Assembly: GCF_037975245.1 (NCBI RefSeq)
Contig: NC_092562.1
Span: forward strand, 28,409,554-28,473,553
Length of the DNA stretch: 64,000 nucleotides
Direction: 5' to 3'
From: Apostichopus japonicus
Lineage: Eukaryota; Echinodermata; Holothuroidea; Aspidochirotida; Stichopodidae
Of this stretch, positions 1 to 64,000 are shown piece by piece (within the stretch, counting starts at the first letter, position 1; every line of letters begins with the position of its first letter). The position numbers were made by a program, and so were the translations under genes. The notes under the pieces are model-generated. The model was not told the origin of the DNA, searched no databases, and saw nothing but the letters and a program-made list of their open reading frames with translations.

Positions 1-1436
1 TGAAATATCATTTCTCGTAGGTCATTTTCTTTCACTTCATCAACAATCAGTTACTGGAATTTGTTTAATAGTGTATCATTTTTTTGACAACATTTTAGCC
101 TTGAAACACATGTAATTACATCTTTATTATTAAAATAATTTCCATCATGCATGAATTTGTCCTGACAACACTTACTCAAGCAATCAAGTGTTGTGTAGAT
201 TAAGTATATACGAGACTTATTGTACGCTACGTAAATTTACCAAACTACAGCTGTGTGTGGTTTTCGTTTGTTTACATAAAGCTAACGGTAGCAATTGCTC
301 AATGATATACCACAACATTAGAGAGAACAAGAATTTATTGAATCTCGTAAAAGCACTGGATTAATTACCGTAGAATATTTGAACAATTAGCATGGATAAT
401 TAACTGCACTTGTAGTGCTTAACTTGGGGCTAGTGCATGCTGAAATGTTTATGTTCAAATATATTGTGACAATTAAGAGCTCGAATTGTGAGTATGTGTG
501 TGTGACAGTGGGTAAGTGAAAGAGAGATTTTCAACGAACTGTGTATAAGATAGTTAACGATCGTTAAGACTAATTGAGTATTATATATAAATATAAATAT
601 TTATATTTATATATATGTGTGTATATTAAACAACGTACGAAAAGAAATATAAATTTACATCGTGAAATCCAGTCAGAGCATTATAGATAAACAAAGAGGC
701 AATTGGTAAAAATACCCTCACATTTGATCATTCGTATATGCAGTTTGCAATTATGCTTACTTGATTTCGACGTGTGTATATATACAACAGCCCAGCTGCA
801 ACAATCTTCTTCCTATGCGTCGTATACAATCCTTTAGCATTATGCTATAATTGCAAAGGACGTCATGAAATAAGTATAGTTGGAGTGGAATTTTAACTTC
901 AGTGGAGATGGACATGATTGCTGCATTTTATTGACTGTGTTTTATTACCGGTGTGTATCGTATTAATTCCTTTTAACTATTTATTGATAGAGGCCTGGTA
1001 ACCGCTCTAAGTCAGTTATTATAGCTTATTCGTACTGTTAATATTTTGTATAATGATTTTCGTTAGTCAGTAAATCAGTCTTTTCTGTATATTACCTTGT
1101 TTACAGTCGAGCATATCGACATTAGGTACACGTTCATTTGTACCTCCCCTTCCTTCATCCCCCCCCCCCCTGTGTAGGCTTCTGACATGTGCCTTCTCCA
1201 TGTACGTCATCATTATGTGTATACTCGATAAGTTATAACGATACGAGCATTATGTCCCTCCATACCAGTTGAAGAGCAGATCTACGAATTGAAAAATGAG
1301 GTCTTCTAAATCATAATTTTTTCTTCTGCAAATTTAGTTCACTCATTAAGAAGATAATTCCACTTTTACGTGGATGGGATGAAGATCGGTGAATCGCCTC
1401 AGTACAGATGAAGTTGACAAATCCAAAGGTTGACCA
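1..1436. other. Gene-poor upstream region
   Basis: No supported coding region. It holds an AT-rich palindromic stretch around 576-616 and a C run near 1161-1170. It may include the promoter and 5' untranslated region of the gene starting at 1437, but no TATA or other core element stands out. Confidence 0.5.
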
Positions 1437-4400
1437 ATGATGACAGATTATGACCGTTACCTCGCCGATGACCATGAAGAGGAGTCCAACTGGGTTGAGT
1501 TACTGGTTGAGTTACTCCAAGAACTCTCAAAGAAACATGGAAATATTCCAAACTATTTATACAGGGCCATCAATGAGAGACCAGAAAATGCTGCATCAGT
1601 ATCGACCATGTTCGAGGAATCGTGTTCTCACTCGAAGCAGGGAAATGGTTCGAGAAAGCCTGAGAAAGAGGAGGACAGCCTGGCCAGTCCAGAGGTACAC
1701 AGGAGGAGTCCAGGAGTCGACTCTGGCTGTTCGGTGGGGTTTAATGATTATGAAGATGAAGATGATGAATACACTATAAATCGTGGTGAAAACTCAATGA
1801 AGAAGATTTTTAAAGACTTGGTATGTAAAGCAATGATTTGTTTTTAAACATTACGTACAATATGAACAAAATATTTCTCCGAAATCCATTATACTTTCAG
1901 GAATTGCAATATACTAAAAATATGATAAAGACAAAAAGTCTGTGGGATATGAGGCCCTGTTATACGGAATTTATTGCCCATCAATTGTGCAGTAATATAG
2001 TGACATCGGTTAATATCACTTTCAGTTTTCAAAATATACTTTCCGGTGTAGCAACTTTTTACTTTTCATCTCATGATGGCTCTTGAGTTAAGGCTTCACA
2101 TAATTAGACCCAGGATTGGTCGCTTAACTATTCAAATGCCGGTTGTAAGCTGTGATCAAGTGCGATATATGTAAAAGTATTCGTATCCTAAATATATACT
2201 AACGCGATGTAATCAACAGTTAACAATACACGAAAAACGATTACATATCCTATATAATCTTAAATTCTCTTTACCTGTTTATAACAGCAGGCGATTAACA
2301 ATTACTCTATCTTCTTGTTGGCAAGTTGCATAAGTTTCAATCGAAAACAAAATACTGCTTTAAGCGGAATTAAACTAAAAATAATTTTTTTTCCATACTT
2401 ACCAAACATCATCCTCATTGATATACTTAAGACAATGTGTAGATAAATTTAAAAGGCAAGCAGTCGTAGCGTGCAACAAAGAATGAAATCCACGATTTCG
2501 AATCTCATTTTTAAGATTTTCAAGATTTTCGAGAATGCCTCAGTGGACAAAGTTACTAACCTCCTACTTCAAAAAGTATACAATTTGTGAAACTCAATGT
2601 GTCGTTATTTACATTGTACAACCTGCTAATCCATTTGTTTATAATAAACCAAACTTAGTACAATTACTGTGAGATTAATTATTAATATAGTTTATTACAA
2701 ATTGTCAGCATAATATTAGTTTTTTTTTATAAATATGGAATCTCTAAATGTTGCATGAAGGTATAATGTAATATTGATGTGAATCCTCCAGCCTTATACT
2801 ACTCCTCATGTATGTAATGAAACGAAGCCTACAGAGGAAAATACGTTTAGCTAGGTTATTGTCTGTTGTTGCTGTGCCTTTCAACACGGAGCAAAGTCCA
2901 AAACACTAATTTAAGTTTTTGAAATACTAGAACAACTACATTATTTTATCATTTGATTATTTTTACACCTATTCTTTTAAGTTTGTAGGTTAACACTTAT
3001 TGCTCTGTTTCCTCAGTAATCAAACTTTCGGTCGGTGTTTCATACAAGTAATCACGAACACTGCACGTACGGTATTACGTTGTGACATCCACCCTTACAT
3101 TTGCAAAATTGACGCTCAAAGACAGAAGAGTTATGTCGATTACTCTTTAGAAAATTAGTTTAAGTTGAACCTAAGGATCTGATGCCATCCGAGAACTATT
3201 TACTGGTAGTGCCTAAATTACCTACGTCATCTGTTTCAACCTACACCGTGCGTGTTTCGCGGTTGCTCTCATACGTCACGTCCGGTCATATAGTAGAACT
3301 GGAAAACAATATAATTCCAGCTTGAGCTCGCCCAATACGTGGTAAACTGCAACCTCATCAACTAGTACACAAACAGGAAACCTTCGCACGAAATGCAGAT
3401 TTGAGATTTTGTTTTTAGAATGAGGCTTTAGATAAAAACATCTCAAAGACTTTGGGGCTTTAGTCGGGTTTAACATATAAGTAGTATAAGATTCGTGTTC
3501 TGTTAGTACTAAATGAAATTCATTTGTTGCAGAAATAAATAGTATAGTAAGCCTAAGCCATTTCCTTGATAACTTTGAATTTTCATGTAATTCATGATGT
3601 CAGCTTTGTTGAAAAATGCTACAAGCTGTGATAATGAAGTTGCTGACGATACCGTTTTATGTACACACTTAATTTCAAGCAAATTTATCACGGCTGCGTC
3701 GAAACTGTTGTAGATCTGTTGTGGCATATATGTATATCAGTTCAGCGAACTAATAAGGTGTATATAGATATATTGTTTTGACATTAATGCCACTAGTAAT
3801 AATATCATATTTTCTGCTTCATCAAGTCTTGTGCAGAATCATATACCCTATATCAATCGCTCGCACACCAAGCTTTCCTTATAGTGGAAAGTGGATGTTC
3901 CTGAAGTTCATCTTGATTCTCTGTTAATATCGTAAAAGCATTGGTCAAGTCTAAACGTATAATTTGTATAGCGGCTAGCTACAGATAGCAGCAAAACCAC
4001 AAGCCATTGTTGCGTTTCTTACAGTAGTAAGCCGCCTGTTCCATAAATCTTTCTCTCTGCTGAGAGCTATTATTTAAAGTATATGTCATATTATCTTGTT
4101 AAATTAGTTCGACTTTGTATTCATACTTCCAAACTGACTATATATGTGAAGTACATTATCTAAGAAGCCATCAACGTAATTACACTACGTGACATTCCAC
4201 TTCAGTATGCAAAGATACGAGGTAAGGCAACTTTATGACCTTAAGTACCATACAACGTCAATTATGTACGCCATATAAAATGTCCCAAATTTCAGTGTTT
4301 GACATTTTTAGAACTCAATGTCTGCATCAAGATTTCAGAACAGCATCTCTTTTTTATTACCATAATAGAGTAATCAGCAGCATAAAAGAAAGAGCAGGAA

Positions 4401-7061
4401 GAGGAATGACAATGATCTGGGCCCAGGGCAAGCACGGTCTCTCCAACAGCGGCATAGCAAGCAATAAGAAAATGAGGGGTCTACCACAACCCCCTCCCCC
4501 AGCCCCTCCCCGCGCACCCACGCCTTGCCCGGAGCATTGATTAGGATGTAAAAACTTTAAAATGAGCGGTAACTGTGATTTGCACCGATTCTCAAATGCC
4601 AGTCCCAGCAGAATGCTAATGTATTTACGTGCCTCGGCAATATCCTTTTAACACTTTTGTTAGTAACGTTGATGACAACATACAAACATGGCCAGGAGGT
4701 CTACGTGATAAGCAGCAACATGCAACCGTGGCTTATGCGATTCACAATAGAAATTTACGTTAGCATACTAATCTTGTAATCAAACAAACCATATCAAAGA
4801 TAAGCATTCTTTAACTTCGAATTAATCTCCTCCTCCCGTTCATTCAAACATCCCTTTGAACTCTGTACTTGTCAGGGTAAGTACACATTGTGATTGTGTT
4901 GGAACATGGTGTACACCGGCTGATATGACATAACAAAATCACTTTGTGGTACTGAGGTAAATTTAGATAGATCTTGGTTGAAGTGTTTGCACGTGTTAAA
5001 ATGGAGACGCTATACAGTCTGTGGATTGGCAGGGAAAAATCCCGGATCAGAATCATGCAATGACCGCTACAGAGAATTGAGGATATGAACTAATAACTGG
5101 AAATCATAGAAGTAAAATAAAGAGCAAGAATTATCTCAGAATACTACAGCTTCCGGGTACTTCGACACCTGCACCCCCACTGGGGCTTTCAAATATATTC
5201 AAGTGTGTTGTTTTGCTTTACTAAATCACTTTACTAAATCAGAGAAAATTGAATTAATGAAAAGTGAAAATGTTACAGCTGAAGTCCTCAGGACCACTCT
5301 CAGGGCTTAGTATATGCTATATAGAACTTAAATGCATCTCTCTGACACGTATTTGCGTGTTTATAAAACTTGCTACGAGAAAACAAGAAGTCTCAGAAAC
5401 GATATTTCCCACTATAGGCTTCTGTTGTACAAGAAAAGTAACTTCTCTTTCTAACACGTATTTATGTGCTTCAAAATTGGTAGCAAAGCCAATATTTATC
5501 TCAAAATGTTGCAGCTTTAGGAGGCTTCGCCACACCCCTCAACTCTCAGCAAATAACAGTGTACACAATTGGAATACTTCAGGTGTACACGTATACAGCT
5601 GTAATTATAAAGCAAATTATCCCTTTTTAAGGCGTTACTCAGTCAGTTCCTGAAGTAGGTCTCAACAAAGTTAGTCGGTCTCAAAATCGAGCTACCATTT
5701 CATCTAACGCATGTGATATTATATTGCCACCAGGAGGTGAAAAAAACTTACATTCCCTTCAATTAATTACCTGTTTATTTTTGAAACGTTAAACTCTTTT
5801 ATTTTACTTTTACATTGATTATGCAAAATTTATTTATCTGTAATGTTTCTTTTGTTTCTTTCAGCATGACTTGAGGCAGACGACCATCTCCTTGACCAAG
5901 AAATTCATAAATATATTTGATGTTATTGAAGATATTAAATACATGAATGAAAACACAAGCTCTCGAGAATCTTTGTCCAGTTCCGTGTCAGGATCTCAAG
6001 AACACTTATCCCAGAACCAAAGGCAAAGACGGTATCATCTTCGAAAGCTTAGTCGATCTGTCCCGAATGCCCGAGGAGCCTGTCCAGACGTCATTAACAG
6101 ACAGCATCGGAAGCAATCGGAAGACCTTCGTCTACAACTCTTTGTCGAGCAAACACAAGATGCAGGCATAGACAGTAATAAGAAAACTGCTTCATCTGAA
6201 GGCAAACTATATGAAACGGTTGTTACCAAAAGTCCAAGGAGGGCATCCGATGATTCAGCGGCTAGGATTCCAAAAGTAACTGAATCTTTGCACCGTCGTT
6301 CAAGTTCTTTGAGTTATGGAGAAAAGAAGGAAGATCAATGGATGCAAAACATATTGGATATAGACAAACAACACCGATCGAGCCCGAGTTTCGCCGACCT
6401 TCTTCGTGCTCAGACCGATGAAATCGGTCATTATTTTCAGTTTGATGGACCTGCCATAGTTAACAATTGTGTCAATGGTGATGGCAGCAACGATTCAGTC
6501 GCCGTAGACGTTGATGACATATCAATGGAAGTTGACAAAGTTCTAGAATCACAGCCAGAGAATGAAATTGATTTAGATGCAGTTAATGATAAATATGACA
6601 ATCTAGATGAAGATATTATACCAGCCGAAAATGTTCAACAACATCCGACGGAGAATCACGATGTAACTACATCGCCTCCGTATAGCCCATCATTAGTTAA
6701 TGGTGACAGTCCAAGAAGAAGTTGGCTTCATGGAGAGGGGAGGTCTAGTTACCATGAACGGAGAGAAAAGACTGACACGGAAGAAAATGAGACCAGATCA
6801 AGATCGCGTAGCCTTCATATCATCGAAGCAAACACCTCGGACGAGGATGATCAAAATGGCCACCATGATGATAAATCCAAGGAAACAATACCAAAGAAAA
6901 AGCCGAAGAAGAAACTGCAGAGAAGTCCGACGTTTCATAGTACGAAGAAATACAACCGGCCAACTCCAACCAAAAAGGAAGATACGAGTCTTAGTCCACT
7001 GTCTCCCAGATATATCAAGCTTTTGTTAATGCTAGAAGAAGGAGAGGCTACGGATTTATAG
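1437..7061 (+). CDS. Unrecognised two-exon gene, 526-residue charged protein
   Basis: Two exons join in phase 0: 1437-1820 (donor TTG|GTATGT) and 5865-7061 (acceptor TTTCTTTCAG|CAT), ending in TAG. The ATG at 1437 has an in-frame TGA directly upstream (1431-1433), so this start is likely unless an upstream exon exists. A second ATG follows at once. The N-terminal ~60 residues look folded and helical (NWVELLVELLQELSKKHG). The junction region (KKIFKDL + HDLRQTTISLTKKF) reads as one amphipathic helix across the splice site, which supports the exon join. The rest is Ser-, Arg- and Asp/Glu-rich with SP/TP sites (SPRR, SPPYSP, SPLSP), probably disordered. A basic PKKKPKKKL segment near the C-terminus could be a nuclear localisation signal. 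I recognise no family and assign no function. Confidence 0.6.
1821..5864 (+). other. 4.0-kb intron of the unrecognised gene
   Basis: Bounded by GTATGT and TTTCTTTCAG. AT-rich, with no supported gene inside. Around 5120-5530 there is a loose, degenerate repeat of a ~200-bp unit (versions of 'atctcaaaatgttgcagct ... cttcg' at about 5130, 5270 and 5500). The short reading frames at 4235-4540 and 5264-5653 show no coding character. Confidence 0.5.
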
Positions 7062-10000
7062 ATCAGTTAAAATTATATGTCTCTGGTAGTTTAATGTTTA
7101 CATGCAGTGCAGGAGTATCCAATAGGCAGATGAGGCGATTACCCAGCTGCCTGGGAATCAATGTGCATACGTGAACACTTCCAGTCAAGGCATACTAAAA
7201 CCTTTCTATTTTCAGTCGTGCCTGCCTAAGTTAATCATGGAAGGGCGTAAACATATGATGCCTTTGTGCACAAGGAATTGTCAATCCGGCACCTATGTGC
7301 ATAAGAAATTTTAGCTCAAAAACAATTATGACCAAATTACCAATCAAATCGGTGCTATTCACTTTCTTCGGGGATGTGGTTGGGGGGGGGGGAGCTTCGA
7401 TGGAGATTAAAGAATAGACGATATCATCATTTTTGTGTGCTACCTTTTCGATAGTCTGGGCCAAAAATTCCAGGTGTAGTGGTCTTTGTTTACATCGCTC
7501 CATTTATAGTTGTCGGGGATAACTCTAGCGCCGATATGAACAGCTGTGCATCTGGTCTTTAAAGATAAAGGTGTTACCATCTACATTAGTATGTAGGCTA
7601 TTGCTATAAGTAATCAATGGTGTTTTAGATCATCATAAATTTCGATTTATTGAAGCGAAGGTTAAACTGAGGCAATTATTTCCACTGACGCTTCCAATGT
7701 GCTTAACAGATTTTCTGTACTCGATTTTCTGACAAACAAATATCTTGCTCTCAACCAAATTACCATTTCCCAATATGTTACGCCAATGTACTTATAACGT
7801 TATAACGGATTCCATTTTATTTTTAATTAGAAGTAATCAGGTAATGAATGCACATAGACATCAAACATTTTTAACTGTCTATAATCATTTATGCATAACA
7901 ACAAGGGCTGCTTTACAAGTCGATTATTTACTTACTTACAATGGAGAGGCTAAAACTAAAATATTTCTTACATGAAAAATGCAAGTATACTTCCGACAAT
8001 TACTTAAGGCTGCTTTTTTTTTTAATTTTAGGCATCAATAGCATATTTTTGTTCACATTAAAAACTAATTTTTACTCTGCAATTGTACGCAGAAAATGTT
8101 AATTGGTCTTCTCGTCGTGTCTTCATTCTCTACACCACCGCCACGCCTGTGTTTGGTATCGTTCACTGCAGGCTATTCTCTTCGAGTTTACAAATAGAAT
8201 ATTAGGTCTGATAACGAATTCGACGAAACAGTCGTAGCATGCTTTTTACAATAAACTTGCACGGGATTATTAACTTAATTATTATTTTATTATTATATTT
8301 ATGAATATTAACTTTAAAATTGAAAAAAAAAATAATGTTAATGTTTTTTTAAATTCTGTTATTAAATAGGTTAAGGTTACTGAGATGTCTGATACAACCA
8401 TGCAAGGTTTAGTCATTGAGAGAAGTAAACTTCTCAGCGATAATGGTAATGTTGGCAACATTTCTAGTGATGGTTGGGCAGTGTAATGAACGGAACCAGG
8501 ATATAAATCATCTTAATTCATTTCAGTTTTATCATACCTCCAGTTGTCAACACAAAAAGGCGAGTAAACAGCACAAACACAGACCGATTATGGTTATTTT
8601 AGTTAATTCTGCCGACTGAGCCAATCAACCACTTTCGGTGGTCTCTTAGCTACGGTCAGTTGTGCTTTTCGTCCCTATAGTGATAACAACTGCCTTTCCG
8701 TATTTTTTGTTTGTTTTTGCGTCAATATTCTCTTGTCTATCAATTTGCCAATTTCCTAACTAAGGTTATATTGCAAATTATTGTATGATCTAACGTCTCA
8801 GTCTAAATGTCGGTGTTTATTTGGCGACGTTTATGACCAAACTGAGGATGTCATGCCAACAAAATAAAATGGTTTAATTTTATAGGCACTACCTGAATCT
8901 TCCCATTGATCAGTACTATGTAAGCGAATTCAATGATTAATATTATTGTACTATTGATCTTTACAACATGTTTAGTGTAACATATTGATTAAATAAGCCT
9001 AATTCGAAGAGCGACAAGTTCTTGTTAAAATATGTATGATATTTTTACCCATCTCAGAACATATACACTTATTATTCAACAGAATACGTTTATTGTCACG
9101 TTATATTTTAAACACGATCGACGTATTGCAATTAATAAACCCGGCATTTGTTTTTCGATGGTCTTCGTCACACCTCAGCTTAATTTTCAATTTTAACAGA
9201 ATATAAAAACATAAAGTCATATTAATTGTGACATAAAATTCCTTGTTTGGGTTTATTACGCGAAGCTGGTACACTCAGATAAGACAGTCAGATAATTCGA
9301 TAATTAATCAAACATTTTGTAATATGTAAAAACATTTCTAAAATGTAACATCATTTGAAATTCTTTTGTAAAGTATATTCTTATATACACAGTATGTTAT
9401 TGTGCAATAAAATATTGGTACTTCTTGTTGTTATAATAATATACTTATAAAAGGGGAAATGTACAAGAATATAACACTTTGTCACTATTCTATGACTTTT
9501 TATAAAATTACGTAAGGTTTTAGAAAACAGAGTAAAATATAATATTAAACGACACAAATTCCTTATATTTCCAATAGTACAGATTAAGAGGAAAAAACGA
9601 AATATAAGATGCACACAAAATTTGTTTTTTTCTTCTTTTGTGTTATGTATAGTATGGTGTTTTACAGGTCTCAACTACTATAATAATCCAATTGGGTAGA
9701 CAATCTGTCACCTACATGGAAGTTAAAACTATTCTACACTGTCAGTTGCAAACTCCATTTCACCTTTCATTCCCAACTCTTTCATTCCCAACTATTTCTA
9801 ACTAATAAATCCTTCCTTAATGCACTGACAGTATAGGGTGCACGGTCGTCTGTGACGTCATCCTATCATGTGCCCAGTATGTCAGCAAAATGAAGCTTCA
9901 CTTTATTGTTTTATAATGTTGCTAATTGAATTGATATGTGATTCATATTTGCTTAGTTGTCAACCTATCTTTTCTCGAAATTGCAATCACTGTGTCAGTG

Positions 10001-10078
10001 GATAAATCATTTCTACAGTATAAGGGGGAGGGAAAGGGAGGGGGGTGGAGCTCTTTTGCCATTATGATTATCACTTGC

Positions 10079-10081
<3 letters not shown>
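7062..10081. other. Intergenic region without recognisable genes
   Basis: AT-rich sequence with a G run near 7381-7392. Short reading frames such as 8416-8619 begin with a hydrophobic stretch but have no homology I recognise and no splice support. I see no RNA gene. Confidence 0.5.
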
Positions 10082-10125
<44 letters not shown>

Positions 10126-10245
10126 CCTATATATATAGGCCTATATATATATATATAGCTATATATATACCTATATATATACCTATATATATATCTATAT
10201 AAATATATTTATAAATATATATATAAATATATTAATAAATACATA
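10082..10245. repeat. (TA)n microsatellite with TAGGCCTA interruptions
   Basis: A long TA dinucleotide run is interrupted by the palindrome TAGGCCTA at about 10122-10145 and by related variants. TAGGCCTA-type words recur elsewhere in the window (for example 11636-11770 and 49955-49965). Confidence 0.9.
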
Positions 10246-10339
10246 TTGATAACTTGTAGTTAAATGTCATACATTGGTTTTATTGCAAAATGTTGCATCA
10301 GAGACCGACAATTCTCAAGTTTAATTGTAAGACACGATA

Positions 10340-10867
10340 CGAAATTCGACGTTGTTAGGCAAAGTTAGTGCCTGGTGTGACCGAAATAAAATGGCAATCA
10401 ACACCACTAAAACGAAGGTATTATTGATGGGATCTGATCAGAGACTGGCTTTATTACCTGACAATGCAAATACTCTTTCTGTGACACTCGGGGGCAAAAT
10501 TCTCAAGACTGTCAAATATGAAGAACTATTAGGTGTAAAAATTGATAACAATTTATCCTGGCATATTCAGGTTGACAACGTTTGTAAAACAGTCTCAAAT
10601 CGCCTTGCCTTACTGAGACGCATACAACCATATTTTGATTTAAATACGAAAATTATCTTCTATAATGGGTATGTACGACCCATTCTAGATTATTGTAGTA
10701 TAGTCTGGGGTACGTGTGGAGCAAATGATTTACAAAAGTTGTTACATATGCAAAAAGCAGCAGCGCGTATTATTACGAACTAGGGAAGATATGAAAGCTC
10801 GACAGAATTATTTAAAATGCTAAAGTGGCACCCTGTCGATACGCAAATACGTATACGACGATTGATC
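10340..10867 (+). mobile_element. LINE fragment, left part (reverse transcriptase C-terminal region)
   Basis: The reading frame from 10352 gives SAWCDRNKMAINTTKTKVLL, then a pattern ending YNGYVRPILDYCSIVWGTCG and LHMQKAAARIITN. This is typical of the thumb and post-RT region of L2/CR1/Jockey-type LINEs. A TAG at 10781 breaks the frame. Beyond it the homology continues (RYESSTELFKMLKWHPVDTQ) up to the transposon junction at 10868-10872. The LINE is 5' truncated near 10340 and resumes at 17321. It is a dead copy. Confidence 0.85.
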
Positions 10868-10872
10868 ATGAT
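10868..10872. repeat. Target-site duplication ATGAT (left)
   Basis: ATGAT directly precedes the left inverted repeat (AGACTGGTTCC) and recurs at 17321-17325 just after the right one. Removing the element plus one copy restores an uninterrupted LINE reading frame (RRLI-MMYKTMNG), which proves the insertion. TGA with a TAG-starting repeat is an alternative 3-bp reading. Confidence 0.85.
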
Positions 10873-11235
10873 AGACTGGTTCCATTTCTCATAAAGAAAC
10901 TTGTCGAAGGCATTTTTGAGTACAAGCAATTGAAATGGTTCTTCTTAAGTGAAATTTTATGCTGATTACAGAAAGTCTGGTCCCCAAGCTGAATTTTGAA
11001 AAGAAGCATGCCTAATTTGCATAAATTCAAAATGGCCGACATTTTGATGAATTTTGTGCATAACACAAGATTTAAAGGACGTAAAGACTTTGTTCTTGCG
11101 TCAATACCCTTGTTTGTAAGGTCAAAGAATGCAATTATAATAATAGTTGTATCATTGGGTCATAAGTTGACCCTTAATTTGCATAAATTCAGAATAGCCA
11201 CCGTTTTGATGCATAACTGAAGATTTAAAACCCTT
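10873..11235 (+). repeat. Left terminal inverted repeat of the 6.45-kb transposon
   Basis: Matches the reverse complement of ~16950-17320, including the blocks GAAGGCATTTTTGAGTACAA, TGGTCCCCAAGCTGAATTTT and TTTGCATAAATTCAAAATGG. It has one full ~163-bp unit (from about 11010) and the start of a second (from about 11173). Confidence 0.85.
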
Positions 11236-12033
11236 TGAATCCTAATGTCGGATGATCCAACAAAACAAGCGATCAATTTCAACAACATTCTAGCTCCGTA
11301 ACCCAGTACCCCCCCCCCCCAAAAAAAAAGCCTGAAAACGGTAGAGCTTTTTAATCTGTAGCCAGTTAAGCATAGGCCAATTATAGAAGATTTTACAGCA
11401 GATTTTCCAAGGAATGGGTATATGGCCAGTCTGGGGCATTTTACTACATTGCGCAATCACGGAATGACCGCACGGTGGATTCGTAATTAGTTTTCCAGTG
11501 AAAACAGCTCAAATACACGTACAAACAGTCAGAAAAAGGCTGAAAAGGTCAGTATGAATGCAAGGAATAATACTAGGGTAATTATCTCAAGCTATTAAGC
11601 CAATTTCTTGGTGTTTCGGGATGAATGTCTGGTAGGTAGGCCTAAAGCCTAGTTTAGTTTAGCCTAGCCTAGTGTGTGAAGTTAATAGGCCAATGAAGTT
11701 AATAAGCCTGGTCTAGGCCTAGCTTTATGTAGGCTTAGTCAGTTATTGTGTGAGGTTAATAGGCCAATGCTTTGATCGTGATTCACGACTGTTCAAACGT
11801 GATTTACGACTATTTTGAAGAATATCATGGCTCAAACATAATATTTCTGGAATCCTGACTAAATGCCCGTTCCATTGATATAGGTTGCCATCAGTGACAA
11901 AAATATCTAGTTTTAGAGTAAAAAAATAGTTTCATTAAATGCACTAAATAACTTTCGGACCACAGGGTGTCACAATATTTGATTGTTTCATCACTTTTCA
12001 GATTACAAGACTTTAAAACGTGTTGAGTTGAGA
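11236..12033 (+). other. Transposon leader between the TIR and the ORF
   Basis: Non-coding. Contains a C/A homopolymer block at 11310-11328 and a TAGGCCTA-rich stretch (11636-11770, several 'aggcctag' and 'ttaataggcca' repeats). It may hold the element's promoter, but no core motif is evident. Confidence 0.5.
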
Positions 12034-15000
12034 ATGGATCCGGTAATTTGCTTGAAGAGACCATCTTCTGTAGACACCACGCTATGCATACTTTGCCAAG
12101 AAAGAGGCGGTAAACTTAGCAAACCCGGTACACAAGGAATGAACACTTTAACCAAAGCAACTGCAACTAGAAGAAAATCAAAGAATGATAACTTCCGGGA
12201 AGTAACTGACCGCCTTACAGGACTTTTGAACTCTGAACCAATACCAGCTTTAACATGGCACATGAAATGTTACCGTCCATATACAGACAGTACCAAACTG
12301 AAGAGATTGGAACCAATATGTAGCTCAAGCAAATCTGCAGATGATGAAGCCTCCAGCAGCACCCCTTCGCAAACCTGGTCCTCAAAACGCCGAAGTAGTG
12401 TAGCTCCAATTAACTGGAAACTTTGCATGTTTTGTCAGAAGTTTACTCAACAGAGACTTAGATCTATTATGTCGCTTGAATTAAGTGAGAGCATATTAAC
12501 AGATGCTAAGTTTCATCAAACAATGGGCATTCACCTTTCTGGTATAAATGATCTAATAGCTGCAGAAGGGCAATATCATCTGGAATGCTTGGGATATTTC
12601 CGACGATCCGTAGCAAAAACTCGTTCTTCCGCTGGAACTGAATTCTCTGATGTGCCAATGGAGTGGCTCTGTACAGAACTAAGATATGCAGCAGAGAAAG
12701 GCCACGTTCTTTGCCTAGATGATGTGTGGAATCGGTACATGACAATCGCAGAGGAGTCAAATATACCGATACCGAAGTCATTTATTAGTCGCCGAGCTAA
12801 TTTCACTACCAAATTGCGGTCGAAAGTTGAGGATGTCATAACCTTTGTAGTTTCAGAGGGACCTCGTTCAGAAACACGAACCGTTTTACTCCCAATAAAG
12901 TATACTGGTTCTGTAATGTATATCTGCCAATCAACCGCAGAAGCCAAGGATGACGAACGTGCTAACGATACCACCGTATGTGCCTGAAGACGACACTTTT
13001 ATATCTTTGGTACATGTAGCTCTGAAGATTCGTGGTGATTTGATGGCAAAAGAAGGCCACAAAGGTTTGTCAGTCAGTGAAGAAGATTCTCTGGAATGTA
13101 TCCCAGATAGCCTCTATCTGTTTTTGAATCTTGTATTCAATGGTACCACTCAGCTTGAAAATGAAAACATAGGCGAAGGAGAGAGAGAATACAATGAAGC
13201 AAAGCATATTAAGTACAGCTCAAGATATTGTGTATGTTGCAAGTGGAGGCAAAAAGTGGACACCAAAACACATTGGTCTAGCCAGTACACTTCATCAGGC
13301 AACACGGTCCAAAGTTCTGGTAGATTTATTTCACAAGGCTGGTCACACACTAAGCTATAAGCAAGTTCTGCAATTAGATACAGCATTGGCAGAAAGTACC
13401 CCGAAGTCGATGGATCCACAAACTGGAGCTGTTATGCCTCCAAACATTATGCAAGACACATTTATGCACTTCACAGCCGATAATATCGACATTCTCGACG
13501 AGACTCTAGATGGAAAAAACACTTTCCATGCCACCCAGATGGCAGTATGGCAGCGAGGGCCATCAAATGATGTTCGCCTTAACGACATTACACGATCAAG
13601 CACAAGTAGCCAGACGTTAAAAGTGCCAGATGCAATGGATACCTTGATCCCCGTTAGTAAACCTGTTCAAAAGACAGAGCCAGTGTTACCGGAATGCTGC
13701 GAACAAGACATCGTTCTAGAACAGTCAGAGTGTGCGACAAAGTGTGCCAGAGAAGCATTTGCTACCGACCTGACATTCAACATTTTGCGGCAAAGAGGGA
13801 CAGTTACTTCCAGCTGGACAGTTTTCAACGAAAAAATTTCCTCTCAGTCTCAACCAATGACTTCAGTCGGCTATATGCCTATAATCCAGGCTCCAGCTCA
13901 TGAATATGACACTCTCAATACAGTTGTTCGTAGGTGCTTCCAAGTCTCCGCACATGCAGGGCAGGAGTTTACAGTTCTTACTGTTGACCAAGCCTTATAC
14001 TGCAAGCTAATGGAGCTCAAATGGGCCCACCCAGAAGAGTATAAGAACCTCATACCACGACTAGGAGGGCTTCATATATCAATGAACTTTCTCAACGTCA
14101 TTGGAACACATATGGAGGGCTCAAGATTAGCAGAGGTATGGATAGAGGCAGGTATATTTGGACAAAATACTGCCCAACAGGCAATGAATGGTAAGAGCTA
14201 CAACAAGGCCACGAGGGCCCATAAACTGACAGTTCAGGCTTTGTGGCGTTTGCTAGGGCCAAGTATTCTACACCATATTGACGCTACTGACAAGCAAATG
14301 TATGGTGACATTTCACAGGCTGATACACAAGACCTGATAGGAATTCTCAACAGTCAGTCATTCGGAAGAATAATGGAAAATTTTGAAGAAAAGAGACGAG
14401 AGGAGAATGTCAACTTTGACTTCTGGTGGAAATACATAAAAATGGTTGAGACTCTCCTTATGTTCACACGTGCCCAGCGTGATGGTGTATGGGATCTGCA
14501 CCTGTTTGCCTTCCGTGAGATGTTGCCCTACTTTCTTAGGTATGACCACTATAATTATGGGCGTTGGGGTCCCGTGTATCTTGCAGAGATGTCGCAGTTG
14601 CCAGCAGATGTATTAACTGAGTTTCAGCGGGGAAACTTTGTTGTGAAGGGATCAAATCGCCGATTCAATCAAGTTGATCCTGATCAAGCGCAGGAATGGT
14701 TGAACGGAACGGGAAAGCGTGGTGGTGGAATAGTTGGAATTACCAAGACAAGTTCTGCACTCACTCGCTGGGCTCTTTCTTACAATCTGCGTTCACATAT
14801 TGCATTGGAAACCAGAAGGATGTATCACATGAGTCACACGGACCGGCATTGTCGAAATGAAGAAATGCCTAGCCGCCAGGAGAAAGACAACACTGATGAG
14901 CAGTCCCTCGTGTCTGTATTTCAACGATTCAAGGTTTTTGATCCTACTGTCCAGCCAACTGCTCTTCAAAGCATTGTGACGAAAGATCTGGCTGATGAAC

Positions 15001-16643
15001 AAATTCAAGACTCGTTGTTAAATGCTCAGACCTATGGCAAGCAGCAGCTGCAGGAATTTGTCAAAGACAGACTTGTGATAGATCTTAATAAGTCCTCACC
15101 CAATAAATCACTTTATGACCCTATCACTAAAAACAATGCACCGACTTTTGAAACCCTGTACGAGGTCAAGATATCGGGTAGTGACAAGGATAAAACAAAG
15201 ATCCTGAAGACCGACAGGAACATCTTGCAACGTCTCATCATTGCATATGCAGGAGGGCGCAAAGTGGATCTTGATACTGTTCTGAAGCATGAACTGATGC
15301 CTGTACCACTCGCCCTTGCCAATGTTAATGGTACGCTTAGGACAGGGAACAAAGCAACCCTAGCCGACGTAATAACAGCGGAAGTCGAATGCCCTGCAAA
15401 TATTGATTTCAACAAAAGTACTGCTTGCTTGGTGATAGATGGGCAGGTCAGAGTAATTGCTGTCGGCAAGCCAACTAATGCTAAGACGTTTGGAGACCTA
15501 GCAGATGAGTTTACAAAGTCTATATATCAATCGGGTTCTAACTATTGTAGAATAGATGTGGTATTTGATAGATATCGTGAAGAGTCAATCAAATCTATGA
15601 CACGACAAAGGCGCTCTAAAACCATAAGACCAATACGACGCGTAATTGAAGGTAGAGATGTCCCTCTCCCAAGCTCATGGTCCAATTTCATATCCTCACC
15701 AGACAACAAGTCAGATCTTGCGAGGTTTCTTTCCGAGCAACTCTTAGAAAATGCTCCACCCGACAAGGAGTTGGTTGTAGCTGGTGGATTTGAGAATGAA
15801 CAGGAGGTAAAATCTTCTCACACAGCAACTAACATCATGCCTCTCAGAGCGTCTCACGAAGAAGCAGATACTAGACTTGTCCTGCACGCAGTCAACATCC
15901 CTTTTGACACAGTTGTGGTTTCAGCACAAGACACCGATGTCCTTCTGCTCTTGGTTGCACATTTTCACCGTGTCCAGTGCAACCACTTATGGATGATGGC
16001 TGGAACGAAGAAGAAAAGGAAGTACATTCCTGTTGATGCCGTTCGTCAAAAATTGCCGACTGGTTCTGAAAATGCCTTACTTCCATTCCACGCACTAACA
16101 GGGTGCGACACAACTTCTTACTTCTTTGGTCACACAAAGAAAACAGCATGGAGAGTGTTTGCTACCCATTTTGAACTACTGAGTAGTCTTGGTGAAGGCT
16201 TGTTAAATGCAGATAAGATATCATCCACAGAAAAGTTTGTATCCCTCATGTATGGTGTTGACACAGCTTCGGTAGATACTGCACGTCGAATCATGTTTGA
16301 GAAGGCCAAAAAACATGAGTGTTTGCCTCCGACCAGTAATTCGCTACATCATCATATCCAGCGTGTACACTTTCAAACCATGGTATGGAAAGAAGCTCAC
16401 TGCCCAACACCTGATCTACCAGATCCAGCTGATATGGGTTGGAAGCGAGGAGATACAGGATTGCGACCCATTCTGATGACTCTGGATCCCATTCCCGACG
16501 TGTGTGTGGAACTGATTTCTTGCGGATGTACAACAGCATGTAATACCATGCAGTGCAAGTGCAGAAAGGCACGTATTCCTTGCATTGGCCAATGTGGCTG
16601 TAGAAAACGTGGACCCGAATGCTTCAACGTAAGAGACAACTAA
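12034..16643 (+). pseudogene. Transposon-encoded zinc-finger / FEN-like nuclease / CXC protein with two frame breaks
   Basis: Three overlapping frames form one protein of about 1.5 thousand residues: 12034-~12960 (frame 1), ~12960-~13200 (frame 2) and ~13200-16643 (frame 3). Each break is a single +1-type shift with no intron signals. The N-terminus has two CxxC...HxxxC modules (CILC...WHMKCY and CMFC...YHLECL). The middle has ADNIDILDETLDGKNTFH, a signature I know from many 'uncharacterised' cnidarian, mollusc and echinoderm proteins. Near residues 885-985 of the last frame, HEEADTRLVLHA, DTDVLLLL and HALTGCDTTS resemble the acidic motifs of FEN1/XPG-type PIN nucleases (EAE, DxD, GCD). The C-terminus (about 1109-1142) is a CXC/tesmin-like cysteine repeat (CGCTTACNTMQCKC...CGC). 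The frame is open for 1,149 codons after the second break, so decay is recent. The nuclease role is inferred from motifs. Confidence 0.8.
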
Positions 16644-16814
16644 TTGGTGGTTATTCAGAGACATAAATTTCATCCGTAAGTAAATGATCAATGAATTCTT
16701 TATGTTCCAATGTAATGTAAAAAGTATAAATTATCATTTTTAAACTCTAGAAACCGTTTTTGGCAAAAAGCGACATTAATCTAAACCCGAGAAAGACAGA
16801 TTAGATAACTTTTA

Positions 16815-17320
16815 GAATGGCGTATTGTTGAACTTGTGCAAGATAGGTGTGAGCATATTACCCAATGATATAATTACGGTTATAAATGAATTTTTTGACA
16901 CTGAAAACATAGGTATAGACACAACAATGAAGTCTCTACGGGTCTTGAATCTTGAGTTATGCATCAAAGCATCAAATTGGCGGCCATTTTGCATTTATGC
17001 AAATTAAGTGTAAACATTTATCATCCAATCATACAATTAATGTTATAAACGTACTCTTTGACACTGAAAACATAGGTATAGACACAAGAACGAAGTCTCT
17101 ACGAGTCTTGAATCTTGAGTTATACACCAAAATCATAAAGTTGTCGGCCATTTTGAATTTATGCAAATTAGACACATTTTCTCTCAAAATTCAGCTTGGG
17201 GACCAGGCTTTTTGAAATCAGCATAAAATTTTCATAGAGAAACAATATTTCAATTGCTTGTACTCAAAAATGCCTTCGTCATCATTTTAGGGGGATCTCT
17301 ATGAGAAATGGAACCAGTCT
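16815..17320 (-). repeat. Right terminal inverted repeat of the 6.45-kb transposon
   Basis: Two full ~165-bp units and part of a third lie here, inverted relative to the left arm. Each contains an ATTTGCATAAAT-like block followed by AATGGCCG, and 'gtgtctatacctatgtttt' read on the minus strand. The right arm therefore has about one unit more than the left. Confidence 0.85.
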
Positions 17321-17785
17321 ATGATGTACAAGACCATGAATGGCCTCTCCCCAAATTATCTAACCCAGTTATTCAACTTTACACACGAAATTCATAATCA
17401 CAATTTGAGATCCACGACCCAAAGTAACTTATACCTGAAAGATGGTAAAACGGAATATCACAAGCGTAGATTTTCCTTCATAGCTGCCAAAGAATGGAAT
17501 AGTTTGCCAGCTGAATGCAAGCATGCCAAATCTTTACCTATTTTTAAAAGTTTAGTCAATGAATTTTTCAAGTCTTAATCATCTCATTACGCTTTTATGT
17601 TCTATACCCATTTTTACAGTTTTGTGATTTACTGTTGTATATTTGTATGTTTAATAGTCTTACTCTTTGTTTATTGTTTTATAATATTATTCTTTTTATA
17701 CTGATTGTATTCCTCGGGGAAGATTAGCTTTGGCTAACCGAGTCACCCTTTTAAAGGTTAATAATAATAATAATAATAACCGAAG
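17321..17785 (+). mobile_element. LINE fragment, right part and 3' end
   Basis: Starts with the second ATGAT and resumes the LINE frame: MMYKTMNGLSPNYLTQLF ... FSFIAAKEWNSLPAE ... FKSLVNEFFKS, stop at 17576-17578. This is the classic C-terminal end of L2/CR1-like LINE ORF2. The 3' untranslated part ends in a (TAA)n tail at ~17758-17780, as is usual for these LINEs. Confidence 0.85.
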
Positions 17786-18354
17786 ATTTATGAAACCCTA
17801 TAAAATGAAACTCACTTATTAAACACCATCTTGATATCAGAAGCTCCAATCATGTCTCTATGGAAACGGAGTTATTTGATGCTAATTTCGTTTTCTTTTG
17901 GGGCACTTGCTGACGTAAAAAAGATTACATATGATAATGTCATACCGTAGGCCTATGTATCCGAACTGTTGATCAGGTTGTGCATATATAGGGCTATAAA
18001 ATAGTGACGGAAGGCTATAGTGATCATCTATACACGCACCACGACGTATAATGTAGTTAAATTTGCATGCTAGCATAGTCATGCCAGAGCCAGTGAGAAA
18101 CTGATTCAGGGGGTAAGGGTTTTGCGCCCTCTCCTATCCTTTTCCAACCTCACAAAAAAATCATAGTGGTATTAGGACAGATTATTTTAAGATCTAATTT
18201 AGGACAAATATGCCTCAGAATGCCCAAATTTAAGCCAAACATTTTAAGACTCTCCAACCCATTGCTCACTTCGGAATCGGTTTCAACTAACCCCCACCCT
18301 CATTTATAAATTCATGTTTTCGCAAATACTAGTAAACCTTAGTTGATATAGTTA
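17786..18354. other. Intergenic stretch
   Basis: No gene or clear repeat boundary seen. Confidence 0.5.
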
Positions 18355-18961
18355 GTGCGGTACAGTGGCGTAGCTAGGATTTTTTGAGTGGGGGGCCATG
18401 GGGGGCTGTTCTTTCTTGTGGGGGGGGGGGCGGGGGTTACTATCTAAGCGGAGCGCCACCTTGGTTGATGCGGAGCGTACAGAGAAAATTTGAGATTTCA
18501 GCACCCCCCAGATCGCAGGAGATGGCACCTGTGAGGCAAAATAGCAACCAAAAAGATGTGCGACTTTGGTGACAGAAATGCAAAAAAAAAGCTTGAAATT
18601 TTCTCTTTCATGCTGACTGGCCTTGCCAACTCAGCCAGACTTTTAACTTGAGGGAAGTTGGCATCATTTGTCGTTTCAAGGTGTCAAGGCCTTTCTCCTA
18701 ACTCAAACCCCTGTGGGCTACCGGTAGGTTTGTAGGATATGCCCACATGTGGACTTAAATAGCATTAGAGGAAGGGGATGGAAGACTAACACGCATCGAT
18801 GTTTCGGTAATGGTCCACATTTGTGGCTCGGTGCTAATTAGGCCATTTATTGGGTTTTTTGAGGCAGCTGTCATCAGAATCTGGGTTTTTGTGCCAATCG
18901 ATGACCGATAACATGTATTGGTATGTAAATTTCTTCTTCATATATCTAGCAACACTCTAAA

Positions 18962-19175
18962 AACAAATGAGTGGATTTCATTCCATTGGGGTGATCACTC
19001 GGCGCACTTCAAATTAAGAGTGAAATTTAACTCTATTGGAGTTATCCCTCACTCCTAATATGAGTGAATATAACTCTATTAGGAGTCAAGATTTACTCCA
19101 ATGGAGTGGAAATTCACTCTTATACCGGAATGTGCTCAGTGATCACTCCCATGGAGTGAAATTCACCTATGTTTT
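18962..19175. repeat. Palindromic ACTCC/GGAGT repeat cluster
   Basis: About eight variants of 'gagtgaaatttaactctattggagt' in both orientations, including ACTCCAATGGAGTGGAAATT and ATCACTCCCATGGAGTGAAA. It can fold into many small hairpins and lies inside the hAT-like element. Confidence 0.75.
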
Positions 19176-19452
19176 TATCAGTACAGTACAGTGCATATCA
19201 TCATAGACGTACTACGTACGTTCGTATATTAGACGCACTCAATACCCACGATACGATATGGTCCTTGAGAAATAATTTCCACTCATCATTTTTTAAGGCG
19301 ATACAGTAGTGAGTAGTGAACAGTCATAGCCGCATGTTTGCAGGAATTTCAGAATTACCAATATTTTACATCTCTACCAGTAGTGGAAAATCATGTTTCG
19401 ACAGTTTCGTGGGCATAAAATAAGTAGTTTTGTGGAATATTCAATGACATAT

Positions 19453-20183
19453 CAGAGGCGGATGCAGGGTTTGTGACAGGGGGATCTGACTGGTCCAGCC
19501 GCGCCTGAACGTAAGACTATGTAAGCGGAGCGCCATCATCGGTTGGCGCGGAGCGTACAAGAAAATTTTTGGCTTTACAAACCCCCCAGATGGCCGGAAA
19601 CGGCACTTCCCTAGTATTCCAAGCTGCATGTACCTAGCCTGAAAAAATGGATCTAATGTCAGCAATTTCTCAATTGATGAGAAAAAAACAATCTATGAAA
19701 TATGGTATTACATATCAGATGAGTTGAGATGATACAAAAATCATAATGCCTTTAGCCCCCAATCCCCTCCCGTTCCGTCACCACTGTTTGATGCAGGGCC
19801 GGATCCAGGATTCTGGAAGGGTGAGGGGTTTGCTCATGAAAAATTCATTAGCGCATCCTAGCAGCCTACCGCTCTGTAACCTCACCGCCCAAAAAAATTT
19901 GAACACCACCTCAATTTTGAAACTTTTCTGTCTGAAAATTGAGATTGTAAGACACTTTTGGCACGTGTAGCACGCGTGCACACTATAGTTCATTTGACGG
20001 AAATGACACACCTGGCTGACTTGTGAGGATAACCGCTTTTCTGACGTCCTACATGTTTAAAATTGGCGTTTAATTTAATTATTTTTTTCTCTGTCTTTTT
20101 TTTCCTCTTTTTTATCCTCTTTTTTTTGGCCAAGAGCAGGGGGGAGGGGTCCGGACCCCCTGGACCCCCTGGATCCGCACCTG
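19453..20183 (+). mobile_element. Nested composite element, copy 1 (5-bp TSD CATAT)
   Basis: Ends CAGAGGCGGATGCAGG and GGATCCGCACCTG, with CATAT at 19448-19452 and 20184-20188. It carries the shared subterminal core (about 19520-19610). From 19796 it holds a second terminus-like sequence (CAGGGCCGGATCCAGG). An inverted relative with the same composite layout is at 23562-24613. The 5-bp duplication recalls the hAT5 group as I remember it. Confidence 0.75.
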
Positions 20184-20621
20184 CATATATTCATTTGACT
20201 CGAGGCAATATATGAATACCTGATACCTCGGCTCAGTACAAACGGTGCCAATCTTTTGATAGATTGTTGCGCTAGGTGGAAGCACTGAACATATTCAGCA
20301 GATATCGATATCGCGCAGCACAACAAGGTTCGTGGTGTATGGTCGCAATCGTCGCATCGACCATTGCCATGCCATGCTGTGTGACCATTCTCATGATTAC
20401 TACAGATATTGTATTATTCTTATTCTACCAGATGTAGACGAGAAAATTGTGTAACTCTATTTCCCAAATTATTGAACAAAAAATATTAGTGAATCGCACT
20501 TATTTTTTTTTTACAACATTTTTTTTTACCCCATTCCCAGTGGGGGGCCAGTGGGGGGCCAGCCGATTTCAGGGGGGGCCTCGGCCCCCAGGCCCCCCGT
20601 AGCTACGCCACTGGTGCGGTA

Positions 20622-21858
20622 CCATAGCTGGAATAGTTTTAATTGACAGTAATGCCATAAAACATCGTCGAACATCCTCGACCCCCCCCCCCCCCCGCAT
20701 GCATGTCAGTCTCGCAGGGCAATAGTCACTGGGGTGTGAGGAAATTGCTACCACAAACCCCTCTACTGTGTTCTTCTTGCTTTGTTGAATTTCTTCCAAA
20801 TCGCTCAGATTTGATAATACACGCACTCAGGCGCAAAACAGGATACTAGCAACATGTACTACACAAACTTAGTTCAAATGATGGATCGTAGCACCACTTC
20901 GCCTCTAATTAGTTCCCTTACAAACACACAAACACACTCACACACGAAACCATCCCCTTTCAACTCCACGCCCCAAAATAAAAGTAATTGTGAGCAAACA
21001 TTGCGTGCAGACCTAACTTATTGCCCGAATATGCCTCAGAATCACGTCTACATGTTTTTTTTTTGGGGGGGGGGACCGGGGGGGGGGGGGAAGACGCCAA
21101 CACACCGCTCATGGGAGTCGGCTTCAGCGGCCCCAAGGTTATACCTCTTCCTGTATATAATCCTAGAACCCCTCCTAGATATAGTATCACCAGATAAATT
21201 GTAGCTAATTCCACAGACAATGGAAATTTAAGGTTTGGTTGTTGTTGTTGTTTTTCTTCCATCAGCATGACTCATCAATACTCAAGAGTTAGGGAGTACT
21301 TCTCGGCTTAAAGTACCAGCATGCTCATACAGGGTGTGATATGGCGTGCATTGAGATTGAACCCCCTCGTACTTTGCCGTTTGTTTGTGGTTATATGTTC
21401 CCGTGGGATATAGGATCATGTTAGAGACATGCCCTACAATATTGCATTTCAACTAAACCAAACTTTATGAAAACTGATAGTCAAAACCAAACCATATTCG
21501 AGATAAGTAACAATACCTTGCACCTTTTTTTCTAACGTACTATTAAACGTAGGGCATCTATTTTGGTGGGCACCACAAATATTTGAATATTGTTATTATG
21601 ATGATGACGACGATGATGAAATAACACAACCACGCAACAAATTGATGGTTTTACTACGTTAACACGCATGTAATTAAATTATATCACATATTAAAATTGC
21701 TGCATTGCAATTGACTTTCACAACCATATAAAGAATTATTTGTCGGCCTTTCGAGTAACTGTTAACATGACATGTTTGATGACATTTTTTTCGTTGATGT
21801 GTTACACTTAAATCGACAACAATACGTCACAACCTGAGTGATAGTTGTGGAGTTGTCA
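20622..21858. other. Intergenic stretch with homopolymer runs
   Basis: Poly-C at 20683-20696, a T/G block at 21054-21091 and a short ATGATGACGACG stretch near 21600. No supported gene. The 20854-21204 reading frame crosses the G runs and looks spurious. Confidence 0.5.
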
Positions 21859-21866
21859 AACAATAT

Positions 21867-22668
21867 CAAGGGCGGCGGAAGCACTTTTAATCTGGCGGGC
21901 ACCGACGTCGAAGGGCACTTTGCAGAAATTCGATTGGACTGGTGCAGCCTGATATTTAGTACCCTTTATAACTCTTATTGTTTTATCTTATTTGCGTATA
22001 CACATCACTCCATCAACGCCACCCCCCCCCCTACCTCAAGGAAAAAATGCATACTAGCACTGCAATATCCAATGTGCAAATTGGAAAACAAGTTTTCTTT
22101 CAAGAAAAAATGAGGTGAAATCATTATAATGTCCAAGTCCCTGCACACGCGATCGATTCATGCATGAAAGCAAATGAAAAATGTCAAAATAAGAAAGGGT
22201 GGGGTAGGTTATGGGATATTAAAACTATACTCATTATTCATAGTAGGCTATAAATAGCTTCTGCTTATTACAAAGTCACAATGTAATATAGCAATGCATA
22301 AAGTTTTGGAAAATATGATATTATTATTATCATTATTATTGTAACGACTTCCCCAATAATTTTAAATAATATGGAAGGGTAATAACACTGCAAATGATTG
22401 TATATTATTGGCATGCGGTGTAATAACGAGTGCATGCCTATATGATATATGCACATTACGACGTTGCGCGCGAAAAATTTTGGTTATATTTTTCGGCCAA
22501 GTCGTTACAGCCCCCAAATCAAATTGGGCTCTTACGCATATTCTGACCTATAGTAAGGTATGGTGATCAAGAGTACAATTTTTATGTAGAAAAAGGGCAA
22601 ATTTTTAACCTGAGGAAAAGTGGGGGCACGTGCCCCCTGTCCCCCCCCCCCCCGTTCCGCCGCCCTTG
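21867..22668. mobile_element. hAT-like non-autonomous element with CAAGGGCGGCGG ends
   Basis: Left end CAAGGGCGGCGGAAGC, right end GTTCCGCCGCCCTTG. The flanks AACAATAT (21859-21866) and AACAATAC (22669-22676) match at 7 of 8 positions. No coding capacity. It lacks the AGCGGAGCGCC core of the other elements, so it is a separate family. Confidence 0.75.
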
Positions 22669-22676
22669 AACAATAC

Positions 22677-23125
22677 TCACTCTCACCATTGTTTTTTTTT
22701 TTAATGTGATGTCGTACGTCGTGTAGCAACACATAAACTCAAATAACATTAACTATAACACCCATATGTCTCTTCAAGACCACCGTAAGCAGCTAACAAA
22801 TAGGATTATGAAGTTCACCAGCTCAAATTATCCGGCTGATAAAAAGTAGGCCTACGGTGATTTAGCAGATTATCTGGTACTACAGTATCATATTGATATC
22901 AAGGAATCAAAACAGGATGCTATAATTAAATACAAGGTCTGATTTGATTAGCACCTCACCGACTGAACTTTGACCTTCATAAAATGCAGAAAATAGATTC
23001 AGGTTGATAGGTTGCTGTCTTGTTTGTTTACTTTTGACAGACATTTTTTGTTAATGTAAATTTAAAACGAAAACGAAAGAGTCGATTATAGACTTTCACC
23101 TTTAGAACATATTGTCTAGGATCTA
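22677..23125. other. Intergenic stretch
   Basis: No gene or clear repeat seen. Confidence 0.5.
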
Positions 23126-24758
23126 CAGTGCCATTCCGACATAGGTAGGCTACATAGCGCCATACTTTTCCGCCATAGGTTTCGATCCCTTCGCGCCATG
23201 GCGGAAAGGCTCGAAACTAGCTATGGCGGAAAGGTACAACTTAGGAATGGATTTTACGGTGGTGTACAGGAATGTATCTGTGAAACTTTCCTCGAATCGC
23301 GTAGAAGGATAATACACCGTCTTCATATGTGACGGTTCGCTGGATAGACTGAATTGTAGTTGAGACAAAATGGACGAATTGATAGTCTTTAATGTACAGG
23401 TTGATTGAATAGTTTTTTTTGTAAGTTCGTAAGACTCGATACACTGTCTTGATATATATAGTAGTTGGTTGAATAAATCAAAATAAATTAGGCTGATCGT
23501 TTATTCAAAAGACCGATTCTGTTTTGTGCGCCTAGCTAGAGTGAAGCGAAGCAATATTAAGCAGACGCAGATCCAGGGGGGGGGTCCAGGGAGTCCGGAC
23601 CCCCTGCTCTTGGCCAAAAAAAAAAAGAGAAAAAAAAGAGAGAGAAAAAAAAAATTTAATTAAACGCCAATTTTAAACATGTAGGACGTCAGAAGGGCGG
23701 TTATCCTTACAAGTCAGCCAGGTATGTCTTTTCCGTCAAATGAACTATAGTGTGCACGCGTGCTACACGTGCAAAAAATGCCTAAAAATCTCAATTTTCA
23801 GACCGAAAAGTTTCAAAATTGAGGTGGTGTTCGAATTGTTTTGGGCGGTTAGGTGGCAGAGCGGTAGGCTGCATAGGATGCGCCGACGAATTCTTCATGA
23901 GAGATCGTTTTCTGCGGTGAGAAGGCATAAACTGTTCTCCGATCAACAATGGGCAAGGAACGTCTCACAGCTCTTGTTCTCATGAACACGTATTATAACA
24001 CTCCTATCGACACTGACGAAGTGGTCCGAAAGTTTTCTCTCCAATCTACCATGAACAGATCATCAATAAAACTACCTAACTCGTACTGATGCAGATACAT
24101 TTCGAGTGAGTTTCTGTAGGTGCTTTGAATGGCTAAAGTGAAGGGGGTTCCCTGTTGTACTTAAATATCCAAGAATTTCACAATGGATAGAGGGAAACCC
24201 ACTCCCCTTAGACCCTAGGATCACTGGAGGCCAAACCCCTCACCCTTCCAGAATCCTGGATCCGGCCCTGCATCAAACACTGGTGACGGAACGGGAGGGG
24301 GACTGGTGGCTAAAGGCATTATGATTTTTGTATCATCTCAACTCATCTGATATGTATTACCATATTTCATAGATAGTTTTTTTCTCATCAATTGAGAAAT
24401 TGCAGACATGAGATCCATATTTTCAGGATAGGTACATGCAGCTTAGAATACTCGGGAAGTGCCGTTTCCGGCCATCTGGGGGGGTTTGTAAAGCCAAAAA
24501 TTTTCTGGTACGCTCCGCGCCAACCGATGGTGGCGCTCCGCTTAGATAATCTTTCGATCAAGCGCAGCTGGACCAGTCAGACCCCCCCGTCAAAAATCCT
24601 GCATCCGCCCCTGTTAAGTGCATATACAATACACCCACAATAATGTGCTTTCCGCATCACAAAAAGTGCTTTACCGCAAAGGCGGTAACATATGGCACTT
24701 TTAATATGGCGGAAAGAGTACATTTTCTATGGCGGAAAGTACCAATGGCGGAATGACA
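23126..24758. mobile_element. MITE with GGCGGAAAG subterminal repeats, split by a nested insertion
   Basis: Ends CAGTGCCATTCCGACAT and, inverted, CTGTGTCATTCCGCCAT. Subterminal repeats of ATGGCGGAAAG in both orientations (23160-23240 and 24690-24755). Removing the 23562-24613 insertion leaves about 580 bp. I could not identify a clear target duplication. A related design lies at 28445-29200. Confidence 0.65.
23562..24613 (-). mobile_element. Nested composite element, copy 2 (5-bp TSD TTAAG)
   Basis: Inverted relative of 19453-20183: same order of blocks, including TTCCAGAATCCTGGATCCGG and the core (about 24460-24552). Direct repeats TTAAG flank it at 23557-23561 and 24614-24618. It carries about 310 bp (~23905-24215) absent from copy 1. 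It is inserted in the GGCGGAAAG MITE. Confidence 0.75.
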
Positions 24759-25642
24759 CAGCCCCTCAGTTGAAGTTACTCAGATGTTAGCATGGCCAGT
24801 GAGTTATTGTGTTAAAGAGGCATGACTGTTTGTCACCAGTGTCCAAGTAGTTTGATTCGTCTTTCTTCAGCAGATCTTGATTAAAGGGAAAGCCTATGTA
24901 CAGATTATAGATGCACTTGTAAAATGAGGTGTCACCAGTACTTTTAAATTCCTTTACTGCTTAGAGGGCGCTCTTTCCATTTGTTACAAAACACCATTTT
25001 CACATCCTGAACTCCTACATAACTAACACAATCTGTACTCCCTTATCCCTATTACCTAGTTTATTTACTAGGTAACTCACTTTATCCTAACAGCTGGCAT
25101 CACCGGTTTTCCCCATATTATTTACATCTCATTTCTTAAGATTTGCTTCATAATTAAGTTCTTAGTACCATCACTTTCTTTCTTCTGCCTCAAAGTATAG
25201 CTAAAGAAATTTCTTTACATGGCAATGCGACAGTTTGAGACATTCCCTTAATTATTTGAATTTTTGTAATGTTTGATCACATACAGGTAATACAAAGATC
25301 ACTATCAACAACTGAGCACTCTCAACTGATTTGTATTGCTGTTCTCTTCATCATGTAGCAACAATTAGTACAGAATGTAATTATCACTGTGCATCTCCAC
25401 TCTGGGAGAATTTGTATTTCTTAAAGCAGAAAAACATAGTAGACTTCAGTAACTGGTACCAGCTTGCTGCCTGCTTAGACTTATCTTCAAACTAATGAAC
25501 TTGGCTCTCAGGATCACCATCTACGCATTCTTCTATCATACTGCAGTGCAAAGGTTCCGAACTGGATTATCCATCATGCTTGATCCTCCTTGAAAGCTTT
25601 CTAAAATCATATGCGGGATATGAGTTTACCCCATAAAGGATA
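24759..25642 (-). other. Probable TIMM29 3' untranslated region and flank
   Basis: Downstream of the TIMM29 stop on the minus strand. A minus-strand AATAAA (plus-strand TTTATT at 25069-25074) is a candidate polyadenylation signal about 570 bases past the stop. No other gene is seen. Confidence 0.45.
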
Positions 25643-27192
25643 TCACCTCACCATATCCCCTTCAAATTCATTTTCATTGATGTCATAGTCGATCATAGCT
25701 TTCTCCAAATGCAGCCATCTTCCATGGACCCCGATGTCGACAATCCTCTCAGGAAACTCTTTCCATGGTACTTTCAAGTGTGTACATGTGGAATCAAACA
25801 GACTTAGATTTCTACTATAGTTGTCCCTCCACATGATGGAACACACACCTAAATTCATGCGTTTCAGAACACCCTTGTTTCTCATTTCGAGTAGGTCCTG
25901 GGTGTGTGAGTCAGATGTTTGATTGCGGACTAAGTCACTGACTTGCAGTAAGTCGTTTGACGCGTCCACCAAGGCTCGATCAAAAGAATCTTCATCTGGA
26001 TTAGTGGAACCCAAATAACCAATCGCTGAAAGTCCTGTGATGTAAAAAGCTGCCTTTATGGGGCGATCTCTGGCATCTTTGAATATATCCATGGTAGATG
26101 ACTTGTAATCTCTCATGATTTGCAAGACATAGTCTCCTGAAAATGAAACAAAATGTAATACTAAACAAATTGAGAAATGTACTGCAAGAATTTATATATG
26201 TTAGGAGTAATTATAGAATACAGGGCCACTCGATGATTCTATCTGAGCATCCGGATGCGCGGATGCTCAGTCTCACCCTAGTACGTATGTGAGTAAAAAA
26301 TGTCATAGTCCCAGTTCTTTCTTTTTGAGTGGATGCGCGGATGCGTGGATGCGAAGTCAAAAATTTCCTAAGTCCTTTCCTAGTACTTCTGTGGTGGAAT
26401 TTTAGAGGGCGTCGCACATGTACGGATGCCTTTTAAGAACGACACACCATTGATGTGGAATATCTTCGTACATACGGATATTTCAGTATTGGAAATACGT
26501 GATGGTATATGTTGAAACTTTTTGAAAATTATTTAATTCCATTCCTAGTACTCCCGGGGTGGATGCGCGGATGCGAAGTCAAAATGAAATATGTGATGGT
26601 ATATGTTGAAACTTTTCGAAAATTATCTAAGTCCTTTCCTAGTACTCCATTGGTGGATGCGCGGATGCGGAGTCAAAATGAAATACGTGATGGAATTTTA
26701 GAGGGCGTCATACGTGTACGGCCATGTACAGACACACCGCGCATCCGGATGCTGGGAAGAGTTAATGAATGGCCCTGTATTCTATAATTGTACCCCTACC
26801 ATATGTTATATAGCACACCAGTCATATACCAAACCTAGTTTGACAACCAATCGCGCAATGTTCTGTTTAGCTTGTTCAGAGCTACCTCACAATTGCCTAG
26901 TACTAATACTAGACCTAGCAGAATAGGTGCCTATTACTAATAGGCACCTAATACTAATAGTATTAGTATTATCGTAACTAACGTGAGGCATAGGCTAGCC
27001 TACGCCGAGCTGTTACTGTTTGTTTGTGCAGCATAATGCCACCGATGCTGTTTGTCTGACCATAGTTTGAAGAATATATGTTATTACGAAATCCGACTCG
27101 AAATCCATACCAAACTTTTTGACTGCAGCACTATTCACAAGCCTTTTCGTAATGTTTGTCACTTTGCCTGCCTTCCCTATAGGGGCTGCCAT
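25643..27192 (-). CDS. TIMM29: Mitochondrial import inner membrane translocase subunit Tim29
   Basis: Two exons on the minus strand: 27192-27111 (ATG in a good context; donor TTTG|GTATGG, phase 1) and 26136-25643 (acceptor TTCATTTTCAG|GAG). The product has 191 residues, shorter than the human protein as I recall it. Tim29 is a subunit of the TIM22 complex, which inserts carrier proteins into the mitochondrial inner membrane. Family marks seen: VLQIMRDYKSS before a single hydrophobic segment at about residues 56-69 (AAFYITGLSAIGYL), MNLGVCSIMWRDNYS, and a C-terminal DIGVHGRWLHLEKAMIDYDI followed by NENEF. The short basic N-terminus fits a mitochondrial protein. An in-frame ATG at 27219 is possible but less favoured. 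It is head to head with CHERP. The 0.97-kb intron holds a MITE. Confidence 0.88.
26213..26787. mobile_element. MITE with internal tandem repeats in the TIMM29 intron
   Basis: Inverted ends TATAGAATACAGGGCCA (left 26213-26229; inverted TGGCCCTGTATTCTATA on the right). A longer match follows (GCATCCGGATGCGCGG). Inside are about three ~105-bp tandem units with GTGGATGCGCGGATGCG and 'cctttcctagtactcc'. The target duplication is ambiguous (AATT or TA). No coding capacity. Confidence 0.75.
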
Positions 27193-27664
27193 CTTGTTTT
27201 CGTAGCGTAAAGAAAACATTGACCTCGAATATAAGAAGTAATAGCTAATTTGACCTGTTAATTTTGTGTAAATATTAAGTTTTTATAAAGTTGACACATA
27301 TTCGATAGTAATTTAAATGTAAATTTATTTCGTTTTTGTCACAAATATCCTGCAGGTTTTTATAGCAATGAATATTGAAGATCATTCGTAACTGATTATT
27401 ACACTACGCAACCACAGTTATGGCTGTAAGAATAGACTGCATGACTGACGTTACTTAGTGATCACGTTTTGGAAAACGTCGTGAAACCAGGCTCGATTTT
27501 ACAGTACAGGCGCTCGAGCGGTAATAAGACATACAGTACACACAGCAACCACTATAGTACCAGTCAGCTTCCAATTTCCTATGTCCAAAATCACTGGCAT
27601 TTCTAATGCTAGTGACTTCTTGATGAACTTCTCGTTAAAGCTTTACGACAAATAATAAATAGAA
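27193..27664. promoter_or_regulatory. Shared TIMM29/CHERP bidirectional promoter region
   Basis: Only 472 bp separate the two start codons, which face outwards, so both promoters must lie here or overlap the 5' untranslated regions. No TATA box is evident on either strand. An interrupted palindrome CACGTTTT-GG-AAAACGTCGTG near 27463-27485 is the most distinctive site. What binds it is unknown. Confidence 0.65.
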
Positions 27665-30600
27665 ATGGACGATAACGTGAAAGCACCATCAGGTAAACAT
27701 GCATTTCCGCCAAATGCTTTACAGCCTATGCCGATCATTACTCGCTAGGCCTAACAAGTAACATATCTAGCGTAGGTCTAGTAAGCAGTAAACCGAATGT
27801 AAATATTAGGCTACAGCCTGTATGCTATCAAGACTTGTTGTAGCTTAGTGTAGGCTAGGGCTTGCTGGGCCCAAGGACCAAGTACATTTGGTTACAGTAT
27901 TCGTATGGATAGGAATATGTCAATCCCAGAAGCACAATTGCTACATTCTAAATTTCTAAACCAATGCAATCAATGTTAGCTGAAATTAAGATGAAATGTG
28001 ATATCCTGACAAATAGAAAAAAAGAGGCCTAGGCCTAGGTTAGTTACAGTAACATCACCTCCCGAGCTGGTTATTTTAAGTAAATTTTACTCCATGTATA
28101 CTGTAATGTTAAGTTTGCAAACGGAACGGTACAGGCTATTAACAGGATAGTCCAGCAGAAAAGTAGGCTAAGGTTAGCCTTACTACTACTAGTAGTAGTA
28201 TAGCTAAAACTGATTCTTCCAATCAAAAAGAATTATTTGGTGCTTACAAAATATTTTACATGATGTCAGGTTGATAATAAGCATCATGCTTCCTCCCTAG
28301 GTCTTTTAATATAATGTCAATTTGGCCTTGCATATATCAGCATACTTAGTCTGTGCCTGTTTTCTTGGCCTCTGTTGGGAATGACTAACAGACTTTACAA
28401 ATACAATCCACTTACTTCAGTTATTTCCTTTGTCTGCAATGGGTACTGTTATTCTCCGCACACGTTACTTTCCGCTGAAACAATACAGTGTTTTCTGCAC
28501 ACAAATTTGTCAGTGGAAAACGATGTTTTTTTAAGCGGAAAGTGCCATTTTTTTGGGAGGAGCAGAATGGCTTACTGAAATGATTAGGCACATGGAAGGA
28601 TTTAGGAGGATGGAGAAGATAGAATTTGACTGTAGCAGGATAAAATGAAGCTCTGAGACTAGGATAGCTTAGGTTGTAGCTTAGGCTGTAAGCACTAGCT
28701 TAGATGTAAGCACAAGTTAATTTTAGTTAAACAGTGCCACCTTTTTTGGTTGAAGTTTTCGATATGGCGTGAAGGTGAAAAAAGGTCAGCAGCCTTGACG
28801 ATTTGGTCTCGCTTAGTTTCATCCTTTAGGGGCCGGTCGGGTGGGGGGCGTGGGGTGTCTTTTGTGATATTTTCACATTAACAATAACAGAGTACAGAGT
28901 GAGAATATATAGGGCTATATAATATTATGCCTCATACTTCTTTAAGTGATCCCTAATTACATACACCCCAAGCCTCCTGTAAATTATAAGCAGCTTAACT
29001 GTTCTGACATGAGCTCAGTCTAACCATCCTTATCGACGTTCTTTGATACTTTCTCATGTTTTTTCATCATCCTGAAATTGGTATCCTAAAATTGAGAAAA
29101 ATGTAGTGTACAGGTAAGTGGAATAAAAAGTTGATTTTCGCACAAGAATTTTTTCAGCGGAAAGTAATGAGCGGAAATTACCATGTGCGGAGAACAACTG
29201 AAAACATCTGCAACCACAATGTATAGTAAATAATGTGTTTGCAAATGAGAGTGCTACATGCTGAGTGCTTTAATTTATGGAGCAATAAATTTGATATAAA
29301 TTTTTGGTTTTTTATACTTTTCATACTTCAGACCCAGAAGTGAAGAACATTGTTGATAAACTTGCCAACTTTGTTGCTAGGAATGGTCCAGAGTTTGAGA
29401 AAATGACCAAGCAGAAGCAAAAAGACAACCCAAAGTTCCAGTTTCTCTTTGGTGGCGAACACTTCCAGTATTACATAAGTAAAGTTAAGAGGGAGCAACT
29501 AAGTAAGTACCGTATCATGCTTGCCATGTCAAGAGTTATCCTCACATTCCTCTTTCCATACTGTAGACTGTAGGCATGACTGTTTGAAAGAAAAGATATT
29601 TGTCTTCAGAAAAGGCCAGGAAGTAAAAGTTACAAGAAATTGAAAGAGGTTTGATTGAAAATGAAACTATCACCATTATTTATGATGTGCGCACAGCACA
29701 GGTTGAAGTTAGCCAGGTACTTCCCAAATGTAGTTATGAGTAGTATTGCTTCTAGAAGTGGAAGAACAATACTTTTCTCAAACAATCCATGGAAAATACC
29801 CACTCTCTCTGGAATCTTTAGACAAGTACTTAAAAACCTTGCAGAAGATTTTTTTTTTTTCTATGGTTAGCTTCTTTCTTTCTTTTCTCCGTTCATGTAG
29901 TGTGCTAGAAGGAACTACCTATCCCTCGGTATCCGTTGTTTTGACTTGTTTGTATGTATGTACAGTATATGTGATCTTCCCACAAGCAGGAACTCGCGAA
30001 AGAAGCCATGGAGGCTTAAAGACTCGCAAGCTGACCGAAGCCAATCTCTCGGCACACATCCATTGAACGTCCATGTCTGGAAGTTGTTATTGAACAACAC
30101 CCTTGCCAGACAACACACATTGCTGTCGGCGGGAATCGAACCGGGGATCTCATGACTGGGAAACACCGGCGTTAACCACTAGGCTATACACTCCGCCAAC
30201 TAATTGCATTACAGTGTATAGTATTAGGCTATACACTCCGCCGACTTAACTAATTGCATTTCAAATGATCATTTTCTCCAAAGCTGACCAAAATGTAGCC
30301 TTAACATATACTATCCTAGTTAAATTCTTTCTATTTTGTGATATCATTTACACCTATTCTGATGACCTTAAAAAAGTGTGAGACATGTGCTACGATCACC
30401 ACCACAATGATATTCTAATTGGCAACTTTGATTGACGCTTGTGTGACATACAGTATGTTGAACAAGGTAGCTTTTGAATGAGACTTCGATACCATCAGGT
30501 GACACTTCTTGCTTGCTTCACTTCTTAGTCCTCTTAAAGACTTTCTTCCAGCTCTGATAAAATCCCACAGATTCACTATGCACTGTAATTGTTCTTTTTT

Positions 30601-33600
30601 TGGTCATTTCCTTGTGCAGTACTCCAGGATCAGAAACAGAAAATCGCCGAGCAGCAGGCCAAAATTCAGGAAGTTATTACCCGACAGTCAATTCAGACAG
30701 CACCATGGCAACCACAGATACAACAGCAGCAACAGTTCCAAGACAAAATTAAGGAAAGCGAAGAAAACCTGGCAAAGCAAAAACAGATGCTACTGAGCCA
30801 GCAGAAAGTAAGTACTACTCTACCTAGGTCAATTGCTGCATGAAACTGGTTTAACAATTGTCCCCACCTGTGCAGGGAATAAATTTAGTGTTCAAATTTT
30901 GCATAGCTCTGAATTTTTTTCTCTTATAAAGCAGTACGGTTCCTGTGTAAAAAAAACTGCTATGCGTCTTTTCACTGGGACAGCGATTTGCCTACTTTGC
31001 ATCACACTTTAGGATGTGAAACTGGATAAATGATTTCCTTGCAGTGTGTTCAAATTTGACTCCAAGGTCACCAAAGAAACAGCTCAGCATCAGGAAATAA
31101 TTGTGTGTCGAACTTTGTGTAGCAGTTTTTAAGGCTCTAAATTTTTATCCTGTCTCAAAACAAAATCTGTGATACATCTTTGGACTTGTATTGCAATTGC
31201 CCATTTTGCATCGCATTTTTGTGATGCGGCACTGGATAAATTATTCCCAGAGTCAACGTTCCAGCTTGAAAGCTTTTCATGGTTTACTTCACTTCTGCAA
31301 ATCGAAGCATAAACATTTATATTTGGAAGATATTGTCCTCGCTAACGTTTAGTTAATTTTTAGCCCCTTTTTTGATGTGTACACCTCAGAGACTGGAGAC
31401 CAAGTTGCTGATAAACATTTTTTCTAACACCTGGGACTCAGAATCCTGCCTCTGTAACAACGATGCATGTTGACTCTCTGCCATTTAGATGTACTGTTAT
31501 CATCTAAACTTTTCTTTGCGGGGGGGGGGGGGGGCAGGATTGGGTAGGGGGAGGTGTGATGGAATGAAGTCAGCTACTGTTCATATTTTGGTACAATTTT
31601 CTTTTCTGTCTAGGAACAAATGGAGTCTGTGGTAATGAGCAACCGCTTGGACAAAATTCAGGATTTGGCTCAGGCAATGGACATCAACTTGAGTGAATTT
31701 GATGCTACACTACAGGCGATCATAGACTCTTGTACTAAAGATGCGATATCTGTAAGTTTGGAAACACATTGAGAAACAAAGGACAATGATATAAAGACTT
31801 AAGTGTTTGTTTTATTCATTACATACAGAAGGGCATCAAAGTCTCTTTAATATTTGGATTACAAGGCATTTGGATATCCATAAACTTGCCATTATTATTA
31901 TTATTATTACTACAATATTTTAATCGGGTTAAAATTTGTCATATTGGATTTCTCTAAGTTGATACCAAGGTCATAGGCTTTGTGTTTTGTATGTATGATC
32001 TACTGTGCTTGTACGTATAATTATCTATGTCTTGTAAAATCTATGTGTTGTATGTATTATCTTCTATGTATTATCTATGTATCGAATATCTATGTCTTGT
32101 ATGTATCATCTACCATGCTTGTACCATCTTGTTTGTATATAATATCAATCATGCAAAGTTACACCTTATTATAAAGAATTATGTTAAATATAGCAGTGGT
32201 TGAGATGGATAGTGAGTCATCTGATCAGAAGCACTGAAGGTTAATTTCACCAAAATATTGGGAGAGGTCCATCATTCTGCTTAAAATATTTCGGAGCCAA
32301 TGTTTGCTCTCATAGTGTCAACTTTGACACGACAGTACATTATTTTCTTACTATACTACTGTCGTATATCAGTTGGAAGATTAAAAACCAAAAAAAGTTT
32401 TCAGAAGAGAAAGAATTTTTTTTTAAGTTATACTATAAGACTTCTTTGCATCTGGACTTTCTTTTTCCCCCCACAACCTTGTGTACAGATAAACTACAAT
32501 TTGAATCTTTCTAAACTTTTCGGAACTGTTATATTTCTTGATCGACAGGCTGGTAAACAATGGATCTTTGCCGCAGCCAAGTCTCCACAACATGCGGAAG
32601 TTGTCGCCAAGTATCTCCTCCAGAAGATTGCTCCGAAAAACATTCCTTTCACTACCAAGCTCCATCTGATTTACCTCATCAACGATGCTCTTCACCACTG
32701 GTGAGACTTCATTTTTATCTTTCCTCCTAACAAGTAGTTATCATCACTGTCATCGTCACAACATACGTCTTTTCGTATCTTTCAGTTGAATAATATCAAC
32801 CAGATCACTTTCAGTTAATTTTTGCATATCATGTCTCAATTATGTATGTGTGTATGTTAGATCCTACTGCGAGCAGAAACTCGCGAAGAAGCCAACATTG
32901 GCATATCAAAGCGGCAAGCTGACCAAAGTCAGTCTCCTAGATTCATATTTTAACGTCCATGATTATGAATTGTCAATTGTCGACAACTCTGTAACTGGAC
33001 GACATACATTAATCTTGGAGTGACTCAAACTCGAATTATACCTTTGTTTGCATGACTGGAGTAATGTTCAAGTCTAAAATGTCATCACAGAGCCCACTAG
33101 TGGTTGGACTTTTCATATTTTTCCCTATTCAGTGTATTGTCATTTTTTTTGGTACCCATGTATTATTAATAACATAATTTTGTGCCCTTCAAAATCTATG
33201 CAGTAATGACCACATTGCTGTTCATAAATGGAGTTTAATTTATTTTACAAACCATGTTATGAACATACCAATACAGAATATTTGTGTCCCACCAACTCAG
33301 TGTAATGCTTTACTTTGTCATTTGCAATCTTTTGTAAGGTTGTCTCCTCATTTAATCATCCCTGATCAGATGTTAGCTGAATAAAGAAGTAGTTTTAAGG
33401 CTCCTTATCTATCCATTTAAGGTGGACTATGATATTACAGGGGTTAAAGGTTGACTACGATACCAAGGGTTGACTATAACACTCAGGGGGTTAAAGTTTG
33501 CTATGATATCACAGGGGTTAAAGGTTGACTATGTAACCACAGGGGTTAAAGGTGGACTATGATATCACAGTGGTTAAAGGTTGACTGATACCACAGGGGT

Positions 33601-36600
33601 TAAAGGTGGACTATGCTACTACAGGGGTGTGGCAACTTCATGTCATAATACAACATTGATGTATCTGCTTTCTAGTTGCATCCTGCATTTTCTATTCCTA
33701 GGGGACTGTTCTAATATATTCTTTTTGATCCATAGTGTAAAGAGAGAGGCCAAAGATCTCCACACTGCCTTGGGGACTGTCATTATTCCCATCTATTGTG
33801 GGTCTTACCTCACAGCTAATGATGAAAACAAAGCAAAGCTTGATAAGGTAAGGTTCTAAATCTGTCTCTCAGGCATGAGCTTTTTCCGCGAATTCGCGGA
33901 ATATCCGTGATTCCTTTTCTACCTTGGGGACAAAAACTATTATCCTAACACACTGTAGCATACGCAAACTGGAGCCTATTCCGCAATTTTTGCCAAATTC
34001 TGTGATTCTTTTTTTTTACCCCAGGTTCATTCTTGGTCTCTATCCATCTTACCTTTTGTGAAAACACACACATCAAGAAAATAAAAACATGTTATCTATT
34101 GATATCCCTCTCTGATTCTAGCATGTGGCCTCATTCCATCCATGGCATGTTAATTACATTGTCAAGTGTCAGTAGAGAGGGTTTGATGGTTTGAACATTT
34201 TCAGAACCTAGTGGTGTGCTTTGTTACTCTTTATAAATTCATTTCAATCTTCACAAGGCAGCTACTGCTTTTCTATTTACCTCTGTACTCAAAAACCTTC
34301 ACATTTCTGTTAGTAATCCACGTGCTACAGCTTTAGGTCACTACATACATTGTTAACAAGAAGCAACCCCCATTTTATTCCCATTAAATTTGATTTCTAC
34401 TTCCAAGTATATGTGTGCAAGTGTAACGGCACTGCTACAACATGTCAGAGACCATCTCAAGATGTAATCCTGTTGTACAATAAGTACAAGGGACCTGCCC
34501 AATCACTCTGTGGGTCTTGCATGCATGGTGAGGTTTGCTTCACCAGTGCTCTAGTTTGCTTTTGTGACTTCTTTTCATCATTTCATTTTCAGGTTTTGAA
34601 ATTGTGGGCGACCAATCATTATTTCCGAGAGGGCATCATAGACCAGTTGAAAAAACCGGTGATATCAATGTCCACCTACCAGGTATGTCACGTACAAGTG
34701 GGGAGATAAGTAGGTTAAACATATGTGACAAGTAATAAGAAGTATAGATCTGCAGCAGAAATTAGATAAATCTATGGATATGCAGCAGGACGTACCTCAT
34801 GCATAACTATCTTTACATACCCCAGCCAATCCTCACGTGACAGTATTTCTCAAGAGAACCGTTTTGTACACAGTTTAATATGTCGAGCAATGTCATCATG
34901 CATGATACAGCCCAATGAATGACGGATCTTGTGGAGCGGAAAACCCTATGGTTAGGGTTAACCCCTAGGGTTAACCCTAACCCGAGAAATGCTACATCAC
35001 GTGTAGTATCATACAATACGGTACTTCTTGCCACATTATAACTTGTCTTGAGAGATGAAAAAAAGTTGAGGTCTTGGTGACATACCTGTTCACTCAATGA
35101 ACTTTTGTCGGCAAGTGTCGTGTCACACAGTGTTGGCTGATGAACTCCCACAATGGACAGTTGCGTTCATTTTGGTACAAGAGTCAGTGTTATTGAAGAA
35201 GGGGTGGTGTAAATATCATCATTGTGTGCTTGGAAAGATCGTGTGATATCAATAATGGGGTATTTTAAATACTGGCTAAAGTTGAGGCAAAAATTAAAAT
35301 TTGGTGAAGAAAATATTTCATCATTTCATCTAAGAGCAGCTACTGTGGTATATTTTGTGGAGTGAGGCAGTATGTATGATGTAGAGGTAGTTCACATTTA
35401 AACAATTTATGACAATGACAACAATTTATTTCCAGCAACTTTATACAGTTCATGAATGTTTAACAAAGCATAAATGAATAACAAAGCAAAAACGAATATT
35501 TTTGATATACAATACAAACAAGAAGAACAGGTACAAAGTAAAACACTTTCATCATGATATTTTATGCGCTATAATTAAGCTATACAAATGCAAAACCTAT
35601 ATCTCAAGTTGACAACAAGATATGAGAATTATGGGGGTTTCAAGTCCCAGGGCAGAATATTTTCATCTGCTATGTAAAATGTCATTCTGTCCGCCATTGG
35701 GAATGTCTCATAACAGGTCACCGTGTAGTGTGCAATCCTGGCTTTGTTGTCAGAGAGTGGAAACTACAGACATTTAAACTGTAGACTAACTTGTTTCATA
35801 ATGTTGTACCATTTTAAAATAAAGTGGAACACACAAAATGACTTGAAAACAAGTGAAAGCATGAAATGTTAAGAGGTTGTGAGGTTAGTGGAATAAGAAG
35901 TACTATGCTCCATCTCATCCTCATCTGTCCAAAGGCTTTCCAAATCAAAGAGAATCACGAGGCTATCCAAGGCGTCCTTGCCTCCGTACAAGAGAAGATC
36001 AAAATTCTGGAGAAGCAGCACGGTGAATACGTAGCACACATGCAGTTACAGCAACATCAACAGCAGTTACAGCAACAGCAACAACAGCAGTTACAGCAAC
36101 AACAGCAGTTGCAGCAACAGCTGCAGAAACAACAGCAGCTACAACAAATACAGATTTCACAGCCAGTTTTGGAAGTTCTGACCACATCTCAAGGTCCGTC
36201 CGGTGCGACCCAACCCCATGAGATGGCGGTGCCTAAGATGTCACTAGCGCCATCAGACCAGCAGGGGTATCCCCCATCCTCCCAGGAATCACCCATACTG
36301 CAGCCACTGCAACAGCAGCCCCAACAACAGCCTCCTAACCAACAACTAACAGACAGTATTATTCAGGACAAGGTAGGTTACCATGGTTACACATTCTGGT
36401 AGAGATTTTACTGCTAAGGCTAATTGTTTATTTTCTGGAACGGATCTTTCACTGAGATGCCATGTTTCACCAAAGGGGGGAGGGGAGGGGGGGGTGTTAA
36501 TAACTGAGATTCTTTTGTTACTGAAAAAATATTTCTGTTTGTGTATGTCATTTCTTTCTGCTGAAGGGCTTGTATGTGTATGACTCAGACAAGATTTCTA

Positions 36601-39600
36601 TAAATGGGTTGACATCTGTTATTAAAATGGTTACATCTATGTGGTAAGTGTGCCGTTAGTGTGCTGAACGTGAGGGAAGCGCTCGTTTTCTCCCGGAGAT
36701 AAGCTATAGATATTGTAAGTGATAAGTAATTGCCATGCCTTATTATTGCTATCTACAGTTGTTCATTACAGAATATCAATGAAACTGTAAACGTTAAAGT
36801 CCAACAACACTAACTGGTTTATTACACATATCTGTATTATTTATGAATGGTGCCTCCCATTTTCAGGTCTCTGTTGTCAACATATTTAATCAGTCACGCT
36901 ATGTTTGTCTTGCCCACCATCAGTATCTTAAGACACGGTTTGAAGTTGCAATTCAACATGGCAGTGAACTAGCAACACAATTGAAACCGGAATTTCATAT
37001 TCTGGCATAGTTACTACCAATGTATGGGTTGGGTTGGTGTGTGGGTGATATAAGTGTTACTGTTTTCTTGTATTGTTCTCTCTATTTACTTATGGGAGTG
37101 CTCTACTAGACAAGCCCTCTGGGTTTTTTGGAGTGCTTCCTTTCACAATTTTCCCTGTTGTTGATATGTTTTGTCACTTAGTTAACTTCTCTGTATTTAT
37201 ATTGTGAAGAAACAAATAAATGAAATGAAATGTTATAGTTATTAATATGTTATAGTGAGACAGATTTGTAGAAGTGTGAAAGGTATATTTTTTAATGATC
37301 TTGAAGGAGTAACTTAAAAAAATGGTTTTGCTCTAAACCTGAACTATAAAGAGCTCCATTTAAAGATGACCATTTGAGATGAGAGTAATTATTGCTTATA
37401 TAATCTCTCTTGTTTACCTCCAATAGATACCACAAGTCGACCATCATCCTCTAGTGAGTCAGTCTGAACCACAGGCAACCAATCAAGGCTCACAAGAGAG
37501 GGAAGCACCCTCTCCTTCTCCTATGAGTCAAGGTAAGTCTTTAAACTATTTATTACGCTCTGTCATGTATATATGCATGCTTTGCCATGTATATGCATGC
37601 TTTGACACAATGCTTCACGCTATTCATTTAATCCTTTCTATCGTAATCATCTTGGGGCAGTAATCGGTAAAGTAGTCTACGGGTATCACTCGTGTAAGGT
37701 ACATGGTGGAGGTGAAAATCTTTCAAATCAAGCTCTTACAACTGCATTTTGTCATTTTTGTGGTAACTTCCCAACATTGAAACCAAACCAAACCAAAAGA
37801 TTTCTCAACAATTCCAAACTCAACCTACTTTCCGTGTGGTACCGAACATATTTGAGTCCCACGCAGGTGGTGTAAAAATGTGGTATGGTTCATCTGCAAA
37901 CCTCAACAGTGTTTTGTTTAATTTCAACATCCCTGATATGCTTTTGGTGGTTTCAGTAATGATGTGTTAGTACCTTACATTATAATGGGTGGAGTTTGTC
38001 ACTTGTGACAGTGAAAAAAAATACTGCATGCATTCATTTGTTGTCGGTTAGGAAATGCCTCTGGTGTTGGGCTATATAATAAGGTATTTGTAGCTTCACA
38101 TTGAAAATGGTGCGGTTGCTTTTTATTAATTCATATCTATTCCGTATTCATTATTGCCATCATCGTACTTAAGGTCTTACACAAAACAATAGGTCAGAAA
38201 CACAACAATTAGAGATTAGTAATTGACGGTCCTGCTTTTTTTTTTCTTCTCTCTCTCCTATTGTAGCATCCTCTATGCCCCCATCACTGGTGTCATCACC
38301 TCTTACCTCAATCAGACACCCCATGTTACACCCCGTAGGACAAGCTACAGGTCCACAAGGTACTCCTCAAGGTAAAACGTGTGAGATGTCATGGTCATGT
38401 TTGAGATGGCACTGTGTATTGAGAATTCTCTTACCGAGAAACAAACTCCCTGCAGCATCGTCAGTAATTATGACTTTAACACTTAGCGTTAGACAAACTG
38501 TCCCCACACTGAGGACGGCCTGATTGTCCCCACACTGGGGAAGGCTGATTGTCCCCACACTGAGGAAGGCTGATTGGCAGCCCCAATGTGTGTCTGTATC
38601 AATATCATTTAATCTCTTTTCAACAGGTACAACAAATTTATCGAAACTCTTGTATGATCTCCTCTCTGCGGTGTTTCATTTTGTCACTTTCATGAGAATA
38701 ACATCAATCCGTGTTAACTTCTTGTGTGTGTGTGTGTGTGTGTCCACTTTCATCTGCTCATTTAACATGTCAAGCACAATGAGAGTATTGTTTGGGTGGT
38801 GGTTTGCTCACTATTATCACCATGGTCAAGTGGTAGGGCCAGCCAGTGGTCAAGGGGTAGGGCCAGCCAGTGGTCAAGTGGTAGGGCCAGCCAACATGGC
38901 CTACAGTCTCTCCTTTATGATTCGGAAAAAAACAACCTGAATTAGGTGAGGAGTAACAATGTAAAATTATATAACAATGCCTGCTGAATATGCAAATGAA
39001 TTATCACAATGGGGCTCTCCAGCCAGGCCCAAATCACAGAGGGCGCTGTCATATGGGGCCGTGCCTGTTCTGCGAAACGTGACAAGTTGCAGGCAACGAT
39101 TGCTGATCATAACAGTACAGTGACATATTTATTGAAGAAAATAGCTTTTTGAAACCTGTCGCAAAATTTCAAGGCAGACTAATTTTTTTTCTTAATTTGT
39201 GTAAGTTGCGTTTCCTGAAACCCTTTGTATTTTTTTCCACCAAACTGCTCAAAAGAATTCAACCTTACACTTAAGTCAATGATCCAGCCTGTCTGTATAC
39301 AAGTTCACCTGGTGTGTACGCATTCTTGCGAGCATTTCCACACGATTGTGTTATTTTGATTGAGATATCTGTAAACAGACTGTACAGATTACACACAAAA
39401 GGACCGATATGATAGCGCCATCTGTAGAAGAAGTGCTTGGGAGCTCCATTGTTGCAGTTACTGTATGTCTGGAATGCATTGGTCAACTATCAAGCAAGGA
39501 TTGTTCTGCAACAGTCTACCATTTACTACATAGGATTGTGTGAATTTCTCCATGACCTTTGTCGGTAGCATATACTGTAGACATTTCATTTCATTACATT

Positions 39601-42600
39601 TCAAATCTATAGAAACAGCCTCTTCTCATTAATAGTATGCCTCCTAATGTATCCTTTCCTTTTCACTGATGGATGCAAAGCATCTACCACTGTCATCCCA
39701 TTATAAGTACTGTAATTGTCTTATCCGTAGAGTTCATATGATGCAGCGAGAGGTGCGAGCTAGCAATGGTACATTCTGAGTGATTTTTAGCTTTCACTTT
39801 GAGAAAGCTTGTATTCATAAGCATCCCTTTTAATGGTTGTTTTGGACTTATTTAACTAAGAGTTAGAGGGTCCAAGTCCTTGTGCATGGGCTCTTACAGT
39901 AATCTCTCTTACCTCACCTATCCCAGTTGTACAGATTGGAACCTGCTAGGTAACTGTATGTAAACATGAATATACATAAACATGAATTTACCTTTCATGA
40001 GAGATGCAGTAATTTACTAAAAGTATCCCATATCGCTTAATATGTGATTGCAATTTTTGTTTTTATCATGTTAAAGACACATACCTTGCTGGAGGCAAAA
40101 GGAATCTATGTGATGGGGTGATGGCATGTGTTTGTGTGCGTGTGTATATGTATGTGACACTTGCTTGTAAATATGGTAACTCAAAAAGTGTATGGTGGAT
40201 TAACTTTATACTTGGTATGTGGATCTGTCTTATTGAGTACAAACAAGCCTATTGTTTTCTGTGAAGTTCAATGGTCATTTGGGGTCAACAGAAGTCAAAG
40301 TCTGAAACTTTGTGAACATGATAACTCATTAACAATTCCATCTGATTCTGAAAACTTCATCATACGATGCCCCAGCTAACGACAATTCACCTACAGTTAT
40401 TTATATTAAGCACAAAGGTCTCTCTCAACACTGTCCAATCAAAGAGGCACTACCTGTTTAAAAATTTGAACTATTGTACTCAGGCATGCTTCACGTTGCT
40501 TGAATTATTTCTCCTTTTCGTGGATGTTTACAGGTTTGCCACCAGACCCTAGCCAAGTACTACCAATGTTTGACCCCAGTCGACCCCCTCCTGGATTCCC
40601 TCCAGGACCACCACCTTTCCAACCAGGTGAGACATGGTTTAATTACCAGTAGCCTTTAACCTGGTCAAAAGAATTAAAGAAACCATAATCAATGAACAAA
40701 TCAGTTATTGTTACTGCATCTGATATTTTTCAACGAAACAAATGAATGCATGGCAAAAAGAACATGTTCCATTTATGTTTAAATGAAGACATTAGTTGTC
40801 TCTTGCCATGATGTGGTAGAGATGTAATGGATGGTTGGTTTAATATCATCCATTATCAATCCTCCGTCCTGCTTTATAGTCGTTCATTTTATTCCGGCCT
40901 TCAAGAGTCTGCATTCGCTGTTCCATTTCACTGAGGTGCAATGTCCACGTGTCTCATCTGGCGCTCAAGTTTACGCTTTCTCTTCTTTTGAACGTTTCAT
41001 TCGTCAGGGATGCCCCCACCAAGTTTCCCACAGTTTCCTCCGATAGGAGGAGGAGGACCCTTCCCGCCCATCGACATGTCGGTGCCGCCACCACAGTTTG
41101 GTCAGCCACCGCCCCATATAAGAATTCAAGGCCCACATCAAGGCTCCAACAGCCCTCATCAGGGTCCACCGCATGACCCTCCACCGCAGGGACCTCATCA
41201 GATACAGAGTTTAATGCCACCTGTACTGGATCCAAATGACCCCTCCTTGATTCCCCTGGCACCTTACTATGAGCTTCCAGCTGGGTTGATGGTGACCCTT
41301 ATAAAGGTGAGACAACAAAATTCATCACATGTTCTATGTTCAGTGATTCCACTCTGCATGAAAATACCTCTTTCGATTTATTTTTTATGTTGTCATTGAG
41401 TATAAATGATATTTCAAAAGACAGCAAATTATCGTGAAAGTATACATATCACGTGTGATTATGGAATGTCGGCAATTGTGGCGAAGTTTGCTTAAAATAT
41501 GGACTGGGCACCACTCAAAAAAAAAAAAATCTTCTCAATAATAGTGACATCTTTGATTTCACACCAATATGCAATATGAGTGCGTTTACATACCTATTTT
41601 AGTCCTACCCTTTTTGGACTTTTATATCTATGATTTTTTACCCACTTTCGTCCTAATTTGTCTTCGGTTTCATTCTATGGTTTTTTCTACGATTTCATAA
41701 GGACATGCTGGACCGCCTGAGAGTGGTTTTGATAAATATTTCCATGTACAATATTTCATTGATGCATTGATAATTGAATTTTTACTTATCCGTGACTAAC
41801 TCTCATAGAATTGAGTATTGCAAGGAAAATGTCACGTGACACGTTGCAGTAACAATTGACATGTCTAGATTATTTTGGCTTTGATAATGAAAACATTAAG
41901 TAGTCTTGTTTAGATTCAACAAGCAGGTGTTATAATTGATTCATTTCTCCATCAGCTCGAAGACACCGATTACAGACCTCTGGACCCAGATGCCCTAAGG
42001 CTCCCTCCTCCTCAGCCACCTAGCCAGAGGCTACTAGAAGCAATAGAGGCATTCTATGCCCCTCCAACAAGAGAAAATCCTAGAAACAGGTAAACCTTAT
42101 CTTCTTGTGGTTAAACTTCCTGTTCATATCTGTAATCAAAGCTCTCTAACATTGGTAGTACTTGGGCCAAGATCTGGTGGCATACCTGTAAAATGTATGT
42201 TGCAACATTATTTTGTTACAATCTTGAACATTCTAAAAAATGTATTTTGTCTTTCAGCATAATGTGTATGGCAAGCAGTTTGTTATTTAGGTGAATTTAA
42301 AGTGAATTTATAATTTGTGTGGCAAGAGGTTTGTTAAAGGGAATTTATAATGTGTGTGTGGCTGTGGTTAGGGGTTTGTTAAAGTGAATTTATAATATGT
42401 GTGTGGTAAGAGGTTTGTTAAAGTGAATTTATATTGTGTGTGTCAAGAGGTTTGTTAAACTGAATTTATAATATGTGTGTGGCTGTGGTAAGAGTTTGTT
42501 AATATGAATTATAATGTGTGTGTGGCAAGAGGTTTGTTAATGTGAATTTATAATGTGTGTATAACGTTCCACCTTAAAGGAAATCTTTGTAATGATATAG

Positions 42601-45600
42601 ATCATGTTTACTACAAATGTTGACCATTTGTTTTCCTTCTAATCAGTGATGGCTGGGAACAGAATGGACTCTTTGAATTCTTTAAAGTAAAGCACAAGTA
42701 TGTGACAGCAAGAAAAGAAAGAGGAGAGCATCGTCGGTCCAGGTCCAGGTCGAGAGGCCGCAGACGGTCCAGGTCCAGATCAAAAACTCCTCCCAGGAGA
42801 CGTTACAGGTAATCCTTGTCTTCCCAAAGTGGGACCAGTGTTGTTAACTTTGTAATAGTGATTAAATTATCACATACGGTGCAATCAAATGGAGTAAAAG
42901 TTTTGAACTTTTTCTGATTTATGAGTTTAAAGATGTATGCAGTATCTATCTTAATGTATCCAATTTGCTTTCTATTTGGATCCATGTCAGTAAATGTTTG
43001 TCATCTCTCTTGGAATGCAGTTTACAGACCTGTGTTGAAAATGAAATAGAAGTGAGGTGTTTAACATATTCTGTTGTATGAAATGCATTCAGTGTTAATT
43101 AATGTTGGTGATCTTATGTCAGATTCTGTGGAATGTATGGTTTCAGTATGGTTTCAGATTGATTGTATGTATGGTTTCAGATAGATTGTATATATGGTTC
43201 CAGTATGGTTACAGATAGATTGTATGTATGGTTTCAGATAGATTGTATGTATGGTTCCAGTATGGTTTCAGATATATTGTATGTATGGTTACAGATAGAT
43301 TGTATGTATGGTTTCAGATATATTGTATGTATGGTTTCAGATATATTGTATGTATGGTTACATATAGATTGTATGTATGGTTTCATATATATTGTTTGTA
43401 TGGTTTCAGATAGATTGTATGTATGGTTTCAGATATATTGTATGTATGGTTACAGATAGATTGTATGTATGGTTTCAGATATATTGTATGTATGGTTTCA
43501 GATAAATTGTATGTGTGGTCATTCCAGTATGGTTACAGATTGATTGTATTTATGGTTTCAGATATTGATTTCAGATAGATTGAGAATTTGGTTATAATTA
43601 CATCATGTCTCTTCAAAGAATAATTTGGATTATAAATTTGTATGTTTAAATTTCTGTAGTAGTTTTGTCAAATACCTCGGACTGCATGTCGCATCCAGGT
43701 CATATATGATGCAATTCAAAATAGTATCAGGTTTTTGGCTTATTCTGCTTCTTTCTTTTTTTTCAATAAAATATCAAGTTTAAATGTTATTGCAATGTTT
43801 CTCACATTTTCGGAAGTACATTTTCAAGCACATGTTAGCCCCAGGGGAAAAAAAGAGTAACAGTTGGTAATATTGTTGAATCTATCTGAAGCAATTTCAA
43901 CATCTGTACTTCTTTGCATCGTACAGACTTTGTCTCATCTCAAGACAAGTATTCAGTTTGCAGGCATGAGCTTTTTCTGCGAATTCGCAGAATATCCGTG
44001 ATATTCTTTTCTACCTCGCGAACAAAAACTATTATCCTAACACACTGTAGCATACTCAAACTGGAGCCTATACCGCAATTTTTTTAGTTCCGTGATTTTT
44101 TTTTTTACCCCAGGCTCATCCCTGAGTTAGTCATCTTCTTCTTTAAGCTCATTGATATGTCACCATTAGTGGACTGACTAATTAAGTATCCATTTTATTT
44201 CAATCAATGCAATGTTCCTTTTATTGGATTTGATTTTCCTATCGATACAGGTCAAAGTCAAGATCCAGAAGTACATCTCCTCCATATCAGAGAAGTTCCA
44301 AATCCCCCTCCCCAAGCAGAAGGCAGCGCCCCCGACGTTCGATATCAAACTCGCCCCCGTACCAACGGACTTCCAGGTCGCAGTCCCGCTCAAGGTCCCG
44401 TTCACCAGCACGGTCCCGTTCACCAACACAGCGAAAGCGATCAAAGTCTAGGAGCCCAACACCTGATTACGGAGTGTAAGTATTCCCCAGCCCCCTCCCC
44501 ATCCCCCCCCCATCCCTGCTCATTCCCTGCAAGTTTCCTTCCTTTACAGAATTGTCTTTGAACAGGTATGGATTAGTTGTGACTTGCTGTTCGTAATTGA
44601 AACTCTGTAATATCATGAAATGTTGTTTAAACTTGACTTTTCAATCTAGAAGAGGCCGATAGTATCAAGTCATTGTATTGATTTCAGTAGAGTGATTTCA
44701 CTTTTTTGCTTTTTTAATCAATTGAAACGTCCGTTAGTATTGATTCCAGCAGAAGAGTTCACGTTTTATGCTTCTTCATATCAATGTCCTACCGTAACTG
44801 AATAGTTTATTGAAGCATTATTACTGCAGTATAGGAGTTTACTTTTATGCTTCTCCATATCAATGTCCTACTGTAACTGAATAGTTTATTGGAGCATTAT
44901 TACTGCAGTATAGGAGTTTACTTTTATGCTTCTTTAATATCAATGTCCTACAAGTTGAAAGTATTAATTTGACCATGTTTAATATTTCATCACTCTCTAG
45001 ACAACCTTTTTACCAGATGAACACAGAAACTAAATTAGGGGAAGATAACAAAGGCCACCAGCTGATGAAAAAGATGGGTGAGTGTAATTCTTGTCAGAAT
45101 TCTGTTTCTCCTAGAAGATGAAACGCATGTTATGAAAGCTGCTGGTACATGAGCTTTATCAGGTCGAGCCCTCCAAAATGATAAAGTCATAATATCACAA
45201 AATATGTAACGTAACTACGGTGCAGTAGATCTGGTTTCTTCCAACAAACCAAACATCGATTCGATTACAATCACAAACGTGGGTAGATGTGTTCGTATGA
45301 AAATGACACATATCTTTGCCAAGTTTTTGGGGGAAATATTTTGGAACAGTATCGTAATAATATAAACATATATACTGATTGAAACTATTGAAAAATTGAA
45401 ACTATTTTATAGAGAAGAGTGTGGACATAGTTGTGAAGTCAAAGAGACTAACTGATTTCTGCTGAATTGAGCAGAAGTTTTAGAAAATCGGATCATTTAA
45501 TCCGATTCCGTTGTAATTGCAAAGGAATAAATTTGGTTTATCTGGTATGGCAAATCGTTTCTGATGTTTAAACCGAATGTGGTCTCTAAGTTTAGTTCCC

Positions 45601-45628
45601 AGAAATTTTCTTTATATTCTTTTCTTTA

Positions 45629-45682
<54 letters not shown>

Positions 45683-46260
45683 TATATACATATACATGAA
45701 CTACGTTGTTATCTTCTTGCATAAATAATGGGTGTGTATTCCAGATGTTTCTGATATATTTGAGGCAGATTAGATTTGAGAAGTAACAACACCTGGAATA
45801 CACTTATGTTGTAGTATTCTTCTCTGATGTCCTTGCAAAACTTCTTAATATGTTGTGTTGTAGTTATGTAGCTCAATCCGTCCTTAAAATAACTCTGAGT
45901 GTGTTTACTTTCAAGTAACACCTCAACCTACTATCATATACTGTTCTCCAGTTTGTGAGAATTTCATATAATTCTGTCGAATGTGAACCCCACATACATC
46001 CTAACTTTCTTGACGAACAAAAAAAAATTACACTACCCAGCACCATCAGCTTTTAGTGAGATGTATAAGCCTGCCTCTTCTTTTCAGGATGGTCTGGTCA
46101 AGGCCTGGGTGCCCAAGAGCAAGGACGAGTGGACCCTGTGGCCGGTGGCGAGGTCCGTGAAAAGATGGACCAATTTAAAGGGGTCGGGGTACCGGTCAGC
46201 GATCCGTTCGAAAACTTCCGGAAGAGCAAAAGTTACACTTTCAATCGCAGGGGACGTTGA
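27665..46260 (+). CDS. CHERP: CHERP, calcium homeostasis endoplasmic reticulum protein (SR-related splicing factor)
   Basis: Seventeen coding exons, all GT-AG and phase-consistent: 27665-27692, 29332-29502, 30620-30807, 31614-31751, 32549-32700, 33736-33847, 34593-34682, 35935-36372, 37427-37532, 38267-38371, 40534-40626, 41008-41306, 41956-42089, 42647-42808, 44251-44475, 45001-45077, 46088-46260. Total 2,691 nt, 896 residues plus stop, close to the human length (~916). Domain order matches the family: SURP (~10-66), CID/RPR (~150-290), Gln-rich (~329-366), Pro-rich, the conserved 'DPNDPSLIPLAPYYELPAGL' block, RS-rich (~685-813), G-patch (~826-860) and C-terminal SKSYTF. In other animals CHERP associates with U2 snRNP and affects alternative splicing. 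A link to ER calcium release has also been reported. The start is an ATG followed by only nine codons before a 1.6-kb intron. Confidence 0.95.
28445..29200. mobile_element. MITE with CTTTCCGC subterminal repeats in CHERP intron 1
   Basis: Left end TGTTATTCTCCGCACACG...TTACTTTCCGCTGA. The right end, inverted, is TTGTTCTCCGCACATGG...TTACTTTCCGCTGA. Further AAGCGGAAAGT copies lie inside (28536, 29155). The style is close to the GGCGGAAAG MITE at 23126-24758. Target duplication not resolved. Confidence 0.65.
29332..29502 (+). CDS. CHERP: CHERP exon 2: SURP domain
   Basis: Encodes DPEVKNIVDKLANFVARNGP ... NPKFQFLFGGEHFQYY, a textbook SURP (SWAP) module of the kind found in splicing factors. Acceptor CTTCAG, donor GTAAGT, phases 1 and 1. 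Confidence 0.95.
29965..30200 (-). mobile_element. tRNA-derived SINE in CHERP intron 2
   Basis: On the minus strand it begins GGCGGAGTGTATAGCCTAGTGG (split here only for reading: A-box-like TAGCCTAGTGG). About 35 bases later comes GGTTCGATTCCC, a good RNA polymerase III B box. A tail of about 150 bp follows. The head thus resembles a tRNA. A ~40-bp duplicate of its 5' flank (30200-30255, 'aggctatacactccgcc') lies next to it. Confidence 0.7.
30620..31751 (+). CDS. CHERP: CHERP exons 3-4: glutamine-rich linker to CID start
   Basis: Exons 30620-30807 and 31614-31751. Gln-rich helical linker (QKQKIAEQQAKIQEV), then LSEFDATLQAIIDSCTKDAI, which matches the LDMNEFDNLLQPIIDTCTKD region of vertebrate CHERP. 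Phase 0 between them. Confidence 0.9.
32549..34682 (+). CDS. CHERP: CHERP exons 5-7: CID (RPR) domain
   Basis: Exons 32549-32700, 33736-33847 and 34593-34682. They encode IFAAAKSPQHAEVVAKYLLQ, LHLIYLINDALHHC, TALGTVIIPIYC, LKLWATNHYFREGIIDQLKK: the helical CID fold that in related proteins binds the RNA polymerase II C-terminal domain. Confidence 0.93.
32865..33065 (-). mobile_element. Diverged second copy of the SINE tail in CHERP intron 5
   Basis: Shares 'aactcgcgaagaagcca', 'gcaagctgaccaaagtcag' and 'aacgtccatg' in the same order as the 29965-30200 element. The tRNA-like head is decayed. Confidence 0.6.
33418..33612 (+). repeat. Minisatellite, ~30-bp unit, CHERP intron 5
   Basis: About six units around 'ggttgactatgatatcacag' plus 'gggttaaa', with indels. 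Confidence 0.85.
33870..34035 (+). mobile_element. 166-bp MITE copy 1, 6-bp TSD GTCTCT, CHERP intron 6
   Basis: Starts CAGGCATGAGCTTTTTCCG, ends TTCATTCTTG. Flanked by GTCTCT (33864-33869 and 34036-34041). It carries a near-terminal palindrome CCGCGAATTCGCGG. A sister copy is at 43961-44124. Confidence 0.75.
34940..34984. repeat. Short interstitial telomere-like palindrome
   Basis: GGTTAGGGTTAACCCCTAGG then GTTAACCCTAACCC: TTAGGG-type repeats in both orientations meeting head to head, in CHERP intron 7. Confidence 0.6.
35935..36372 (+). CDS. CHERP: CHERP exon 8: coiled segment and polyglutamine
   Basis: The acceptor follows CTCCATCTCATCCTCATC...AAAG. It encodes AFQIKENHEAIQG, a coiled segment, then a CAG/CAA-encoded Gln tract (nt ~36037-36150) broken by Leu every few residues. 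CAG and CAA are mixed, which should limit repeat slippage. A Pro/Gln-rich tail follows. Donor GTAGGT. Confidence 0.92.
37055..37240 (+). mobile_element. Retroelement 3' tail, copy 1, CHERP intron 8
   Basis: Related to 63085-63235. Shared blocks include 'tgggagtgctctact', 'cttcctttcaca' and 'gaaacaaataaatgaaatg'. It looks like the 3' end of a LINE or of a SINE that shares it. The 5' limit is unclear; homology may begin earlier. Confidence 0.5.
37427..41306 (+). CDS. CHERP: CHERP exons 9-12: proline-rich region and conserved PSLIPLAPYYELP block
   Basis: Exons 37427-37532, 38267-38371, 40534-40626 and 41008-41306, joined in phase 1 and ending in phase 0. Low-complexity Pro/Gln/Gly sequence (PPSFPQFPPIGGGG), then the conserved DPNDPSLIPLAPYYELPAGL. 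This part is shorter than the vertebrate Pro/His-rich region. Confidence 0.9.
38518..38578 (+). repeat. Minisatellite, ~27-bp unit, CHERP intron 10
   Basis: Three units of 'tgattgtccccacactgagg'-type sequence. Confidence 0.8.
38722..38892 (+). repeat. (GT)n tract and 24-bp minisatellite, CHERP intron 10
   Basis: A GT run at about 38724-38743, then three units of 'gtggtagggccagccagtgg' at about 38825-38892. Confidence 0.8.
41956..44475 (+). CDS. CHERP: CHERP exons 13-15: conserved core and RS-rich region
   Basis: Exons 41956-42089, 42647-42808 and 44251-44475, phase 2 throughout. LEDTDYRPLDPDALRLPPP, LLEAIEAFYAPPTRENPRN and GWEQNGLFEFFKVKHK match vertebrate CHERP closely. An Arg/Ser-rich region (RSRSRGRRRSRSRSK; SRSQSRSRSRSPARSRSP) follows, the expected SR-protein interaction domain. 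Confidence 0.94.
42290..42560 (+). repeat. Minisatellite, ~40-50-bp unit, CHERP intron 13
   Basis: About six units containing 'gaggtttgttaaagtgaatt' and 'tataatgtgtgtgtgg', variable in length. Confidence 0.85.
43130..43575 (+). repeat. Minisatellite, ~23-bp unit, CHERP intron 14
   Basis: About 18 units of 'attgtatgtatggtttcag' followed by 'atag' or 'atat'. The units happen to be open in one frame (43163-43459), which is a repeat artefact and not a gene. Each unit contains TTTCAG, a 3' splice-site-like hexamer. Confidence 0.9.
43961..44124 (+). mobile_element. 164-bp MITE copy 2, CHERP intron 14
   Basis: Same orientation and about 90% similar to 33870-34035 by eye (GCGAATTCGC centre, 'aacacactgtagcatac', 'ctggagcctat'). 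Ends CAGGCATGAGC and GCTCATCCCTG. The flanks AGTTTG (43955-43960) and AGTTAG (44125-44130) match at 5 of 6 positions. Confidence 0.75.
44690..44960 (+). repeat. ~80-bp tandem repeat, CHERP intron 15
   Basis: About three units with 'atatcaatgtcctac', 'gtaactgaatagtttattg' and 'attactgcagtataggag'. Confidence 0.85.
45001..46260 (+). CDS. CHERP: CHERP exons 16-17: G-patch and C-terminus
   Basis: Exons 45001-45077 and 46088-46260. They encode LGEDNKGHQLMKKMGWSGQG, the G-patch that typically recruits DEAH-box helicases, then VREKMDQFKGVGVPVSDPFE and SKSYTFNRRGR, stop TGA at 46258-46260. The human protein continues a little further after the same SYSF/SYTF motif. Confidence 0.94.
45627..45680. repeat. 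(TA)n microsatellite, CHERP intron 16
   Basis: Pure TA dinucleotide run of about 50 bp. Confidence 0.95.
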
Positions 46261-47046
46261 CGAAAACATCTTGTTTCTTTAACTCTCTGTAATACAAATA
46301 GACATGTTGTTGAGTGGGGAGTATTTTGCACCACACAGAGTGAGTGATAGAGAAAGAGCTAAGGCTTTGTTGGTAGCAAGTGGCTGGAAGCTTTAAGACA
46401 AGGAGGTTCAGAATTTTCAGAATTTTGAAGATTTAATCAGAAAGGTCTGCACATGGTCAGAACAACATGTACATCAGAATGCAGTGTATATTTCAGTTTG
46501 TCTGTCAGTTTGGGTACGGCTTGACAAGAAACCAAATGTTTCCCAATATTTTGGCATGAGTCATTCTGGAACAGTAGAGAGCACATCGCTCCCAACTCAC
46601 TGATTCTCCGAGGTGAACCGACCGTTAGAATAAATATTCGAGGTGTTTGAAGTAAAATTAGCCACTGTAGTGTTTAACTCCAGTCAGAATGTGTATAGGG
46701 CAACACTGATTGCATCTATAAAGAGTATATGTAGGATCTTAATGGTTAAGATTAATATCACTGAATGGTTCATAATATAAGGCCAACATTGTGTGTTCTA
46801 ATTGGGGGGGGGGGTGAAAGGGGGGGAGAATTTTCTAACGAAATATTCACTGTCTATGAGGATTGACGAACAAACAGTTCACCCATCCCCTGCATCATTA
46901 GGTTAGTTTTTGCTCTGTTTCTCCAGCAAATTGTAACCGTTATGGACTGCAAACTTTACTCATGTCAAACATTTGTAAATCTGTGTGAATATATTTGCTC
47001 CAGAAATCATTCATTCTGTTTGTCTATGTGTGGTGTTTTCCTTGAA
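46261..47046 (+). other. CHERP 3' untranslated region and flank
   Basis: Follows the CHERP stop. The first AATAAA is at 46629-46634, a candidate polyadenylation signal about 370 bases downstream. Nothing else is recognisable apart from a G run at 46805-46812. Confidence 0.5.
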
Positions 47047-47054
47047 CTTATTCA

Positions 47055-47451
47055 CAGTGGCGGAGCTAGGGTATCGGTCAGAGGGGGCGAGAATGGTCTG
47101 TAGGGGCGCTTTCGACACTATCTAAGCGGAGCGCCACCACAGGTTGGCGCGGAGCGTCCTGTTTTTTTTTGAGTAAAGATACTCCCTAGATCGCCGGAAA
47201 AGACCCTTTCCGGGCCTTGCTAATTTGCACATAAACGAAGAATAAATAGCTGTTAGAGAATTTTGTCAGAAAATTACAGCACGAAAATGTGACAAATGTC
47301 AGTAGGTATTTGAGAGCGTAATACAAAAGTCAATAATCGGGAATAAGTAAAAAGTGGTAAAAAGCTGAAAAGGGCGCCAGCAGTCCATTTGAGTCCGTCA
47401 GGGGGGGGCATTCGCCCCCCCCCCCCCCGACTGTTGGATGCTCCGCCACTG
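47055..47451 (+). mobile_element. hAT-like MITE, 397 bp, 8-bp TSD CTTATTCA
   Basis: Ends CAGTGGCGGAGCTAGG and GCTCCGCCACTG. Exact CTTATTCA duplications at 47047-47054 and 47452-47459. It carries the shared core at 47118-47215. The closest relative in the window is 56044-56419, in the opposite orientation. Confidence 0.9.
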
Positions 47452-47459
47452 CTTATTCA

Positions 47460-48111
47460 TTTATTTATATATTGTACAGATGTAAAGGGGCCATCCAAAA
47501 TGTAAGATCTTTTTTTTGTAACTGTTTTTTATAGTTTTCCACAAAGTAGAGAATTGTTAAGCAACTAAGAAAATAATTTCTCCACTCATGTTTAGCTGCG
47601 AAATGTTTCAATTATTACTTGGCAGATTTAATCCAAAAGTACTTTTTTTTTTCTTCAACAATTGTCTGCAAAAGGTTTAAATAGTTCTCATTGATGTTGT
47701 GTGTAATGCTTCATTTTGCAGGGAAATATTAAATATATGTTACTGGATTCTATCAATGATTAAAAAAAAATATGATATTATTGAGATCTTGGTAGGTTTG
47801 CAAACAAAGTTCATTAACAAGTGGAGTGCTAATTGCTTTAACTACCCAGGATCATTAAAACGAAGTAAAGAAAGCGCTGTGCATTGGAATAAACTATTTA
47901 TTACGTTCGACAGGCGTACTGTTTGCTATAGGCTATTGCTTGAATAATGTCCAGACTTGCTACCATTTGTATTATACCATTATAACTGTAGCTTTATAAA
48001 AGGCCCCTGGTATGTGGACCAACTTAATATTCAATCCTCGAATGGGATTAGTCCATTTATCATTATGTCACTTCAAATCGTTCTGCAAGCTTTCATTGTT
48101 AGCTCGTTGAC
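47460..48111. other. Intergenic stretch
   Basis: No gene or clear repeat boundary seen. Confidence 0.5.
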
Positions 48112-48325
48112 CGGACAACTCCCCCTGGACGAGTACCCCCCAAACAATTCCCACCCGGACAGTTGCCACCCCAGAAAACTCCCCAGGACAATTCCCACCC
48201 CAGTCGACTCCCCACTGGACAATTACCCCCGGACAGTTACCCCTTGCAGACAATATCCCCATGGAATCCCCCCCCCCCGAACAATTTCCCCTGGACAATT
48301 TGCCCACAGATAATTGTCAATTGGG
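48112..48325 (+). repeat. Minisatellite GGACAATTCCCACCCC-type, left arm
   Basis: About twelve degenerate ~16-bp units such as GGACAATTCCCACCCC, GGACAGTTGCCACCCC and GGACAATTACCCCC. The same unit appears inverted at 50288-50420. Confidence 0.85.
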
Positions 48326-50287
48326 AGCACCCAATTAGGAAGATTTTATAACGCTAGTTACCAATAAAAACTGCGTCCTATATTATTTTGTGTTAGCATA
48401 ACCAGCAGGCCCAACTCACCTGAGCATAAAATAATGGCAAAGTTAAAGATACGAACAACGAGTATCTGTGTGCGAGATTCTTGTGCATTAGTGATATATT
48501 TATTTATTTCCGTTTTCTGTGTGTAAACCATGTCTGCCCTGTAGAGAGTGACTTTCGCTTAATTTTTCCACATAAAGGTGTGAGATATTGGTTTACTATG
48601 GTCTACTTACATAGAGATCTGAATTACCACTCGTCCTGTCACGCTACCATTGTTATAATTTTACAATGTAGTAAAACAAACGAACACCGTTGAATTGAAA
48701 AGCTTAAATAGCAAAATTATAGCTTCACTGACACAATTATTATATTTTTATAATTCAGTAAATTTGTGAGAAAATTTGTTTTGACGCGCTTCGCGCGCAA
48801 GCTCCTTTGATGCTGTGAAAACTCCTTGCACATGCATGTTAGCTAGATAACCTTAACATTTTCTGCGCTCTTCTCGCGCACTATAGCTGCATGTGTGTCC
48901 GGATAGACTTTTTTTGTCTTCCTTGCCAGAGGCAAATGGAATCTATCGGTGTAGTGGCTGAAATTCCAATTGGATGGGTTTTGAAGAAATTCCGACTGCT
49001 GCCTTGTGCCTCCCTACGCCCCCCCCCCCCCTCCGCTTCTCGTCAACGATACGGTCAGAGTCAGTCAGACACCCCGTCTTTCGCGACTGCACTTTTGTTC
49101 CGAACTTTTTTCGATACATTTTAACCCACTGGCCCTCACTTCACAAACTTATGAATCACTCTGGTTAAGCAAGTAAGCAACTGAGTATAAGTTATATGTT
49201 GAATGCTACATAGACTACTTACTACAAAAGCTTTGTTAATTTAACAAAGGGAAACCATTTTTTTCAACAAATTATATATTCGACGACATAGTGAATGACC
49301 AAAATATACAGTGCTTTTTCCTAGCGCTTATTTTTTTTATTTTTTTTGGGGGGGGGGGAGGAGCCGGCGGGGCTATTTATCACACACATGAATAATCTGC
49401 CTATCATCTTCGTCAAGGACCGATAGAGTTCTTAGAAATAAGTATCAAAACATACTTCAAAAACATACAGTTTTCAGTGGTTGCGGTTCTCACGTATGCG
49501 ATATACGCCAACCTGTTTGTAACCTGATAGTTAACTCTGCTCTAAGATGAATAGACAAAAGTTCGCCGATAAAACAACTACAACCGTGACTAAAACTAGT
49601 AGTGTTTTCGTGGCAGCCATATGCATATAAAATAGCTGTAAACGGCGCTAATATTCACGTTTAGTCAGTCTGACTCTGCTAATGCGAAACTATAGCCGGG
49701 AAATATCCCTAGAGCGGGGAGGATGCAGTTAAGGAACATCGCCCACATGTTACATATACCAAATTATTTACCCAATAATTTCTAAAGAAAGTGCAATCTC
49801 AACTCATCATGGATTTCTAGGCCACTGTAACTAGTAGTAAACCTAGCCTAGGGCCCAATGGAATTTGGAAAAGCCGATACTTTGAAGAATATTGTTTGTA
49901 CTTGATTAAAGGTCAATTTTTTTCAATTTGAGATTCACAATCACAGGAATATATATAGGCCTAGGTGCGACAGTGCGACTGCCACACTCCAATTTTCCAA
50001 CTATCGTCAGTTTTACCAAGTTTGGGGTGAGACATCCCCCCCCTCCACAACCCCCCTCTAGCGACGTCCCTGCACGCATGTGTGTGTGTCTGTTTGTCTG
50101 TGTGTCTGTGACACCGGCTTCCAATCACGATAACCGAATGATGCAAGATCCGATCGGTCTCATACTTGGTGGGTAGGTTACCCATAGTGAGTAGATGGTC
50201 CCTATCGTTTTTGGTGCCAATTCTCATTAATATTCAAAAGTGGACGGACTCCGTATCTCGGCAATCGAATAGCGGATTTTGTCAGGG
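48326..50287. other. Region between the inverted minisatellites
   Basis: No supported gene. It contains a GACGCGCTTCGCGCGC palindrome near 48783 (a similar one lies near 55808), C and G runs at 49020-49030 and 49350-49360, and a (GT)n-rich segment at 50080-50110. Confidence 0.45.
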
Positions 50288-50420
50288 TTGGCAATTGTCC
50301 GGGTGGGAATTGTCTGGGGGGGGGGGGTGATTGTCAGGATTGGGAATTGTCCGGGTGGGAATTGTCCGAGGGGGAATCGTCCGGGGGGTAATCGTCCGAG
50401 GGGAAGTTGTCCGGGAACCG
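50288..50420 (-). repeat. Minisatellite GGACAATTCCCACCCC-type, right arm (inverted)
   Basis: About eight units of 'gggaattgtccgggtg', the reverse complement of the 48112-48325 unit. Just outside the arrays both ends share GCTC followed by a ...CCGGACAACT block when read inwards. Confidence 0.85.
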
Positions 50421-50920
50421 TGAGCTCTATGTATAATTAAGTAAGAGGGCCTGATGTTTTGATACTGAACATAAACGTAAAGAAATCGATTGTATCTTTC
50501 GTATTAAGTCTCACATCACCCGCCTCAACAAAGACTTGGGACCCCTTAACAACTATCAGTTCTAACATATGTAATCCGTTGCTCCTAAATCCTCTTCCTG
50601 TGTATAGTCATGGTTTATTTGGTTCAATTCCATCAATGCAACTTACACTTATCTAGCGTCATACTTTCATTGTGTTACATTTTGTACTTTTTATTGTACA
50701 GCTAAGTATTGCTGACGAAGGTCCCAGGTGGACCGAAAATTCCAATATATTTTCTAAAACTTTCCTCTTTATTTGTTCAAGTCTTATTCCTCGTTCGACA
50801 TTTGCGAATAAGTAATTACTGCTACCCATTCAGTTACTTATTCGACAATGGTATCGACGTAATACCTATGCCAAGACAAAAGCTTTCTTACAAGATGTTC
50901 AACATTTATCGTGGAAAGAG
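50421..50920. other. Intergenic stretch
   Basis: No gene or repeat recognised. Confidence 0.5.
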
Positions 50921-50924
50921 GTTT

Positions 50925-51565
50925 ATCGATGGGTCATATGAACTCTAATGACAATGTAGAAGGGTACTGTAATATATCTTGCCCGGTCCAAAGAGTTCTT
51001 GACCAACTAAAATGACAACTACTTCATCAGTTCTTAAATTAATGTAACGTGACCTGAAAAAATCACTTTAGGCCCTAATCAAGACCAGAACGCCTTGGAC
51101 CACCTAACCAATGGGTCATACGAACTCTAAAGACATTGTAGAAGGATACCATATAGCGTCTTGCCCGGTCCAAAGAGTGCTTGACCAATTAAAATGACCA
51201 CTACAACAACATTTCCTAAATTAATGTAACGGGACCCGAAAACTCCTTAAGGCCCTAATCAAAACCAGCACGCCTTGGACCACCCAAACCGATGGGTAAC
51301 ATGAACTCTAGGGACATTGTAGAAGAGTACCATAATGCGTCGAGCCCGGTCCAAAGAGTGCGTGACCAGCTAAAATGACCACGACATCATCACTTCTTTA
51401 ATTGATGTAACAGGATCACGAATAAAAAGCATTTGGGCCCTAATCAAGACCAGAACGCCTTGGACCACCAAACCGATGAGTCATATGAACTTTATAAGGA
51501 CATTGTAGAAGAGTACCATAATGCGTCTTGCCCAGTCCACAGAGTGCTTCACCAATTAAACTGAC
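50925..51565 (+). repeat. Satellite with ~181-bp unit, about 3.5 copies
   Basis: Unit starts at about 50929, 51110, 51291 and 51474 ('gatgggtcatatgaactct' variants). Each contains 'gacattgtagaag', 'cttgcccggtccaaagagt', 'ttaaattaatgtaac' and 'gccctaatcaagaccag' followed by 'aacgccttggacca'. Units differ by substitutions and small indels. Confidence 0.93.
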
Positions 51566-51589
51566 AACATATACATATTCACTACATAT

Positions 51590-51800
51590 ATACTTCCGGG
51601 TTTTCCTTTTTCGGTTCTCCCTTTTCAGTAGAGATTGGCATAATAGGGCAATCTCCAAAAATAAGAACCGGAAAACGAAGACAAGTTTTCAAATATCTTA
51701 CTTCGGTATTCCGATAGCATTCACTTATCGTCTTTGGAGATGTAATAAAACTGCGCGACATCCAAATACAGTCTCGATGTATTCAGAATATCACTCTTAA
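51590..51800 (+). repeat. Inverted-repeat arm, left (and a degenerate tandem relative at ~51960-52130)
   Basis: Contains 'gagattggcata', 'gggcaatc', 'aaatatcttacttcggt' and 'gatagc.ttcac', which recur inverted at 54590-54815. A weaker version lies at 51960-52130 ('gaaaacgcagac', 'tactgcacgacatcg'). Confidence 0.65.
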
Positions 51801-52724
51801 TAAGAGTTCTGTTAAATATTATAGATAAAGCATGTATTTGCATCTCTTCCGGCCTTTTCTATTTTTCAGGACAGCGTAGTATCATGTATAATATACAGTG
51901 TTGACATGTAAGCAACTTCGCTAATACAACACAAAGCTCGATATCCACATAAACATTTATTCAAAATGGCCTTTTCCTTGTTTGGGTCTTCCATTCAGAA
52001 ATTGGCGGGAAAACGCAGACTTTCCCAATTTCCTTTCCTTGGTGTGCTGATGGCGTTGCCAGGCACTTGTATGCCTTGTACATGCAAAAATACTGCACGA
52101 CATCGTCATATGCAGGCTCTCGATATAATGAGAATTGATTTTTGAGAAGTTAAACATGTTATAGAAGAGACTAAATTAGAAAGCTTAAACGAAATAGACT
52201 AAAACATAGTAAAATAAAATAGACTAAAATAAAATGAAATATTTTTTTCTCCAGAATATATTTGCTTTGTGTTTGGATCAGGCCCGTCGCACCCGCTACG
52301 GTAGGTACGGTATTTACCGTACCACTTTTCAGCTAAAAAAAAAAGAGAGAGGGGGAGAAGAAAATAGGTGAGGGAGTTAGAAAATACAGTTCGAATCAAT
52401 AAAATGCACGAGTCTTCATGACCAAAGCCGACCCTCTGTACCATCATTGTGTCCTATGATGCGATGAGCCCCGGATGAGCCGGCACGAATTATTCAACGA
52501 ATCTCAAGTTGTAACTGGGGCGATAGGGGCCTACGATTCGAGTCGCACCGAATTTCCCCAAACCCCCGAATTCCCCCCATTTCCCTAAGAAGGTGTCAAA
52601 CCCGGAGATGTTTTACTTAGTTGAGCAGTGTAACAGTAAATACCGTCCGGATAATTAGGGCAACGTACAATGTATAGGGCGTGTCCCCGCGCTGCGCTAC
52701 ACCGGCAACTCAACGCAAAGGAAA

Positions 52725-53354
52725 GTGCCAGCCAGATTAGTTTCTGGTTCGGCCGCGGATATCATGCCTCCAGAATCAGTGGAGGACTACTTCAGGCGAA
52801 TATACCTGGAGGCAGTTGACACCATTGTCAACTGCATCCGCGATAGATTTGATCAGGAGGGTTACAAAATCTACTCAAAACTACAGCAGCTACTTCTCAA
52901 AACGTGTAACCAACAACATGTTGACGAAGAACTGTTAAAATTCGTATGTGACTTTTACGGCGAGGATCTCCGTAAGGGCGAGCTCAGAGTCCAACTAGAA
53001 ACCCTTGGGGAAACCATGGAAGCTACGGCCAAACAATCAGAGTGGACTTTGCCAGAGGTTGTTGACCACATGCGAGGGTTGAGTTTCGGTAATCGTGAGC
53101 TCCTCTCACAAGTGTGCACGCTTGTCAAACTAATTTTAGTGATGCCTGCGACAAATGCAGTAAGTGAACGCTCATTTAGTGCTATGAGTGTAAAGAGTTA
53201 CTTAAGGTCTACAATGACCCAGCAACGACTCAACCACCTTATGATCTTACATGTACACAAAGATTATGCGGATCGATTGAATCTAGTTGATGCAGCCAAC
53301 GAATTTACCAGTGCCAAAGACCATCGACGCTCGGTGTTTGGTACTTTCCATTGA
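52725..53354 (+). pseudogene. hAT transposase, C-terminal fragment
   Basis: 209 codons open to a stop at 53352. The frame extends a few codons upstream of the GTG, but the N-terminal zinc finger and most of the RNase-H-like catalytic domain are missing. Seen: VEDYFRRIYLEAVDTIVNCI and DRFDQEGYKIYSKLQQLLLK, as in ZMYM-like hAT transposases, then the hAT dimerisation domain LVMPATNAVSERSFSAM and YLRSTMTQQRLNHLMILHVH. This is an internally deleted element that could not transpose alone. The well-preserved fragment suggests a recent loss. Confidence 0.88.
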
Positions 53355-54250
53355 TTTGAGTTCGCAGTAGAACGCTGCACACTAACCGATAGCCGGTGCT
53401 CCTTTTAACAGCGCCCATGCCCAGGAGCCCATGCTCTTCAGTATAGTAGTCGTTGTGATACCGGGAGCTTATAGGAGCATTAATTCCAGGAAGAAAGAGG
53501 GCTAAATTATACGAAAAATGCTCACATTTGCTGACCCTACAACTCTAATCCTCAACCCTAACAAAGGATACAGTAGATCATCCTATACAACTGAATTGCT
53601 ACAGGCAATCGGGTAATATCCTATATTCTGCGCCCCAACTGCAGAAAGAACAATGCTTGGAATTTGGAAATTGGAAAAAGTACTGCAGTATGGAGAGGAT
53701 TCCACCCAGGTGTTGGTTGTCACCAACGCCGTAACGAAATAATCATTGTTAACGTTTATTGCATAATTTCAAAAGCCTCACAGAGACTAACCGCACTCGG
53801 CGAAATCTTTGCTCACCCACAAAACATTTTTGAGGCCCTAACCTCAAAGGAAGGTAGACTAATTGAGGAATCATTTTAGATAATCGTAACACTCATAAGA
53901 ACTAGCAAAATTATCAAATTCGGATAAACTGTAACTATTACAGTACAGGCAGTTCTGAACCTTTCATTTATTTTTACTGGCGTAACGACGGTGCGGCCGT
54001 CCCGCCACTAAGTTGGAAAGGACCTCCAGCCCGTCGGAATTTCTACCATTCATACCCCTACTATAAGACCCTAGCTAGTAGCTATACCGCCCTGCCCACA
54101 CTTTGTAAGTTTAAAGTGCTATATGCTCTTCCGGTGCAGCTGTAAGGACATGGGCGCGAGAAGGTAGAACATCCATGACTAAAGATGGGATTCTTCAGTT
54201 CATGTAGTTATAAATGAAAAAATACTGAGTTCGCAGGAGGAAAGTGTACA
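53355..54250 (+). other. Non-coding remainder of the hAT element
   Basis: No further conserved transposase motif. The 53664-53879 reading frame matches nothing I know. Confidence 0.5.
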
Positions 54251-54589
54251 ACATCGTGGCCAAATTTTGCCCCGCAAGTGCCATTTCCAGCCATCTGGGC
54301 GGTTAGAAGATTCAAAAATTTTCTTGTACGCTCCGCGCCAACCGATGGTGGCGCTCCGCTTAGATAGTAAATCGAACCGGTCAACAAAAATACCGTACCA
54401 CTTTCAAATACCTTCCGACGGGCCTGGTTTGGATAGAGGTGAATTGTGTATGACGGTATTCCATATACGTATACCAGTAGAATGAACGGTATAAGTCGTT
54501 CATACGTAAAAAACGAAAGTGAAAAAAAAAAACACATAAGTCTAGAACATCAAGGAATATTAAACCGGCCTAGTGGATAAGGGCGATGA

Positions 54590-54815
54590 CATTTGAAGAA
54601 TTTTGGACTTCCTGTGGGATGTTAATGTACTCCTTATTGAAGTAGTGGACAGTTGATTTAATACAATTTTAACCATATTACCTTTCCAAAGACTATAAGT
54701 GAATGTGAACGCTATCGAGACACCGAAGTAAGATATTTGAGAAAGTCTTCGTTTTTTCGGTTCTTCGTTTTGGAGCATGATTGCCCGAATATGCCAATCT
54801 CTAAAAGGAAGAACC
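54590..54815 (-). repeat. Inverted-repeat arm, right
   Basis: Inverted relative of 51590-51800. The pair flanks the hAT element and could base-pair over about 200 bp with mismatches. Confidence 0.65.
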
Positions 54816-55454
54816 AAAAAAGGAAGATCGGGAAATAAATCTGAACCAACGGCCTTGACAATGGCTTTCATCGTTACTCACGTGTCAATACTGTACAGTA
54901 TATATATATACTATTTGCTGAAAGGACACTGCCATAGACAATTTCGGAAGAGCCTGATTATATATTTTTAACTTCTAACACGTAATACAGGTGCGTATCC
55001 AGGGGGGGCGTTGGGGGCGCGCGCCCCCCGGGTAAGAAAAAGAGAAGAGAAAAAAGAGAAGAAAAAAGGAAAAAAGAGGGGAAAAAAGAGGAGGAGGAGA
55101 GGAAGGAAGGGAAAAGAAAAAGAAGAAAGAGAGAAAAAGGAGAAAAAGAGGGAGTAAAAGCAAAACGCGAAGACACCGGGAAGAGAAAGAAGAACAGTGA
55201 CATCATTACAGCGCTGAAGGGTAGCCAGTGGACGGATCAATGATTTCGTAAAAGTGTGACTCACCCTACCCCTTACACCGACAACTCCATTTTTTGACGT
55301 TTCCATTTTCCTCTCTCACTAATGATCTATATATATACTATATATGGTCTATCATAACGCGTGTGTAGAATTGTGCTATGAAACCAACTGTGGCTGGTCT
55401 CAAACTCGACCGTGTCGTCGGGGAACATGACGCATTTTGGGATGGTGGCGACCG

Positions 55455-55689
55455 CCCGCCCCCCCCCCCATTCAGCATTTTTTTAAATGATATCGCTAAG
55501 TAATTTCAAAATAGAAAGTGCTTTGAGGCAACTTACAAGGCCTGGGAAGTGTCATTTCCAGCGATCTGGGAGACATTTTCGGCCAAAATTTGCTTGTACG
55601 CTTCGCGCCAACCTATGGTGGCGCTACGCTTAGATAATTTGCCTACAGGCTTCGCCCCTCCCTTGGCAAATTCCTCGCTACGCCCCTGT
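55455..55689 (-). mobile_element. Partial core-family MITE
   Basis: The right end, inverted, is CAGGGGCGTAGCGAGGAATT, with the core at 55590-55636. It is closest to the 61007-61282 element ('aaatgatatcgctaag', 'aggcctgggaag'). The other end has decayed or is truncated near the C run at 55460, and no TSD is found. Confidence 0.65.
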
Positions 55690-56043
55690 TCGAATTTGTA
55701 AAGCAAACAGCAGATATAACATCATATCAGTGAGCATGAAAATGGCGTTCCAGGATGAAAAGCCTCAAAACTGTCAGACTTGCCTGAAAAAATAACCAAA
55801 AATTTTCGCGCGCGAAGCGCGCGGTCAACGTGTTCATGTCAATATCATATAAGCAAGCATCGGTTATTACATCGCATGCCATCATGTACCGTACGGTCCG
55901 TTAAAATTGCGCAGTATACCGCGGGATGCTAATGTAAACAACGACATGTCTCATGTAGATGTATAAAAAGCATGGAGGTCCAATTATGTCAAAACTCTCT
56001 TTTACATTAGTAATGGTGAATTAGGGCCTGCACCCCCGCCGCG

Positions 56044-56419
56044 CAGCGGCGGAGCGTCCATATGGTCAGGGGGCGGATGCCCCCCTGACGGACTCAAATG
56101 GACTGTTGGCGCCTTTTTCAGCTCTTTACCACTTTTTACTTATTCTAGATTATTGACTTTTTTATTGCGCTCTCATCTACTTATTGACATTTGTCACATT
56201 TTGTTGGTGTAATTTGGCGATGACACCTTATTCTTCGTTTATCTGCAAATTAGCCAGGCCCGGAAAGGGTCATTTCCGGCGATCTAGGGAGTATCTTTAC
56301 TCAAAAATTTTCTGTACGCTTCCCGCCAACCAGTGGTGGCGCTCCGCTTAGATAGTGTCGAAAGCGCCCCTTCAGACCATTCTCGCCACTCCTGACCAAT
56401 ACCCCTAGCTCCGCCACTG
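56044..56419 (-). mobile_element. hAT-like MITE, 376 bp, 8-bp TSD CCGCCGCG
   Basis: Ends CAGCGGCGGAGCGTCC and CTAGCTCCGCCACTG. Exact CCGCCGCG duplications at 56036-56043 and 56420-56427. Reverse-orientation sister of 47055-47451, sharing most of its length ('gactcaaatggactg', 'ctctttaccactttttact'). Confidence 0.9.
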
Positions 56420-57111
56420 CCGCCGCGCCTCCTACGCCTATGTGTGTAGTGTTCGGTTTCGGAAATATCTGCTATTTTTTCATTTCCTTCAACCAAGTTT
56501 TATAATAGCCGTTATAACAGGTTTTAATATTTGTACACCAATAAATTAACTGTGTCTGAATTTTCGAAAATTTCTGACCAACATTCTACATCACACTTCC
56601 CTCTACTCGTGCAATTTTGACCGGTCTGTTAGGGGTTGAAGGGAGTTTTTTCTATATTGGTTGTCCATGGATGAAATTTTGTACAACATTATGGGTATGT
56701 TTTGAAGTGAGTTTATTCACGAGAAATGTGAATTTTCAAATTCTGAACAAATATGGGGCTTAAAACCTTGAAAAGTGGGGCTGATGGGTATTGTGGGCCG
56801 CGACGTAGAATCACCTACAAAAGCAAAGACCCACAGGAGATGCGATCAGGTCGAACATGATGTGTGCCGGGTTGACAATCTTCAAAAAGGTTATGGATGG
56901 ATAAAAAACTATTAGGAAATACTTGGTTCTCAGGCAAAAAGTGTACATCTGGTTGGTCATTTCAAGCCCGAGAAGTGCCGTTTCCGGTGATCTGGGGGGT
57001 TTCAAAACAAGAAGTTTTCTTGTACGCTGCGCGCCAACCGATGGTGGCGCTCCGCTTAGATAGTAATTCGCGCCCCCCGGGTTTGAAAATCCTGGATACG
57101 CGCCTGTAATA

Positions 57112-57799
57112 TAAATCATCAATATTTTCTTTGAACAAAATGTTAGGCACTTAAGGCAGATATACATGGTGATAAGTAGTTGCACATTGGAAAATTATAT
57201 TTCTGTGGGTGCAGTATGAATTAAAGTCAACCGGAGTCACCAGTGGCCAAATTGGAACCTAAATTCATAATCTACCGTATCTCCCATCGACCAGTCTAGT
57301 AAATAACATGTGCGTTTCATCTCACAAGCACAGCAGGCCTGTTGGCACTTAGAAGTAATACGGGCTTCCGTAGAATCCAATCAAGACGCAATGCATTTCG
57401 CATTTTGGTGTTGAGGGAGCTTGCTAGCCTGTAGTGGATGAATTACACGTGTTGATGCATGAGGTTCCTCCAAGAGATAGATCTCCCCCACCCAGGTTAA
57501 CTACTTTACACGTGGGTGTGACAAGACTCTGGAAAGTACCACCCTTTGTTCCACTGAAGGTGTGACAGATTTAACCATGAAAGTTTCCCCCACTATATCA
57601 TAAGCTCCCTGAGATTATGTAATATTACTTAAGACACCACAACTGAAGCTTAACACACGGAAACACTCTATTACCCCACAATGCAAATACCACAGATAAC
57701 TAGACATCCTGTGTGGAGAATTTTATCTACTAATCTAGGAGGAATTAAAATCAACATCAACGTTTGACAGTTAGGCTAAGCCTTTATAAGTGATCACCC
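57112..57799 (+). promoter_or_regulatory. 5' flank of the U2-like locus, with an octamer
   Basis: ATGCAAAT, the octamer used as a distal element in many animal snRNA genes, is at 57681-57688, 112 bases or more upstream of the U2-like start. A TTTATAAG lies at 57783-57790, unusually close for a TATA box. I cannot identify a proximal sequence element with confidence. Confidence 0.4.
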
Positions 57800-57935
57800 A
57801 TCGCTTCTCGGCCTTTTGGCTAAGATCATGTGTAGTATCAGTTCCCTTTCGCCGGATGCAAGGGGACTGGAGTTGAGAGCGGATCAGTCGTTCGGTTTCC
57901 GTGCCCAGGTTCTTTCCTGGGTGACTTTTCCTACA
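57800..57935 (+). ncRNA. U2 snRNA-like sequence with a replaced 3' body
   Basis: The first ~45 bases match U2 snRNA nearly exactly: ATCGCTTCTCGGCC, stem-loop I closed by GGCTAAGAT, then GTGTAGTATC with the branch-point pairing GUAGUA intact. After that the U2 sequence is lost. Instead there is a 9-bp hairpin (AGTTCCCTT...AAGGGGACT, ~57839-57868) and a second one (CCCAGG...CCTGGG, ~57903-57920). No Sm site (AUUUUUGG type) is visible. It could be a chimeric U2 pseudogene, a SINE with a U2-derived head, or a divergent functional RNA. Confidence 0.65.
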
Positions 57936-58425
57936 AAAAGTATCCATCCGTTCATCGATATGGAAATAAAAAAAGGTGACTTTTTACGCTTATGTATTAT
58001 GTATATGGATAAATACCGAACATTACTCTTATCACTTACCCGCAAACTTATCGTAAGGTAATGTATATTAAGTATCCAAAATGACAGTTCAAAAGTGATT
58101 TCTCATTCGTAATTAAGTAACGCACTCAAAACTTGTACCGTAGTTTTGGCTTGCATTGTTTGAAAATAGCACTGTACACGTAGATCAATTTGTACGTCTT
58201 CATACAAACATTGTCCATTCGACTTTGAGATTGACTTTGATGTTATCCGTTTTTTCGAAAGAGTAGGTGTACGTTTCACAACAGAGACAGGATATGGCGA
58301 CCAGAGTGGTAAGTAGTGTACTCCTGACATAACTGAACCAACTTCGAAAAAGATAAAATTCGCCTCTAATATGCAACTTTTAATGTCTGGAAAGAGTCAT
58401 TTCCGGTATCCGGTACCATGTACCC
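57936..58425. other. Intergenic stretch
   Basis: No gene recognised. It ends in a C run at 58424-58436. Confidence 0.5.
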
Positions 58426-58429
58426 CCCC

Positions 58430-59470
58430 CCCCTCCTTTTCGCCAGGCCTGTTTCTGTCCATCCCTTTCAATATTACACCAATTTCAAAACTGATGAATT
58501 TATTACAAAATGCTGGAGATTCGATGAGCATTGGTTAACATTAATATGGCATATAATGCCAAAAGTATGGACCAGCTTGTGTCCATATGTTGAAAGTGTA
58601 GAAATTGCAGTTAACCTAATGCATTTCAACCAAAATATTATTAACTTTTTAACAGAGAAATGTCGTGTAAAGAAAAAATAATTCAGAAATTTTCAAATGA
58701 TTTCACACGATTTTTTTCTGCAAACTTCATAAAACATTTCGGCTGCATTTAATTTCAAAAGAAAACATACAAAACACGTTGTTCTAACTTTGTGGACCAC
58801 AACTTAACTGTTCTGCGCATTCAACCGTAATTACTGGTGTGTTATTCATGAACAGTCTAATGGTAGTAGCCACATAGATGTTTCTGACTGAGTAGTACCA
58901 AATTTGTAAAGTCTGAAACTCTGAATATTTACATCATGGCTTGAATATTCAGTGACAACCTCATCAAATATAAAACACTACTGATGAAGCAGGATATATC
59001 TTACTACAGAGTATACTAACATTAATCCAGGGATACAGATCTCTCCAAAACGTAAATATCAAAAGAAACAGTGAAAGTTAATTATTTAGTGAATTAACTA
59101 CCCCTGAACTAAGAAAATATGAACACCTTTTAACTGATAGAAGGTAGCAGTTAACAATATTTCTCAGTTCTGTATTATCAATGAAATATTCATCTTTCTC
59201 GGAGCATAACTTTCTTGACTGATATTTACACAACTAGTTTAAACGTTAGTTATTATGTACAAGATAATCACTGGCGGGCTGAAAAGAAATCCCGTTTGGG
59301 AGAATCTTTTACATAGTTTCATAATACTTTGATCGATTTTTTTCCCGCTATGGTTATAAAACAACTGATTTATCGTTAGTTTTTATGTGCAATAGGATAT
59401 AAATAAGGGCTCAAAAAACTTGTGTTTTCATTCTGTTATTGAAAAGTTTGAAAGTGTGAAATACCAATTT
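58430..59470 (+). repeat. Segmental duplication, copy A
   Basis: Shares the same order of blocks with 60350-62170: 'ctgtccatccctttcaat', 'ggagattcgatgagcattgg', 'aatatggcatataatgcc', 'taacattaatccagg', 'aatatcaaaagaaacagtga', 'atcactggcgggctgaaaa'. The reading frame at 58418-58681 has no counterpart in copy B and is not a gene. Confidence 0.9.
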
Positions 59471-60345
59471 GTGACATCATCAATTTACCACAAAGCTCAA
59501 AGTTCAACAATAGATGATTGAGTATTTCGAATTCATCTTGTCATTTTTTTCTTTCATTAACATGTTCATGTGACATTACGTTGTCCGTTACTTGACTCGG
59601 TAAGTTCGTCGTGACTTTGTTATGACTAGTGGTAAACACAATAAAGTGACATCTGTTTTATGTCTCACAAACAATAATCAGACGATAACATTTGAACATA
59701 CAGATGAGAATATTGCGCAGTGTAATTGTTTATTCACCTTTATTAACATATTACCGATGATGAACATCTTCATATCATATCAACAATCATAATTACATAG
59801 GATCAGATGACATAGTCTGACATACGTACATATATATATTTCTATCACCAAAAATCGAAACACATTACTTATAGGTTGTATTCAAAAGGATAATCATGCA
59901 AATGTGCAAACACTTTCGAATGTTTCACATTAATTTGCGATACTTTGGACAACAACAGCAAAGCGTTTGGTGTAATGAATTCTTGCTGAATTAATGAAAC
60001 TTGGTATTTACTAAAATGAGAGCTTTTCTGAAAAAAAACAAACAAAGAAAACAAAAAGTGTAAATGAAGTAGTAAGGTATGTTTAAGACGCACTCACTGC
60101 ACAGAAACATTAAAATATACTCTTCATGTTGTAGACACTCGTACCAGACAGTTAATACTCCTTCCCAGAGACAAGGAGACCCTGGTCATGCCCCTGGGAC
60201 CTTTATCTCACTGCCCTCCCCTTCCCCCCATGTTTGAAGTTTTCATAAATTCATGGACACTTAAGAATACATAATTTTTGATCCCATATTTTCCATGGTA
60301 TTATAACTAACCATTGGGCCCATTGCTGTAGCCCACCCTCCTGCC
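59471..60345. other. Spacer between duplication copies
   Basis: AT-rich, with no gene recognised. Confidence 0.5.
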
Positions 60346-60937
60346 CCACCCCCTTCTCGTCAAGCCTAGGCTCTGTCCATCCCTTTCAATTACACTAATT
60401 TCAAAACAGATGAATTTAGGACAAATGCAGGAGATTCGATGAGCACTGGTAACCATTAATATGGCATATAATGCCAAAAGTTTGGACCAGACTGTGTCCA
60501 TAAGTTGAAAGTGTAGAAATTGGAGCAAAACCCAATGCATTTCAACCAAAAAATTGTTAACTTCTGAAGCGACGGAGAAACGTCGTGTAAAGAGTGAAGC
60601 AAAGCATAAATTTTCAAATGATTTCACACGATATTAGTCTGCAGACATCTTAAACACATTTCTGCTGCTTTTAATAATAACAAAATCATGTTCACGAAAT
60701 GATGAAATGATCCATCAAGTTCAAACGAAAAGATATGAAAGCACGTTGCTCTTACTTTGTGGACCACAAAACGGTTCTGCATTAAGCTAAATAAGTGGTT
60801 TGTAGTCTGTTGCTATTCTTGAACAGCCCAATGGTAGTAGCCATATAGATGTGTCTGACTGCATGAGAAGTTTTGTTTGGTCTGCAAATCTGAAAATTCA
60901 CAACATGGCTTGAATATTCACATCCTCATCAAATATA

Positions 60938-61696
60938 ATAATCATAAATTACATTAATATATCGCTTAATACAACATTTCAAAGCGCTTTACAATGTAGG
61001 AAAGAGCAGGCGCGTAGCAAGGAATTTGCCAAGGGAGGGGCGAAACTGTAGATTCGGCATTGCAAACTATCTAAGCGTAGCGCCACCATGTTTGGCGCGA
61101 AGCGTACAAGAAAATTTTGGCTGAAAATGCCTCCCAGATCGCTGGAAATGGCACCTCCCAGGCCTTGTAAGTTGTATCTTAGCATTTTCTCTTTTGAAAA
61201 TACTAGCGATATCATAAAAACATTTAAAAAAATATGCTCAAGGGGGGGGGGCGCCGCCCCCCCCCCCTTGGCTACGCGCCTGGGAAAGAGACAAAGGAAT
61301 CCAAGGTACAAAAATAAACTAGAAATCAAACAGAAATGTTTTAAGTTGTCTCTTGAAATACAGAGGGAGAGGCACGAATATGAATGGCAGTTCGTTCTAA
61401 AGAGAAGGCGCAGCGACAGAAAAGGCACGATCGCCATAACGAGGGCGGGTACGTGGACCAGGAGTTAATTGCAAATGCGCATGATAGGAAGAGCGAAGGG
61501 TAACTGTAGTTGACCGACGCAGAGGAGTAAGAAGGTCAGTGATATATTGAGGGGCAAGCCCGTTGATTGCTTTGTAGGTGTAAAGTAGGATCTTAAACTG
61601 GATGCGCTGAGAGACGGGAAGCCAATACAATGAACGGATTACAGGAGTGATGTGATCAAACTTTTTAATGAGTGAGACTAGGCGCTCAGCAGCCTA
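60938..61696 (-). mobile_element. CR1/L2-like LINE 3' fragment
   Basis: On the minus strand from 61690: KKFDHITPVIRSLYWLPVSQ, then FKILLYTYKAINGLAPQYI, FSVAAPSL, a TAG where Trp is expected, and NELPF ... FKRQLKTFLF. The 3' untranslated part has 'gtaaagcgctttgaa', a well-known LINE 3' block. It is 5' truncated and split by the 61007-61282 MITE. Confidence 0.85.
61007..61282 (+). mobile_element. hAT-like MITE, 276 bp, 8-bp TSD GGAAAGAG
   Basis: Ends CAGGCGCGTAGCAAGG and CTTGGCTACGCGCCTG. Exact GGAAAGAG duplications at 60999-61006 and 61283-61290. Core at 61069-61150. It sits inside the LINE's 3' untranslated region. Confidence 0.92.
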
Positions 61697-62170
61697 GTCT
61701 CTCTATAAAACACCATTGATGAAGCTGGAAATATCTTACACAGAGAAACTAACATTAATCCAGGTTTACAGATCTCTCCAAAGATGTCAATATCAAAAGA
61801 AACAGTGAAAAGTAATACTTTGGTAAATATTACCACTAAAACAATTTTAACTGACAGAAGGTAGCAGTTCACAATATTTCTTCTGTATTATCAATGAAAT
61901 ATTCATCTTTCTCTGAGCATAACTTGCCTTAACTTGACTGATTTTTACACAACTAATTTAAACGTTAGTTTTTCTGTACAAGATTAATCACTGGCGGGCT
62001 GAAAAAGAAATCCTGTCTGGGAAAATCTTTTACAAAGTTTCATAATACATTCATCGCCTTTTTTGGTCTTTGTTATAAAAAGACTGATTTATAGTTAGTA
62101 TTTTATGTACAATAGGATAGAATAAGAGCTCAAATAACTTGTATTTTCATTCTATCATTGAAAATGTATT

Positions 62171-62630
62171 TATGAAATAACAAGAAACTCATCAGAGTTA
62201 ATACAAAATCAGGGAAATTTCTGCTGTCTTTGGCCTTACTAAAAGCAATGCAGTCCTTCAACCATATTGAACTTAATATATGTCTTACCCTGCAATAACT
62301 CTTTTGGGGCTAATGGAGCACAGAAACCTCACCCCCACCCCTCCATGCACACTGTACCTTCCACCTCCACCCCCCCCCCCAACTTGCTGTGATCTTTGAT
62401 CAAACCTATAGTTTCAAAATTGTTCAGAAATGTTTTATATCCACTGCTTGGAGCTATATAAAAGTAACTGTGATTTGTGGATTGTTTTTTTTCTTATATT
62501 GAATTCATCCTGAGAACTAGCATACTGTTATGCTAATGATGCAAAAATGAAATGATTTTCCTGAATTTCCCATGTATAACTGCTCTCGCTTCATTCATAC
62601 GATACATTGCACAAATATGGTATCCTCTGT
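62171..62630. other. Intergenic stretch
   Basis: No gene recognised. C run near 62372-62381. Confidence 0.5.
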
Positions 62631-62637
62631 CAAGCCC

Positions 62638-62787
62638 GCCCCGCATGCGTCGTGCCGTACTTTCCTTGGTCAGCACTAGGAGCTCTCTGAGTGGCTGGCA
62701 TGAGAGCACCAACCGATTTCCAACATTTGGAACACAGGTTTTTCTTTGCTGGATCTCCAAACATGCCATCTGGACAACCTGTGGACG
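62638..62787 (-). CDS. Possible terminal exon with an A20-like zinc finger
   Basis: On the minus strand a plausible acceptor (TTCTTTTATCACGTCCACAG, ending at 62788) leads into a frame reading CPDGMFGDPAKKNLCSKCWK, then SVGALMPATQRAPSADQGKY and a TGA at about 62638. FGxPAxxNLCSKC is the hallmark of A20-type zinc fingers (ZFAND, Rabex-5, A20). However, the second Cys of the C-x3-C pair is missing and the spacing is about two residues short. No upstream exon is found in the window. It could be an exon of a gene running in from the right, a pseudogene or chance. Confidence 0.3.
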
Positions 62788-63084
62788 TGATAAAAGAATT
62801 GAATGCTTAATAAAGGGTTATGGTTATGGTTGCACACTTAAACGACCTCCCTGCTGCACTAATTTTACCCTGCCCCCACCCCCCCCCCCCCAACAACCAC
62901 TTACCTCCTTTTTTCTGCACTTATCATTCAGGCGACATCTGAAAAATTACTATGAAAGCTTTTATTGATTGTATCCGTTGTAAGGGGGTGGGAGTAGGTG
63001 GTGGTGGTTGGGGGGTAGTGTTATTTGTCTTATTTGTTAAGGTTATCTGTTTTTATTGGAGGGGGGGGGGGTCTTTTTAGGTGT
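62788..63084. other. Intergenic stretch with C and G runs
   Basis: Poly-C at 62878-62890 and G-rich DNA at 62984-63070. No gene seen. Confidence 0.5.
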
Positions 63085-63235
63085 TAAGGTTTTCTATTTT
63101 CTTTGATGGGAGTACTCTATTCGATTAAGCCCACAAGGGTTTCTTAGTTTACTTCCTTTCACATATTTTACTTATTTGCAGTTATATTGTCTTGTTCACC
63201 TTGTATTACTATGTGTTGAAACAAATAAATCATCA
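63085..63235 (+). mobile_element. Retroelement 3' tail, copy 2
   Basis: Same tail as 37055-37240: 'gatgggagtactctatt', 'acttcctttcacat', 'gaaacaaataaatcatc'. Confidence 0.5.
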
Positions 63236-64000
63236 AGATTTAGCGTACTACACGAACTGGTTAAATGTTTTCACGACGTCATCTTCACTCTAATCTAATA
63301 TTCTGACTTCATCAGAACTAAAAAAAAAACTTCAATCCAGAAACCTTTTAAGACATGAATTAACTTTCTCAAAGTTTACTCGTGAAGGCGAAAATTGCGA
63401 GGTGGAGTGTTGCTCTTTAATTTCTAACCATGGATATTCGTTTCCTTTGGTTCGAGTATCAAAGAATTGTACAAAACGTAGCAACACTGATTTATGCTAA
63501 TTATGAAAGTGACTTAAGATGCAGAGGATTATATGTCTGGAGGAGAAAAGGAGTGGTGGGAGAAAAAGAAATATGGGGGGGGGGGGGGTGAATATGGGGA
63601 GAACTGTGAATATGTGAACCAAGTTGAGCTGTCATATCCTTATTTTACTTACCCCCTGGTCTTTGGCATTTGCTTCTTTTGTACTGAGGGGGAATTCTTC
63701 CGGTGGTGTTGGGTATGTGGGGCTCGCGTCTGACATGTCTGGTCTGACATATACAAACCTGAACGTGAACAAAAGATATACTGTTAAGTCAATCATGAAA
63801 ATAACACTTTACAAAGTTCAAAGCTAAGAGAGATGAACAAAAATTCTTACTACTCTGTTATGGGAGTGAGAAAGGAATTATTAATAGTAAATTATTGGGT
63901 GTTTGAAAACCCCTAATAAAATTGTTTAGCCATATTCCCTACGGACAAAGGGTCTTCTAATCTTTTTTGCTTTATCCTAGTTTCAAGATAAAATGTTAAC
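63236..64000. other. Intergenic right edge
   Basis: No supported gene. G run at 63577-63588. Confidence 0.5.

Follow-up and report, generated by a model that had tools for sequence, protein, structure and literature searches.

Academ is placed among the DDD/E superfamilies of DNA transposons in the excerpted text of PMC9587614 and, in excerpts of PMC10294476, appears in a set of 17 DDE/D superfamilies; bivalve Academ elements average 5565 bp there. Excerpts of PMC10045372 tie the length of the target duplication to the enzyme that each lineage encodes, with duplications of 9 or 10 bp in AcademH, which encodes a helicase, and of 3 or 4 bp in AcademX, which encodes a nuclease; the excerpted parts of PMC9004415, PMC5753468, PMC10799480, PMC12730594, and PMC4298943 hold nothing contrary. 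Literature searches on Academ together with XPG and on AcademX returned no other description of the enzyme. The AcademX nuclease is reportedly of the XPG type, according to Kapitonov and Jurka in 2010 and Kojima in 2020. In Tn7, TnsA works beside TnsB, and KolobokP, as described in an excerpted source, pairs its transposase with a His-Me finger endonuclease.

Here, we analyze a transposon found in a 64,000-nt stretch of the Apostichopus japonicus genome (contig NC_092562.1; "the window"). Very probably, it is an autonomous element of the nuclease-bearing Academ kind (AcademX) encoding one polypeptide, which begins with Cys/His modules, continues with a DDE-type core and a FEN/XPG-type nuclease, and ends in a CXC-like tail.

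Results

A mobile element that generates 3-bp target duplications

The element (Table 1) is bounded by a pair of ends that are 89% complementary over 36 nt, part of this pair being flank, and carries subterminal arms of 264 nt matching at 80%, in accordance with the matching ends and long inverted repeats described in an earlier, sequence-only reading of the window. That reading was also right in calling the unit a DNA transposon, but its limits, 10873-17320, are corrected to 10872-17321; with this one extra base on each side, the termini are TAG and CTA. When the first 300 nt of the left end were used as a probe against the host genome (671.6 Mb in 35 contigs), 23 match pieces were obtained. 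We assign these to four near-full-length copies, three loci that are degraded, and three weak pieces at 71-72%. The near-full-length copies other than that of the window, three in number, share 97.8-99.2% identity with it, and the ends are common to all, as had been expected of a true element; one of them, L002, carries a nested insert of ∼1.26 kb.

The 5-bp duplication ATGAT that had been reported at the insertion site belongs to the window copy only and is missing from the family's other three copies. Instead, the four copies are flanked by duplications of 3 bp (TGA, CAT, TAC, and TAT). Two other families in the same genome, with ∼30% identical proteins and five complete copies, likewise have the termini TAG and CTA, with duplications TCC, TGT, and TAC in one family and TAG and ATG in the other; their ends were placed by hand at the shared inverted-repeat bases adjoining the BLAST boundaries. 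The duplication length across the three families is 3 bp in 9/9 complete copies and 4 bp in 0/9. A TA duplication in the manner of Tc1 was dismissed, because the match runs on for three bases beyond the TA.

The insertion lies inside a LINE, and the empty site that had been reconstructed there is present in other copies of the LINE. A query of 328 nt, made by joining the flanks with a single TGA between them, found 39 genome matches. Of these, 32 extend across the junction for 80 nt or more with identities of 97-100%; 29 of the 32 are full length (328 nt), and two matches are 100% identical. The window element is a cut-and-paste DNA transposon that is mobile and generates 3-bp duplications.

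Table 1. Features of the element, in window coordinates
Feature	Coordinates	Strand	Remarks
Whole transposon unit	10872..17321	+	6450 bp; one of four near-full-length copies
Left terminal inverted repeat	10872..10897	+	TAGACTGGTTCC...; inverted-repeat pair also takes in flank; ends compared across copies
Right terminal inverted repeat	17296..17321	-	...GGAACCAGTCTA; partner of left end in the same inverted-repeat pair
Left long subterminal inverted repeat arm	10902..11165	+	264 nt, 80%
Right long subterminal inverted repeat arm	17018..17281	-	Partner of left 264-nt arm
Target site duplication TGA, left copy	10869..10871	.	Comparison of copies
Target site duplication TGA, right copy	17322..17324	.	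Comparison of copies
Transposase gene, first part	12034..12987	+	ATG 12034; Cys/His pairs CILC/HMKC and CMFC/HLEC; frame lost near 12959
Transposase gene, main open part	13173..16643	+	Stop-to-stop length 1156 codons; back in frame past the indel near 13189
DDE-like core (motif-based)	13476..14696	+	ADNID (13476), TVDQALY (13980), RLGGLH (14058), DQAQE (14682); overlaps Pfam DUF6589 in relatives
FEN/XPG-like nuclease domain	15429..16118	+	LVIDG (15429), VVFDRY (15558), HEEADTR (15855), DTDV (15930), GCDTTS (16101)
C-terminal cysteine-rich CXC-like (tesmin/TSO1-like) segment	16521..16640	+	Cysteine pattern; Pfam TCR in a relative

One long gene encodes a composite protein

The sequence-only reading had spoken of a single gene. 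It is indeed the sole long gene, but comparison with copy L001 shows that small indels near 12959 and 13189 disrupt it in the window copy. In L001, a single frame is open over 1552 codons stop to stop, giving a polypeptide of ∼1535 residues from the first ATG. No second long gene was found in the complete copies of the three families, the next frames being 137-196 codons long when fragments of the broken gene (in three of the four window-family copies) are set aside. All of the motifs noticed earlier are present in the window gene, namely the CxxC...HxxxC modules (CILC/HMKC and CMFC/HLEC), the ADN...LDGKNTFH signature (ADNID..LDGKNTFH), HEEADTR, DTDV, GCDTTS, and the cysteine-rich C terminus. 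The CXC-like tail is matched by Pfam TCR in one of eight relatives at 3.3e-7 and in L045 at 0.0033, with no TCR match to the window's own tail segment. In profile comparison, proposed in the same reading, relatives overlap DUF6589, and the FEN relationship is recovered by hhalign (see below); a Pfam scan of the window protein gave neither an XPG nor a DDE family, and a profile search of PDB sequences with the whole protein gave no match. A protein search of the host genome returned at least 57 match pieces from the 40 of 492 candidates that were scored, and the family is therefore large in this genome; three scans of viral contigs found no relatives there.

An upstream core with conserved D, D, and E

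Ahead of its FEN-like part, the protein has a core that we assign to the DDE type on the strength of its motifs. Its first D is conserved in 20/20 loci, its second D in 25/25, and the subsequent H in 27/27. The E column holds E in 21/28 loci as aligned, and the remaining seven rows are displaced by one position because of an alignment gap; when these gap-shifted rows are read by eye, an E stands four residues past the D of the DQAQE motif in 28/28 loci. The conservation counts given for this core and for the FEN-like domain take in near-identical copies and the six sequences used to build the profiles. Overlap of the core with DUF6589 is weak (0.003-0.1 in 6/8 proteins; 4/8 members in another Pfam scan). 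No profile match linked the core to any named DDE family, and a PDB profile search gave no solved structure related to this region, just bromodomain rows at ∼0.6 that we take as chance; the DDE label is therefore based on the conserved motifs.

A FEN/XPG-like domain

The sequence-only reading had singled out FEN/XPG-like acidic motifs in the protein, and this suggestion is supported. Eight acidic columns show no variation across 11 diverged lineages, which have 27-33% identity to the first, and all eight lie within the five FEN-like motifs. These lineages are 11 of the 19 listed rows (alignment A4); L036, L038, L039, L040, L021, and L043 were dropped for stops or partial length, as were L034 and L019 because they are apparently close to retained rows. 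Among the counted loci, the exceptions are a Y for the first acid in L040, an N (L038) or F (L021) for the second, and an E for the sixth in L043, while of the two overlapping rows for L039, one shows the acids that were expected. Mean column identity is 50% in A4 (the FEN-like part) versus 49% in A3, a small difference.

When the FEN region was aligned by hhalign to FEN1/EXO1/GEN1, a match of 93.3% (P 2.8e-7) over 258 columns was obtained, in which the VFD, EExD, DxD, and GCD motifs coincide and the first aspartate is displaced by seven columns; a smaller alignment gave 90.7%. In controls, the DDE region and the reversed profile each gave 0.1%, and 40 column shuffles gave at most 0.8%, with scores of at most 21.1 versus 58.4 for the real profile. 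FEN1 carries carboxylates at D34, D86, E158, E160, D179, D181, and D233, spaced by 2, 19, 2, and 52 residues from the third motif on; over the same stretch, the spacings in L001 are a close 2, 21, 2, and 57. Outside of profile-profile comparison, the match is weak: a PDB profile search with the FEN region had GEN1 as its single match (E 0.19, in one alignment), and a broader alignment gave none. Sequence support for membership in the FEN/XPG family is nevertheless good.

Structure prediction from a single sequence reached a pLDDT of 33.8, and from three sequences a poor model of the FEN region was obtained (pLDDT 51.1, pTM 0.45). With the latter as query, the top of 196 Foldseek matches is a mycobacterial flap endonuclease (E 0.25, probability 0.18), with 0/196 at E 0.001 or better, and 0/998 chains reach Z ≥5 in VIA-align, where GEN1 (3.3) and XRN1 (4.0) stand amid unrelated rows.

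Both domains are under purifying selection

We compared L010, from the host genome, with L028, whose protein is 81% identical and lies on a contig that is recorded as a Planctomycetota MAG and is probably animal DNA. Over 1452 codons, dN/dS is 0.156 overall; it is lowest in the FEN domain (0.106), followed by the DDE region (0.132), and reaches 0.216 and 0.248 in the N- and C-terminal parts, respectively. The DDE region and the FEN domain are both under purifying selection, and their acidic residues are kept. The FEN-like motifs and the cysteine-rich tail are also found in L029, on a contig filed under a Bathymodiolus gill symbiont, a sequence that probably derives from the mussel host.

A sister lineage carrying DUF6589

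The host genome has nine DUF6589 matches. Three DUF6589 proteins of 1737-1882 residues match both the DDE and the FEN profile (E ∼1e-30 to 1e-34 for the set of three), and 3/3 have the DN-D, D, H, D-x3-E, HEE-D, D-x-D, and GCD motifs and a cysteine-rich tail, with E replacing D in the first FEN motif in 3/3. For one of the three elements, the ends, set by eye, are CAGT…ACTG, and its two copies (11.9 and 11.3 kb) are flanked by 4-bp duplications, GTCT and TTCT (2/2). This lineage shares the layout of the window element. We considered whether it might be a helicase-bearing AcademH and ruled this out, given its FEN-like motifs, the 4-bp duplications of the measured pair, and the lack of a helicase family in the DUF6589 proteins scanned. 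Eight members of the window element's own group, in a Pfam scan at E 0.1, likewise gave no helicase family. DUF6589, a Pfam family of unknown function that was named in no paper found in our literature search, appears to be a portion of this transposase core.

Discussion

How might such a protein move its element? The Cys/His modules and the CXC tail would bind the element ends, and the DDE core would nick the 3' ends and join them to the target with a 3-bp stagger. The other strand may then fall to the FEN-like domain, which could cut the 5' strand during excision, in the way that TnsA acts alongside TnsB, or, alternatively, trim the 5' donor flap that remains after strand transfer. Enzymes of the FEN type act on 5' flaps, and such a flap would persist after strand transfer if the second strand had kept its connection to the donor; the FEN domain could therefore release the donor. 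We put forward this second-strand role as a tentative proposal. In its fuller form, which we hold just as tentatively, the protein would be a two-nuclease transposase in one chain, with the DDE core cutting and joining one strand and the FEN domain freeing the other, at excision or from a 5' flap, and the nuclease or helicase that is paired with the core would set how each Academ lineage finishes the reaction.

An alternative that we rate as only slightly less probable is that the DDE core moves the element by itself while the FEN-like domain acts outside the cut-and-join reaction, in repair of the donor gap or the 3-nt target gap, or against rival repair products. FEN-family enzymes work in repair and replication, and no observation ties the domain to a given step; its fusion to the transposase and its retention in the lineages examined favor, without proving, action within the complex, as in the second-strand proposal.

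As to kinship, the sequence-only reading had suggested a link to Academ, which is now supported by the duplication length and the nuclease, as these are described in excerpts of PMC10045372. By these two features, the element is very probably an Academ-type DNA transposon of the AcademX group, filed there from published descriptions; the families are new, and the kind is already known. That they instead make up a superfamily of their own, near Academ yet outside it, seems improbable: membership does rest on duplication length and nuclease as described in one excerpted paper (PMC10045372), but the two related lineages described here, each with a nuclease, show between them both AcademX lengths, 3 and 4 bp.

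The sequence-only reading had further envisaged a PIN/FEN-type nuclease in place of a DDE enzyme. No part of the protein is better conserved than the FEN-like motifs (by the small gap of 50% versus 49%), which also have the lowest dN/dS, and yet we regard transposition by the nuclease as very improbable, because a separate D/D/E core precedes the FEN-like part and purifying selection acts on both. Wherever a locus covers the D, D, and E of this core, they are retained, and the core overlaps DUF6589. Staggered strand transfer that gives duplications of fixed length is general for DDE elements, and the fixed 3- or 4-bp duplications found here suit it. Still harder to credit is the idea, also from the sequence-only reading, that the gene is cargo, a host-derived passenger in a unit moved by a transposase encoded elsewhere, since, for all that no Pfam transposase name attaches to the protein, the same gene bears the D/D/E core and, in complete copies of three families whose ends differ but whose layout is similar, has no other long gene beside it, the DUF6589 lineage repeats this layout as a fourth, and the host XPG_I genes are four separate and much more orthodox loci.

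A protein that carries HEEADTR, DTDV, and GCD motifs can accordingly be interpreted as a transposon part instead of an unknown host gene, and the presence of several families with near-identical copies and open genes in one genome offers a direct test of why a DDE enzyme retains a flap-endonuclease domain.

Compared by description, AcademX is the closest known system, with a nuclease and duplications of the lengths seen here, 3 bp in 9/9 copies of three families and 4 bp in 2/2 copies of the DUF6589 lineage. AcademH belongs to the same superfamily but, in the excerpted description, has a helicase and duplications of 9 or 10 bp, compared with 3 bp in the three families studied here. With FEN1, EXO1, GEN1, and XPG, the window protein shares the order of the acidic motifs; it differs from them in that the domain is fused to a transposase core and is too distant for Pfam XPG_I. 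Finally, the pairing of a DDE enzyme with a second, unrelated nuclease recalls TnsA and TnsB of Tn7 as well as KolobokP, but the nucleases of those systems have other folds, whereas the window element has both activities, as assigned here, in one polypeptide.

The DUF6589 Lineage and the Transposase Core

DUF6589 is a Pfam family of unknown function. At its better matches in the A. japonicus genome (L045, L046, L047, and L048, loci of a lineage that is sister to the element in the window), the putative FEN/XPG-like nuclease domain and the cysteine-rich, CXC-like C-terminal tail are found downstream, and because these matches lie upstream of both parts, DUF6589 appears, as judged from sequence, to form part of the Academ-like transposase core. 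In three of three DUF6589-lineage proteins (L045, L047, and L048), the first FEN acid is Glu in place of Asp, with the motif reading IIEG, ILEG, or IMEG. The DUF6589 element itself (L045, L046) contains internal repeats of ∼0.5–1 kb with 82–91% identity, and its C13 copy carries an additional ∼0.6-kb insert close to the left end.

Repeats, Inserts, and Relatives in Other Assemblies

One near-full-length copy of the window element found elsewhere in the genome (L002) harbors a nested insert of ∼1.26 kb (L002:6411–7673) with, as read by eye, inverted ends GGAATTGTCTGGTGG and an apparent TTAA on either side. Beside the copy of family B, another A. japonicus family of this kind, on contig C8 (L007 and L012), the flank holds 196-nt segments at a spacing of ∼835 nt, each matching, at 80.6% identity, a stretch inside the family B element; these segments may be a satellite that has sequence in common with the transposon. 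Tandem arrays are also present in the window (see table).

Tandem arrays in the window
Feature	Position	Unit	Copies
Tandem array	50927-51565	181 bp	3.5
Further tandem array	42297-42560		
Further tandem array	43133-43582		

Outside A. japonicus, two loci with relatives (L028, L029) are animal-type transposon genes on contigs labeled as a Planctomycetota MAG and a mussel gill symbiont; these contigs probably represent host contamination in bacterial assemblies.
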